Made by a program: the position numbers and the translations under genes
Notes under the pieces: model-generated
Told to the model about the DNA's origin: nothing
Database searches by the model: none
Seen by the model: only the letters and a program-made list of their open reading frames with translations
Shown: positions 1 to 64,000 of the stretch, in pieces
How the letters are laid out: each line of letters starts with the position of its first letter
How positions within the stretch are numbered: position 1 is the first letter of the stretch
NCBI RefSeq assembly: GCF_003073045.1
Contig: NC_037594.1
Location: 27,578,737-27,642,736, forward strand
Direction of reading: 5' to 3'
Length of the DNA stretch: 64,000 bases
Origin: Pomacea canaliculata
Taxonomy: Eukaryota > Mollusca > Gastropoda > Architaenioglossa > Ampullariidae

Positions 1-38
1 TTTTTTTTTTTAAATCTTCAACGAAAAGCTTGAAATAG

Positions 39-3000
39 CATTGACTAAAAATCAAATATCAAATCTGATGAACAAGCAGTCTTTGAATTACACTTCTTTT
101 CTAGAGTGCAACTCTTGGCACAACGTGACCTTGCCATCTCTGGACAACATGTCAAGGTTTGGACATTCAATGGTTGCCTACAATGGGTATGTTAATCACT
201 GTTTTGAATTAATTATGCATAGACTGGCATCTGGCTGAGACTTGATATAAATAAAAATGTATTTAGTCAGTGATCCATAATACAGTTCTAAGTGGTTATA
301 TTTAGCCAGTGATTCACAATACAGTCCCAAGTGATTAGTGCATTGACGTCCAAACCAAGAGGTGCGCCAGTTTGTGTGTCACGCATCGTCTCCCAAGTCT
401 GCCCAGCTTGGTACCCAGCTCCATAGAGGGTTGGGAAAGATAAAGCCGGAAAGGAGAGGAGATAGGCAATAACCTCCTCATAAAGCTGACCCCCAGAAAA
501 GTGAAGTCTCCAATACCTCACTCCCCAGTGAACTAAAAAAGGTTAAGGAATGACCTTTAACGTAGAATAATGATGTATACTAATGATCTGCACACATTGC
601 AAGTCATAAATGCTTGTGAACAGTTGAGACTGCCTATTGATTGGCATAGTTTTTCAAACACCTTTGACTAGATTATTGGAATGGAATACGCAGAATCTTG
701 AAGACAGTGTAGCCATTTAAATATTTTCATCCAGCATGCAAACTGTCTACTCACTAATTAATATATCTAATAAATACAGCAAAGAGAAAGTAAAATCCAT
801 CGTCAGTTGCTTTTACCTCATGTACTTTGTAACTTCAAGTAACAATTTTAATGTAATTTCATGATATGCTGTGAGCTATGTGAGATGATTTTATCCCCTC
901 AGCATTAGTAAAATAATATAAAGAAATACAGCATTTGAAATTAACCTAAAGTAATTTCATTGTTTTATTGCCACTTTTGCTTGTTTCAGATTTTTTATTT
1001 TATTTGGCGGATTTAGTGGTGTGATGCTGAATGATCTTATCAACATCACTCGTGGTATGAAACATTCCTGTAGTCTTAATTTTAAATATAAGGATATTTG
1101 AAAGCTATTTGTATGAAACTTGATGAAAGAGGAAACATTGTGACACTGGAGATTTTGTTAGGGTGTGTAAGGAGGGTTAGGAAATCTGAGTATGATTTTA
1201 GATTGTTTGTGCTTGTTCACTTTTCTGTATGAGCCAGAAATTGACATATAGCTGTAAAATAACTTCCCCTACTGATTTGGCTGTCGCCATTTGCACTGGC
1301 ATTGTTATCCTCTTACAATGTCAACAAAGCAGACATACTTTAATAAAATAAAGCTTACAGATGAAAAGGATAAAACTTTTTGGCTGTGGTTTCAAGAAGT
1401 GAAGAATGACAAGGCCAAATATAAACCTGATCTTTGCAGAAAGGAAGGGAAAGTTTTGAACATGGGTATAGATGATGTGCATTGTCACATGGAAAGCAGC
1501 AGACGCAAAAGACTCCTTGCAATTGCCACAAACTACCTAATCTATAGAAAGTGCTTTTGTTAGATTTACTATTTTCTGTGGTATTCCAAAGGATTTAAAG
1601 AGTGCACTTGAATAATTTTGTATTTTCGGACAAATAGAAGTGTGTATTGATTACTTCTGAAAGTTCTGAAATATGCTTTTAGTATCAGTCCATGGACTGG
1701 ATGAATGAAGTTTATCCTGGTAAATGGCAGGGAAAGTCGGTATTTTGTTTTTGTCATAGTAGTATGGACCATATATCTGTAAGACATTATTCAGAAAATT
1801 GAAGAAAGCAGTATATTGTCTCATATTTCATCTTTTATGCCAATGTCTCTTTGCTTATGAATGCAGATGTGTGCAGCCAGATGTGTATATGTATATTTAC
1901 AAGGTTGAGAGACAGTGAATGAATTTGTAAGATGCATTTAAGAATTTCAGTATTTAAGTTTCATTACCACAAGATTTCATTTAGATTGATTTTGACGTGC
2001 CTATCCACTGAAGTTTTGTAGCAATTTCAGGACTAAGTCCCATAATTAAAATATGATATGCTGTAATTATAACTTGATTTTCAGGTGGATGGAAAACTTT
2101 GTTTATTCTTCTTTTCAGGTAACTGTAGCTCTTTTGAAAACAACAGTACATGTTTGTCAGGAGTGCCTGGTTTGAGGTGTGTGTGGAATAATGGTACTTG
2201 TTACCCACGCAGCAGTACAGACTTGGCAGAGGCTGTTTGCGATGCTGAAAAACGTGAGTGTTGACCATTGGAGATTTCTTTTTTTGTGGACACTGTTGAA
2301 TTGCAACAAAAGATTTTTGTTTTGTGTGATGCATATTCACAACACTACTTTTTGTCAAGATGGTTTAAAAAATAAATTGCTTTTTCAGGTGACTTTAGTC
2401 CATGCCCTGGTTACAATACCTGCAGCTCCTGTGTAAATGGTGGGACTCAGGCTGCATGTACTTGGTGTGGAGATAAATGCACAGCTTTGAACTGCACAGC
2501 TAATGAGAAGGTGATTTTTTTTCTATTTAGTTAATTGGGTTTATGCTCCTTCCATTGGTTGCTGGGACCATTAAACTTCCTTTACCTTATTTTTGTAAGG
2601 CAGAGACCCAAAGTAAGCAGTGCACTCTAGGTTACACAGGTTTGTGGTGGATTGGAAGGCAGGTCTCACTGTGAGACATCATATCTGAAAATGGTTATTC
2701 CATCTAACGATGATTTTTATGAAAGGTTTCAAGGGAAATCCAGTGCAGAAGTGTGTTATGTGGTGCTTATTTTTATTCTGTCTTTGTTGTTATTATGAAA
2801 TATACTGGCTGTCGTACTTAGTTGTAGTTCTAATTTATGGATGTAAAATTATAGTGAGAGAGGTGCACTTTGAGCAAGCAAACTGTAAAATGCAAACTTG
2901 GTATCTTAAGTGTATTGTGACATTTAATTGTCACAGCTGCATTGGAAATGTATAAAAAGTGGGCTAACATGTACTGAATATTTGCTGTTGTTTTGAATTT

Positions 3001-6000
3001 TACTACCAATTATTTGCTTTTTCTATTGCAGGTTGAAACACTGGACAATTGCTCCAGCTTGTACAGTGCAGGATGCAGTTTGTACCATACTTGTCAAGCA
3101 TGCCAGAATGATTCTCGTTGTGCATGGGAAGAAAACATTTGCAAGGCAAGGAGTATAGAAGCAGGTATGTTGTAACAATTACTGGAGTATTATGTGAATT
3201 CAGACACTGAACAGAATGACATCTAAGAATATTACATTTAAAAAACATCTGATTATGTAACATATTATTTCTAGGATTTCACACAGTTCCCAGTTCTCTA
3301 CCTATTTTTCATAGATGTGGGTGCTCTTGTTGTAAGAAGGGCTATTTAATTTAAGTGCGTATCTTTTCTTTGTTATATTTAGGGGTCAACGTCACCACCA
3401 ACAAAACATCTGTTGTAACCTGCAGCAAGCAGCCATGTGCCGCCTTCAACACATGCAGCATTTGTGCCCAGAATAGCTGTATGTGGTGTAGCAACCTGGC
3501 AGTCTGCATTGACACTAATGCTTATGTTGTGTCTTTTCCCTATGGACAGTGCATGGATTGGACCACAAAAACTTCCAGATGCAATGGTCAGTGGGTTTGG
3601 ATTTTTTATACTAATAAAGTACATGAACAATATGAATAATAAAAATTATACAGCAAATGAAAAAAGCTACAGCTGATAAAGAATAATGGCCAGACTTAAA
3701 CTTATTGTCTAAAATTGCAGATGTTTCTTGAACAAGTTTGTTTTAAAAGACTGTTGTCTGCTGATGACTCATCAGATAAGGGACTTAGTTCCAAGAAATT
3801 GATGCTGAGTGAGTGAACTGTGTCCACAAACACATTCTAGGAATGGAAAGGGGGTGAGCAACTCCAGAAATACGGAGTGTAGTGAGCTAGAAGCAAGAAG
3901 GAGCAGAACCTGAAAAGAATGAAAACAAAATGTGGCAAATTTATATTCTGCTAGAGCCAGTGGAGAAAATAGAGAAGTGTGATTTCATCTGCATGCTTGA
4001 AGTATGAGTGGAGTTGTGCTGCAGAGTTTTAGAGTTTGAGAAGGTACAGAGAACAGACAAGAGAAGATAACATTAGTTGACTTGATAAAAGGCACAGGCA
4101 AGAATGTAGTCTGTTCAAATGGGAAGATACAGATTGGGCTGATGTTGCATAGCGTAAAATATGCAGTTCTGCAGATGTTAAAAGCAGACTAGGTCAGGAT
4201 CCTACCTAAAAGGTAAAACTCCATGCTAAAGCAGAATCCAAAATACCACAAACAGTATCAAGCAAGATGAGACATGTCAAATTTTTACTAATTGAGAGAT
4301 CAACATGAATTGGGTATGGCTCATAGTGGTAAGCAGTTTTGATTACTTGTGAGCCACCCTCTCCAAAGATGACAGATCAACGACAGATGTCTTAATCAGG
4401 GTCACAACAGCAACAACATCATTAGCTAGGCTGGACAGGGTTTACCACATCCATGACATGAGGTGTTTTACAAAGTATAATCTGTACAAGTCCCTCGTAG
4501 TACTGATCCTTGTTTACAGACGTGAAACATGTACTCTGCTGCTGATGCAGAAAGGAGAATTCAGGCATTCAAGAACAAGTGTCTGAGGAGGCTGCTCTGA
4601 ATCTCATACAAAGAACACAAAACCAATGACTTTGTATGAAGTATGGTTGGCACACTTGTAGGACATCAGTAACTTCTGCTTGCAACAGTCAAGGGGCACA
4701 AGCTAGTCTGGCTTGGCCATGTGACCAGGAATGAATATTGACATCTGCCCTTTATCTAGCAAACTTAAAATATTTATTACCTTCAGCAAAGCTGTTTCTT
4801 CACTGTTAGACAAGATAAATTTAACAGTTGTTTCAGGGCAATTTTTTCTAGCATTTTAGAAACAAAGATAAATCACTACAAAAATACGACTTTGTAATCT
4901 GCTCAATAGACATTGCTCTATGTGCAGCTTAGGACAATCCATCCTAGGCAGTGATAAAACAAGTCAGCTCATGTGGGGTGGGGGTAAGATGATACCATGA
5001 CCTGTAATTCTCTTTTTCAGAATCTGCATTTTAAATTTGTGAAGTCTAACACTGCTAAAACCTAGCTGTATTTGTTACATTGTGCAGCTACACAGTGCTC
5101 AGGGTTAAAGTCTTGCAAAGAGTGCCAGGCTAATCCTATGTGTGGCTGGTGTAATAACTCAACAAACACAGGCCTGGGTATGTGCATGCAAGGAGGCCAG
5201 TTGGGCCCTGTTCAGCTTTCTCCTTCTGGATCAAGTTCTGGCTTCAGATACACGACAGCACCACAGCTGTGCCCAGCTCCTCAGTGGTTTTTTACTGAAT
5301 GTCCACGTAAGTGCTGAAAAACTGTTCATAATTGCTTCTGTTACTGTCAGAGTTTTCTTATATTTATACCTGCTAATTCTTGTGCATTTTGTGTAGTTTC
5401 TGTGTTTTTTTTGTTTGTTTGTTTTTTTTTTTTTTCACTTTTCCCAATTAACTGGTAGTAACACTGCCTCATTCATCCCCAAAGGGTCAGCTTTAAACAA
5501 GCATGGCTCCTTGTCGAGCAAGTCTCTTGTCCCTACCAATCAACTTTGGTGATTATTTTTATTCATCGACACCAGTGTCTCCTGGACAGCAGAAGCTGTA
5601 ACCTAGATGGAAATGGGCATCACATCCAGTGGAAGAACATCCCAAAATATATCAAAACAAAGTCCGGTGATAGAAAAAAATCAAGCAAGACAAAAAGATA
5701 GAAATCACTGGCCGAGGTCTTGTCACGTGAGCATTTTATGCATCCCTAAACCGCTGACTTCCCATGAGCTGCCAGGCGAGCAGGTGGTATGCAGGTCATG
5801 TCACCCCTTTAATCACACTCTCCCATGGTGGGAAATGCTTTGTGAAATATGTGCATGCACATGCGCCAACCAGCATGGGTTTTCTCAGATTTTCTCTAAT
5901 AACCAGAGGACAATAGAATTTGTTGCTTCTGTTTTATACTACCTTTCTATTTAGTCTTTAAACGCTAATCATCTCCAAAGTCTAAAATAAGTTTTCATTC

Positions 6001-9000
6001 GTATGTTAGAGATGTATAAGATTAGACATGGTACAAGTTGTAACAAAACATTTGTGTCGCATGGTTCATCTCTTGCATGGTGATTTTTGCAGTGTGCCAA
6101 TGTAACGGACATTCATCCTGTCCTGCCAACAGCAGTGTTTGTGAATCCTGCCAGTTTCCGACCACTGGACAGTATTGTGAATCCTGTCAGAATTTCTATT
6201 ATGGCAATCCTATGAATGGCGGCAACTGCTCAGGTATTAAAAGTTATTAGCATCTGTCACAGGATGATGATGATAATAACAACATATTTTTTTTTATAGT
6301 GATCCCACCAACAAAAACAGGCTCAAGGCACTTACTTAATTGCACTAGAACACATCAGTAGGCATCAGTTATGTCTTAGACATTCATTCATTCAGAACAT
6401 AACTATTCACTCAAGTCTCTCTCTCTCACAGACATACAGAAGGTGGAGGAAGCTGTAGTACCTGGAGAAAACCACAGATAGTCTGTCCTGTAAACAGGTG
6501 TCACATGCATAGAGAGATTTGATGGAGCCTAGATACAAACTCACAACACCTAATGCTTACTGTCATGATGACAGTCGCTCTAACCACTGTGCCACCAACC
6601 ACATTTAGAAGTCCTGGAGGGATGTTTTACTTTCAGATAGTAGGGGAACCTACATGTCAGTGGCACAATTGTTAACTTTACACTGGTGTTCAGAATTCTT
6701 CTTATGATTTTGTAATAATTTGAATTCTCTGTGTGCAGAGTGTCAGTGTAATGGCCAGGCTGACTCATGTAATCCAGAAGATGGCGAATGCTACTGTCGC
6801 ACAAGGGGTGTCACTGGACGTTATTGCGATAAGTAAGTCTTGGCTTACGCATGCTGCTTTTTTCGCTTTGGCAAGCTATGCTTGACAGATTGCTTTTATG
6901 AGCTAGTATAAGATTTTTTTAAAGTCATTTTTATAGACTAAATAGATAACCCTTGTGTAATGTAGTGAGCAAAAGACATTTTCTTGTTTTCTTTAATATA
7001 ATGCATTGCCATACAGCTCTGGTTAATTTTAAACACTTTGGGAGTTATTTATTTGTGTTTTGTACATAGATGTGATGACATGCACAAGTACTTTGGTGAT
7101 CCAAGGAATGGAGGAACATGCTACTGTAAGCTATATTGTGGGATGTTTAAGAAAGTTTCTTGCAATGTGTGATGTACTGAGCATTTTGGGGTGAGACATA
7201 AAGTATTTTCAACTTAAGGCTCAATTCTGCAACATAAACAAGTGTTAATGTGTTCAAGATGTAAACCTAAACAGATATATTTTAAAATTCATTCCCGGTT
7301 CTGTATGCCTAACTCTTTGCATACCTGTTGCAAAATATGACATCTTTGTTTTCAGATCGACTGTCAACAGACTATCAGTACACCTTCAATCTATCCAAAA
7401 GAGAAGATCTTAATTATACACAGATCAATTTCATCAGCATTCCAAGCTCTGTAAGTAGTAGACTGGAACACTTACATGTATCAGTGGGTTCTTGTTTTTG
7501 TTTTGTTGTTAATTTTGGTGTTTTTTCAATATGTTTTGTGTATCATTTCATTAGAACAAGGTTCTAGTCACTAAATTTATTCCAAGTTCTTTGAATAGAT
7601 TCAAACAGTGAATGATATGCATCATTTTTTAAAAACTGTTTGTTGTGCTCAGTGATATATTTTGTGTTTGTTTTTTTAATAATAAGGATACTTTCTTTGA
7701 ATTCTTTTTTTTAATTCAGGATGTTGCATAGAGAGAAAGTAAGGTTTGGTGTATTTTGCTCAGATTTTGCATAGTGAACATGATGGAGAAAATGTGTTTT
7801 ATGTCAACAACTATCAATGTATCACATCAAAGCAGCAGGTCTTGTAAGCTGCGTGGTGACAGCAGGAATATTGCATAGTACGATGAAGGAGATCTCAGTG
7901 TTTCCTTTAAGAAAAATAAGTGGAATTTTTTAAAATATAAAAAGAAAAACCAGGAGAACTCAGTCACAGGGGACTTTGTCTTGAGGTCTGCAAGATCCTT
8001 GTAAACATTTTTCAAAGAGTATGATGGCTGCATAAGACTAACAGTACCAGCCTGTGAGTACTAACAGTAACACTAACAGTACCTATGGGAGGGTGCAATG
8101 AACAGCAAACACCTATTGCTAAAACAAGCAGCAAGCTGACGATGTGTGACATAGCATGGGCATGATGTCAGGTGTTTCTACAGTCAGCGAAAAAAGGCCT
8201 CGACCTTTCCCCGCAAACTGGATTAAAATAGCCTGGAATATGACGTCAGACGTCGTCTGCTGTAAACTGCCTTTCTAATGCTGGTGTGTCCCAGAGAGAA
8301 AAGCAGGCATAGAAAAATGTCTGACAATTGACAATAAGTGTTGTTACAAACAATAGTATTTTATCCCACATGCAATCGGCTGTTTGCGAGATAAAAAGGG
8401 AGAGAATGATAATTTGATAATGATAAAGGAAGAGAATAGTCGTTTCACAGATGATGTATAATGCTTTAGTAAACTATATGCAGGGCCAGAATACTTGTAC
8501 ATAAGGACTTCTAATACTTCTAACCAGCTGTTTTTATGCTTTCATATTCCATAAATGTTTTCAGTGTATGTTATTAGATAGACATTTTTCACTACATGAC
8601 TTTCAATTTGTTTATTGATTTGCCTCAGAAGGAAAGCAGGTTGGGAAGAATCAGAGGAAATTTTAGCCTTGCATGCACTTGTTCTTCTTTGAGAGCTTGT
8701 GATCTAAGTTATTGAATGGTATTATAAACTTCAACCTTTCTTACATGACTCTACTCAAATTTCATGTCTGGTTTCCTTTGCAGGGTGACCGTGATGTGGA
8801 CTTTACATTGAACTGTTCTGGTCCTGCTTTGCTGAATATCACATACAAGTCAAGTAAGCAGGAAATTGGCATTTTAGTGTGTGGCTTTCCTGTATACATG
8901 GTGGTTTTAAAGTCTAAAGATGGGACTTTTTTTTAAATCTTAACCTAGAGCTTTGCAGAATGAGTCACTTGAAGACATTTAAGAAGTAAAAAAAGGGATC

Positions 9001-12000
9001 ATTGGGTCTAACCGAGAGAGTTTTGGTCATTAATTTAGAATAATTATTTAAAAGGTTGTCAAAGAACTAAATTCCAAAGCAGTGTTTGTAGCAACTAGTA
9101 CTGAGGGACACATCAATTTTTATTTTCAGAGGCAGAGCCAGGGGAGAAGATGATCACTGAGAGCCAAGAGTGTGGTTATTTTCGCACTAAATTTGATCAC
9201 AAGAACCATGCTTTTGGTGGAGAGATGAATACAACATTTTTCGTCTATGTCTACAGCTTCAGAACACCTTTTTGGCTTCAGGTACTGCTTACCATTATGT
9301 CTCCAGTGTTGGGATGAAGATGGCAAAGTAAAATAGTAAAATAGAGTGTTTGAAGCTTTAAATAGAAAACTAAGAGAAAAAAAAGCAGTATTATTTTTTG
9401 TGAAAGGAAAAGAAAGAAGTAAAATCTAGATGAGAATAACAGACAAGAAGTGCAGGAATACAGTAGCATGTGGTGCTATGGGTTTATTGAGAATTTGTTG
9501 AAATATTGATGACCTCTGCATGTTTCATGAAAAACAGTATTTTGTTTGAAGAAATATGTTTGAAGGGAGGACAGATAATCTAGATAATTTTTACATTTTG
9601 GGATTTTCTTTGAATGCCTGTTTTTATGCCTCTGCTGTTCCTTTTACTTATCCTGTTTTTCTAGGTTATATGTCGGTTAATGCTCACAGGCCCATACTCA
9701 TGTGTTTCTGTGTGCCTGTGTGTACATTCATGATGCTTATAGACTATATGAATACATAGGTGCACATGTGCATATCTGTATATATTATACAGATAAAACC
9801 ATGCAGTATTTTTTAAACTTCAGACTTACTACCTTCCTTATCCAGGGTGGATAGAAAGAAGAAGTAGTTAACAGACTGGGAAAAAAAATTGTTTAAGTGT
9901 TTGGTAAATGTAAATTGCTTAAGCATTTCTTGATATATTCTGTATCATAGATTTTTATTCAGCAGCATGGACGTAGAATCATGGATTCTCATAAATCTGG
10001 TATTTTTTATCTTTTATGAAAACATCTATCACTGCTTAATGATGGTGGACTATTAAGTCTCTAAGATCAAGTTCTTTATTTCACAAAAATGCTGTTAAGA
10101 GCAGCCATTATTTGGGTTTATGTAGTTCAGGTCTGGTTTCAACGTGTAGGGCTCATGAGCATGGGAAAATGTCTGTTGAAGGTTGCGTGAGGTACTTTGC
10201 ATTAAGATTTGTATGTATTTAGAGGTAGGATGAAATGACTTCAGAGTGGTCAGTCCACTTTCTTTTACTATAGTAGAAATAGCTATATATATATATAAAA
10301 CTTATAATAAACAATGTTGCCTGTTTCTCCTTTCAGATTTCCTTCTCACAGTTCCCCAAAATAGATCTTGTTCACTTTTTTGTTACCTTTTTTAGGTATG
10401 TAATTGATCATACTGATTTGTGTAGTGAGCATGCATTCTTCTGCCAGCTTAGCCACTGTCTCCATTGGTCTTGTTTTGTGTTTGGTGGGTTTTGTTACAT
10501 GCTTGCCTTGTATGGTTAGGACATACTTTGCTTCATGGACAGAGTTAAAATTGCCTCAGCAAAGAAACAATTATTTTAAAGGATTAACTAGACTGGTTCA
10601 AAGAAGGAAAAAATTTATTGGATGTAGTCTTTTGCATGATAAACAAGATTCTGATATTCATCACATTCTCTGAAACAGTAGCAAAAATTTCCATTCCCAG
10701 TGTCGTTATCCGACATCTTTAACTCAATGAGACTTAAAGACATTCCTCACAGTTTGTTGAGCCTAAGGCAAAGATTTGCAATGATTAAAATAATTTTGCT
10801 TATTAACTTGTCATAATTGTTATAAATAAAACAACAGATTGTGTTTTAACTTGTGAAGTAGTTTATCTTTGTCCAGAGGTGAAGGGTGTCATCACCACGC
10901 AAGAGGGCAGCAGAATTTTATAAGCATGCAACATACTTGGTGACATATGGACACAAAACAAAATCGTAGGCAGTGGGAGTGAAAGGGCAGGGAATAAAAA
11001 CTTACTTTTGTGTAACGTGATTGAGACCTGTTTCCAGAGAAAAGTCTGTGAATGATTCACAGGCAAAATTTGAGTATTGTTTTTTTCACTCATAAAGCAT
11101 CTTCAAATATGCTATTAGCACTTGGTCTGAAGCACGTTCATGTTTCTCTTTAGTCTGCAAATCATTTTCTGCCCTTCAGAGTAATGAAGGAATCCTAGGA
11201 AACCGGTTGATGATGTTGCCTAGGGAAGGTGAAAAGCCTAGTGGTTAGAGCACATACAGACTGGCCAGTTTAGCATCTGTTATGGAGCATAGTTTCTGCA
11301 GCTGACCCAGCTGTGCAGTGGGTACCTGGCTCAATAGAGGCTGGGAGAGATGTAATGCAGCAAGATGGGCACTACCATCACAAAAACTAGCTCCCAAATA
11401 AGTGAGGGCTCTAAAACTTCACTCCCCAACTCACTCTCCTACCACTGTAAAGTCATGGAGTTAGCCTCACCTTTCTTAAAATACTTTGGTATAATATTCT
11501 CTTTATGCTAAATATTTAATCATGAATTTAAGAGGATGTCTGTGCAAAGGCAGTCCTAGGTGATTATAAACTGATCACTTGGGCTGCTAAAAAAAACATT
11601 GAGAATAAATTGAGTTTTTTTGTTTTTGCATTGAAAAGTAAACGTATTGTTTCCATATGACACTGATCAATGTGTGTTTCTGGTGTTTTGTTTGTCCCAC
11701 TCACCACTAACACATAGATATCCATCCACTCAGTAGTGAAGTGGTGTCATTGTTTGAATGGGTTTTAATTTCTTACTTTCAGATTTCTTTTGCTCAGCCA
11801 CGCCAGTTAGATCTTCTAATATTTTTTGTGGTTTTCTTTAGGTAAGTTGAACAAAAGTTGAGCTGGTGATTGGACATTACTTTTTTTTTTCCTCATAGAT
11901 TTCAGAGTTGCACTTTCTTTTCTTTGATACTTTGATTGATGCATAAATTAATTATTTAAAATATATGTATAAAAATTTGGTATAAGAGAAATAATTTGAA

Positions 12001-14734
12001 AAAAGTGAAATTGTGAAGGACAGTGACAATTTTGTGCTATTTTTCATGATAAAATCCTATTTCAAACACTTTTTAACAGTTTATGACGAGAACTAATGCA
12101 TATTCTTAATAGTATAAATCTTTTTTTTTTTCTCAAAAGAAGAAAAGTGCTATTAAAGTTTCACTCATCTAGAAACAAGAAGATACAATAATTTTACTAA
12201 GAAATAAATCTCTGAAGTTTGCTTAAAGCTTCCATTTTATTTGAAGTCTTGCTTATAAATGGAAGGCTGCTATTACACCTTTTGGTTTACCAGAGCACTG
12301 ATCTGATTTAAATGACTCTTGATTGCCTTTTTTGTACAAGATGCATTCAGCTTACTAAAGATAAGTTAAAGTAAAGACTTTTGGTTGTCTTACAACAATT
12401 CTTGAACTATATGACATCCATTGAAAGAAAGATTATAATACTATTGACAGAATTACAATAACACCAGATTTGTTTTGTTTTTTTGGGGTGGGGGTAGGGT
12501 TAGGGAACGTCCTGTTTACATCTGTTTTCCAACCCACACTCTAGCATTTTCATGCTTACAGTACTAAGCAGCGTTCTTTATACACCCACATAGTGGAACT
12601 GCATGAATATATGGCTTTTGCTTTAATGCGCTTCTAGTAGTAGGAGGTTAATTTGGATAGTATAATGGACATGGTTACTGTCAGTTGTGTGTACATGGGA
12701 CAGGGGTGGGGAAGTAGCGAGACAATTTTTTGTGTGTGTGAGGGTACACGGAGTTTACATGATTGTGTCCTCGCATCTGCTTTACTGCATGTGAATGTGC
12801 CCCTGCTTGTTAATGTGCCTGCTTCAGTGTGCATGTATTCAGCTGTTTGTGTGAAATAATATATTTGTACATCATAATGTGTTTAGCTGAAAATTATTCA
12901 GTGATTTATGCTAATTACATGACAGAAAATCTTGATTCAATTGCACATGATTTTGAAATTTAGAGCATCAATAACTGTCTCATAGCCTTGTGTACAAAGT
13001 ATTTAGAATCAGCAGACAAAATAATATTCAGTTACATAATGTAGAATACAGTTGAAGTCTGCTGCATGCTGGAGAATTTTATTAAAAGAGTGAACTTATT
13101 ACTTAGATCAAGCTTCAGTATCAGTCCTTGAATTGTTTTACTTTCATAAGCACAAAGAAAATCTTCAGGAAGAACAAAGCTATGAGGTGTAGGAGTATGA
13201 TATTGATGACTGTTAATGAATCTTGGAACTAATCAAGGATGGTGTACCATGTTGCAGCTGTTTCCTGTCTCTCTTATTGATAGCTGCCCTGTTGTGGAAG
13301 ATCAAACACAAGTATGACAGTTACAGGCGGCGACAGGTAAATGTCACGGGGATTACATTTTCTGGGAGACTTTGCTGAAAATTGCTGCATATGTCATGGC
13401 CTAAATAGATTAGAGGAAGGAGGTTGGCCAAAAAATCCCCTGCCAGCTTTAAGAGTGTTTCTTCAAATTGCTGAAATAGACATAAGCTCTAGTGAAATAA
13501 GAATGTGATGTATAATTTTTCAGCAAATGATGGTAGAAATGCAGCAAATGGCAAGCCGTCCCTTTGCAACAGTCTGTGTGGAGGTCGATCGCAAGACTGA
13601 ATCTGCATCAGGTGGAGGGATACCAGAGAGGAAGGAGTTGCGCGACCATGTGGACTCTGCTCTTCGTCGAAGAAAAAAGGTTTGCACATGTGTATGAGAA
13701 GAGGCTTTACTTATATGGCCTGTTGCCTAGTGAAGGGTGGAGTCGGTCAAATTAGTTAGTTTGTCATTGCATCTAAAAGACACAATCTATAAGGCATTGG
13801 AAAAATAACCTTATACCCTTTCATCTGTATCCAGTACTAAAGAATGTCTTAGCTTATACACATATTTTAATGACATTGAGTCATGAGTTTTCTTGATGTC
13901 TGGATGAAACGTCTTTGTCACAGCTGACCAGTAAGCCATCAGCAGTTGCAATTGAGCCACTCTCAGGCAGCAAAGCAGCAGTTCTAACTCTTCTTATACA
14001 GCTTCCATTTGGGGATGGGGAGTTTGCACCTAGTGGTCAGTCAGGCATGGCTGTTGGAAGTGCTTTGATTGCTATTGGTAAGTTCATTTCAAAGAGCAGT
14101 TTAGTAAAAGTGATCATTATGGATGCCTTAGCCTTAAATGCTCTTACTTTACTAACTCCCAGGTTATATTACATTGACATTGCTACCCTGATATGCCAAA
14201 AATTGAAGAAGAATCATAACAACTCTGTGAGATATTGTAAGAAAACAAGACAAAATTATAACATTTGTTCAAAATCTGCAAAATTAGTGGAAGAAATGTA
14301 GTTCTGATAGTCCATGCATCAGTCTCACCTCCTGTGAATTAGATACTAAGAACAGACACACTGAATAAAAATTGATGAGACCACCATAAAGCAGATACAA
14401 CAGTGGCTGAACTAATTTTTTTGACTGTAGAAAACTATAAGAAGTGCTAGAATATACTTCATTTCAACTGATAGATGATGTAAATGTCTAGCTCCACTTG
14501 ATTGGTTTAAATGTATTTTTTCACATTTATTTTCTCTTCTTTGAATAAAGGAATATATTTTCTCTTATTTTTTCAAAATGGAGCATTGAATTTGAATTAT
14601 TAACACATTATTTGTGGACTTAATTGTGTTTGTTTATAGGGACCAACAGAAAACAAAGTCTGGAGCATATCAAAGGGGACAAGCCAAAAATGCGGAAACA
14701 CATATACCACACCCACCCAGACACATATGCGTAA
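39..14734 (+). CDS. ATRN: Attractin (ATRN/ATRNL1 family), 3' part, 18 exon positions
   Basis: A single-pass cell-surface glycoprotein of the attractin/mahogany family, 724 codons visible; the 5' end lies left of the window. Exons: 39-186, 990-1054 (Kelch, FILFGGFSG); 2119-2253, 2389-2510, 3032-3164, 3383-3586, 5088-5306 (Cys-rich PSI-type modules, e.g. CMWCSN, CGWCNN); 6093-6233, 6739-6832, 7070-7125 (two laminin-EGF modules, CQCNGHSSC and CQCNGQADSC); 7356-7450, 8784-8853, 9130-9281 (juxtamembrane); 10337-10395 or 11783-11841 (alternative); 13258-13336 (membrane helix, SCFLSLLLIAALLWKIK); 13524-13679, 13924-14077, 14640-14734 (tail, stop TAA). All junctions keep phase. The tail carries EMQQMASRPFA, the IEPLSGSKAAVLTL block and GQSGMAVGSALI, which are diagnostic of vertebrate attractins as I remember them. 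No C-type lectin exon is visible between the PSI modules, where vertebrate ATRN has one. ATRN and ATRNL1 cannot be told apart here. Confidence 0.95.
290..565 (+). mobile_element. tRNA-derived SINE copy 1 (attractin intron)
   Basis: Lies in the first attractin intron. It shares a distinctive body with the copy at 11215: a GGTACCCAGCTCCATAGAGG-type block, then 'cccagaaaagtga' and a 'cctcactcccca' block. The 5' part resembles a decayed tRNA-like head (aagtgattagtgc for the box A region). The boundaries are approximate. Confidence 0.6.
1291..1560 (+). mobile_element. Relic of a DNA transposon: BED-type zinc-finger fragment
   Basis: An open frame in attractin intron 2 (its in-frame ATG at 1318) reads MSTKQTYFNKIKLTDEKDK, then WFQEVKNDKAKYKPDLCRKE, then a Gly-containing loop and H..SSRRKRLL. 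The W...V.ND.A....C..C.K...H layout is that of the BED finger at the N terminus of hAT-type transposases and ZBED proteins. The first zinc cysteine looks replaced and the last His by Arg, and no catalytic domain follows. I read it as a decayed insertion, not a host exon: it lacks matching splice sites. Confidence 0.5.
4290..4745 (+). mobile_element. LINE fragment (C-terminal end of reverse-transcriptase ORF)
   Basis: Lies in the 1.5-kb attractin intron 3587-5087. Translated pieces read TTATTSLARLDRVY, YNLYKSLVVLILVYRRETCT, then NKCLRRLL-like and VWLGHVTRNE. This order (YKSLV..LLYG.ETWT, FENKCLRRLL, LSWFGHVTRH) is the standard C-terminal part of a non-LTR retrotransposon ORF2 that is widespread in molluscs. 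Stops and frame changes show it is dead. A sister copy of the same family lies at 51640-52200. Confidence 0.75.
6300..6603 (-). mobile_element. tRNA-derived SINE, reverse orientation (attractin intron)
   Basis: Read on the minus strand, the element begins GGTTGGTGGCACAGTGGTTA, a near-perfect tRNA head with box A (TGGCACAGTGG). A decayed box B follows, then a body with 'ccaggtactacagcttcctc' (the common 'gggtactccggtttcctcc' SINE block). It lies in the intron between the two laminin-EGF exons. Confidence 0.7.
10337..10395 (+). other. Attractin alternative exon a (59 bp)
   Basis: This exon encodes ISFSQFPKIDLVHFFVTFF plus AG. It is flanked by tttcag and gtatgt. It starts at codon phase 0 and leaves two bases that pair with C of exon 13258 to make Ser. 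It is the closer of the two copies to vertebrate attractin (FSQ...DLVQFFVTFFS as remembered). It covers the last extracellular residues and the start of the transmembrane helix. Confidence 0.88.
11215..11460 (+). mobile_element. tRNA-derived SINE copy 2 (between the two alternative attractin exons)
   Basis: The head 'gcctagtggttagagc' is a recognisable box A. The body shares with the copy at 290 the GGTACCTGGCTCAATAGAGG-type block, 'gctcccaaataagtga' and 'cttcactcccca'. It sits in the 1.4-kb intron that separates exons a and b. Confidence 0.7.
11783..11841 (+). other. Attractin alternative exon b (59 bp), duplicate of exon a
   Basis: This exon encodes ISFAQPRQLDLLIFFVVFF plus AG. It is flanked by ttactttcag and gtaagt. 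It has the same length and phases as exon a, 1,387 bp upstream. Because 59 is not a multiple of three, including both copies would shift the frame, so only one can be used per open reading frame. Both copies have intact splice sites and no stop. Confidence 0.88.
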
Positions 14735-17700
14735 TGACAGGCTGTGATCAAAGAAGTGCTTTGTCAGTCTCTTCTTTTTGTCTGTTTGTTTTTTGGTTTT
14801 TGCAGTTATTTGAAAATTTTACTTTGCTTTACATTTCTTGTTCTTACCTATTTTTATGCCAGATGATTCTGGAAAGTCATAGCATGACAAAATTTGCATG
14901 AGTTTTTGAGTCATGCATTTAATTGGGCAGTCTTGCAATATTAGTAAATGAATCCCGAAAGGGGGCAATTGTGTATTGCCACCTGCTTATTTTGGCCAAG
15001 AAACAATTATTTTGCCAAGCAGCACATTTCTTCTTATAAAAAACAAAACACACCTTGATCATAGTCCTGTACATACTGTCACTTGAATTTCTTGGTTTCA
15101 GTTTACAAGCCTGCAAAATGTTGATTGATGGCTAATATGCTGCTAGCCTGCTCTAGAAATATTCCATTTTGATTTGTATTCTTTTATTTTGTAACTAGAA
15201 ATGTTTCACTGCATTAATGTTTTGTAACCCTAAATCCTAACCTTATTTCGTTCTCAAAAGTGCATACAAAATTTTGTTCTTTTGTACTTGTTATTGGTTT
15301 TTGAGAACTGAAACTTTTCAAATAGATCTTGAATAATTAAAAAAACAGTTGTGCACAAAATGTCAGACAACTAGGCAGCTCAAAAAAAATATTGTTGACA
15401 GATTATATTGACAGTTTTTGTAATGATCACATGTGAAACTAAATGTTACTGCCATGTCAAATTATATATACATATATGTGTGCATTCAAAATGAGAATGA
15501 AGGCAAGAGAGTTAACAGAACCTGAAATAAGGTGGCTGCTTGTAGATAATATTTTGAAGAGTGCAGCAACTAATTCTGCATGAATTTATGCTGGACTTAA
15601 TCATGTAACACTGATGTACATTATTATTTTTGGTACATGTAATAAGAGTGAGAAATGTTTCACGTTATGTTTACCACAAACCAGTGAACATCAATCATCT
15701 TGATGCATTGCAAAGGAAAGAGAAATGATCGTAAGAAATCAGTGCAGGGATAACTGTGAAAGCTTCATTTTCTAATTATCACATCTGTGTTGTCATTAGA
15801 TGGAAAAGTTACTGCATAAGGTTAAGGATTTGGTCACAGCAGCTGAACTTATTCCCTGTAATAGGGTCTTATCCTCTGAGCTATCAGTATGTGATATAGT
15901 TGGTAGTTGTACACACTATTCAGATGTCTTTCTATGTAAATGCAAATCCATAAATTATTACTTATACTTATTTTAAAAAACAGCTTTTAAAATATTGAAT
16001 TTTCACATGTGCAGGAATGTTTTAATTGTTCACTTGTAATAAATTAATGTGGAAGACAGTGAATAGACAGACTGGAGATGTGGGTAGGGCTAGGGAAAAA
16101 AAGACCATAACACTGTCTTCTAATGCTGCCATTAAAAAAAAAAAAAACAATTATTAAATATTGTTTGAAATACAGCTATCACAGTTTAATTGTATTTACT
16201 TGCATGTTGTCTTCTGCTGGGCTTATTGTGTAAATCTGTAATGAAATTGGTAACCCATGCAGAACCATGCATGGCGCAACACCTTGTGGAATTCATAGTT
16301 GGTTTTCAAAACTAAAGCTTACTTTATCATGCTAGTAATGGTCAAAAGAAGAAAAATTGCTCAGTCATCTGAAACCAGATGCCTTTACCAACTGGAATGT
16401 AGTGTGGTAACACCTAAGTATTGTCCTCAGTATGTTGTTGAAGGCTTAGCATGGATGTGTGCTCAATGTAGCCAGTGAAACATTTGGCTGTTGCATCTGG
16501 ATAGGCATTAAGATACTGCCTCTGAACTAGTGATCATCATACTATCAAAGGTGTGTGTGTGTGTGTGCATGTGCATGCATTTGTTTGTGCTTCTATACGT
16601 ATGTAATTGTTCACATGAAGTTGTGCACACTGTTATTGATGGAAAAATATCTCAAATTTTCTGTTCCTTGTGTTAGTTTATACGTTTAAGAATTGTTCAG
16701 GATCTCATAAACCTTATAAATGGTGATCATATCATGCTTACTGTTTCCACACAGAATTTTTACCACATCATTGTCACGAATGTTTAAGATAAGATGTGTT
16801 TCTCTTGTATTGTGAAATTTTTTTTATTGTTTTCCGGCTGTATTTCTTACTTTAGGTCTCTGGAATCTCAGACTTTATTTTGTTCCTGTTTTAGGGTCAC
16901 AGACCATCTCCCTATTTTTCAGTAAGCTAACTTAAAAAGAAATTATAGGTATAATGAAATATATATTTTTTCCAGAAGAGATATTTTTTGATGACTAGAT
17001 GTAAAAATGGATAGTTATACAGGTGAGACAATGTTCATATAATTTCATGTTAGAAGCAAGCGGAACAAAGTTGTAGAAATATAAAAATTACATAATAATC
17101 TCTGCTTAATCATAAATACAGGGCACCTTGTTGTAAATTGTGGGAGAAGAGGTGTGTATTTTCATTTTTAGTAATTGTGAGCTGAAACCTGGTGATCTTT
17201 TAAACTGTGAGAATAGTGAGATTTTTCTTTTTCAATGTCTTATTGTGATCTTGTACATAATGTGAGTCATTTTAAAGTGACATGGAGAATGGAGCTATGT
17301 GTAGGCATGGTTGTCTGAGAGAGAGAGGGAGTGTGACTGAGCATTTAGATGGTTGGTAAATGTATACAGCACATTTGTTTTGTCTCTCTGCCGAGTTTTG
17401 TGTAGTGAAGATTTCTCATTGTGCAGCTGTATACATAAAGACGGTGCTGGTTTTGTTGGGGTGCAGCTACATGTAGGTTTGTGATGATTGAGATAGGCAC
17501 ATTTGATTTGTGATAGATGCAGTCTAGTCCACACTGCCTGGAAAACACCAGATTGTATCTTTATTTTGTTCGTTATGTCATGAAAACGTTAGTTACTTGG
17601 TTTGTTTAATATCCTTTTGCAAGTTGAGTGCATCACATTTTCTTTCCTTGCCTTTGACACGGTGGGCCCACTATTAGCTGTGCCTGTTGGTGTATATGTG

Positions 17701-19434
17701 GGTTAGGTGTGTATGATGCATATATGTATATGTGTGCTTACAAGCATGCATGTATGAGTGTGCTTGCATCTGTGTGTGTGAGGGTGAGAGAGAAAGAGAG
17801 ATTTTGAAGGGAGGGGTGGAGGGAGCACATGATCCATCTAGCAAGTGAAAAAATCTAGAAAAAAGCTATTTGAGGGGGAGAAAAAACATATCACAATATT
17901 TTGTACAAATAAAATAATTAAAAATTTTCTTTAAAATGTGTGTTTGAATCATTGCTAGTTAGTGGAATATGCATTATTTCAATAAACTTCTTCAGTAAAC
18001 AATTTTATGTTTATGATCTTTTCAAAATAAAGAAGTAAATATTGATAATTTTTGTAAATTTCTTATTTAATGAATTTGTTGAATTAAATGAATAAGGTCC
18101 AGCTGAATACAAAATTCTTTTCCAAGGAATTTATTTAGTTCAGTTAAAGTACATGGTGCCTCGCTGTGCAGTTCTGAGTGAACAACTCTTTCTGTTCTTG
18201 ACATACAAGCCATATCACAGTTGTAACCAGTGTTCTGGAAAGAGGTCAAGACATCAGTGATGGCAGAGGTTAAGAGCTTAGGTCAGTCCAAGGGTCTCTC
18301 TCTACCCACTTCCTCATCCATCAAAAGAAGTTTTTAAAAAAGGTCATGTATTTTTTGTGAGAGACTTATGCTGTTTTCAATAAATGGACACCAGCTTTGA
18401 GCTTAATTTTAAGTTTAATTTAGTCTTGAAGCTTAATGGATGTTGATGAGTCAACAGTAAGAATTCTAGAGAACAGGATAGGTTTCTAAAAAAGTATGTA
18501 AATTAAAAAGAGGAACATTTTCTAAAACATTCTAAAAAAATAATGTACTCAAAATAGACAGGAGGTTAAGGAGTGACGGTTGCAGAGTAGCTAGCATTTT
18601 CTTTGCACACTGTCAAGCTCTTTGCTTATTTATTATTCGTTTATTGTGTTGGATTTGTCCTTGCCATTTAGTTCGCAAATGATTACATCAATTAAAAAAA
18701 GAGTCAAAATTTACTGGTCTGCTTACACCCACTAGAACCTGGTGCAGGAACATGCTAACAAAACAAGTTTGTGTAATGAGTTTGGTTTGCTTTTCCTGCC
18801 AGTAGGGGTTAGGGGAAATAGTGTGCCTTGAAGACACACAGAGTGTCGATGTCCTGTGCAGGGTGCTAGTTGGTTGTGTACAACACACTTACACGGATGT
18901 GCTTGTCTTGTTCAGAAAGAAGGCGCTTCCATCACTTTCACCGATGTACCTTTTGATTGGACAGCAGGCTTTTGTACGGATGTATGTAACAACAATGTTT
19001 CAAAGTAAACAGTTTGAATTCTTTGTTCTTATAGTCATCAATATTTGTTGAATAGTTTAGTCAGTTTTTCTGGGTTTTTTTTTTTTATTATGTTCTACCA
19101 CTCCTTCCGCTGAATGTATGCCTGTATCAATACACACATTGTGTTCTTCTGTTGCTGTGTACCGAGGTAACTCCAGTTCTTCCTGGAGGTAGCCAGATGG
19201 TTGATGTGGAGCATGAGATGTGAGCAGTTTACCTTACTACCCCTTAGACTTATGTATGTGTGTTGTATCCATGTGTGTACACCTGCGCGCCTGCTTCCGC
19301 GTCCATGTCTATTCAACAATTCACTAATAGAACTATAACCAAGGTGGGTGAATATGTTGAAAAACCACACTTTGATGGAAATATATTGAGGAACGGAGAA
19401 CAAGCCGTCAAATCGCATAACGAAAAGCCAGAAA
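14735..19434. other. AT-rich 3' flank of attractin, no coding gene seen
   Basis: After the attractin stop there are 4.7 kb of AT-rich DNA with no family-like reading frame. AATAAA hexamers on the plus strand near 16039 and 17906, plus ATAAA-rich stretches near 17980 and 18380, are candidate 3' ends, so the 3' UTR could be long. A short GT microsatellite lies at about 16549-16567. The stretch 18500-19434 separates this gene from the convergent silk-like gene. Confidence 0.6.
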
Positions 19435-19452
19435 TTGGAGCTTATTTCAATA

Positions 19453-19458
19453 TTTATT
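19453..19458 (-). terminator. Polyadenylation signal of the silk-like gene
   Basis: AATAAA on the minus strand, 93 bp past the TAA stop of the silk-like gene. It is the first such hexamer after the stop. Confidence 0.7.
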
Positions 19459-19550
19459 AGCTGAATGCAAAGCCAGGTAAGCGAGGATTGCTACAGACAG
19501 CGAAAAAAGATAACGGGCATACTGTGCCCGTGCAAAACAGGTCGCTTGTG

Positions 19551-21454
19551 TTAGTACGAGCCGGGCACCTTGCCGGAGCCACTCGTAGCAGTCGCACTGG
19601 CTCGAGCCCTGGCGCTTGCCGATGCGCCCAGTGGCAGCCCGAGGTTTCCTCCAGCGCCTGCTCCCCCAAGACCGTCAAGACCGTCGACCCTCGAGGATCC
19701 AGCATCATCCAGACCCAGCAGCCCACCGAGGTCAGCAGAAGGTCCGTCCAGGCCGGGCAAGCCTCCTCCCAGAGCGCCTTGGGTCCCAATGTTGCCACGC
19801 GCCAGGGCGCTAGCGAAGGCTTGGGCATCCGCCGAGGCTGATCCGAGTCCAGCACGCGCTCTGGAGCTCGCAGAGGCCATGGCCTGGGCCGCCGCTCTCG
19901 CGCCGTCGGCAGCCGCGTCCCGCACGACAACCGCCGCCCGGGCCATGGCGAAAGCGAAGGCGGAGGCCTGGGCACTCACCCGTGAAGCGGAGGCGCGAGC
20001 GATGGCACGCGCGCGGGCGAAGGCGGAGGCGGCAGCTCGGAAGGTGGCCTCGGTCCTGCGCAAGGTGCTGACGCCGGCGCGTGCGCGGGCAACGGCCGAG
20101 GCGTAGGCTTCCCGGGCGCCAGTGACGGCGGCCTGCGCCTCGGCGCGCGCCAGGGCGATGGCGGAGGTGGCAGACGACACTGCCCTAGACGAGGCCTGGG
20201 ACTGGGCTACGCCAGACGACTGCAGCGCCGCCAGCAGGGATGAAGCCGTGGCCTGGGCCTGAGCTTGGGCAGCTGCGTAGGCGGAACCGGCGGCTCGGAT
20301 TCTCTGGGTGGCGCTCGCAAAAGCTGAGGCAGATGCCGAGGCAAATGCTGAAGATGAAGATCCGCTTCCCGCGTTCCCTCCCTGACGAAAAAAGCGGGAA
20401 AAGGTCATTTTTTTACTTGTATCGTTTGGTGAACTACATTATTGCTTATCCATACGTGGAGCTTTCTACTTGAAAGCCATGTGGCGGGACTGACATGTTT
20501 CCAAAATAAATAAATAAAAATAATGGTGGGAGGGGAACAAAGCTACTGCGAAAATAATTTTAAAGAATTATTTACGTTCTGTTCCCTTTATAATTTTTAG
20601 GATTAAGAAGTGAAAGAGAAAATAGTAAAAGGAAAAAAGCCGACGCGCGTACGCATACACACACATACTCGTATGCGCAGATGACGTACCAACAGACTGG
20701 CGAGGGCTGAGGCCTGGGCGCTGGCGAAAGCGTCAGCACTGGCGGTTGGTGGCGCCACTGGGCCCCCTCCCACTCCTCCCAGCAAGGCGGAGTTAGCGGC
20801 GGCGTCAGATGAAGCAGAGCTGCTCGCGAAACCACGTGGCACGCCGCCTCTGATGATGCTGTCGAGCCATCCAATTCCCACGACACCGTCATCGCGATCA
20901 TCATCATCGTCGTCGTCGTCGTCGTTGATGTCATCCCCCCACTCGTATTCATCGCCGAGTTGTGGCGGGAAAACAGACGCATGAGAAACTTGTTTCAGAA
21001 AGAAAAATATCACAATTAGGCGCTTGAGATATGTAGACCAAAAAAAAAAAGAAAAAAAAAAGAAAGGTAGAGACTAAGGTTGTCTGTGAGATGGAAATAA
21101 TATTGGGAAGAAGAAGCAAAACTTAAACATAAAAGTAGATTTGTGTATGAGCACCACTTACATCTTGTAACTTTTACAGGAAGCTGGGGATGATTGAGAA
21201 AGACAACTGTAGAGGAGAGTTTTAGAAAAGTTTGAAGGAAAGTGTCCTGCACCCTGCACACACACTGGATCTTTTTCACACATCACCTAAAATATCCATG
21301 ATTCATGCACCAGAAACCTGTGTAAACTAAGGAATATGAATGTGAAGATGGTAGGCGATAAAAATTTGAGACTCATACAAGACAGCATACAAGGCTACTC
21401 ACGTTTCATGGCGCACAGCGCGTGAAGAAGGACGAGTAAAATAAGGACCTTCAT
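19551..21454 (-). CDS. Silk-like secreted protein, Ala/Ser-rich with Asp-rich N-terminal region (393 aa)
   Basis: Three coding exons: 21454-21403, 20988-20690 and 20381-19551, all phase-consistent; ATG is at the very start of the first, after a non-coding exon ending at 21763. Residues 1-15 are a signal peptide (MKVLILLVLLHALCA). A run of nine Asp follows near residues 32-40, after DEYEWGDDIN. The rest is Ala/Ser/Gly-rich: SAFASASASAFAS-type strings, AAAQAQAQATASS, long Ala-rich segments with Arg at intervals, then a Gly/Leu/Asp zone (GLDGLGGAGAGG) and an Ala/Ser/Arg end. The coding DNA is far GC-richer than its AT-rich surroundings. No catalytic domain is visible. Composition fits a structural silk or matrix protein, and the acidic run could bind calcium; a shell-, operculum- or capsule-matrix role is inference. 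I recognise no named family. Confidence 0.85.
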
Positions 21455-21762
21455 CTGAAACATAACGAGAAGGGTATCAGGGGGTACATTCATCCCCAGG
21501 GTACCATGACTACCTCTGAAATACAATAAGAAGCCTATCAAGGGTACATTCATAGAGTATTATAAATACGAGAAGTATAGCAGGGTACAATAAATAGGAG
21601 AAGTATAGCAGGGTACCATCTACAGCACCGCAAATACATCCGAAAGATGAGAAGGTTATAACCATGGATACATTTCAAGCACTCCGTAAGTACATTGAAC
21701 ACTAATTCTAAACAATTATCAATTCACAGGTAAGACATTCAGGAGCCAAAGTAAAATCTTAC

Positions 21763-21853
21763 CTTCGTATGCTCAGGTGCGAACTGTCCTCAGGTTCAGG
21801 AGATCTTCAAGACCCAGGTGAAGAGGATGACGAACTGAAGCCTCTTATATAGC
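21763..21853 (-). promoter_or_regulatory. TATA box and non-coding exon 1 of the silk-like gene
   Basis: The minus strand reads TATATAAGAGG at about 21851-21841, followed about 30 bp later by a likely start site. A non-coding exon ends CGAAG at 21763 with donor gtaaga. The next exon opens exactly at the initiator ATG (tttcag, then ATG, at 21454). A strong focused TATA promoter suits a highly expressed, tissue-specific secreted product. Confidence 0.75.
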
Positions 21854-22129
21854 AAAATCGCATCCTGCCGTACCTGGCACTCCAGGAAACTACAAGTTCG
21901 TTACCAGCCACAGGTGATAGGGATGCAGAGGGGAGGTAGTGGGGACACGGTGCTGTGCACAAAATACAAGCTCAACATCGCCATAAAGTGTCGTTAACAA
22001 CGGCTTTTACGGAAGCATCAGTCAGTAACCGCCGTTGTTCAGGCAAAGGCTTGGCCACAGCCGTCAATCAGAGATGAAAGAGAAAAATGAACGAGGAACA
22101 GTTGAGTGCAGATCAAGATTAAAAAAAAA

Positions 22130-22212
22130 AAAAATTGATGTGAACTTCTTTCATCTAGCATGGTTTAAAAAAAAAAAGTTGATGTGAACTTCTTTCATCT
22201 TTCATGGTTTAC
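22130..22212. repeat. Tandem duplication, about 46 bp x 2
   Basis: The string 'ttgatgtgaacttctttcat' occurs twice, each time preceded by an A-run and followed by 'catggttt'. The copies differ at one or two bases, so the duplication is recent. Confidence 0.8.
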
Positions 22213-23136
22213 ACAAAGAAAAGGATTTTTATTATTTTATTTTTTATTTATTTATTTTTTTTTTTTTGCATAGCTATTATTAAGACTTATGAACATGTTG
22301 TTAATGACCGAGTTGATGAATGGCGCTGTGTCCAGAGGAAGGGGTGGGGAGGTTAAGTACACGACAAGAATGGCCAAATGACATATAGTTGCTGCCTCGG
22401 ATTATTTGCTTCCCGAAAACCCTTCAGCAAAAGTTCGGTGGTAACGGTCACGCCTCAGGTGAACTCAGCGCAGTGAACAGCAACTGTACAGGTGTCACAC
22501 TCAGTGAAGACCAAGAGCAGGTGAGAAAGAGCACACCCATTGATGCACACTGTACTGGTGCGGAGATCGCCCTCACTGGAACTGAAAGATGTCCTCTCCA
22601 TCTGACGAACAGGTTCTGTCGAGAAAACTATGGCAGTCAGAGTACAAGCAAGGTACTGTTCGTAGGATAAATAGTCTGAAGCCTGATTAAGATGATGGTA
22701 ACTGTAAGTCGATGTGAAAACTGATTCTGTAGAGGTATACAGGACAGGGGTGAAGCAAAAATGGAGAAAGGTTTGCGGGAGGAAGACAGGGAGGATATTT
22801 TTCAAGTCTGTTCATGACCTACCATGTCGTTAAACTCTGTAGGAAAGTCGTGTTCAGTTCTGGCAGAGGTTATCAAGTTTTTTTAATTCTAAGACATGGT
22901 CAACTTGATTGGGACAGTTCAGAAACAAAGGTGTCGAGAAGCAGAATTTATTAGCAGTAACACAGACAATGACATAATTAATGGACTTCTAACGACTTGC
23001 TGGATCTCTTGCAGCTTCATTTAAATGTCATTTAAACGTGCACTAACTGAGAAAAGTTTTCTTGTGTGTTCATTTGTTTAACTCGCCAGAGAAATTTTAA
23101 TGGTCGTGAAATGAAATCAGCCGACTATTCCAGGTG

Positions 23137-23236
23137 CTGTTGTTCAATGTCTGGGAAGCTGTGGTTCAGTGTCTGGGAAGTTGTGGTTTAGTATCTGGGA
23201 AGCTGTGGTTCAATGTCTGGGAAGATGTAGTTCAGT
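23137..23236. repeat. Short minisatellite, 22-bp unit x about 4.5
   Basis: The unit is close to 'gctgtggttcagtgtctggg' plus 'aa', repeated head to tail with single-base changes. Confidence 0.85.
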
Positions 23237-23547
23237 GGTTCAGCAATGTCTGTCGGTGACTAATGTTTATAGGACAAGAATAACACAAGTCACAAACTAA
23301 CCACATGTACCTGACAGCAAGCAATACAGACAGAAAACCATCTCATCTCACATACAAATACAAGTCATGGAGTAGAAAGATTTTAATATTGTAATCACAC
23401 AGCCAATAGTCACAGCAACGGGCATTGATTCCGAGCCGAAGGAGACAAACATGAAGAGTAACAACTGTACTGCCGCACCAGATACATGAGAACTATCTAT
23501 CGGAGTTAAGAGGGAGGCAAACTCAATGTGATGAACACGGAGGTCCT

Positions 23548-23642
23548 CTAGAAGAGAAGCAGGTGTGAAGGAAGAGGAGCAGGTGTGAAGGAAGAGAAGC
23601 AGGTGTGAAGGAAGAGAAGCAGGTGTGAAGGAAGAGGAGTGA
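23548..23642. repeat. Minisatellite, about 20-bp unit x 4-5
   Basis: The unit 'agaagcaggtgtgaaggaag' alternates with 'gaggagcaggtgtgaaggaa'. It lies immediately downstream of the stop codon of the His-rich gene, so it is probably in that gene's 3' UTR. Confidence 0.85.
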
Positions 23643-23650
23643 CGATGAAG

Positions 23651-23865
23651 TTAGGTCAGATTTTGGTGAGTGTCGGATGAAGGGCGCGGGGCAACTCCTG
23701 GCATGTCGATGTTGAGACGGAACCTGTGGCCCGAGATGGTGACATAGGACGGCAGTTCTAGAGAGAACTTCATCATGAAGTCGATCTGCTCCGACAGTTG
23801 CTGGCACATGGAGGCGTTAATGGCACCGTGGTCTTGATCGTGGCCGTGGCCATGACCCGGTGAAT
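23651..23865 (-). CDS. Terminal exon of a small His-rich secreted-type protein (partial)
   Basis: A 71-codon terminal exon follows acceptor tgattgaag and ends at TAA. It begins with one split codon, then SPGHGHGHDQDHG, a single Cys (ASMCQQL), an amphipathic segment (SEQIDFMMKFSLELPSYVT) and ends SSDTHQNLT. The His/Gly/Asp run could bind metal ions. Entry at phase 1 matches the intron phase after the signal-peptide exons of both neighbouring genes, so a signal exon is expected upstream (23900-24870), but I could not find a convincing one. I do not recognise the family. It could also be a decayed gene. Confidence 0.45.
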
Positions 23866-24113
23866 CTTCAATCAGACATAAAAAAATTAAAAGATTGTAA
23901 AACACTTGTAAAAAAATTATATAATATCAAAGGATTAAAAGTAATGTACTTCAATTGTTGTACTAATAGTTTCTCTTGACCAAGAGTGTATCGATGAAGA
24001 ACACATTTTGGGAGCAAGAAGCTGGTAATGGAAGGAGTGTACTCCTGTCGATCCTCATTGACTTGTGGGAGTTCCAGAGTTCGTGTGAATGATCAGCTCA
24101 AGGCATTTACATA

Positions 24114-24236
24114 TATTATATCCTATTCTGTGTTCTATCAAGGTGTTTTCCTATCTTGTATCCTATGCTGTATTCTTGCGAGGCATTTTTATATTTTGTA
24201 TCCTATTCTGTATTGTCACTAGACCTTTTTATCAGT
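24114..24236. repeat. Degenerate tandem repeat, about 46-bp unit x 3
   Basis: 'tatcctattctgtgttct', 'tatcctatgctgtattct' and 'tatcctattctgtattgt' recur, each followed by an aggcatttttatat-like stretch. Confidence 0.7.
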
Positions 24237-24669
24237 TTCGAATGATGTCTTGTGAAGTTGTATTCTAAGACTAACTTATCCCTTTGTATGTTTTAGCGTC
24301 TGCATGATCATTCATTGGAAATGCACACGATTCTCTTCACATGAAGCATTTAAACAGTTGTTATCTTTCTGAAAATACATGAGACAGTTGTAGCTTGTTA
24401 TTATCGATGATCGTGAAGCCCACTATTATTGCTGCTGCCATCAGGTTGGTCGTTAAAGTCACCATCATCGTCTTCACTCGTCATTATCGTCCTCCCCGCA
24501 GCCATCACACCCCTCCCTACCACAACCACCACCACCCCCTTTCCCCTGAAAAATGTTGGATAACGTCATCTCATTTTTTTCTGAAGTCTGGAGAAGATTT
24601 CTAAGTTCTATTTCTTTTTAAAAAAAAATACATTCTAAACATGAGACAACTTTCTTCATAAGACTAGAC

Positions 24670-24675
24670 TTTATT
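24670..24675 (-). terminator. Polyadenylation signal of the 73-aa secreted-protein gene
   Basis: AATAAA on the minus strand about 200 bp beyond the TAG at 24878. Confidence 0.55.
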
Positions 24676-24877
24676 TTTTTAAAAAAGATAAATAAATAAA
24701 AGGTGCGCTGATAAGCATTTATTTGGATGTAAAACAAACTGTTTAAGAATAATGTTTACACAATTTAAACTGAGTACACTACAGAAAGATATCTGAGCAC
24801 ATTAAAGTCTTTCTTCTCTCCCTTTTCCCCCCGAGTCAGTCGCTCGTTTAAATAATCAAGGGAGATAATTTAAATTA

Positions 24878-25750
24878 CTAGTTAGAGAAGACATTGGGGT
24901 CGCCCTTGAAGTCAGGTGCGAGGTTGACTCGGAGCATGATGGGGTACACCTGCATGGTAAGCGTGCTCGGTGCATGCTGGGAAGGTTCATCGTTTCGTCG
25001 CCCTACGGCAAATCCGAAGTAAAAGAAGGTGAGTAGAAATTATTAGTGTGTGTGTGTGTGTTTTGTGACCAATCATTGATAAAATATATTTGCTTTGTCC
25101 ATTAACTGATTATTTCGGACACAATATTAACAGACCGCTAGAAAAATTAAACATTTAGGGGAAGGGTTAATACCTAAAACGGCTTTTTGTTGGGTTAAGT
25201 GCTAAAATGTTTCAAACACTTATCTGGAAAAGATTGTAATTTGTTTGCCGCCACTTAGTGTGTTCCCAATTTATTTCTTGGCCTAATATTTGCTAGTCCA
25301 GATGGTTGTATTTTAGGAAGATTAACCCTAGATTGCAACGGGACACTTGAAACTTAGGTTTATGGGATGATCAGAGCCATGACAGTACATAACTAAAGCA
25401 TTTTGACTAAGAGGAGACACCATATTCCTAATGAACCTTCCTCCGAGCCTAGAAACATTTTTTCTCAGCACATGTGCGAATCATGAAAAAGAAGAAAGTT
25501 GTGAGTATGAATGTTTAAAGTCTTACTGAAGAGAAAAGCTTGTGAAATACTTGAACTGTGAAACTGGTAACCGCACTAAAGAGAGAAACTTGGTGTCGTT
25601 TGTTGTGCCAAGTGCCAACTGATGTGTGAGAGGACAGGGTGAGGTAGACATACCTGTGACGGCGCCATCTGTCTTTTGAAGAGATGCCGACTGGCAGAAG
25701 ACAAAGGTCATCAGGACAAGAAGGAAATGCACGAAGAGGCGAGTCATCAT
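24878..25750 (-). CDS. Small secreted protein, 73 aa
   Basis: Two coding exons, 25750-25654 and 25002-24878, join in phase (donor CACAG/gtatgt, acceptor gccgtag). The start is the first of two adjacent Met codons, 12 bases after an acceptor (tctgtag), so a 5' UTR exon lies upstream. Residues 1 to about 22 form a classic signal peptide (MMTRLFVHFLLVLMTFVFCQ). The mature part is short, has no Cys after cleavage, and ends YPIMLRVNLAPDFKGDPNVF. I recognise no family. Its location beside the silk-like and His-rich genes, on the same strand and with the same phase-1 break after the signal exon, suggests a local group of secreted matrix or peptide products. Confidence 0.65.
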
Positions 25751-26221
25751 GATTTGTTTTACCTACAGATAAATACAAGTGAGGTTTGGTATTACACACA
25801 AAAATCGTTTTCTAAAGACTATAGTAGTCTGGCTCTAAAAAACTTTGCAAAAAAGATTTCGTTACACTATTCCTTTTTGTCTTCTTATAGTTGGTTTAGT
25901 TTGTCTGCTGGCATAAAAACACAAGCCACAAGAAAGAAAGGAAAAAAAAAGTTTACGAAATTCGAGATTTCAATGATAGCGAACAAAAAACCCATCGCAT
26001 TCAAAAAAAAAAAAAAATAGCTAGACACGACCTATAAACAATTCATAAATACAGTCTGAAAAAATCGGTAACTATGGTGATGTAAAACCATTAATGCTAA
26101 TTTTAAACAGTATATAGGTACATTGTCTTTACAAGTCTGTGATATAAAATAATTCATTTTGAATCGTACAGTAATCGAAGAAAACATAGGCTGTAAAATA
26201 AAAGAGCATCCTCTTATCACC

Positions 26222-26345
26222 TGTTGTGAGCCAAGAATGAGATGTCCCAGCTCGTGGTTATCAGGTGTCCTCGCTGACCCGACTCTGGGAGGGTTTGGTG
26301 CTCACTCTGCCTCCGGACCATGGTCGTGAGCGCCTTTATGTGCAC
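26222..26345 (-). promoter_or_regulatory. Possible promoter and 5' UTR exon of the 73-aa gene
   Basis: On the minus strand a TATA-like CATAAAGG (about 26340-26330) precedes a GC-richer stretch ending ACAACAG with donor gtgata at 26221. This mirrors the promoter, non-coding exon 1 and coding exon layout of the silk-like gene. No other sign supports it. Confidence 0.3.
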
Positions 26346-27580
26346 AAACAGCCAGTGAACATCAAACTGGTTCACTGCAGTTCACGTGTTGTTTGTCCCG
26401 AAACTAATATAATTAACCATCAATAAATCACAAATCCCTTAAATCTCTCATTGACAAAATAAAATAAAATAGGAAAGTTTACGAAATTATCAGAAAAGCA
26501 GGCATTGATGAAGCAGCAGCTAACGCAGGACTTTAGTTTGTTAGAGAGCTGTGAGGACGGGTAATCCAGCAGAGGTAGTTCTACTCTGTATGGCCATCAC
26601 CACCATCACCACCCTGTGCCAACAGTCTGTGAGAAGGGAATATTTATTTCTTGCCTCAGGACCCTATGACCAAAGCCACTCTTGTTGATTCCTGTTCAAG
26701 GTAGATGGCGCGGAATGATGTTCAAGCGCTTTGTTTTCTGTATTCATCTTAGTCAAATAATTGATTTCCAGATGCTGTGTTATTACAACCTGTAAAGAGA
26801 TAATGTCAACAACGAAAAAAATCCAGTGTATGTATCGTGCGTGCTCAAGCCAAGTAATGCATCCTTCATTTCTTTTTTTGTTTTGTTTTGTTTGTGTTTA
26901 TACAGTCACAGTAGCAGACAAAGGAGGTTTCGGTCCTAACATCTTAACATGGCTGACGATTTTTCAATTAAGTTGCTGGCGGAACATTTATAGTAGCATC
27001 CCAATAGTTTGTTTAAATGGCATCATGAGAATGGATGTTTAGCACAATTTATGTATGCCGAGTAGGGTGTAAACCGAGTGCACAGCCCCCAAAGCACGTT
27101 TCTACATCAAGTTGAATGTTGTGATGGTGGTGGTGGTGGTGGTCAGTCCCTGGTGTGTACTGACAGTTGTCCTCGCTGTATAGTGTACATAGAACTATAC
27201 AACAGTGCATCTACACAGGCGCTTCACACAACAGTGCATTCAGTAAACTTGATGCTTCAGTGCACCGACACCGTGCCGCACGTGCAACACCCAAAACATC
27301 CATCAGTGTGATGCCGGCAGCTGTGTTGACACGAGTCAGCAGTGCACGCTATCATCTGATGACACATCGCTGCCAGCCTCTGCAAGTCCTCCCTCGGATG
27401 ATGTCACATGGTGATGGAAGGCGACCAAGCTTTTCCTGCTTCCCAAATAAACAGCGTCCTTTGTTTCCATTATTTGTGTACTCAAGGTGATGCATTGATG
27501 CTGTTCGGGACGATTCAGCCTGAAGTCGATAACATCGTGACGAATGGCAGAGAAACCACAAAAATATCTTGTTTGCGGTC
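26346..27580. other. Intergenic, no gene supported
   Basis: Between the secreted-protein group and the T-box 3' end. It contains a CATCACCAC-type trinucleotide run at about 26595 and a GGT run at about 27126 but no convincing exon. Confidence 0.5.
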
Positions 27581-27740
27581 ATTGGTTTATTGAAATAATG
27601 TCATACAAAGATACTTGATTATAGAACAATATACAGCAATCAGAATGTGAAGTTACCTTACTTGACAAATTCCGAGAAATATTTACATGAGCACTTCATA
27701 ATCATTGCAGGTAGTTTGTTATCAGGATTTATGAAGAGTG

Positions 27741-27746
27741 TTTATT
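27741..27746 (-). terminator. Polyadenylation signal of the tandem T-box gene
   Basis: AATAAA on the minus strand 77 bp after the stop at 27823. A second AATAAA lies at 27591-27586 and may be used for a longer 3' UTR. Confidence 0.65.
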
Positions 27747-27822
27747 CATGACAGACTAAGATACAGGACTAATTCTGTACAGTGGCAACATGGAATGTAT
27801 CAGGTAGCCTCACTTCAGTCCA

Positions 27823-30800
27823 TTATCTGTTTCCTTGACCCGTCTGTGAGGAAAGATCGAGGACTTTAGGGGACTCTGTAGGAGAAAGGGAGCTTAGGGA
27901 ACTCATGGAATAGGGGTAGTACAGGAATGGCAGAGGGTTGATGGCGGGCAAGGCAAGTCCATACGCCGCGTGCAAGGGTGAGCGAAACTGATGTAACAGC
28001 GACTGTAGAGGATATGACGTCATGGGCTGTACAGGGGATGATGGCGGCAGGCGATTGGTTGGCAGGCCCAGGTGCGCAGGATGGAGCTGTGGCATGGCAG
28101 GCATGCACACTGATCGAGAGAAGGAAAAAAATGTTACTTTCCTCGCACATCACACCGTACCACTGAACCCACTGAGCACAGGTACGTCACTGTACACCAA
28201 AGAGATTAAACACAAAATACCACTGATGACACTGAGCGCACGTCACAGTACACCGTACCACTGACAGCATGCACGTCACACACTGAGCTACACATGCAGT
28301 ACCACTGACGACACTGAGCACACGTCACATATTACACCGTACCACTGACAGCATGCACGTCACACTCAGCATACTGAGCAACACATGCAATACCACTGAC
28401 GACACAGCACACGTCACACATCACACCGTACTACTGACAACAGGCACGTCACTCAGTACACATGCAGTACCACTGACGACACAGCACACGTCACACATCA
28501 CACCGTACCACTGACAGCACTAAACGCGTGACATCACAAAGTACCACAGACGACAGTGATGACGCTGCGTCACGTGACATCTTACACAGGTTGTTCAAGC
28601 GATGAGTTGGCTCAGGTGTGCGGCTCATAAACGCAGGATTCCATGGCAACGTCCTGAGGTCAGGCGCCGCGAACTGCAGAGGGTAAGTCACCGGGTCTGG
28701 CAACCCTAGAGGGTCAGGGACATGAAAAGACTGTTGAACACAGAAGGTCCGTGCACGTGGAACCACTCCTCCCCCCCCACTATCCTCCGAGGTTTTTAAA
28801 TAATTATGCCAGCTGTTTTTTTTAATTAATCGCAATAAATGTATTTATACCAACTATAGTTTTATACCAACAACAATGAGAGCGCTGCACCCTTATGTTT
28901 ATATGTTTTTATGTTTATATAATAACTTTCATGTCATCAGCTGTATTTACATGTCCTAAGCAGGAAAACTTACTTTCTGGACATTCTTTCTTGACGGTAG
29001 TGCTGGTCAAGGTGCTGACCCTGCGCAGAAAATGTTGAGGTCAGGAATAGACATACTACTTATGTTCTCACAGCCAGGTCATAGGGAGGAACTGTCCAAA
29101 CATGTGATGACAGTCATAATGACAGACACAACCTCCTGCTGTTGCTTATACAAATATACTGAATGACATTTGTTGTAACAGGCAAAGTTTTTTTGTAGTG
29201 ACAATGCACAATACCAAGAGGGCAACACGACTAGACTCTCATATTACAACAAAAACAAACTCCAACTCTACATTCACCAAAGTAATCCAAGTGCCAAAAC
29301 AACAACATCAACACCAAACAATCTCACATCATTAAATCCACCTGCGGTGCAAACACCAATGGAATGAACAGTTGGAACAATATCTCTCCTCTGGTGGAGG
29401 TGTAAGTAGTGTTCACCATACCATCAGAGGTACATAGTGTATTCCTACCTTTTCTTGGCTTTCCGGACCTCCGGCTGGGGACTTGGGGCTTGAGAAGCAG
29501 CGATGAAGGTGGTTTCCGACAAGGGGAAGAACAGAAGGTCCCCGGAGCTGCCGAAACCACCGACAGCGACCTCCTCCTCCTCCCGCACCAGGATCTGCGG
29601 CTGGTAGCGGCGGTTGCGGAGCAGCTTCAGCTGGGAAAGAAGAAGAGATGACAAGGAATGATAACACTTTACACTACTTTAACTGTAGCAGAGCTTTTTT
29701 TTTTAAAAAAAAGTTCATATACTGGTTCTAGTCAGTACTTTGCATATTCCTCCCCTCTATCTCTCTCTCTATATATTTTTCAGCATATCTCTAACCTGTC
29801 CAGATAAAGGCTCACCGAAGAAGAATCATCCAGAGTCGAGTCTAGGGTCACCCGGACCTCGCTGAAGGCGATCCTGTCTTTCATCCACGCCAAGCCAGGC
29901 ATCGGAGAGAAGGGGTGCATATAGGGCTGCACGGTGGTAGGGGTTCGATGAAGGGCAAACACTGAGTTCAATGTCCCGCTTTGAATGTTGGAGAAAATAT
30001 CGTCTGCTGTTGTCAGGTTGAGCCACACTGAGTACATCCGGGCAGGGTCCAGACCACGAAGGGAAATGGTTATGACAGGGAACATGTGCCTGAAAAAGAC
30101 AGAACTTTATATCATTTTCTGGTGAAATTGTATTTAAAAACGTTTATTTCTTTTTTCGGGGGCTGGGATATTTCTAATTAGTCCGTGGAGGAAGAGACGA
30201 GAGAGAGAGAGAGGAAGACAAGGGAGGACAACAAACTAAAATAGAAAGAGAGAGTAAAAGAACAAGCAAGAGATGTACAATGTAACTGGCTTTGAAAATG
30301 CACGTACAGAGTACACACGTTCAATCCATCACTGCGATTCGTGTTCACTGTTCTCTCCAGGACATACACAAGGCGTCGCTCGCGCACACCACGTGTACAC
30401 GTGACCTGCAGTCAACACACAAACATCACGCAGAACGTGTAATCAATCAACCATTCATGCGTGCATGTGCATACACCATCATCATTTTACGGAACAGTGG
30501 ACTCAGACCAAGTTACCTGCCATCTTTCCCGATGCTGAGCTCCTGACCACGTGCCTGGAAGCTTTTCCACAGGCCGCAGTCGTGGAGGAGCAGCTGCACT
30601 CCATGGTCGAACTTCACCACGCAGTCATCTGGGAGGTCCTGCGAAATGACCAACAACAGATACTGAAATTGCTCGAATCCATCAAATTCTGCCTGACTAG
30701 AACTTTGCGGTTGTCATAAAATTCCTTTTGATTATAGTTTACAAATTTTATAAACCTCAGATTACAGGCCAAGAAGCCACTGGATTAAAAACATCACCAC

Positions 30801-33530
30801 CCACTCATCCTTGAATGAACTTGTGACAAGATTTTAAATTCCCAGATGTAAACTTTTCCATTTAACACACCTACACCCGATATAAGAGGTCAGGTTGCTG
30901 ATATCACAAGTCAGAACATAAATGCCTTTAGATGCCGTTGAGGTTACAATGGGACAACTTCCGGTGTTTGTTGGAGGGTTTGCCATGACCTGTCTTGATT
31001 CTGACCTCCTGTGCCCTGCTGAGTATGTAAATGTCTTGAATTTTTATTTTTATCTTTACAACTGGCCATACTTAAGACAAAACAGTTTGAAGGAAGAGAA
31101 AGATTACCAGATTACAAGATGACACTGGACTCTTGCACCACTCCATGTCCGAGGTTGTGGACGCAGGAAGTCCAGGCGACCGTTTGTTTGTTGACCTTTT
31201 GCGGGGGTTCGCTTTACGCATGGCTGGAGGTTTGAAGACATCTCTCTCAGTCTCTCCTGCAAGCGATAGTGGGGGCGACACTGTGGACGACTGGTCCAAA
31301 TGAGTGAACATGTCGCCCGCAATTGTCTTTCCATTGTTATTCTCAAGGTGTTGTGTCGACTCCTCGTCGCCTGCCTTGGACACCGATGATGGCGACTTCG
31401 ATGATGTCTTGTGAGGGTCAGTTTGCATTTTAAGTTCGCGATCTTCGACATCGCACGTATCATCATCGTCTTCATTCTTCACTTTTCTTCCCTGACTTCT
31501 GGACCATGAAGCCGGGGATTTTCTTTCTTCGGAATAACGGTCACTGTGCTGGAACCTGAACTGTGCGGTTGTTGTCATTGAAGGGGTCGAATCTCTGTCC
31601 TCGGAGTTTTCTGTCTGTTCTATCTGGGTTGAGTCGTAAGGTGGCGGACTGGACAGGCGGGTATCAGGGGTGCAGTCCTCAAGTTTGACAGCAGGAGTGT
31701 CAAGAACAGGGGACACAAGTGCCGTGGAGGAGAGTGTTTGAGGAGTAACCGTTGCCTTGGCTCGAGCTGTTTTGGTCGAGGATTTCGTGCCAGACGCAGA
31801 GCTGCTTTTATGTTTGGTGTCCTTCGATTTCGTGACATCTGAAACAAACGGTTTATAATCCTCATTTTGGGACGAGGTATGACATCTTTTTCTGTTATTA
31901 CTTACGGAATTACATTAGAACTTACGTAGGTTTCTAAATTGTAAACTACCAATACAAAGCAGCCGAATTGATAAGAGCAGTGAAACTAGGGATTCAGATA
32001 TTTTACACAGTAAGATTTCTCTAAACTACCTGATCGAGGTCCGTTTGTGTTGGCATCTTCATTCCTGAAACAAAAGGAAACAGATGCGAGGATGTTATTA
32101 TTAATGGCAGGTAAAATGATGTCCTACACGGAAATTAAATATTTTCTCTGTATTTAAGATGACAATGAGAGAGTGAGTGTGTCCTTACCCGGTGACGTGT
32201 GCGTACTTGAAGCCGTTAGCGAAAGGGTTGTGAGTGATCTTCATCCGGGTGATGTTCTCGTTCTGATACTGTGTGACGGCCACGAACACCGTCTCCGGAA
32301 GCGGAAACACGTACTGAACGTCACTGAGGTCTTCGCGCACGATGATCTGCACCATGTACTTGCGCATGGACTGCAGGACGATCTGGCGAACATCGTGCGA
32401 TGACACATCATCAGTCCTGCTTGTTGCTTCACATCTACATTTACTTGCTACTGTATCATAAACTTGACTAACCGCATTTTTAAATTGCATCTCTTTACCT
32501 GCACACAATATTTATCAGATATTTTTATGAAATTTTATTTCCTGGTCAAAACAAGAAATTCAGAGACAGAGAAGTTGGCGTTCTGTTTTGAAAACATGAA
32601 CACACACAACTCTTGCCCTTGTCAAACATTTTCACAGTAGACATTTAATTCAGCTTCAAACGGCGCAACTTACGTTCCCTTGCGAATGTTTGTTGTTGGT
32701 GATCTTGAGTTTGGCGAAGGACACCATCTCCTGGCACCAGAAGGAGCCGCGGTTGGGTGAGGCGGGATGGAGGTAGGTGGTACCCGGGATGGGTGCGGGA
32801 CCGGTGGGTGCGTCGGTCACGCTGACCCAGCGCCGCTGACAGAACTTGTACTGGCGGTTGTCGCACGGCACGACCTGCAGGTGCACCGAGTACAGCAGGG
32901 TGGGGCTCAGCCCCTCCAGAGTCACCATCACGAAGGGGAACATCCGTCTGGGCAAAAGGCAAAAGGTTAATTGTGAACCGCATAATCTGCTCTCGTATTA
33001 ATTTAATTGAAAAAAAGAAATCGAGACTGACAACACCTTCCCCCTCACACACACCAAAAACAAAAATGCAAACCAACTACTTAACATTTGTAAAGGCACA
33101 TCAGAGCAAACAAAGCAGGAACACTCTCACCCCTAAAAAAAAACGTGTGTCAAAGTTTTACACCTCGCATTGACAACTTGGTGAGACTTATGTTTATACT
33201 TCACACATAAATTTAGGAACTGGGAGGAGTGTATTATCCAGATTTTGGGTAAATATTATCCTGCATCGTGTTCAGTTAATTCATTCAAAACAAAATTGCA
33301 TTGTGTAGACACAGTCAAAGTTTTTGACAACTCACTAAAAACCTCGAGTATTCGGAAGATGTGAAAATTTCTGACCTGCCAGCCTTGGTGATGATCATTT
33401 CTGTGCCCTCCTGATGAAAGGAATGCCATAGCGCAGCGTCCAGCAACCGCAGCTTCACTGAACCGTCAAACTTCTCGACGACGGTGATGTTCTCTTGTGA
33501 CGTCACGGTTGGACGTTGTTCTTCTTCCAT
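27823..33530 (-). CDS. T-box transcription factor with two tandem T-box domains (806 aa)
   Basis: Eleven exons join without a phase error: 33530-33376, 32947-32674, 32382-32189, 32064-32030, 31838-31108, 30638-30517, 30089-29816, 29630-29449, 29020-28974, 28705-28586, 28109-27823. T-box 1 (about residues 18-205) has LWHSFHQEGTEMIITKAGRR, MFPFVMVTLEGLSP, YLHPASPNRG, SFAKLKITNN and FVAVTQYQNENITRMKITHN, then NPFAN. A 250-residue Ser/Thr/Lys-rich linker carries a basic NLS-like RKANPRKRSTNKR and two psi-K-x-E sites (VKLE, VKNE). T-box 2 (about 464-655) has LWKSFQARGQELSIGKDGR, MFPVITISLRGLDPARMYSV, YMHPFSP and FFPLSETTFIAAS. The tail ends with VLDLS (794-798), a CtBP-type motif. ATG follows an acceptor (cacccag) at 33541, so a 5' UTR exon lies upstream. 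T-box factors bind DNA and regulate transcription; I could not assign a subfamily. The one uncertain join is donor CTG/gtaatc at 31108 to the acceptor at 30638. Confidence 0.85.
28145..28525. repeat. Minisatellite in T-box intron 10, about 60-bp unit x 5-6
   Basis: Reordered copies of 'cgtaccactgacagcatgca', 'gcacacgtcacacatcacac' and 'actgacgacactgagcacac' fill most of the intron between the last two coding exons. Each copy carries one or two CACGTCAC elements (a CRE/E-box-like half-palindrome). Confidence 0.85.
29449..30638 (-). other. Exon block encoding the second, divergent T-box
   Basis: Exons 30638-30517, 30089-29816 and 29630-29449. The middle exon is 274 bp, exactly the length and phase of the matching exon of T-box 1 (32947-32674). 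The frame upstream of 30638 has a stop and no ATG before the domain starts, so the block cannot begin a separate protein without another exon. The segment that in T-boxes reads VTAYQN...IT.LKI..NPFA is replaced by ASQAPSPQPEVRKAKKR. Confidence 0.8.
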
Positions 33531-36359
33531 TATGTCCCCTGGGTGAAAGAATGATTTAATCGGTTATAGCATCTAAACACTCCTTTCGATTGTGTGAACG
33601 ACTTTGTGACACAAAAAAATTGAAAATATATTTCTTAATAGATAAAGACAGCGCAATAGTACAGAAAAAAATTTAAGTTGTCGCAAAGAAACCGATGGTT
33701 CTTGTAGGAGAGTGAAATAAAAAGGTGGCAGAATAACATATTTACTAAGATATATCCGGAACACACAGATGGAACAGATTGCTCGCATTCACTTAATAAT
33801 AAGACAAGTGCCTAAAGAGAACATTGTTTCTTGTGAAGTCGAAACCCAAAGTTGTTGGGTTTGGTTTTTTTTTTTCGGTGAGAGCTGGGAAGAGGAAGAG
33901 ACAGCTTGAAAGACGGAGAACCATCGTCACCCACCTTGACTTGTTTCAACACAAAACTCGTCTGCTGCGGCGCACTTTGATGCCGTCTGTTGTTATCTGA
34001 GAAAGGCCTGAGGGTGGAGTTTATTCGTTAAAAAAAAAAAAGGTCAGAACTCGGGCTGACCGCTTGTTTCCGCCGCCAGCTCTTTACAACAGGAGTCGGT
34101 GCTTGAGAACCAAACCGGAGAGTTTTCGGAAGCAACAGGTGTGTACAGGTGTGTTATCACGCGCCGGGTCATGTCTGGCTACGGTGTCTACAAGAACTCG
34201 ACTTGAAGCATGAGACCTTCTGCCGGAGCGTTGGCAGACGCTGGTGGTGTTATCGCTAACAGCTGGCTATCGGTGTTTGAATCCTGAAGACGAGACCCTG
34301 TAGTCTTTTTGTCACTTTGTGCTGATAAGCCTCCATTAACTGTTATGTACGAATGTATTTACATGGTGTGTAAATATGTTTTTACACGACATAAATAAAT
34401 GTTTAACAAACAGCTGTGATAGAGTTCTCTTCGACAATGTCCATGTAAAGAAAGTCGCCCCAGTACCATCATTGAAAACAAAACAAGAGAAGGATTTTGA
34501 AGATAAACCCAAGATAGTAAATAAACGTAAACCACCCTCTCCCACGAAAGTCAATTTTAAAAAAAAAAAAAAAAAACAAAAAAAAAAACCAGCATGAAAG
34601 ATGGAAGGTAAACAAAGTGCAGAAAAAAGTAAAATGAAGACTTGAAAAAATAGGTTGTCGAACAAATGAGATGAAGCTACAGAAATAAAGACAGTGAGAA
34701 CCCGCCACGGTCTACACTCTACAGGATGCGATAACATTACATCAGCCTGTCCAGTGACCTCATCGGTGACGAGGGTTGTACCCTAGGGCGGGTGTGACAA
34801 AGACTGGGTGGTCACTGCAAGTAGCCCGTCACCCGGGTGACGACAGATCAGAGACCGCCACCCGCTTTGTAAGTAAGGATTTGTCTCCCCCATGTGATGC
34901 CATGCGGTGTGTACCATCCACAGGAGTGAGTGAGGAAGACTATGGATGACTTGAAACTCATTCTGTATGTTTACAGATGATGTGACCAGTTTATGTCGCA
35001 CTGCATCTCCCAGAGAATCTCACTACCTTGAGGACTGCGATCAATGGAAAATAATTTATAAAATAAAATTTTAAAAAAATGTGAAGAGAAAACGAGAAGT
35101 CTTTCAGTGTTCCCCGAGAGGTAGACATTTCAGCTCAGCCGCCATCATACATAAGTTCAAAGGGATCTTACATCACCGAGCACACTTGCTCTCGTTACTA
35201 ATTTCGCGATAGAGGAAGGAGAACAAAAGTGGGGAGAGGGAAAAGAATTAAAATATAAAGGGCGAAAGACGAAGAATAAGAAAGAAGACCAGCTTTTGAG
35301 GAAAAGTTGAGTATTTTCTCAGCTCTCGTCTTAAATGTAAACACTTTTGAATGCACGCTCCGATATAACCAAGCTGTTTACACTAAACAAACCTTGAGTT
35401 TCGTTCAGTGCAACATTTAAGGATAAAATCAACACAGATAAACATCATTTCATCAACTGTACACGATTTTAAAACCAAAATTTTCATTTAACTCAACAGT
35501 GAACAAAAATTTAAATACCTGGACACACGTCCTTCTCATCAGCGTCCATGCTCTAACACGTTGTACATTGAGAACCTCCAACACCACCAACCACCTCGCA
35601 ACACCACGAACTCAGACAGGAAGGCCGGACACCCGCTTCGCTCCACTGGTCAACCAGGTGTTAATGACGTCCAGTCAGGGAAGGACGTCCGGCGGGTGTG
35701 GATGCCCCCGGGTGTTTCGTGACCCCATTACGTAGTCTTCAGGGTGACAACTCAACACCTGCTAACGGTCACACGTTGGCACTCTGTTCACAAGGTCCTG
35801 ACCACCTTGTACTTCACGTGCGCGAACTTTTCAAAGGTTTTAACAAATGTTAATGTCTACAGTCAAAACACCAACATCACCCTTGTGTCTGATTTCCTCC
35901 TGATACTACCTGGTCTGAATATTAAGACACAAATATTTGCTAGCTAACAATTTCTTTATTGGATACACGACCAGATACTGTTTTTAACTTTATTTTTAGT
36001 GTTTTCTAGACAGACTTATCTTCTGGTGCACAAGAAACGAAGATATTTTATAATCGAAATTTCATTTAGTTTGGTATAAAAAGATGTTGAAATCTTTTTC
36101 TCGTGCTTCCCAGACAGGCTTAAAGTGTTGTTGTTGCTGGTGGTGGTGGAGTGTGAAAGCTTGGGTCTCTCTCTCTCACCCACACACATTTACACACAGT
36201 GAGCTGGGCCCCTGACTTCGCTTACAGTCTGTGTCTGTCATGGATTGCACGGTGAACAAATGGGTGGGAGGTACCCGTAATTACGCAACGCTGATCGCGC
36301 ATCACTGGCGACAGTGTGACACGCAGGACATGTGGAGTTCCCCATGTGAAAAATCCCTG

Positions 36360-36575
36360 ACGGTTGGCTAATCCTCACCTAAGGCTCGTACAGGTCGGCA
36401 CGACGACGTCACCAAGACAAAGAGTCGGTCTCCTGGGTTCAGTTCTCGCCTCGGGCACGCTGCTCTTTCTCTGCGGGTGGCATTTGTTTACATGGCTGGC
36501 TGTAGTGCCGTGATAAAGTCAGTTGCTGACTCGGTGTAAAACACCAGTTCCCTCCTCTCCCCACCTACTAATGCC
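36360..36575 (+). mobile_element. tRNA-derived SINE-like element
   Basis: 'tcctgggttcagttctcgcc' contains a box-B-like GGTTCAGTTCT with box-A-like sequence about 60 bp upstream. The body ends 'gtgataaagtcagttgctga' then 'ctcggtgtaaaacacc'. This tail is shared, with changes, by the piece at 39282-39313. Confidence 0.55.
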
Positions 36576-38837
36576 CCAAATAGATAGGACATTTTATATG
36601 ACACAAGGCTTGGCAGTGACTATAGCACCACAGTCCCCAGAACAAAACCAACCTTGACCAAGTCATCAGTGTGTCACAAACAACTTGGCAAAGTTTTGGT
36701 CGAGTGTTCGACAGCACGGTCCGATAGTCTTCGATGGCCTTTGAACACAAACCGACATCACAAAGCAAGCCAATGCTTATAACTTTGTAAACATTCCCAC
36801 AAAATAAGGACTAACGAACACTGTTAAACTGAATGTTGTTTAATTATTTTACATGGAAGCAGCTATGAGGCATTGCCGACGAGGACAAGCTGACAACTTC
36901 ACTGGGTTCTGACTCCAGCCATGGTCACGATTAGGAGAGAAAAAACTCGAGACGCAGAAAAGGACGCGGGTGACAGGTGGCGAACTCACACCCTATCGGG
37001 GTGTTGGCCACGAGACCCAGCAAAGCCGACAAGTCGAGAAAGTGGGCCAGCACCGCCCTCTCTCCCCACACCTGTCCCTCCTCGCCCTCCCTCTCCTCTC
37101 CCTCCTCCCACACCATGGAGACAAGAGGTGACGGGAAGGAGAGAGAGAGAAGCGTCTTATCTTCTGCACGTCGTCACTACCTGAGCTCCGTGTCAGTGGG
37201 TGGTCTGATCACCTGTCTCTCCACACCTGGTCGCCATGCTTCTGAGGAAAGCTCACCGACAATCCATCCATTAAAGATAATGAAATACACAAGGATTTGT
37301 AAACACTTAAATAAAGTGAAGATTACATCATATTATATATGAAAATATATTTGAATAATTGTCATAAACAACAAATAATAGTTTAAAAATTTATTTACAA
37401 ACCAAGAAGGATGGGTCGTTACATCTCATACCTTTAATTACAGAGAGTTTGTTCAACAAATTTTAAGACAGTTTATATTTTGCATTCCCCCCATCCCACA
37501 TTCCCCATGTATGTTTTTCCACCAGAAGTTAAAGGTCGTGGTTGATAGTCTTGGAGCTGGCCTTGGAATCTGTTACAAAGTGGAGATTACACTCCACAAC
37601 TGCGCGTTCACACAGCGGCGCGCTCTGTCACGTGGTGCACTGACGCGTCCGGCACGTCTGGGATCGGCTCACACCTGTTGCACGATCGCCGAGACTCCCA
37701 GGTAAAACTTGGGCCCAGGTATGGTGGTGGTGACAGCACCGTTAGTGTCGGGTACATGGGGGCTGGGTGTGTGAGTGGCGTTCAGACCACTCTCACATTC
37801 TCTGTGTGTGTTTGTGTTCTCGGTACTTATGTTCCAACGAGCGTCACGTGACAGACCATAGCAGCCTGGACACAGGTGTGGATCCAATGTCGTCTTCATC
37901 ACACCAATGTAATCTCAATCAAGTAAACACCAGTTGAAAACAAAATGGACAGATAAAGGTGATCAAGTAAACAGCAGTATGAAACAAGATAAGCAGATGA
38001 CAGCAAGCTCACACCAAGCGAAAGAGAAATAACACAAGCTAAACAAAGTTGCCGAAATATTATAGAAATGAGTATTTTAGACGCAGCAACATAAGAATTC
38101 ACCCTCTTCCCCAATTTTACATGTTTGGATCTGCTGATTCCAGCCATGATCTTCACATCCATTATTAACTATTCCTTGTCAACTGCCATGATACCTCACT
38201 GGATCTGCTCGAGGTGTAAAGTTATTACTGAGGACGGGGACCTAGAAAAATTAATGTGTGTGTGAGAGAGATAATATAAACATATGTAGACGTGGATATC
38301 AGCATGTGTATGCATCTGTGAGTTAGGTAAAAATAAGAAGGGCAGAAACATCATATGACGAAGGCTTATTCACTTTACATGTGTTTATATTCTTTGATTT
38401 GTTTGGTTAATAAGCAGATGTCAAAGAGCTAGAAGAAGGAAAAAATGAGTGATACAAAAATTAGTTTTTAATATTTTAGCTGTTATAAACGAACCAGTGA
38501 CTGTACTGTCTGTGATAACCAAAGATAGGACATCACACCAACTGCCGTGAAGTACAGACCATCCATGTTCTCCCTGTCCAGCCACTGGGCCCTGGTTAGC
38601 TTGGAACACATGCAGCTACACCTGTAGCCTGACGATGCACAGCTACACACGTAGCCTGAGATACACAGTTACTTGTGTCTGTGAACTACAACAGCTTGTT
38701 ACCACCGCAGAAAACCCAGTGAACCCAGTCGTCACGTGGTCAGTTGAAGTAGACATACAGTCACCCAGGTCTGGAACTCTCAACGTGTGTGTGACTTGGA
38801 GTTGTGCTAGCCAGACATCACTTAAATAATTACAGGG

Positions 38838-39125
38838 GAACTTGTGTACCGGCATTTTGAGAAGTATTGTGTACGATAGTGTGGGGCAAGTATTGTGTGG
38901 AGTAGTGTGGGAAAATGTCATGTGGGTAAATGTGAGCAAGTATTATGTGGTGTAGTGTGGGGAAAGTATAATGTGGGTAAATTAAAGCAAGTATTATGTG
39001 GGGAAGTGTGGGAAAGTATCTTGTGGGATAGTGTGGTGAAGTATTATGTGGGGTAGTGTGGGAAAATATCTTGTGGGTAAATGTGAGCAAATGTTATGTG
39101 GGGTAGTATTATGTGAGGGAATTAT
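38838..39125. repeat. Degenerate tandem repeat, about 50-bp unit x 4-5
   Basis: The motifs 'gtagtgtgggaaaatgtcat', 'gtgggtaaatgtgagcaagt' and 'attatgtgggg' recur in order, with length changes between copies. Confidence 0.85.
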
Positions 39126-39330
39126 TATGTTCTTCTAACGTGAGCTGCACTGGTGCCCGCTTTGACTACATCGTGGCCTCACTCTGGTACCGTTGTCTCC
39201 AGGATGTCTGTTATTAACACTTTATCAGCTCAGTCCGTCTCTCCAACTGTAGACCTTCTTGTGCCACCTCTCACACGGAATCCGTGATATAGCCTGCGTT
39301 GCTGGCACGGCATTAAAAACAAACAAATCT
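39125..39330 (+). mobile_element. SINE-like fragment sharing the tail of the 36360 element
   Basis: It ends 'gtgatatagcctgcgttgct' then 'ggcacggcattaaaaaca', parallel to the end of the element at 36360. The tRNA-like head is not recognisable, so this is a decayed or 5'-truncated copy. Confidence 0.4.
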
Positions 39331-40929
39331 CACACGGATCCCCCTAGTCCGGCGCTGTCTTTCTTTCTCTAGCCCCAGTGACTTGCTTCATCCACAATCA
39401 TCAGGTCGCACTCCATGCTTCAAGTCTGATCTTAAGGCTAACCTTCTCTGGAAAATAGTTAAATAACTGTAGGCTCTGTCTCTTCTCTGTCATGCCTTGC
39501 ACTCCTGGTGTACCTGTGTTTTTGCGCGTGTCCTTCTGTGTGTGCTGTGTGCGTGTGTGTGTGTGTGTTAGTGAGAGAGAAATATACATTGTCCACATCA
39601 AAGTGTACAGAGCTTGCTGCCGGCAGGGAAAGCTGCCATAGAAATGCTTATATATTTTAATTATTACAATGTCACAGACGCTGACACACGCAGATAACAA
39701 CCATCAAAGTGAGACACCAAACTAATTCTACTTGGTCGCAGTTTCTTTTTATTATTTCTGTTATTAAAACGGCGCAATACATGCACATTACACAGTTCCA
39801 CAGTATATATATTAAAACTTTGTAACAAACATGAAAAGAAACAAAGTAGATGCAGGCAATGCAAATGTTATTATTTATTTCTTTATCACAGTTAACATGC
39901 CATCTTTCTCTTCTCTGTTTCTGTCTTCAAGCAGTTGATGGCTTTTCCTCACCTGTCACTGATTCTCTGTTCCAGCCTCGGCACATCTTAGTTAATGGTT
40001 AGTTTCCTATTGAGATGAGTCAAGATCAACAGAAATGAAAGTCGTAACTGTAAAAATTAAGAAAAAATGAAACTGAAGGATATACAGGGCTATGGATGTA
40101 CAGCTGCTTATTTTTTTTTTATTATAGTACTGCTGTAGAAACACCAAAATTAATGTTCGCCGAGAAAAGTAAACTTTACATGTTTGTTGTAGTGAGAGGA
40201 AGGCACACATATATTTCAATATGCTTTAAGGCAGTGTTTTTTTTTAAATTATAGGCTGTTATGTGGTGAACTGTGTGTGTGTGTTGCAAGACAATTTTTG
40301 AATATTAACAAATGAACTAAATGACCTGGCGCTTACAGCTTGTGTATTTGAATTGAATATTTTTATTGTTGAGGCCATTGATCCCCAACAGGAGGGTGAC
40401 ATCACAATGACTTTGTCCATTGCTAATGCAATGCATAACGATACATTTCAACATGTATAATAAATAGAGCATACAGTTATACACATTTGTAAACTGCGTG
40501 AATTATATAGTTGTCAGACCACATCTTTATGGGTACTAGAATACTACATACTTAAAATAAGAGAGAACAAACGAAAAAATTATTGCTTAGATCATCAGCC
40601 CGTATTACAGAGGGTGGTAATGACTCTTGTCATTTTACAAAACATACAAAATATAGTATGTTCATAAACCTGCTGCTATTTACAGAACATTGTCTCGTAT
40701 TTCTAAAGCCTCTAAAATTAAGAGCGAAGTCTTACATATTATCGTCCTGTTGCTGCTGCTCGGTTCAAAGCTACATATTTCTCTCGAAGTATATGTATGT
40801 ATACCTGGGACACAAACTTGAAATTACATTTCACCTATATCTGTACAAAATGAACAGTTGTAATCAGAAGTAAAATTATTGTTAATGTTCCCAAGGGTAT
40901 GAACTTTTAAAGTTTTAAAGATACACCAA

Positions 40930-41825
40930 CTCTAAATATGATTAAATGAGGTCTGTAGTAGGCATTTCTTAGTAGTACCGATGATGACTATCAGTAAAAG
41001 ACTATCTAAACGAATTATAGAATTGATATCATCATCGGAAGATATAGTAAAATACAATTCTTGCTGATAACAGTTCTGGAGAATCCTTTTAAAAGTTGTA
41101 CTAATTAGTTCAGGGTCTCCAACGCCTGAGTTTGACAGACATGCCAAAAGCAATCGGATACAACACTTTGTTTTGGTTATGTATATTTAACAACATATTG
41201 TAAGCCCGGCGTGGCAATCTTCTTGCTCAAAATACGTAGCCAATATTTTTAATACTTTTTATAGAACAGTCACATGTAAGGAGTATTTTCATCTTTCTCC
41301 ACAGACTACTGCATTAGGCTTTGGGAATGGAATGAAAAATCTGTTTAAAGCAAAAGTGTGAACTGTTTCTATTGGTTTCAGATTGGCAACAACTCCCCAT
41401 AGTTCTGCATACATCGTCACAGGAAGAATCTGACAGTCAAACAATTTTAGGAAAACATCAGAGCATGTTCACCAGTCGACCACAAAGACCCCAGGATTCC
41501 AGCTACACCAATTTTTGGCACGACTAGCCATGTCATTAAAGCATGAGAGATGGACAGACGAATGGACATGCAGATACCCAAATATTTATACATATTTACA
41601 ACAAATATTTTGGACTCCAATAGACCATTTCTCAACGGAAGAAATAAAACCGCCATTTTCAGAGATTACAATGTTAGAATTATTAAATTAACGACTAAAC
41701 CTAAATTACATGATGTATTCATTAAAACATTAAAATGATTCTGCAGACCAGTAACAGCATCCGAAATTAATACTACGGCATCTTCCAAAAGCAAGATAAC
41801 TATTTCCAGGATATCTGGATTTTTC
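40930..41825 (-). mobile_element. LINE fragment (reverse-transcriptase C-terminal half)
   Basis: On the minus strand, pieces in order read LLLEDAVVLISDAVTGLQNH (an altered FADD-type catalytic box), LGLVVN, VNMYKYLGICMSIRLSISHA, KLFDCQILPVTMYAELWGVV, VHTFALNRFF, VVCGER, and SNSGVGDPELISTTFKRILQ. This is the usual order in a second molluscan non-LTR family, different from the copies at 4290 and 51640. Frame breaks and the lost FADD Asp pair mark it as dead. Its 3' tail may extend to about 40345, where ATTCA-type repeats occur. The fragment ends against the 3' end of the mucin-lectin gene. Confidence 0.8.
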
Positions 41826-42005
41826 TGAATTTCATATTTACCCCTGTCAATTTTGCTAACTCTTTAATAAATAGTTAAAAAAAAAAATAAAAAAAATAAG
41901 ACTGCAATTTTTTGTCCTAGCCGAAATCTGAACCCAAGTCAGATGCTTGATGTATCGGTGACAAGGGAAAGATGGGAAACACGTAAGAACGAGTTTCAAA
42001 ACAAA

Positions 42006-45000
42006 TTAAGTAGGTAGGTGTAGCTTCTCAACGCGCGTGCGCCTCACCACGTGCATGTGCAACCATCTGAGAAGGTCAATCAAGTCAAGAAGGACTAAGA
42101 TAAGCAAAGAGAGGATCATGATGATAACAGCCACCGCCCCAACAGCTACAGCAGAATGTCGTCCGTCCGGCGCGCTGGTTTTCTTCATGACCTGCTGGGC
42201 GAGGTCAGCGTGAGACATCTTCAACTCGTCCTCGATGGTCTGCCGGAGCTGGTCCAGGTAGTTGGCATCTTGACTGGTGTTCGGCTGCAGCAACTTGCGC
42301 TGGCAGCCGCACGGACACATCGGGGATCTCGGAGGAGTGGTAGAAGGAGGGCGTCTGGTCGTGGTGGTGATGCTACCGGCGGTCACCTGATGTTCCTTCG
42401 AGGAAGGTGACTCGGTCTTGTTCGACATGGTCGACAGCGAAGCCTGATCCAGAGTTGGTGTTTGCCTTAGAGCCTGACCTGAATCAGGGTCATGACTGGG
42501 GTCAGCAGAGGTTTCTGGAAAGTAGGTGACAGACGCCGGATGGAGGAGAGGGTAGTGTGTATCTAGCGATGAGTCCATACGAGTCGCTTCTACAGCATCT
42601 GATACGTCAGCTGTTGTCACGTGTTCACCCGTTACAACAGTGCTAGTGTAGAGTAGAGGATGATTGTTCCCCCCGCCAGATGACAGGGTGGTTGTCGTTG
42701 GCATGTTGTTTACTATAATCGTCGGGAAGATGCTGGATGTAGGCATGGTGTTGACTTCAACCAAACTGACCCGAGATTTATCTGATTCCACGAGCACAGG
42801 AATGAGTTTGGTGATGGTGTCCAACAACTGCGCCGTTTGGTTAGACAACGATAGCTGACTGTATTCTTCAGACGACGACCGTAGGTGGGGGACTTGCGAG
42901 GCGCTTGGTAACGGCAACAAAGATATTTTATCCACATTCCCTGTCACGTGTGTCGTTTGACTCACTGCGAGGCTCAAGTCTGAGACAAAAAGTGTTCTAT
43001 CGTTCTCTTCGCTCCGTGTCACTGACACTGATGGTATGCCAGACGTATGTGTCACAGGCTGCAGAGAACTGGAAACATTAGATATGGCGAGAGAAGATAA
43101 GTCTGTAGAATTGTGTGAGGCAGATGAATTAGAGTCTACCACTCGACTTGCACTTGGTATGGTTGACGAGAGCATGTCTTTACTGTTGACCACATCTCTT
43201 ACTGTGTTTTCTCCATGATCGGAGAGTGTTACTTTAGTGGCATCCGCCATGGCAGGGGAAGTGACGTAGTTGAGTCCCTCGGTTGTTGACACAAAACTTC
43301 GTGGTGGTGTATTCACTGGCTCCGAGAACGAGTCGACGGACCTTTCTACATTTGTTTCCTTTGCTTCAGCAGAACTCGGCAAAACCGTTGTCGAGGTGAC
43401 ATGTGAGAAATCCACCATGGTAGCTGACGAAGGGTAACTGTAGTCGTCGTTAGAAGAAACTACATCGAATCCTTGCTGAACTGTTGATACGATGATGTCA
43501 ACGACGGCATCACCACCAGAGTTCGTAGCCTCGGAAACGTAGGGTGAAGTGAGAATGGAGGAGTGTGGAGGGTGATGAAGTCCTTGAGTAAGTGAGTCAA
43601 AGTGTGTCGCGAGCACATCAGATGACAGGACTACCACAGTGACCAGAAAGTCAATAGGTGTCGACTCAAAGTCACGTGATAGTGTTGATACAGGTGAGGG
43701 AAAGTCTTGGGCGGTCGTCGGTGAGCTGCTTGTCGATGTTGTGATGACTGCGAGGAGTTGAGGACTCGACTGGGATGTCTCCATGGTTTCTTCCGGCATT
43801 GAAGTTATGACGTTTACTTGTACTGTTGTAGTTGTTGCTGTTGTAGTTGTTGCTGTTGTAGTTGTTGCTGTTGTAGTTGCTGTTGCGCCATAGTTTGTGA
43901 CAACAGACAGGTTTGTAAGCTCTGATGCGATTGGTTGTGACTCAGTGTACATCTTTGACACTGGAATGGCGTTTGTCACGGAATCGAGTTTGAGTAACTC
44001 ATTAGATGTGACAGGACTGACACCTAGCACTGACTCTGTGACGACTGGCTCAAGATTTGTCACTCCATCAGCACTCAGCACTGAGTTTCTTGTAACTAAT
44101 TCATGATCGGACACTGACTCTGTTACAAAGTGTTCGAGACTTATCACAGGAATGTTGTTTGTCATTACAGGGTCTGTCACAAAATGTTCTAGTGTCACAG
44201 GACTGACAGTCAGGATTGTGTCTGATGTAACTAATTCCATATTTGACAGAGACTTTGTTACGAGATATTCAGGAGGAGTGACAGTTGGTACTGGTGCTGT
44301 AACGAAATGATCGCCACTAGTGACAGTTGGCTCTGACTCTCTTGTGACTGATTTAAGACACGAACTTCCCTCGTGACATGTCACTGACACCTCAGGCCTT
44401 GGTGCTACAGTAGGTGTGAGTGTGTAGAGGTCTGTCATGTCAGCCATGTCACTTGGCAGCTTCGACACGCTCGTTACATCCACTAAGTTCGTAGCTGACT
44501 CACTACGTTGTTGGTCTGCCACCATCACTGACACACTGACTCTTACGCCTGACATCGCTGCTGACATTTCAATGTTTGTCAGAGATCCTTCATTTCCTGT
44601 TGTGGTTGCAGTTGAGTGAAACACTGATGTAGTTGTTGAGACTGTCGCTGTGGTTTGGTCAGCGAATTCCGCTAAAGACACAGCAGACACGAGGTCTGCC
44701 ATCGTCGTCGTCGTCGTCGTCGTCGTCGTCATCCCGTCTGTAGGTGACTCTGGTGGTGTCACATCCATGACACTCATCGGTGCTGGCATGACAGTATCAC
44801 CGCTCGTCGCCTTCACGCTAACCAACGTCGACGTGGCAGTGCTCCTCGTGACCTCTGTGAACTCCACGCCGGAGCTAAAGTGCAGCGCCTCGTTATCGCT
44901 GCGTGACGTAAGCGGTGTTGTCTCCGCCGCAGTATCTCTTCCTGACAGCACGGCGCGGGTCAGTCTCGGGTCATCGCCTGTCTCTGTCGTCGTAGAGGAG

Positions 45001-48000
45001 TTTTCTGCAGAAGGTTGCGTGCTGCTGTCGTTGACAGATGACTGTGGGCTTTTTACTGTGGAGATGGTGTCTAGCGCTAAGGGAAAGGGAGCTGTGCTCG
45101 TTTGACCTCCTGCATCACCCCACGCGACCCCTGAAAAGGTGATGTCAACGAGGGGAGATAAGCTGCTGTCTTCGCTGGTGTCATCCGGAGTCGTCTCCCT
45201 TGTGTTCTGTGTTTGTGTTGATCCTGCAGCGTTCACGACACTGTCATCAGGAGTTGACGCGTTCTCTGGTGTAGTCGGTGAAGTGGATGATGTCTGAACA
45301 CTGGGTTCGTTCGTCGTGGGTTTTCCTGTAGCTCAGAAAATGCGCGGAAAGAAGAGAAAGAGAGAACAACAAATTTTTTTTTTCCTTTGTCATTCTGCCT
45401 GTCTTTCTAATTCTACTTGTCAGATTAATATTTTTTTACCTGCCTGTTTATCTGTACCACATTCTCGTAGGAAGAAGAATAATGTTGAAAATTTGGGTAA
45501 TAATTATCTCTACACCACTCTGTCTCATCACACATGAAGATTAAAAAAAGAAACCAACAATAAAATGTTAGGCACATCACATGATACTGAAGCCAGAGTG
45601 TAGTCCCTCAGAAATTTTCCAGGTTAAGGAGGGCATTTGGCAGACGAACATTTGAGTAAGTTTGAGAAGTTTTCTTTGTTACCATCACTTGCCTGTTACA
45701 TACCTGACAATATATACACAAAACAATCACGAAATTTTCTCGCTCGAGTTCACTTTTTTGTGAAAACACAGAAGTTGACGTACTCACCTGGGTCGAAAGT
45801 TCCAGTGTACACCTGTACTTCACACAGAGTCAGAGCTTCTAATGCACTAACTGGAGCCTTGACCACTCGCACGTACTGGCCGCACAATGGCTGACCACAG
45901 ACCAGCGTCTGGACCGCGGGGAACACGTCATCATGCTGGACACACCTCGTGTAAGCAATGCTAGACGAGCTTCTCCGACCTACCAGGACGTCGATATTTT
46001 TCAGACGAAATGCTGTAGGACATAAAAGAAGTGAATTGACTGAACAGACAAAACGATCTGAAAATGGCATAAAAATTGAGTTAATACACTGGAAGAAAAT
46101 GATGACTCAAACGTCCTATGTTTTGGAACACGTCCGTTAGTCAATCAGTTCATCTAGAGAATCTGAAAAGAAACTCCTCCTCCTCCTCAATAAGTTGTGT
46201 GTGTCCATGTGTCGGCATTATTTACACTGGTCACCAGCTTACCACAACAATCTACTCTGTTGTAGATTCTCAGTTTTGCCACAGGCAAGGCGAGAGCTAG
46301 GTCCACTTGCCACCAGAACTGTGTGTTAGTGGTTTCACTGGTGTGGGAACAAGAGCCGTGAGTGTAGCTGCCGTCGGTGTTGTTGTCAACGGCTAGCGAA
46401 GCAGGACCACTCCGGGCAGTGGAAATCTGTGTTGTGCTCTTGAACACAGCTTCGTTGGTTTCACCTGAAACAAGAAAACAAATCACTGCTCATGAACGTG
46501 GAATTTAACTGCTAAGCTACGTGATGGTTGAATGGAGTCTCTGACTTTAAAATAAACAAAGAATTGCAGGCAATGGCGACAGAAGTCTTAGAAATGGTAA
46601 ATATGATAAAAAAAAATATTCGTGAGAACCGACTGGACAACCGACTGCATTCCAAGAGAAAAAAAAAAGACTTCTTTTATTTTTACCACCACCAAAGTAA
46701 TTGCAATCATCCCCTCCACCAACGCCGCCGCCACCACCACCACCAGCAGCATCTAACAATAAATTCTGAGATACTGCACCCTTTGAGAGCGAGAGGCATC
46801 CAAAAATCTGGACTTCACATATCTCCACAGGAGCCGCCGTTTGGTGGACGAGACGCAGGTACCTGGCGTGTGACACACTTGGCGACTGACAGTTATAAGA
46901 CAAACTGTTGTTCCTGCCGGTCGGCTGGTATGTGACGTAACAGTCCTTGGAGAAGTTGGCCACGTCACAGCACACTGTTCCCACATCCAGCAGTAATGGA
47001 ACTTGCGAAACTGCAAAGTAGAAACATACATTAGACAGATGCTTTGAAGACCAGCCAGACCTTCCAGTCATACCCAGGAGCCGACATAGACATAACATTG
47101 TCACAACGAGCCTGAAGTTGAAGTTCAAAGTCTTTATTTGCCGGATGGCACCAACAGCGAACTGTGTAAACTTACCGCAGATTTATGAGTTACTTTAAAA
47201 AAAAAAAAACCATTGACGAAGAAAGAAGGAAGAGAAAGCGAGAGAAAAAACCGTACTGTCGCTTCATGATATACATTTCTCATAAAAAATGGACACTCAC
47301 TGTTTTCTTTGGCGCCAAGGTAGACGAGGACGTGGTGGAGGAAGTAGTCTGTGCCCATGTCCAAGGTCCACTGATAATTCGTCTGAGCATTGACCTCTAT
47401 GCACGTGTGGTCACAGTCGCCGTCCAGTACGAGAGAAAGGGAATTGTTTATCTCTCCGGGGAATACCAGAAGATCTGAGCATCCTGAGACGATCGCAACG
47501 CGATCCACGTCTGCAAAGGGGAAAAAAGAAATGGAGGAACATTTATTTTCTTCAAGCATTGAATAACCCCGAGAGCTGAGCTGTTGGAACTTTTGGATTC
47601 CAGTTGGAATGAAGAAAACATTTCTAAATTTTTATTAAAATTTGAGGGGGAATAAAGTAACTTTTCAGTTTGCTAGTCTGTGTAGCAGGCTTTTCCCAGT
47701 TTGATTTCTGCCTCTAAGTTCTAACTCTTCCAGCTATGATTTAATATCAATCTACATTTAGCTTGAATAGAGGGACAAGCATTCATACAATGTGTCAGTA
47801 CAGCGAAATAGAATAATACTTGTACTTGGTGTCTCTTCCCTAACTTTACAGTTTGACAGCTCGTATTCGCCAACTGGAACATAAAGCTTGAGATGAAGGG
47901 GGAGACGTAAATTGCCGATGCCATCCGCTTCCCACACACACACAAAAAAAAAACATTATCCAAAAGATCAAAAGCCTGCTCATGAATACCGTTAATGCTT

Positions 48001-49452
48001 CGTTAGGTAAGCAAGTAAGACAGACAAATAGGAGTAAGAGTTTAAATAAAAAACTTAGATACGAGACAATGACATCCCCAGAAATAACAGGCTTAAGAGT
48101 ATTGTCCTCAGAGTTCGAGAAGAATCGATCCCTCGGACGTTCATACAAAGACCTCAGAGGAGAGAGCCACTTCTGTGGCCCTTATGCATAATTAATTTCA
48201 TGGCGAGCAAGACAAATCTTTCGATTGATAAAGAAAGTTTGTTTGAGAGCTTCTCTTTTCTCAGTAACTGCTTTCTTGTAAGTGTTTAATCTCTTGACTA
48301 ATAATATATGATTATTGACTTATGCAATATCTGTAGGTCTTTTCTTAGTGTTTTGGGTAAAGTACTTATCAGGGAGTCAACACCTCGCCTACAGCTCGGG
48401 TGGAAGTCGGGTAGCATGCACATCACACATTCATACATGCATTTCACACATTCCTAAACATTCACACCTTTCTTGCTGTCAAATATACTTATATACTTCC
48501 GTCAATACCCCTTGACACAATACTTCCTCAATACTGTCATGACACAAACAGTGTCAGTGCTTCCTGACACACACCTGACATGTCAGCAAGTATAACGAGA
48601 CATAAGCAAGACACTGCTTGCATGAATGACATTTTTTTCTGTATACCTGCTGCAGTTATTTTTACAATCCAAACAACTTTTAATACACAATGTCCGCAAA
48701 TGACACCTCACAATATTTTATACACCTTCCCACACCACTGCTAGGTAAGGGTGGGGAAGGGAAGGGAGGAAGGAATAAGTGTTTTATGCCGCCAGCAACC
48801 GAGGCTACATCAAGAAGACATACTTTAAATAGAGAAGGCAGTGGAAGAAGGTGTATGACAGTCTACTGGAGGAGTTGCTTTAATAATAATAATAATAATA
48901 AAAAAATAACAACAATAACAACAATAACAATAATAGAAAAACAAAAGTATATTGTCCATTACAACATATGCAACGATTGAACTTTTCTGTTCACAGCAAA
49001 GTATACGGGGTGTGAAAGAGTGCAAGAAAAATGTGAAAGAGAATTATGCACATGCAATACACAACAACAAATCAAACAAAAAGAGACATACCTTATGCTA
49101 CATGCACCTAAAAATTCATATCCCCATGAGGTTTAAAACATCCCCCTTCACAACTTTGAAACAGCCTCACCACGAGGACGGACATAATGATAAACTTTAT
49201 CACAACACTTCAAGATAATTTATTGTGTAATTAATGAATTATGTAGCTGTTATACTCAGCTTTGTAGACATCGTAATGGTTAGGATGTTGTGAAAGTCGT
49301 AGATGGCACTGACAGTGATCAAGCTAGCAGGAAGGCGTGTATCTATGTCCTACCTCTCGGCAGTGAACATCCAGATTACAACCAAGGTGAGAGCAAGAGG
49401 ACTTACAGAAACAAGCTGAGGTGAGTACGAACAGTATCCACAGACGCTTCAT
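42006..49452 (-). CDS. Membrane mucin-lectin: two fucolectin-type domains, Thr/Ser stalk, TM helix (1417 aa)
   Basis: Six exons, all split at phase 1: 49452-49407 (signal peptide MKRLWILFVLTSACF), 47510-47301, 47010-46780, 46464-46243, 46012-45788 and 45325-42006. Residues 16 to about 165 and 165 to about 310 form two F5/8C/fucolectin-like folds. The first has LVLDGDCDHTCIEV, QWTLDMG and CEVQIFG; the second has SLAVDNNTDGSYTHGSCSHT, FWWQVDL, LRIYNRVDCCG and CEVQVY, the fucolectin hallmarks. The 3.3-kb last exon encodes about 1000 residues dominated by Thr, Ser, Val and Pro with VT(E/D)SV-type and poly-Thr repeats, a likely heavily O-glycosylated stalk. Then come CPCGCQRKL, a charged helix, SAPDGRHSAVAVG, a helix at about 1369-1391 and a 26-residue basic tail. 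The likely role is glycan binding or adhesion at an epithelial surface. The exon 3 donor (gtgcag) is weak but in phase. Confidence 0.85.
48879..48935. repeat. Simple repeat (AAT)n / (AACAAT)n
   Basis: 'taataataataataataa' is followed by 'aacaacaataacaacaataa', in the long first intron (47511-49406) of the mucin-lectin gene. That intron holds no other recognisable feature. Confidence 0.9.
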
Positions 49453-51639
49453 GTCGTCCAGGTGTAGCACCCAAGGTCTCCAGGTAACAAGCGGGACCCT
49501 CACATCCCGCTGAGCTCAGCCGATGGATTAAACGGCGCCTGGCGATCGGCATCCACACAGAGGGAGTCCCGCCTGCAGGCACATCCAGAGCCAGTCCAGG
49601 AGAAAAAAAAAAGTGTTATCATCAAGTGTCACAGTGTTTTCCCCAAGTAAATCATTGGATGACACATGAAAGCAAAACAATGCAGCAATCACTAAAGATA
49701 ACAATAAATTGTATACTAAACATGATTGTTTGCATCTCTACCTCGAAGAAATATGAGTCTGCTGTGGCTGCTGTGCAGACTGAATAGTCCGTGTGTGTGG
49801 AACACGATCTATACCTTGAAAGCTTTTCTGAGCGAACTGAAAACATCCAACACAGTGATTCAGTTTACAGATTGACTTTATGAGAAAATGTAGGTATCTG
49901 ACATTTGCCGAGTGGTTCCTAGTCCTAACGAATAATAAACAAAAGACTATTCTGGAGGTTGTGAGGAGATTAGTTTTGTTGTGCCGAAGATAATAATCTG
50001 CTCAATGTGATATTCTGAATACACAGTTAGCGAAACAAAGGCTACTTAAGCGACTACCGTAGTCTAATGATTTTTGTGCTTATCGATGATATTGGGTTAG
50101 AACTAATTTCATGTCAGTGAAGTAGTTGATAAACTGAAGGTGATTTGTTTCACTTGTAAAGAGTGTTGTTTGTGTGATATTTAACAGGCTGGTGGAGAAA
50201 TATTGTGCTGTCATAACATCCGATAGAGGGCTGTACAATGGTATTATGGTATGGATAATAGAAGGCGAACAGCCCTTGCAGCATTCTAAAAAAGGAAGAG
50301 AATATGATATTCACATCAACAGCGTGACGAAATGTTTAACCCTCGACAACAAAAATGTTTATCTGGTCCCTGAAATTGCTAAGAGCTTTGTCAACTAGTT
50401 ACAAACAAACAGACAAACACAAATAAATAAAACTGGTATGTGATTCACGATTTTCAGACTATTATAAAATTTAACAACTGTTTCAAAATTTCATCTGTAT
50501 TCACATCAGTCACTTTCTCACCTTCTAACCTAGTTATCATCTTTACGCATAGTCGATTTCTGTGATAATTATTCAAATTTAAATAAGGACAAAGCTTCTT
50601 GTACTTGATGGGATTTATAAAATAGTTAAAAGATGTTTAACATACTTTGGGCACCAAGACAACGAGGAACAACAATTTTATTTGTCTTTCTCGCCTCATG
50701 GCTGCAAGGGTCCCGCTATTCTGGTCACGTGGTTTGCCCCTTCCGTTTGTTTGATAAACAAAGTTTTATCAGCTCGACAAATGAAAGGGCATTTGGAGAA
50801 TCAGTGTTGACATGCACTCAGGGGATCAATTTGGCTTAATTCGGGGCTCGATTAAGATTAACTGTTGATCGATAGATGAATAAAGATAACTAGATAACGA
50901 TAGAGTAAGGAGTAGATGTTAGATGTACTCTATGTACTTGTACTACTGTCCTTTCTAGTCGCAGTTCCTGTCAGTATTTTCCTACATGTATTGGCTTTTG
51001 CACTCTGTGGCCCTAAAGGTTCAGCTCGAAGTCCATGCAGGTAACATCTCAAAAGGTCGCACAAAAGGTTTCCCAAGCGCCGCCAATCCACAATCATTGT
51101 TGGCTCCCCATTCACCGAGCAGTCAACATCGGATGGGAAATATTGCCTACCTGAGAGGCTCATGAACTGCTAGAAGGCTGAGAGTTCGATAAAATAGGAA
51201 AGTGGGGGGGCAGGGGAAGGGTTAAAGGCTGGAGATCAATAGCCACGAAGAGGATATCGAGTAATGGCCAGTGGCTCCTGTGTTAAAACACTGTGAAAAC
51301 TGTTTTCATCTGTTGATTTTTTACACCATGTGCACACTGTGCATGGTCGATATCTCAATCTAGAAATCACACCCGTGACCCCATGAAGAGTTTGCAACTA
51401 AACTAAAACTGATTGGGTGGCAAGAACTGTCAAAGTACGAACTACTGAGGAATCCACATTCTAAAATAATTAAAATAATAACGAAGAATGAGTAAATCTG
51501 CGTGTACGTTTGTGTGTGTTGAGCTTCCACATGTGAATAAGTTTATATCTTATTTAAACAAATGTTAAAGGAATAGGTCAGTAACAAACTAGGTTAGAAT
51601 GATAGACTGGATCATTTTCTTTGGGTTTCAAAAAAATTG

Positions 51640-52200
51640 CCCATTTACTGAAACAACTCAGGTACAAGTAGAAAGCCGTGTTTTGTTGTCGGGTGATGTT
51701 GTTGACATCGTTCTAAGACCATGCGACAAACTCTCCATGACCATCACACTTCCATTACCCACGATAGACAGCCTGCGCTTTACAGACAACATCGATCTGA
51801 CAACATGGTCAATGGAGAACAATCAGGGCTTACCAACAGCCAGGCAGGGATGGAGACCAACATCAACAAGAGGAAAGACACGGTCAGCGGGAACAGCAAA
51901 GTAGATACCTATGTCAACAGACTACGGCCCAAAAAGGTAAACAGTTTTAAATATTTGGAAGCCACCCTTTCCAAGGATGGCAGTTTCACAGCAGTAACAT
52001 CAGGTTCACTACAATGTACTGGTTAAATGTAGCAGTTTAATGAATGTGAAACCTGGAGATATGAAGAGAAGAATCCAGGCATTGGAGAATCCAGGCATTG
52101 GAGAATCCAGGCTTTGGAGAAGAAGTGTCTGAGGAGGCTGCTCTGGACTCGTAAAGGGAACTGAAAACCAACGACATCGGATGAAGCACCCTTGATTGAC
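51640..52200 (+). mobile_element. LINE fragment, sister of the copy at 4290
   Basis: Pieces in order read MRQTLHDHHTSI, LRFTDNIDL (altered FADDIDL catalytic box), MVNGEQSGLTNSQAGMETNI, KKVNSFKYLEATLSKDGSFT, then KKCLRRLLW. This is the palm-to-C-terminal part of the same non-LTR family as 4290-4745. It is interrupted by stops and by an internal triplication of a 16-bp unit ('aatccaggcattggag') at about 52072-52120. Confidence 0.8.
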
Positions 52201-53529
52201 TCCCTTGCATTCTGTGGTTGTTATTTGTGCTTGTTATTAAAGGATGTGATGCTTGGTGGGACGAGAAATAACCACGCAAGTGTGAAATAAAAAACTGACT
52301 TTATGAGGATTTGATATTTACAAAATCAAGTCCATCGATGTCAAGCTTCTCGCAGGCGATTTCTTTTGAAAAAAAAATCAATATTAACTTCCTTTTTATC
52401 AATTTTTGTTTTGCTCTTTAATTTTGTTTATATGTTTGGTATTCCCAGAATTCATACGCTCAATCGTCGTTAGTGATGGTGTGTTTCCGTTTCATGAGGT
52501 ACACAGATTTATTTTAGATGGAGCTTGTCGAACCATAAATCCTCCAATTGCACGTCCATCTGAAACTATCTTGTTATAGGTCCACACATCAGACCAGTGC
52601 TACTGTTCGTGTTTAGCACCGAATCCTGGTTTAAACCTGCAGGTGATGGCGTTCGAATGCATGATTCATTTGACATTTTTATGGTATTGTTATAGTGTCT
52701 TTGTATCAGGTTTTTGTCTGCTTGGAGTGTTGTTGCCCAAAAAGGAAAAAATAATCATTTATGATTGACTGCTGAAACCTTTGTGTTGGTGACATGTTGC
52801 GTGACCATCTGCTGCCATTGAGCATCGACTTGAAAACTCCAGGGACCAGCAAATGTGTCATCATTTTGTCATCCACTAAGTGTTGTGACCAGACTTTACT
52901 GGGGTTGTACCTCCACCCCACACATACCCCTTCTCTTTCCTGTTCACTTAAAAAAGTGACCTCGTCCCATTGCTTGATGTTTCTGAGTTGCAAGTGAGTT
53001 AAAATTTGTTGTTGTTGTTATGTGGACACATGCCAGCAAGCAGCCAAATGAACAAAGATAAAATAGAGATGGCTTGTCATAGTTCAATATATATTATATA
53101 ATATATAAAATATAAAATATAACAATCAATTAACACTGTTAGGGTTTCACCGTTAAAAATACAATATTTTCTTTCGTAATGTTTTTTTTTCATTCTTTTC
53201 CAAGCAATGTCAAACAAATCATTCACACCATATTTTGACTGACGTCTCATGTATACATTCCGACACGAACAATTTTGATTATACAATGTTGTAAATTCTT
53301 AAATACTAAAATAAAAAAATATTCAAAATGCCTTTTCAAGTAACCGTCGTTGTGCGTTAGTATATGTCTTTGTCGATTGTGTTATGGTTCGTGATTTCTT
53401 GTCCCTCAGTCAGTCACAGTTGCCGGTCATTACAAAGGATTTTTCCTGTCATCAAGTGTAAAAGTCATATAAAAATCATCCAAATGAAATCATCTATTAT
53501 CAAGACGTTCATCATTGTCTGCAAATCAG

Positions 53530-53765
53530 ACATTTTTTGTCCATCATCCAGGCGTGGATATTCTGCCATCCAGAGGTAAGCCTGTCGTCCATCCAGATGT
53601 ATCTTCACCTTTCATCCAGGCGTATTTGTCTATTTTACATCCCTCAGATGTGTTTGTCTCGTTATTCAGTCCTACACTCATATTTTCTGTCATCCACTTG
53701 TGTTTTGTCCTCATCCATTCAGGTTCGCTTCTTTCGTCCGTCTGTCATTCAGAGGTGCACGAGTG
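53530..53765. repeat. Degenerate tandem repeat built on CATCCAG(A/G)(C/T)GT
   Basis: CATCCAGGCGT, CATCCAGAGGT, CATCCAGATGT, CATCCAGGCGT, CATCCCTCAGATGT, CATCCACTTGT and CATTCAGAGGT recur every 21-28 bp with diverged spacers. This looks like an old minisatellite; the open frames across it (53515-53874) are by-products. Confidence 0.7.
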
Positions 53766-54179
53766 CAGTCAAGCAAGTCTTCATCGTAATTCTACTCAGA
53801 CGCATCATTCCTCTGGCATGAACTTCAGCAGCTCGAAACCACGACAGTCACGAAGGATCTTTTCTGGACATTGAAGTGGACATGGAGGAGTCCACCACAG
53901 TAGCTGAATATTTCCACTAATATATCTGTACAATGTTTCTTAGATTAGTGAATATGTGCGATTCTGTTGCAGTTTGCACTTGCAATGACTTATTGTAACT
54001 CATTGTAACAAACCTTTCAGGCAAATTTGGCTACGTGGCCCTGCTCGTATGTTGCCTCCAACACTCAAGTTAAAAAAATTAAGGATGATTTCTGTTGATG
54101 TTGCCACAATATTCCTAGCTGTGTGTTTAACAGATTGACGTGGTCCAGAAACCATCTGAAAAAAAAGGAATTGCTGTTT

Positions 54180-57100
54180 CTACTCAACACATGGGGCTTG
54201 TAGAGAGCTGAATTTATATCTGGTGTCGAAATAGAGACCGGGATATTTTAGGCCTTCATTGGAAAATTTTTCAAATAATTCATCCTTCACTTTCCTTGTG
54301 TAGAGATCCCAGGCTAGATGGCGGCGGTACTGTGTCTGTGCGCCTTCTATTGTTGGGTAAGAAGGTTTGTTGAGGAGCACTTGCTGTTGGCAGCTCTCGT
54401 TCCAGTAGGCTAAGTAGAAACTTTTGGACAGTAGGATAACCTCGGCTCCAAGACTAACCTTCCATCCCAACATAAAAGAAGAATGGATGAGAAAAGAGTA
54501 TGAAACTGTACAAAATCATCTTGTAAACACTTGTACTTCATACACCTCAATTCGAATGGACAGAGGTTTCATGTTCTAGAGATGCTTCATCAATAGTACG
54601 TTGTAGGATAAACTATCTATTGGTACTCTGTAGGATAAATTCTCTGGTAGTGATATACAGTAGGATAAACAGCTTTGAGGTTCGTTGTAGGATAAACTAT
54701 CTCTATCAAAAAGACCGTTACAAATACCAATGATTGTATACTGTAGAGTAACTGCTTTGTGGTATACTATAGAATTTTTAATGTAACACCCAACAATTCC
54801 AGGAACGGCAATGAGCTTCGAATGTCGATCTGAAGAAGCAAACTCAACAAATTCGTGATACATTTAAGCTTGGTGGCTACCATAACTAGCTTCTTTGTAA
54901 CCTCCTTATAGAGCGCCACTGTCCATGGCTGTCTTGTCTCCTGGCTACCAAACCCAGATTTTTTTCCTCTTTATAGGAACATTTGAAATATAAAAACACG
55001 TACCAGGACAAGCCTGCCGGGGCAGGTTTCTTGCTTTTCCTTTATGAAGGATAATTTTATGTTCTCCAGACCCTGTGCACACAGAAATGATGTCTAATGT
55101 ACAACCATACACGTTTTAGTTGCATATCTCCACACAACTGCCTCTCTGACTTGTCTGTAAAATGGTTGAAAGCAAAGTAACCGTTAACAAGTTTCCTAGA
55201 AGCAGATAAACAAGAGGCAGAGCATATTAAAGTAAATGAATGAAGGTAAGTATTGGAAAAGCTGGAAAAGCAAATGGCTAACTCATGATCAACATCCTAA
55301 TTGTGTTATTATAACCAGATATAAAGACAAAATATACAGTTTCCAGCATCTGAAGAATGCTTTGGGATTGAGAAAGGCGAGTTATGAATGTGACTGACGA
55401 AAACATCTCCAGCTGAAAGTGTCTGGATCTCGATGAAGACAGGGTCACTGCTGATGGTGTACAAGCTCCTGGGTTTGGCAGATGGCGGGGAGGACGTCTT
55501 GTTCCATCGAGAGCTCGGCAGAGGCCGAGTTCTTTGCTGCTTCTTTCCCTGGACAGACAAAACGCATCATGAAGCTGGAGGTGGGGTTCAAGACCACACA
55601 ACACCAGCATGTTATCTAATTACAGTTGTGGAGGTCCACTTGTTGGGCTTAATGAAGCTCAACAAACCGGAAATATGTAGATCTCTCTACAGACCTATGA
55701 GAAAACTGATATCGTCAGAATTATTAAAGAGTGAACAATCCATTATGTTTCTACTTTGTAAAAAAAAAATTATTCTTTGGCTGAATTTCCAGCCTCCATT
55801 TATTACTCTAGCATGTACTGACGGAGGATCATTTTGCGCTTCTCTTGGTTGGAGGGAACAGTTTGTTTTCGTTTCTTATCATCTCTTTCGTTGCTTTTTC
55901 TTCTTTATTTACCTTTGTTTCCTTTTTTATTTGCTTCGTGTCTGTATGATTTATTTCCCCTTCCTTCTCATTGGTCGTTTCTTTCTTCCACTTATTCTTT
56001 TGGATCTTTAGGATCTCTGGAAATCAGAAAGACGATTTCTGCAAAGTGGTCATTAAACTTTCAATTAAAAAATCTTAATAAACGAATACAAATCCAAAGC
56101 AGGATGGAACAAAGAAATCTGTGCTAGTGAGTTTTTCTTGAATGTAACTCAAAACTATGGCTTTTACACTGCGGATAATGTACAATCTTTTTCTATCAGT
56201 TGTCAGAGTTCATAGAAGGGTTAAAGTCAGCAAATATATTTCAACTTTCTCAATATACTGCAAATGAGGACAAGTAAAATATAAGAAGCCTTCAAAGTCT
56301 CAGAAACCTGCGTTTCACTCAAACCAATCCCACTCTAAAATATTTAAATGATTTGTTGTATCATTGTAGCTCTCATATTTCTAGTTTATTTTATTGTTAT
56401 GTTGATGGTCTCCATTCTTCCCTTGCTCCAGAATGTGTGATGACAGCAAACACATTGTGAATGTTTCATGCAATATTGTGTGCAGGTTGTCCGCAGGAAT
56501 GACCGAACACTTTCATATTCTCATTGTATATGTGTTGTAATAATAATAACACCTTCCCCACACACGGAGGCGAGCTGGATGCGCTTGACAAGAGAGCAGG
56601 GGCAGTGGGGTCAGGTCGTGTGACGTAGTCGTCACAGTCGAGTACAAACAGATCGGGTGGAGGGGGACTTGTTGTTTTACACCGAGCCAGCAATTAAAGC
56701 TATATCACAAGCCAGCCTTGTAGACAGAGATAGACTGGGACAAGACAATGGCAAAGCATGGCAACCCTGACTTCCATGTGAACCCAAGCTGTCAACCAGT
56801 GGAGACCATGCAGAAGTGATGTGGCATGGTCGGCCTTCCACATCAAAGACAATGCGGGCAGCACTGTTCTGAGCTCAGTACCATTTATATTACATTAGAC
56901 TTGTTAGTTTTACATTTTGATTTATACTGGATAATTCCCTAGGTATCTTTTGGACATCTCAACTTTATTTTTATCTGTATCTGTGCTATTTCGTGTGAAA
57001 ATGAAAGACATTACTGTCTTGTGTTGTATGTGTCATACCACACTTGTCATTTTCTCCTTTTTTGCCTAGTTTTGTAAAAATGAGCAGATATACTACTTTA

Positions 57101-60100
57101 TTTGTTCCCACCTGTCATACTTTCAGTTTCCGTTAGAGGAGGAGGGGTAAGTTCTAGATCCCTCCAGGATGCCGTGGTTGCCTCTACATACATGGTCAGT
57201 ACGCACCGGCCCTTCAACAACAAACATCTGACCTTAATGTACTATCAACACAAACATCTTACCTTAATGTACTATCAACACAAACATCTTACCTTAATGT
57301 ACTATCAACACAAACATCTTACCTTAATGTACTATCAACACAAACATCTTACCTTAATGTGTTATTCCCTCTGAATTTGAAAGTTGACGTACACATTGAC
57401 TACTTGAGGGTAATCATCTTTTATTTTTCTCTTAATATCCTCAATCCTTCTGTTTTCTACCCACTATTTCTCTCCATCAAGCAAAAATTGATTAGCCTCG
57501 CATGAAAAGACCGTGAGGTGGAATGTAGGAAGCTGATAGTTTGCAACACTTTGCAGGTTTGATTATCCCTGGTTGTTGTTATCATCAGAAAACATTATAA
57601 TGACTTCAAGCAACAACCTGGAGCTGACATTCAGGTAAATAAAAGGATTGGATGGGTGAGCAAAGCTAAATTAGGTCTGCACCTTTCTCTTGTCACAGGA
57701 CCCCAAACAGTACATAGCTAAGTATGAAGTAGCTGTGATCACCTGGTGTCAAAGGCTTTTTTTTCTAGACTTAGCATGATTAGTTCATACATTTAGCACC
57801 TTTGGGCTACCTACGCAAACAGTGAAACCCTCCAACACAGGTACAGCTGATGATAGCATTAGTGCTGCGCCATAGAAAGTAGTCACTAAAGTTGTAATAT
57901 AAAAATATTTTTATGAAATAAAAGCCTGACACTTGAAGATCAGATTTAAGTATAACTATTATTTTAACCCTAAGAAAAATACAATAATTAAAAACAAAAC
58001 TAAGAATAAAGCAGGAGCTGTTAAAAAATCTACAAGATTATGAGTACAGCACTGTTGATAAAATAATATTAATGTTGCTTACAGCCAAAGTAAATGTGTA
58101 TGTAAATGATGCTAGCAACAAAACTAGTCATGATGAATTGATGAGGCAGTGAGAATTGCAGCACAGTAAATGTGTTAAATGATACTAGCAACAACACTAG
58201 TCATGATGAACTGATGAGGCAGTGAGAACTGCAGCACCCACATGTTAGCAGAGCAAGTCAGACTATAAAATCAACATACAGAGCGAATAATGCAGATGGC
58301 ATTGGCCTCCCTGCTGTTGTCGGCCACAATGTCATTGATCTTGAAGTAGGCCTGGTAGCACAGGAATGAGCGATTCCTCAGGCGTTCAATGGGCCAGTAC
58401 TTCATAAAGTGAATGTTCCTGAAGAAAAATGCATCACTGGTTATCTTCCTTTTCCAACCTATGCTTTATCTGTATTTTATGTTCTGTGTGTGTGAGCGCT
58501 CTCTCGCGTGTATGCATATGTCCATAATAAATTTGAACCTACTTTTCCATGGAGAGCGTTGATCCCTAGCTTTTTTTTTTTTTTTTGAGCTAGATTTATG
58601 TGAGGGTTGTGCCTATCTCCTCTTGAATTACTTTCTCTAACCTTCTATAAAGTACTCAGTCTCGACAGCCAGGTCGACTGGGGAAAGACTGAGCCACACG
58701 GGTATGGAACCGCAAGCCTCTCGTTTAACGTCTCGACTATTCGCTTTAAAGAAAACGTGAAGAAAACGAATGGGTCTGACTACGCCAGTTCTTGTACATG
58801 TCATAAAACTTCCTCCTTAACTTGAATTCTAACCTCATAAGTGCACTCCACTACAAAACAGAAGGTAGATGGTTCAAGGCCTGACCGGACCTGTGGCAGG
58901 AATATTCTTAGTTCCTTCTGCTCTACAGGACTGGGTATCAGAGAGGGTGAGTAGCAATAGAAACTTGGGTTTCACCTTTCACATCCAGACATGGTGAATC
59001 ACATAGATATATAAATAAACATAAAGTTTCTTACCGAAGAAAATCCAGGTGCTCATTGTGGTTGCGTGTCTTCATTCTTTTGCAGAAGATAAACAAGTAA
59101 TCTGCTTTACTGAGAGAGATCAGATGCAACGTTTGTCTGGACATCACGGTGAAGCTTCTTTTCGTTTCTTGCTCTAACTCTGATTCCTGCAAAGTGCATG
59201 GAGTGAGAAACTGTGTGGTCAGAGGAGAGCCTCTCTGTCAAACAATTTACACTGGCTTAAACATTCTCATTCATTTCCGAGTTTAACAAGGTTTTGTTTA
59301 AAAAAAAACATCCTAGAAGAGACAGCTTTCTCAGCCTGGAATGAAATGAGTCTGTCCAAAACTGACCAGAATATTGCACAGGCTGGATTTGAGATTTGGG
59401 TTAGGGTTTGAATTTTGAGATTAGCTTAGAGGAGACTAAGTAGATAAAACAGAGACAGTTAGTAGATAAAACAGAGACAGTTAGTTGAAGGCTGGTGACA
59501 AGAGGTGACACTGTGCTTACAAGATTTTGTAGGAGTACTTCTTTTGTCCATGGGAAAGTAACAAACAATGTCTGGGTCGTGTATGTTGGAAATATTTATT
59601 TTAATGTTTATTTTTAAATTTTACTTGTTATGCTACTAGCGGCTTGAAAAATAAATTTAAAAAACTATTACATTGAGAAAATGCTAGCTAGGTCAGTCTA
59701 GATGGTAGTTTATCATAAGAGATGAAAGGCGTGTGGCGGCCGGCATCTCATTTTCTCGCATTCACTTTAAACTCTTGCCTGTGTTTTGCATGACAGTTTG
59801 ATCTAAACCTCGAGAGTACTTCAAGCTGACAGTTGCTAGGCGAATGGTTCAATTATTTGACAAATATTATAACGGGTTGGGAGCAAGGGAACTGACTGTT
59901 CTTTTCCCTTCCAAGTTCCCCAGAGGAAAGTTGGAGGTGTGGAAAGGAGAAAGAAATAAATATGCACATCTTGATCTCCCTTCGACATCGCAAAATTTGT
60001 CCATGCTTTGGTATACCCCAAAAGTCATTCCTTGACTCAAAACGTCCACAGTCATCTTGCAGGGGCCATCTTCCTGTACCGTCTTCCGCACCAGACCTGG

Positions 60101-61899
60101 GTTGGACAAAAACAGCAAACTGCTTGGAAACAAAAGACATACTCTCACTGGTTACAGTCTTCCAACTAGAATTTTGTGTGTGTGTGTGTGTGTGAGAGAG
60201 AAAGATTCCCTTGTCCTGTACAGAAATCCACTGCTTTATTCCTACCTTGGCCGCTGATCACCAAATACCACTTTTGGGCAACATGACCTTCGCGGATGAG
60301 AACACGTCCCGGCGGCAGCCTGCAAGAGATGAGAAAACTGAAATCTGTATTTGAGGATGTAATGAAATAAATATACTGATCATTTATACTATCTTTCAAG
60401 TTTTTATAGTTGCAGCCTAAATATGTTGTATTTTACAACCGCAGTAAAAAGAGACTTTCTCCACTTCTTTTAGGCACAAAGAAGGCCATCTATTATTCCA
60501 GTGGGATAAAAACACCTGGGGGCCGTTTTGAGACTTACGCAATAAAATGTCCACGAAGGACGATATTTTTCTGAATGTCCAGCGGATACATCCGAAAGCT
60601 GTCGAAGAACTGCAGATTGCACAGCACCTGAAACAGATCGTGGTGTACATGACCATGACAGTCTTCAGTCTCGAGACGACTGACATTTTGGAAGGCTACG
60701 GCATCATGCATCAATTTAAGGAGGCAGACAAATATTACAGAGCTATAATTTCCAAAACGTAATGTTGTTTACTTGTTTACCTCATATTGCATTGCTCTTA
60801 CAGACAGTTGTTAAAAGTAACACACAAGCACACAAGTATTTCCGAGACTGGATTTTTCTGCCGTCTCATGTTCAGTTAGTTTAAATGATGACGAGTGTGA
60901 AGTCGCTGTGTTTCTGCACTTTCTATGTTGTGACCTTTGCCCCCGGTAACCCTTACCAAGGAGCATTCCTCTTGTGTCCTCTCAGACGGCGGTAGCAACA
61001 TGATGGCCTGCGCTTTCAGGGTCAAGGTGGCCTGCAATAATATGAGTGCCTCTGTAGTCACTCAATAATAACAAACCAGCTCTTGCAATGGTATCTGCAC
61101 ATTCACGCACACACAGTTACACATGCATATGTATACAGATACACAAACAAGTAAGAAAAGTTAATAATAGAGTACGCTTATTTGTTTAGAGGCGAGCGTG
61201 ATACTCAGTGTACGAAAGACTGAAAACAAACTGACTGATGGCACTTTCAGGACTTCAGGAAGGACACATGTCAAACAATTATCAATATCGACAAAGATTA
61301 GCGGATTAATCTCTTCTCAGATTTCTGGTCCTGCACAGCGCCCTCATCAAGGGAACCCAGACACATCACGGCAGCAAAACTAGGACGCACAGCATGTAAG
61401 GCAGAATGTCCACCCCTGTCATCACTTCACCACATCATGGATGCCCAACACTTGGAAGACTCGTGCCTCTGGATTGACCCCCAAACCCATCATCACCGAC
61501 ACTGAATTTTGTTGTGATGTCATGGTCTCCATTGTCATGGTCATCACTGGCCTACGATGGACGAACCATCTAGAGGTTTTCTTTGTTTGACCAGTGCAGT
61601 CTATTAGGTCTCTGTCGGGTTTGCGGTCTGTGTGAATGTTATTATTTGTGCATTTCTTGACAGGACGATTCCGTGTGACGTTTCCTTTTGTACATTGTAG
61701 TGATCGTAGATGGCTGCTCATCGTCAGACACCCCGTTATCTTAGTGAACTCTGACCTCTTTCACATTGCTTGCTAGACTCTTCTTGGGTTTCCCAACTTT
61801 CTTGTAAACTTGGTCTTCTTGGTACACAAGGTCGGTAAATGTCTTCAAGTTCAACTCAATCTCCAGCGACCTGCACACAACCATCGACTAAAGAGTGAG

Positions 61900-61937
<38 letters not shown>

Positions 61938-63868
61938 ACTTTACTTAGTGTAGGTCTACGATCACGACTGAGGTGAGGTAAACAATTACAATGAGCAAAC
62001 ATCTACATTTGACAGCCTAACAAAATAGAAATATCTAAAATTAGTTTATATATGATTAAAGCTCCAAAATATCCCTACTGGTCAATGGACTTTCTCTTTG
62101 AAAAAACAGTGCTGGCATGTCACGTACACTGTACAATCATGTAGATTGTGAGGCAAACAAGCAAACCTCCACCTAAAAATGTACTAAATGACTGAAGATA
62201 GGCAAACAATGGAAACAGACCAAAAATGTATCTACCATTCCGTGAACTTCTTCGTGGGAGTAAAGATACTTATAACATAAAACGTGATTACAACTATATT
62301 TTGCAGGCAAGAAAAAAAACAACAAAAACAAAAACACAAAACAAAACAAACAAACAAACAAAAAAATTAAGTTTGGATTATAAATGTTAAGAAATTCTTA
62401 TTTCCACAGATAATGAGAAGAGTATAAAATAATCATCATTCCACCCACACAAACATTGTCAGTCCAGGGAACGTTTCACTTTGTCGCACCTTCCTGGTGT
62501 TTGTGCGTTTCGGATCGCAATTGTTGACCAAAGTGGACAGTTTCGTATCTCATTTGTTTCTATATTAATGAAAAAATAATCACTTACCGAATTGCCATGA
62601 CTTTGGCTATTCTGAAAGCAAAGCGAAGAGTACGACCTGCTCTCTCCCAGGTTTTCCGCACCTGTAGAGCAGACAACAATTAAGTGATATTTGCAATTGA
62701 GTGATATTTGATATATTAAGTGATATTGGCACCTGCCATTTTCAAAAGACAAAGGAAATCCAAAGAAATTCCCTGTCTATAACAAGTTAAACTGTTGTTT
62801 TATTTTAGTGGTGTACAGTTAAATTCTTAGTATCGCTAGTTTGTCAATGGAGGGCTTTAATGTCATCCTTGTGTCACCAAACCAGAAAATCTTTACACAA
62901 TGATCGAAATAAATTCTGTACCGTTTTATTTAAGATTCCTACACTCGTTTGAATTCACAGAAAATCAGGGACATATTAATGGAGTACAAAATAGACACCA
63001 CAATACAAGTCTTGCCTTTTGGGATAATACAGCTTGCATTAAGCTCTTCTTCAGCTTCACAGACCTTTGTATTCTTTTTTCGCTCCTTGAGACACATCGT
63101 TTCTTTTAATAATTTATTTGTGCAGTTAAGGTAAATATTAGTTGACATGCACCATTCTGTAAGCAAGAAATCACTAGAAAATTAAAGATAATCGGTAAGA
63201 GATGAGTAAAAAATGTATTAAGATGGGACAAGCGGGTGGGAATTATACCTTCACAACAAAAGAACATGTCTCTGGAGGTGTGTTCCACATTGTAGAATAA
63301 AGTGTATCACTAGATATCTCACACTGTAACTCTGTGTTTGAGAATACATACCGTTTCTTGATGTACTTAGCGCATCTGATGCTAATCCGAACAAAATTAA
63401 ATGCTTTAATCCAGAGTTGCCGTACCTGTTGACAAAAATAAATAAACAAAACGAGGTATTGGCAATTGTCTCTTAGAACTGTAGTCGTGCCCTGTGTAAA
63501 AATACACTTTTGGTTTGAATTATTTTTTACTGAGGACTTCCCATATAGGATGGTGGGGACCGTAAACTCATGTTAGATTATTTTCTATAAAATACCATGG
63601 AGAGCGAAAGGTGTGACGCAGACGTTTCATAAAGGATCCATATGGAGAAATATGTTCGTGAGGTCGAGAACGATCTGAAAATTAACTGACTTTTGAAATG
63701 TTCTGTGACAACTGGTCACACAAAGGAGACTTTTTCCAGGTATCTACCTGAGGGTGGCGTAATACGACAAAATCTGCACTAAGATTGACGATGCCGTCTC
63801 TTTGACTACGAGTAGTACTAATACTAGAAGTAACAAATTCTAGAGTACATTGTATACTGCTCATCCAC
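54180..63868 (-). CDS. CNBD2: CNBD2-like protein with two cyclic-nucleotide-binding folds
   Basis: Exons: 63868-63748 (ATG at 63864), then 63425-63352 or 62662-62589, then 61870-61756, 61031-60957, 60627-60539, 60319-60246, 60096-60017, 59186-59035, 58418-58280, 55548-55399, 54458-54180; about 447 aa, all in phase. Fold 1 spans FFDSFRMYPLDIQKNIVLRG, LPPGRVLIREGHVAQKWYLV, SQGMTFG and ESELEQETKRSFTV, so the phosphate-cassette Glu and Arg appear kept. Fold 2 spans MKYWPIERLRNRSF, NAICIIRS, DPVFIEIQTLSAGDVF and VSLGAEVILLSKSFYLAYWN and lacks a clear cassette. DLYTRKVKDELFEKF and a short end follow. CNBD2 is a soluble cAMP-binding protein needed for sperm flagella in mammals. The assignment is by layout and motif. 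A short exon may be missing between 58280 and 55548, and the first exon may be internal, with more gene to the right. Confidence 0.78.
57212..57362. repeat. Near-perfect 30-bp minisatellite x 5
   Basis: The unit 'acaaacatcttaccttaatg' plus 'tactatcaac' repeats five times with only edge variants, inside the long CNBD2-like intron 55549-58279. Its period is a multiple of three, hence the open frame across it. Confidence 0.95.
58084..58236. repeat. Tandem duplication, about 75 bp x 2
   Basis: 'gctagcaacaaaactagtca' / 'actagcaacaacactagtca' and 'tgatgaggcagtgagaattg' / 'tgatgaggcagtgagaactg' recur once. It lies just downstream (minus-strand sense) of CNBD2-like exon 58418-58280. Confidence 0.85.
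61902..61934. repeat. (GA)n microsatellite
   Basis: An uninterrupted run of about 16 GA dinucleotides, 32 bp upstream (minus-strand sense) of the acceptor of CNBD2-like exon 61870-61756. Confidence 0.95.
62589..62662 (-). other. CNBD2-like alternative exon B (74 bp)
   Basis: This exon encodes VRKTWERAGRTLRFAFRIAK and four more residues plus CG. It is flanked by tctgctctacag and gtaagt. It enters at phase 0 and leaves two bases completed by the G of exon 61870. Confidence 0.78.
63352..63425 (-). other. CNBD2-like alternative exon A (74 bp)
   Basis: This exon encodes VRQLWIKAFNFVRISIRCAK and four more residues plus CG. It is flanked by tttgtcaacag and gtatgt. Length and both phases equal exon B. 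The copies share the VR..W..A....R...R.AK....R pattern, so they arose by duplication, and reading both would break the frame. Confidence 0.75.
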
Positions 63869-64000
63869 CTGCAATTTAGTATTAAAAAATTGTAAAAAAC
63901 ACATTATATTAGTTTCTTTTAGAAAGTTTAAGATCAATTTTGCTGAGTCTGTTGGTTATCAATTACAAATGGAGAACTGTAGCCAATTCGGAAACCTTAG

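Follow-up and report, generated by a model that had tools for sequence, protein, structure and literature searches.

By the usual description, a T-box factor has a single DNA-reading domain accompanied by a regulatory tail and, to our knowledge, there is normally one T-box per protein. The locus described here, which is read on the minus strand of a 64-kb stretch of DNA (the window, to which all position numbers refer), appears to depart from that layout in presenting two T-box matches in one frame. The question that it raises is whether the frame encodes one protein with two DNA-binding domains, one protein in which the second domain has taken on a different character, or two neighbouring factors.

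Exon structure and domain content

The original prediction had read eleven exons without a phase error, and both the exon count and the positions proved right when the gene was rebuilt. The exons extend over 27823-33538 on the minus strand and comprise 807 codons, stop included, for 806 residues, with no internal stop between the ATG at 33530 and the terminal stop codon that ends at 27823; GT-AG is present at every junction, and the phases agree throughout (Table 1). The exons that follow E1 and E6, namely E2 and E7, both begin at phase 2. The order that had been described, in which a T-box is followed by a linker of approximately 250 residues, a second T-box match and a Ser/Pro-rich tail, likewise lies in one frame, with a Pfam T-box match in both blocks.

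Table 1. Features of the gene, with positions in the window.
Feature	Position	Strand	Length (nt)	Remarks
E1	33376..33538	-		acceptor at 33538, ATG at 33530; encodes the N-terminus and the beginning of T-box 1; 3' end GGCAG/gtcaga
E2	32674..32947	-	274	core of T-box 1
E3	32189..32382	-	194	C-terminal part of T-box 1; contains YQNENITRMKITHNPFANGFK
E4	32030..32064	-	35	short, after T-box 1; exits at phase 1
E5	31108..31838	-	731	linker; basic cluster RKANPRKRSTNKR, PPPY, VKLE, VKNE
In-frame ATG (M451) within E5	31144..31146	-		gacATGg; possible block-2-only start
E5 read-through beyond donor to TAA stop	31072..31107	-		possible T-box-1-only end
AATAAA	31043..31048	-		first base 24 nt beyond the read-through stop
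E6	30517..30638	-	122	phase-0 acceptor; encodes the beginning of T-box 2; 3' end GGCAG/gtaact
E7	29816..30089	-	274	core of T-box 2
E8	29449..29630	-	182	end of T-box 2; similarity to FIAASQ, then APSPQPEVRKAKKR
E9	28974..29020	-	47	short, after T-box 2; exits at phase 1, like E4
E10	28586..28705	-		tail; donor TGT/gtaaga, lowest score of the ten (-0.61)
E11	27823..28109	-		Pro/Ser/Leu-rich tail; VLDLSS near the end; stop TAA
AATAAA	27586..27591	-		approximately 230 nt beyond the final stop; TTTTTGTGG comes next (seen by eye)

Since E1 starts at an acceptor and the frame is open upstream of the ATG, the N-terminus may be longer than given. A scan between 40000 and 33560 returned a possible upstream start exon (MDADEKDVCP, 35519-35549, minus strand; donor CAG/gtattt, phase 1, donor score 1.91) in a phase that E1 would accept; it was set aside as one of 16 candidates scoring at least 1. 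At the other end, the gene likely finishes at the last AATAAA of Table 1, a second one lying at 27746. The intron between E10 and E11 contains a minisatellite (28218-28519, period 77 nt, 3.7 copies). No Rfam match was found at gathering thresholds over 26000-36000, and comparison of the linker (E5) with the tail (E9-E11) by blastp gave no match at E ≤10.

Both blocks exceeded the Pfam T-box (PF00907) cut-off of 26 bits. In block 1, residues 29-202 match the 182-position profile from 3 to 181 (E 1.5e-56, 191.6 bits); in block 2, residues 18-177 match it from 3 to 158 (E 2.3e-23, 83.5 bits). Each block also matched 14 distinct sequences among solved-structure chains, with TBX5, Brachyury/T, TBX21, TBX1 and TBX3 matched by both. 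T-box 1 resembles the canonical factors, with an identity of 46% to TBX5, 45% to 1xbr T protein (which we take to be that of Xenopus) and 41% to TBX3, and it retains the DNA-contact landmarks AGRRMFP and NPFANGF, including the first Arg of GRRMFP and both Phe of NPFxxxF; its end reads NPFANGFK where TBX5 and TBX3 have NPFAKGFR. The N-terminal T-box is canonical and would be expected to recognise a T-box site. A search with the T-box profile over the 2165 ORFs of at least 20 residues in the window placed six above the inclusion threshold, three per block and all of them exons, and thus revealed no third T-box block. A candidate third T-box at 21749-21982 (tblastn, E 0.04) was rejected, as it spans stops and is absent from the profile listing.

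Other open stretches were noted on the minus strand elsewhere in the window. In the region 19554-21454, a signal-peptide-like first exon (MKVLILLVLLHALCAMK, ATG at 21454) is accompanied by a short, open and Asp-rich stretch near 21000-20690. Positions 19554-20438 form a silk-like ORF rich in Ala, Ser and Gln (69% G+C versus 40.6% for the window), which has no Pfam match when taken alone; the region may encode a secreted matrix or silk-like protein. A single open frame of 1108 residues (42009-45332) is Ser/Thr-rich in its N-terminal part and has no Pfam match, while a 165-residue frame (47137-47631) has three weak Pfam matches below cut-off that may be due to chance, one of them to a galactose-binding F5/8 type C-like domain (E 0.068). 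A weak FERM_C match at 59856-60257 is also below cut-off (E 0.0024, 18.7 bits versus 23).

The junction between the two blocks

The donor at 31108 (CTG/gtaatc, phase 0) and the acceptor at 30638 (also phase 0), through which the two blocks would be joined, are as originally described. Of the 41 GTs between 31838 and 31072, none but that at 31108 scores above zero as a donor, and it stands in the required phase 0. The resulting gap between E5 and E6 (469 nt) is of normal intron size for this gene, the nine other introns measuring 124-476 nt. The score of donor 31108 (1.62) is the second lowest of the ten, with no G at +5, and approximately 5% of the 3890 minus-strand GTs outscore it (95th percentile), so that such a site also arises by chance. 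Scores were derived from general consensus frequencies as opposed to training on this animal, and give the accepted E10 donor a negative value (Table 1).

The related claim, that block 2 could hardly be a gene of its own, was borne out in part. There is no ATG directly upstream of the block, the frame before 30638 being open back to 30713 and free of Met codons. The claim was overstated, however, because the last of five in-frame Met codons in E5, which has G at -3 and +4, lies 13 codons ahead of donor 31108 and could use it, so that a block-2-only product might be made from a promoter of its own. Two neighbouring or overlapping units could feasibly be read from this region, one encoding a T-box-1 factor that ends at the 31072 stop and the other a separate block-2 factor that starts inside E5 (ATG at 31146, MEWCKSPVSSCNL) or on an unseen exon, and that uses donor 31108 or another. 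The E5 ATG and the weakness of donor 31108 are consistent with this arrangement, as is the AATAAA at 31048, although that hexamer is present in 33% of 2000 random minus-strand stretches of 412 nt, and no clear GU-rich stretch was seen by eye after it as far as 31000. Moreover, for two units to exist, a 3' end, a promoter and a start would all have to fit into a few hundred bases or lie in a coding exon, and any mRNA that uses 31108 stays in frame with block 1. A scan for a start exon for E6 covered 31072-30660 plus the E5 Met codons. Within 31072-30660 it returned five phase-0 ATG-to-donor pairs, from two ATGs, all of them with negative donor scores (-2.79 at best), and hence no usable start exon. 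For comparison, 21% of 300 random stretches of this size contain an ATG-donor pair scoring at least 2. The existence of two units is considered unlikely.

The exon anatomy is common to the two blocks. E2 and E7 are of equal length and have the same phases, and the introns fall in the same places, inside GRR/GRH and before IVLQ/LKLL. The combined lengths of E3 and E4 and of E8 and E9 are also equal (229 nt), which may be a coincidence because E8 lacks the end of the T-box. One gene is the better reading compared with separate genes, and we infer a single mRNA from which, it seems likely, one protein with one full and one truncated T-box is made.

A single gene could nevertheless give rise to isoforms. 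Joining E4 to E10 would yield a single-T-box protein and inclusion of E5-E9 the double form, while retention of intron 5 would yield a T-box-1-only form. Such isoforms are conceivable given that the E4-E10 join is open, in frame and encodes 354 residues, and that the introns flanking E5-E9 are both of phase 1. Set against this, flanking introns often share a phase by chance, and equal flanking phases would be expected anyway from duplication of a module. Isoforms of this kind are doubtful on present evidence, although they are compatible with the preferred reading of one gene encoding a double protein, and the probabilities assigned to the two overlap.

State and origin of the second T-box

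The description of two tandem T-box domains stands insofar as one continuous frame contains two T-box matches. As a claim of two DNA-binding domains it is unsupported, because the match on block 2 stops at profile position 158 of 182, before the DNA-reading helices, and block 2 is thus not a complete domain with those C-terminal helices; the absence of this segment had been missed by the original prediction. In the alignment, similarity of T-box 2 ends at FIAASQ, in the place of FIAVTA in T protein, and the place of the segment YQN..IT.LKI..NPFAK.F is taken by APSPQPEVRKAKKR. The missing end was not found on a small exon elsewhere, as the C-terminal 33 residues of T-box 1, compared with the window by tblastn, match E3 alone, and neither tblastn nor the profile search over ORFs located any exon in the window that could supply the YQN...NPFAKGFR segment. 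Identity of T-box 2 is 34% with both T-box 1 and 1xbr T protein, 31% with TBX5 and 28% with TBX3. Judged by its profile match, it is a real but degenerate T-box.

The likely consequence for DNA binding can be gauged from published studies. In human brachyury, DNA contacts are made by two loops and two C-terminal helices, the final helix entering the minor groove with F213 and F217, and R69 contacting guanine (PMC11828899); in a second study, T-box DNA reading is attributed to helix 3 and 3-10 helix C (PMC4434323). When the 1xbr domain is numbered from F213, which assumes equal length of both proteins, R69 corresponds to the first Arg of GRRMFP. T-box 2 keeps this Arg (as GRHMFP) but is without both Phe and both C-terminal helices. 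A brachyury construct of residues 41-211, which is without the last helix, is described as having crystallised with nearly the same structure (PMC11828899), and a shortened T-box core can therefore be stable; by alignment, T-box 2 similarity stops approximately 14 residues short of the end of that construct. Block 2 is best seen as a pseudo-T-box, and a T-box followed by a pseudo-T-box appears a better reading than two DNA-binding domains.

Loss of the C-terminal part, together with a branch length of 2.7 compared with 0.66 for T-box 1 in the tree described below, could also mean that the T-box-1 gene is complete in itself and that block 2 is a pseudogene copy in decay behind it. Block 2 nevertheless comprises six open exons with GT-AG junctions and retains 34% identity to T-box 1. 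Its 343 codons contain no stop where composition alone, with homology not counted, predicts approximately 11 (P(none) of about 2e-5), and chance is not a credible explanation of the open frame. Third-position G+C stands at 0.72 for T-box 2 and 0.79 for T-box 1, compared with 0.52 for the linker and 0.61 for the tail. An open frame with third-position G+C near that of T-box 1, despite 34% identity, suggests that T-box 2 is under selection, and a pseudogene is regarded as very improbable.

The proposal that the second T-box arose by internal duplication gained a measure of support from a tree (LG+G4) of five sequences, three of them reference domains, which joined T-boxes 1 and 2 with an SH-aLRT of 82.9 and a bootstrap of 77. 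This support is modest, and the AU test left two alternative trees unrejected (0.19 and 0.23); duplication of T-box 1 is accordingly a likely, but unproven, origin of T-box 2. Across 159 columns, 11 residues are exclusive to the pair of T-boxes 1 and 2, and nearly as many (9) to T-box 2 and T protein; when T-box 2 is paired with TBX5 or TBX3, the count falls to 2 or 1, respectively. The intron places common to both blocks may be ancient features of T-box genes instead of marks of a recent duplication. No relative was found in viral, bacterial and archaeal contigs scanned with the T-box 1 domain (192 residues), which is uninformative on animals; one stretch in viral_contigs and nine in genome_contigs matched a pattern, and none of them encodes a relative.

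Comparison with known factors and proposed function

The layout is unusual. No protein with two T-boxes was apparent in titles or the starts of abstracts among the matches listed in a search of the open literature, a body of work outside which most subscription journals fall; several of these matches dealt with gene counts, duplicated genes, TBX5 mutants or other subjects. Canonical T-box factors such as TBX5, TBX3 and Brachyury/T share with T-box 1 the GRRMFP and NPFxxGF motifs (41-46% identity), but normally have one T-box, whereas here a second, shortened T-box follows in the same frame. MGA, which has a T-box plus a bHLHZip, is similar in that its T-box is joined by another conserved domain, and differs in that the second domain is T-box-like here. 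The nearest parallel seen is with the 2DBD-NRs, animal nuclear receptors with a doubled DNA-binding domain that are reported from molluscs and other phyla (PMC10497141). Their fold is unrelated, however, the spacer between the paired domains measures 17-22 residues in most members of NRA and NRB (PMC10497141) as opposed to approximately 255 here, and the second domain in the present case is without its DNA-reading part. The nematode-specific TBX-33, TBX-39 and TBX-40 are comparable as divergent T-boxes with altered DNA-contact residues, a variable region shortened by a deletion, or an insertion; loss of the whole C-terminal part or a second T-box is not described for them in the parts of the source covered (PMC4434323).

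A probable explanation of the locus as a whole is that one gene encodes one regulator, composed of T-box 1, a pseudo-T-box 2 and a tail, that was formed by duplication. A T-box module (E1-E4) would have been duplicated in tandem to give E6-E9, with the second copy fused into the frame and then diverging rapidly, and a linker of approximately 255 residues (E4-E5) would connect the two. T-box 1 would set the target by binding DNA. T-box 2, having lost the two C-terminal DNA-reading helices, may retain the beta-sandwich core and serve as a protein-protein module, whether as a dimer or cofactor surface or as a regulator of T-box 1, with the Pro/Ser-rich tail acting as the effector. The linker and tail may further carry short regulatory motifs, which is what we take the basic cluster, PPPY, VKxE and VLDLSS to be, the last of these being presumably CtBP-like. 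A more elaborate version, in which the second copy is a selected pseudo-DNA-binding domain carried on a skippable phase-1 cassette (E5-E9) of a double T-box regulator, is rather improbable.

If that version were true, splicing of E5-E9 would switch the gene between an ordinary T-box factor and one with a built-in, T-box-shaped interaction module. If stable, a T-box core without its DNA-reading part would have been kept for another task, for example dimerisation or cofactor binding. The double protein would, if true, parallel the two-DBD nuclear receptors, and would provide a route by which developmental regulators may gain interaction modules, via tandem duplication, fusion and then loss of the recognition helices.
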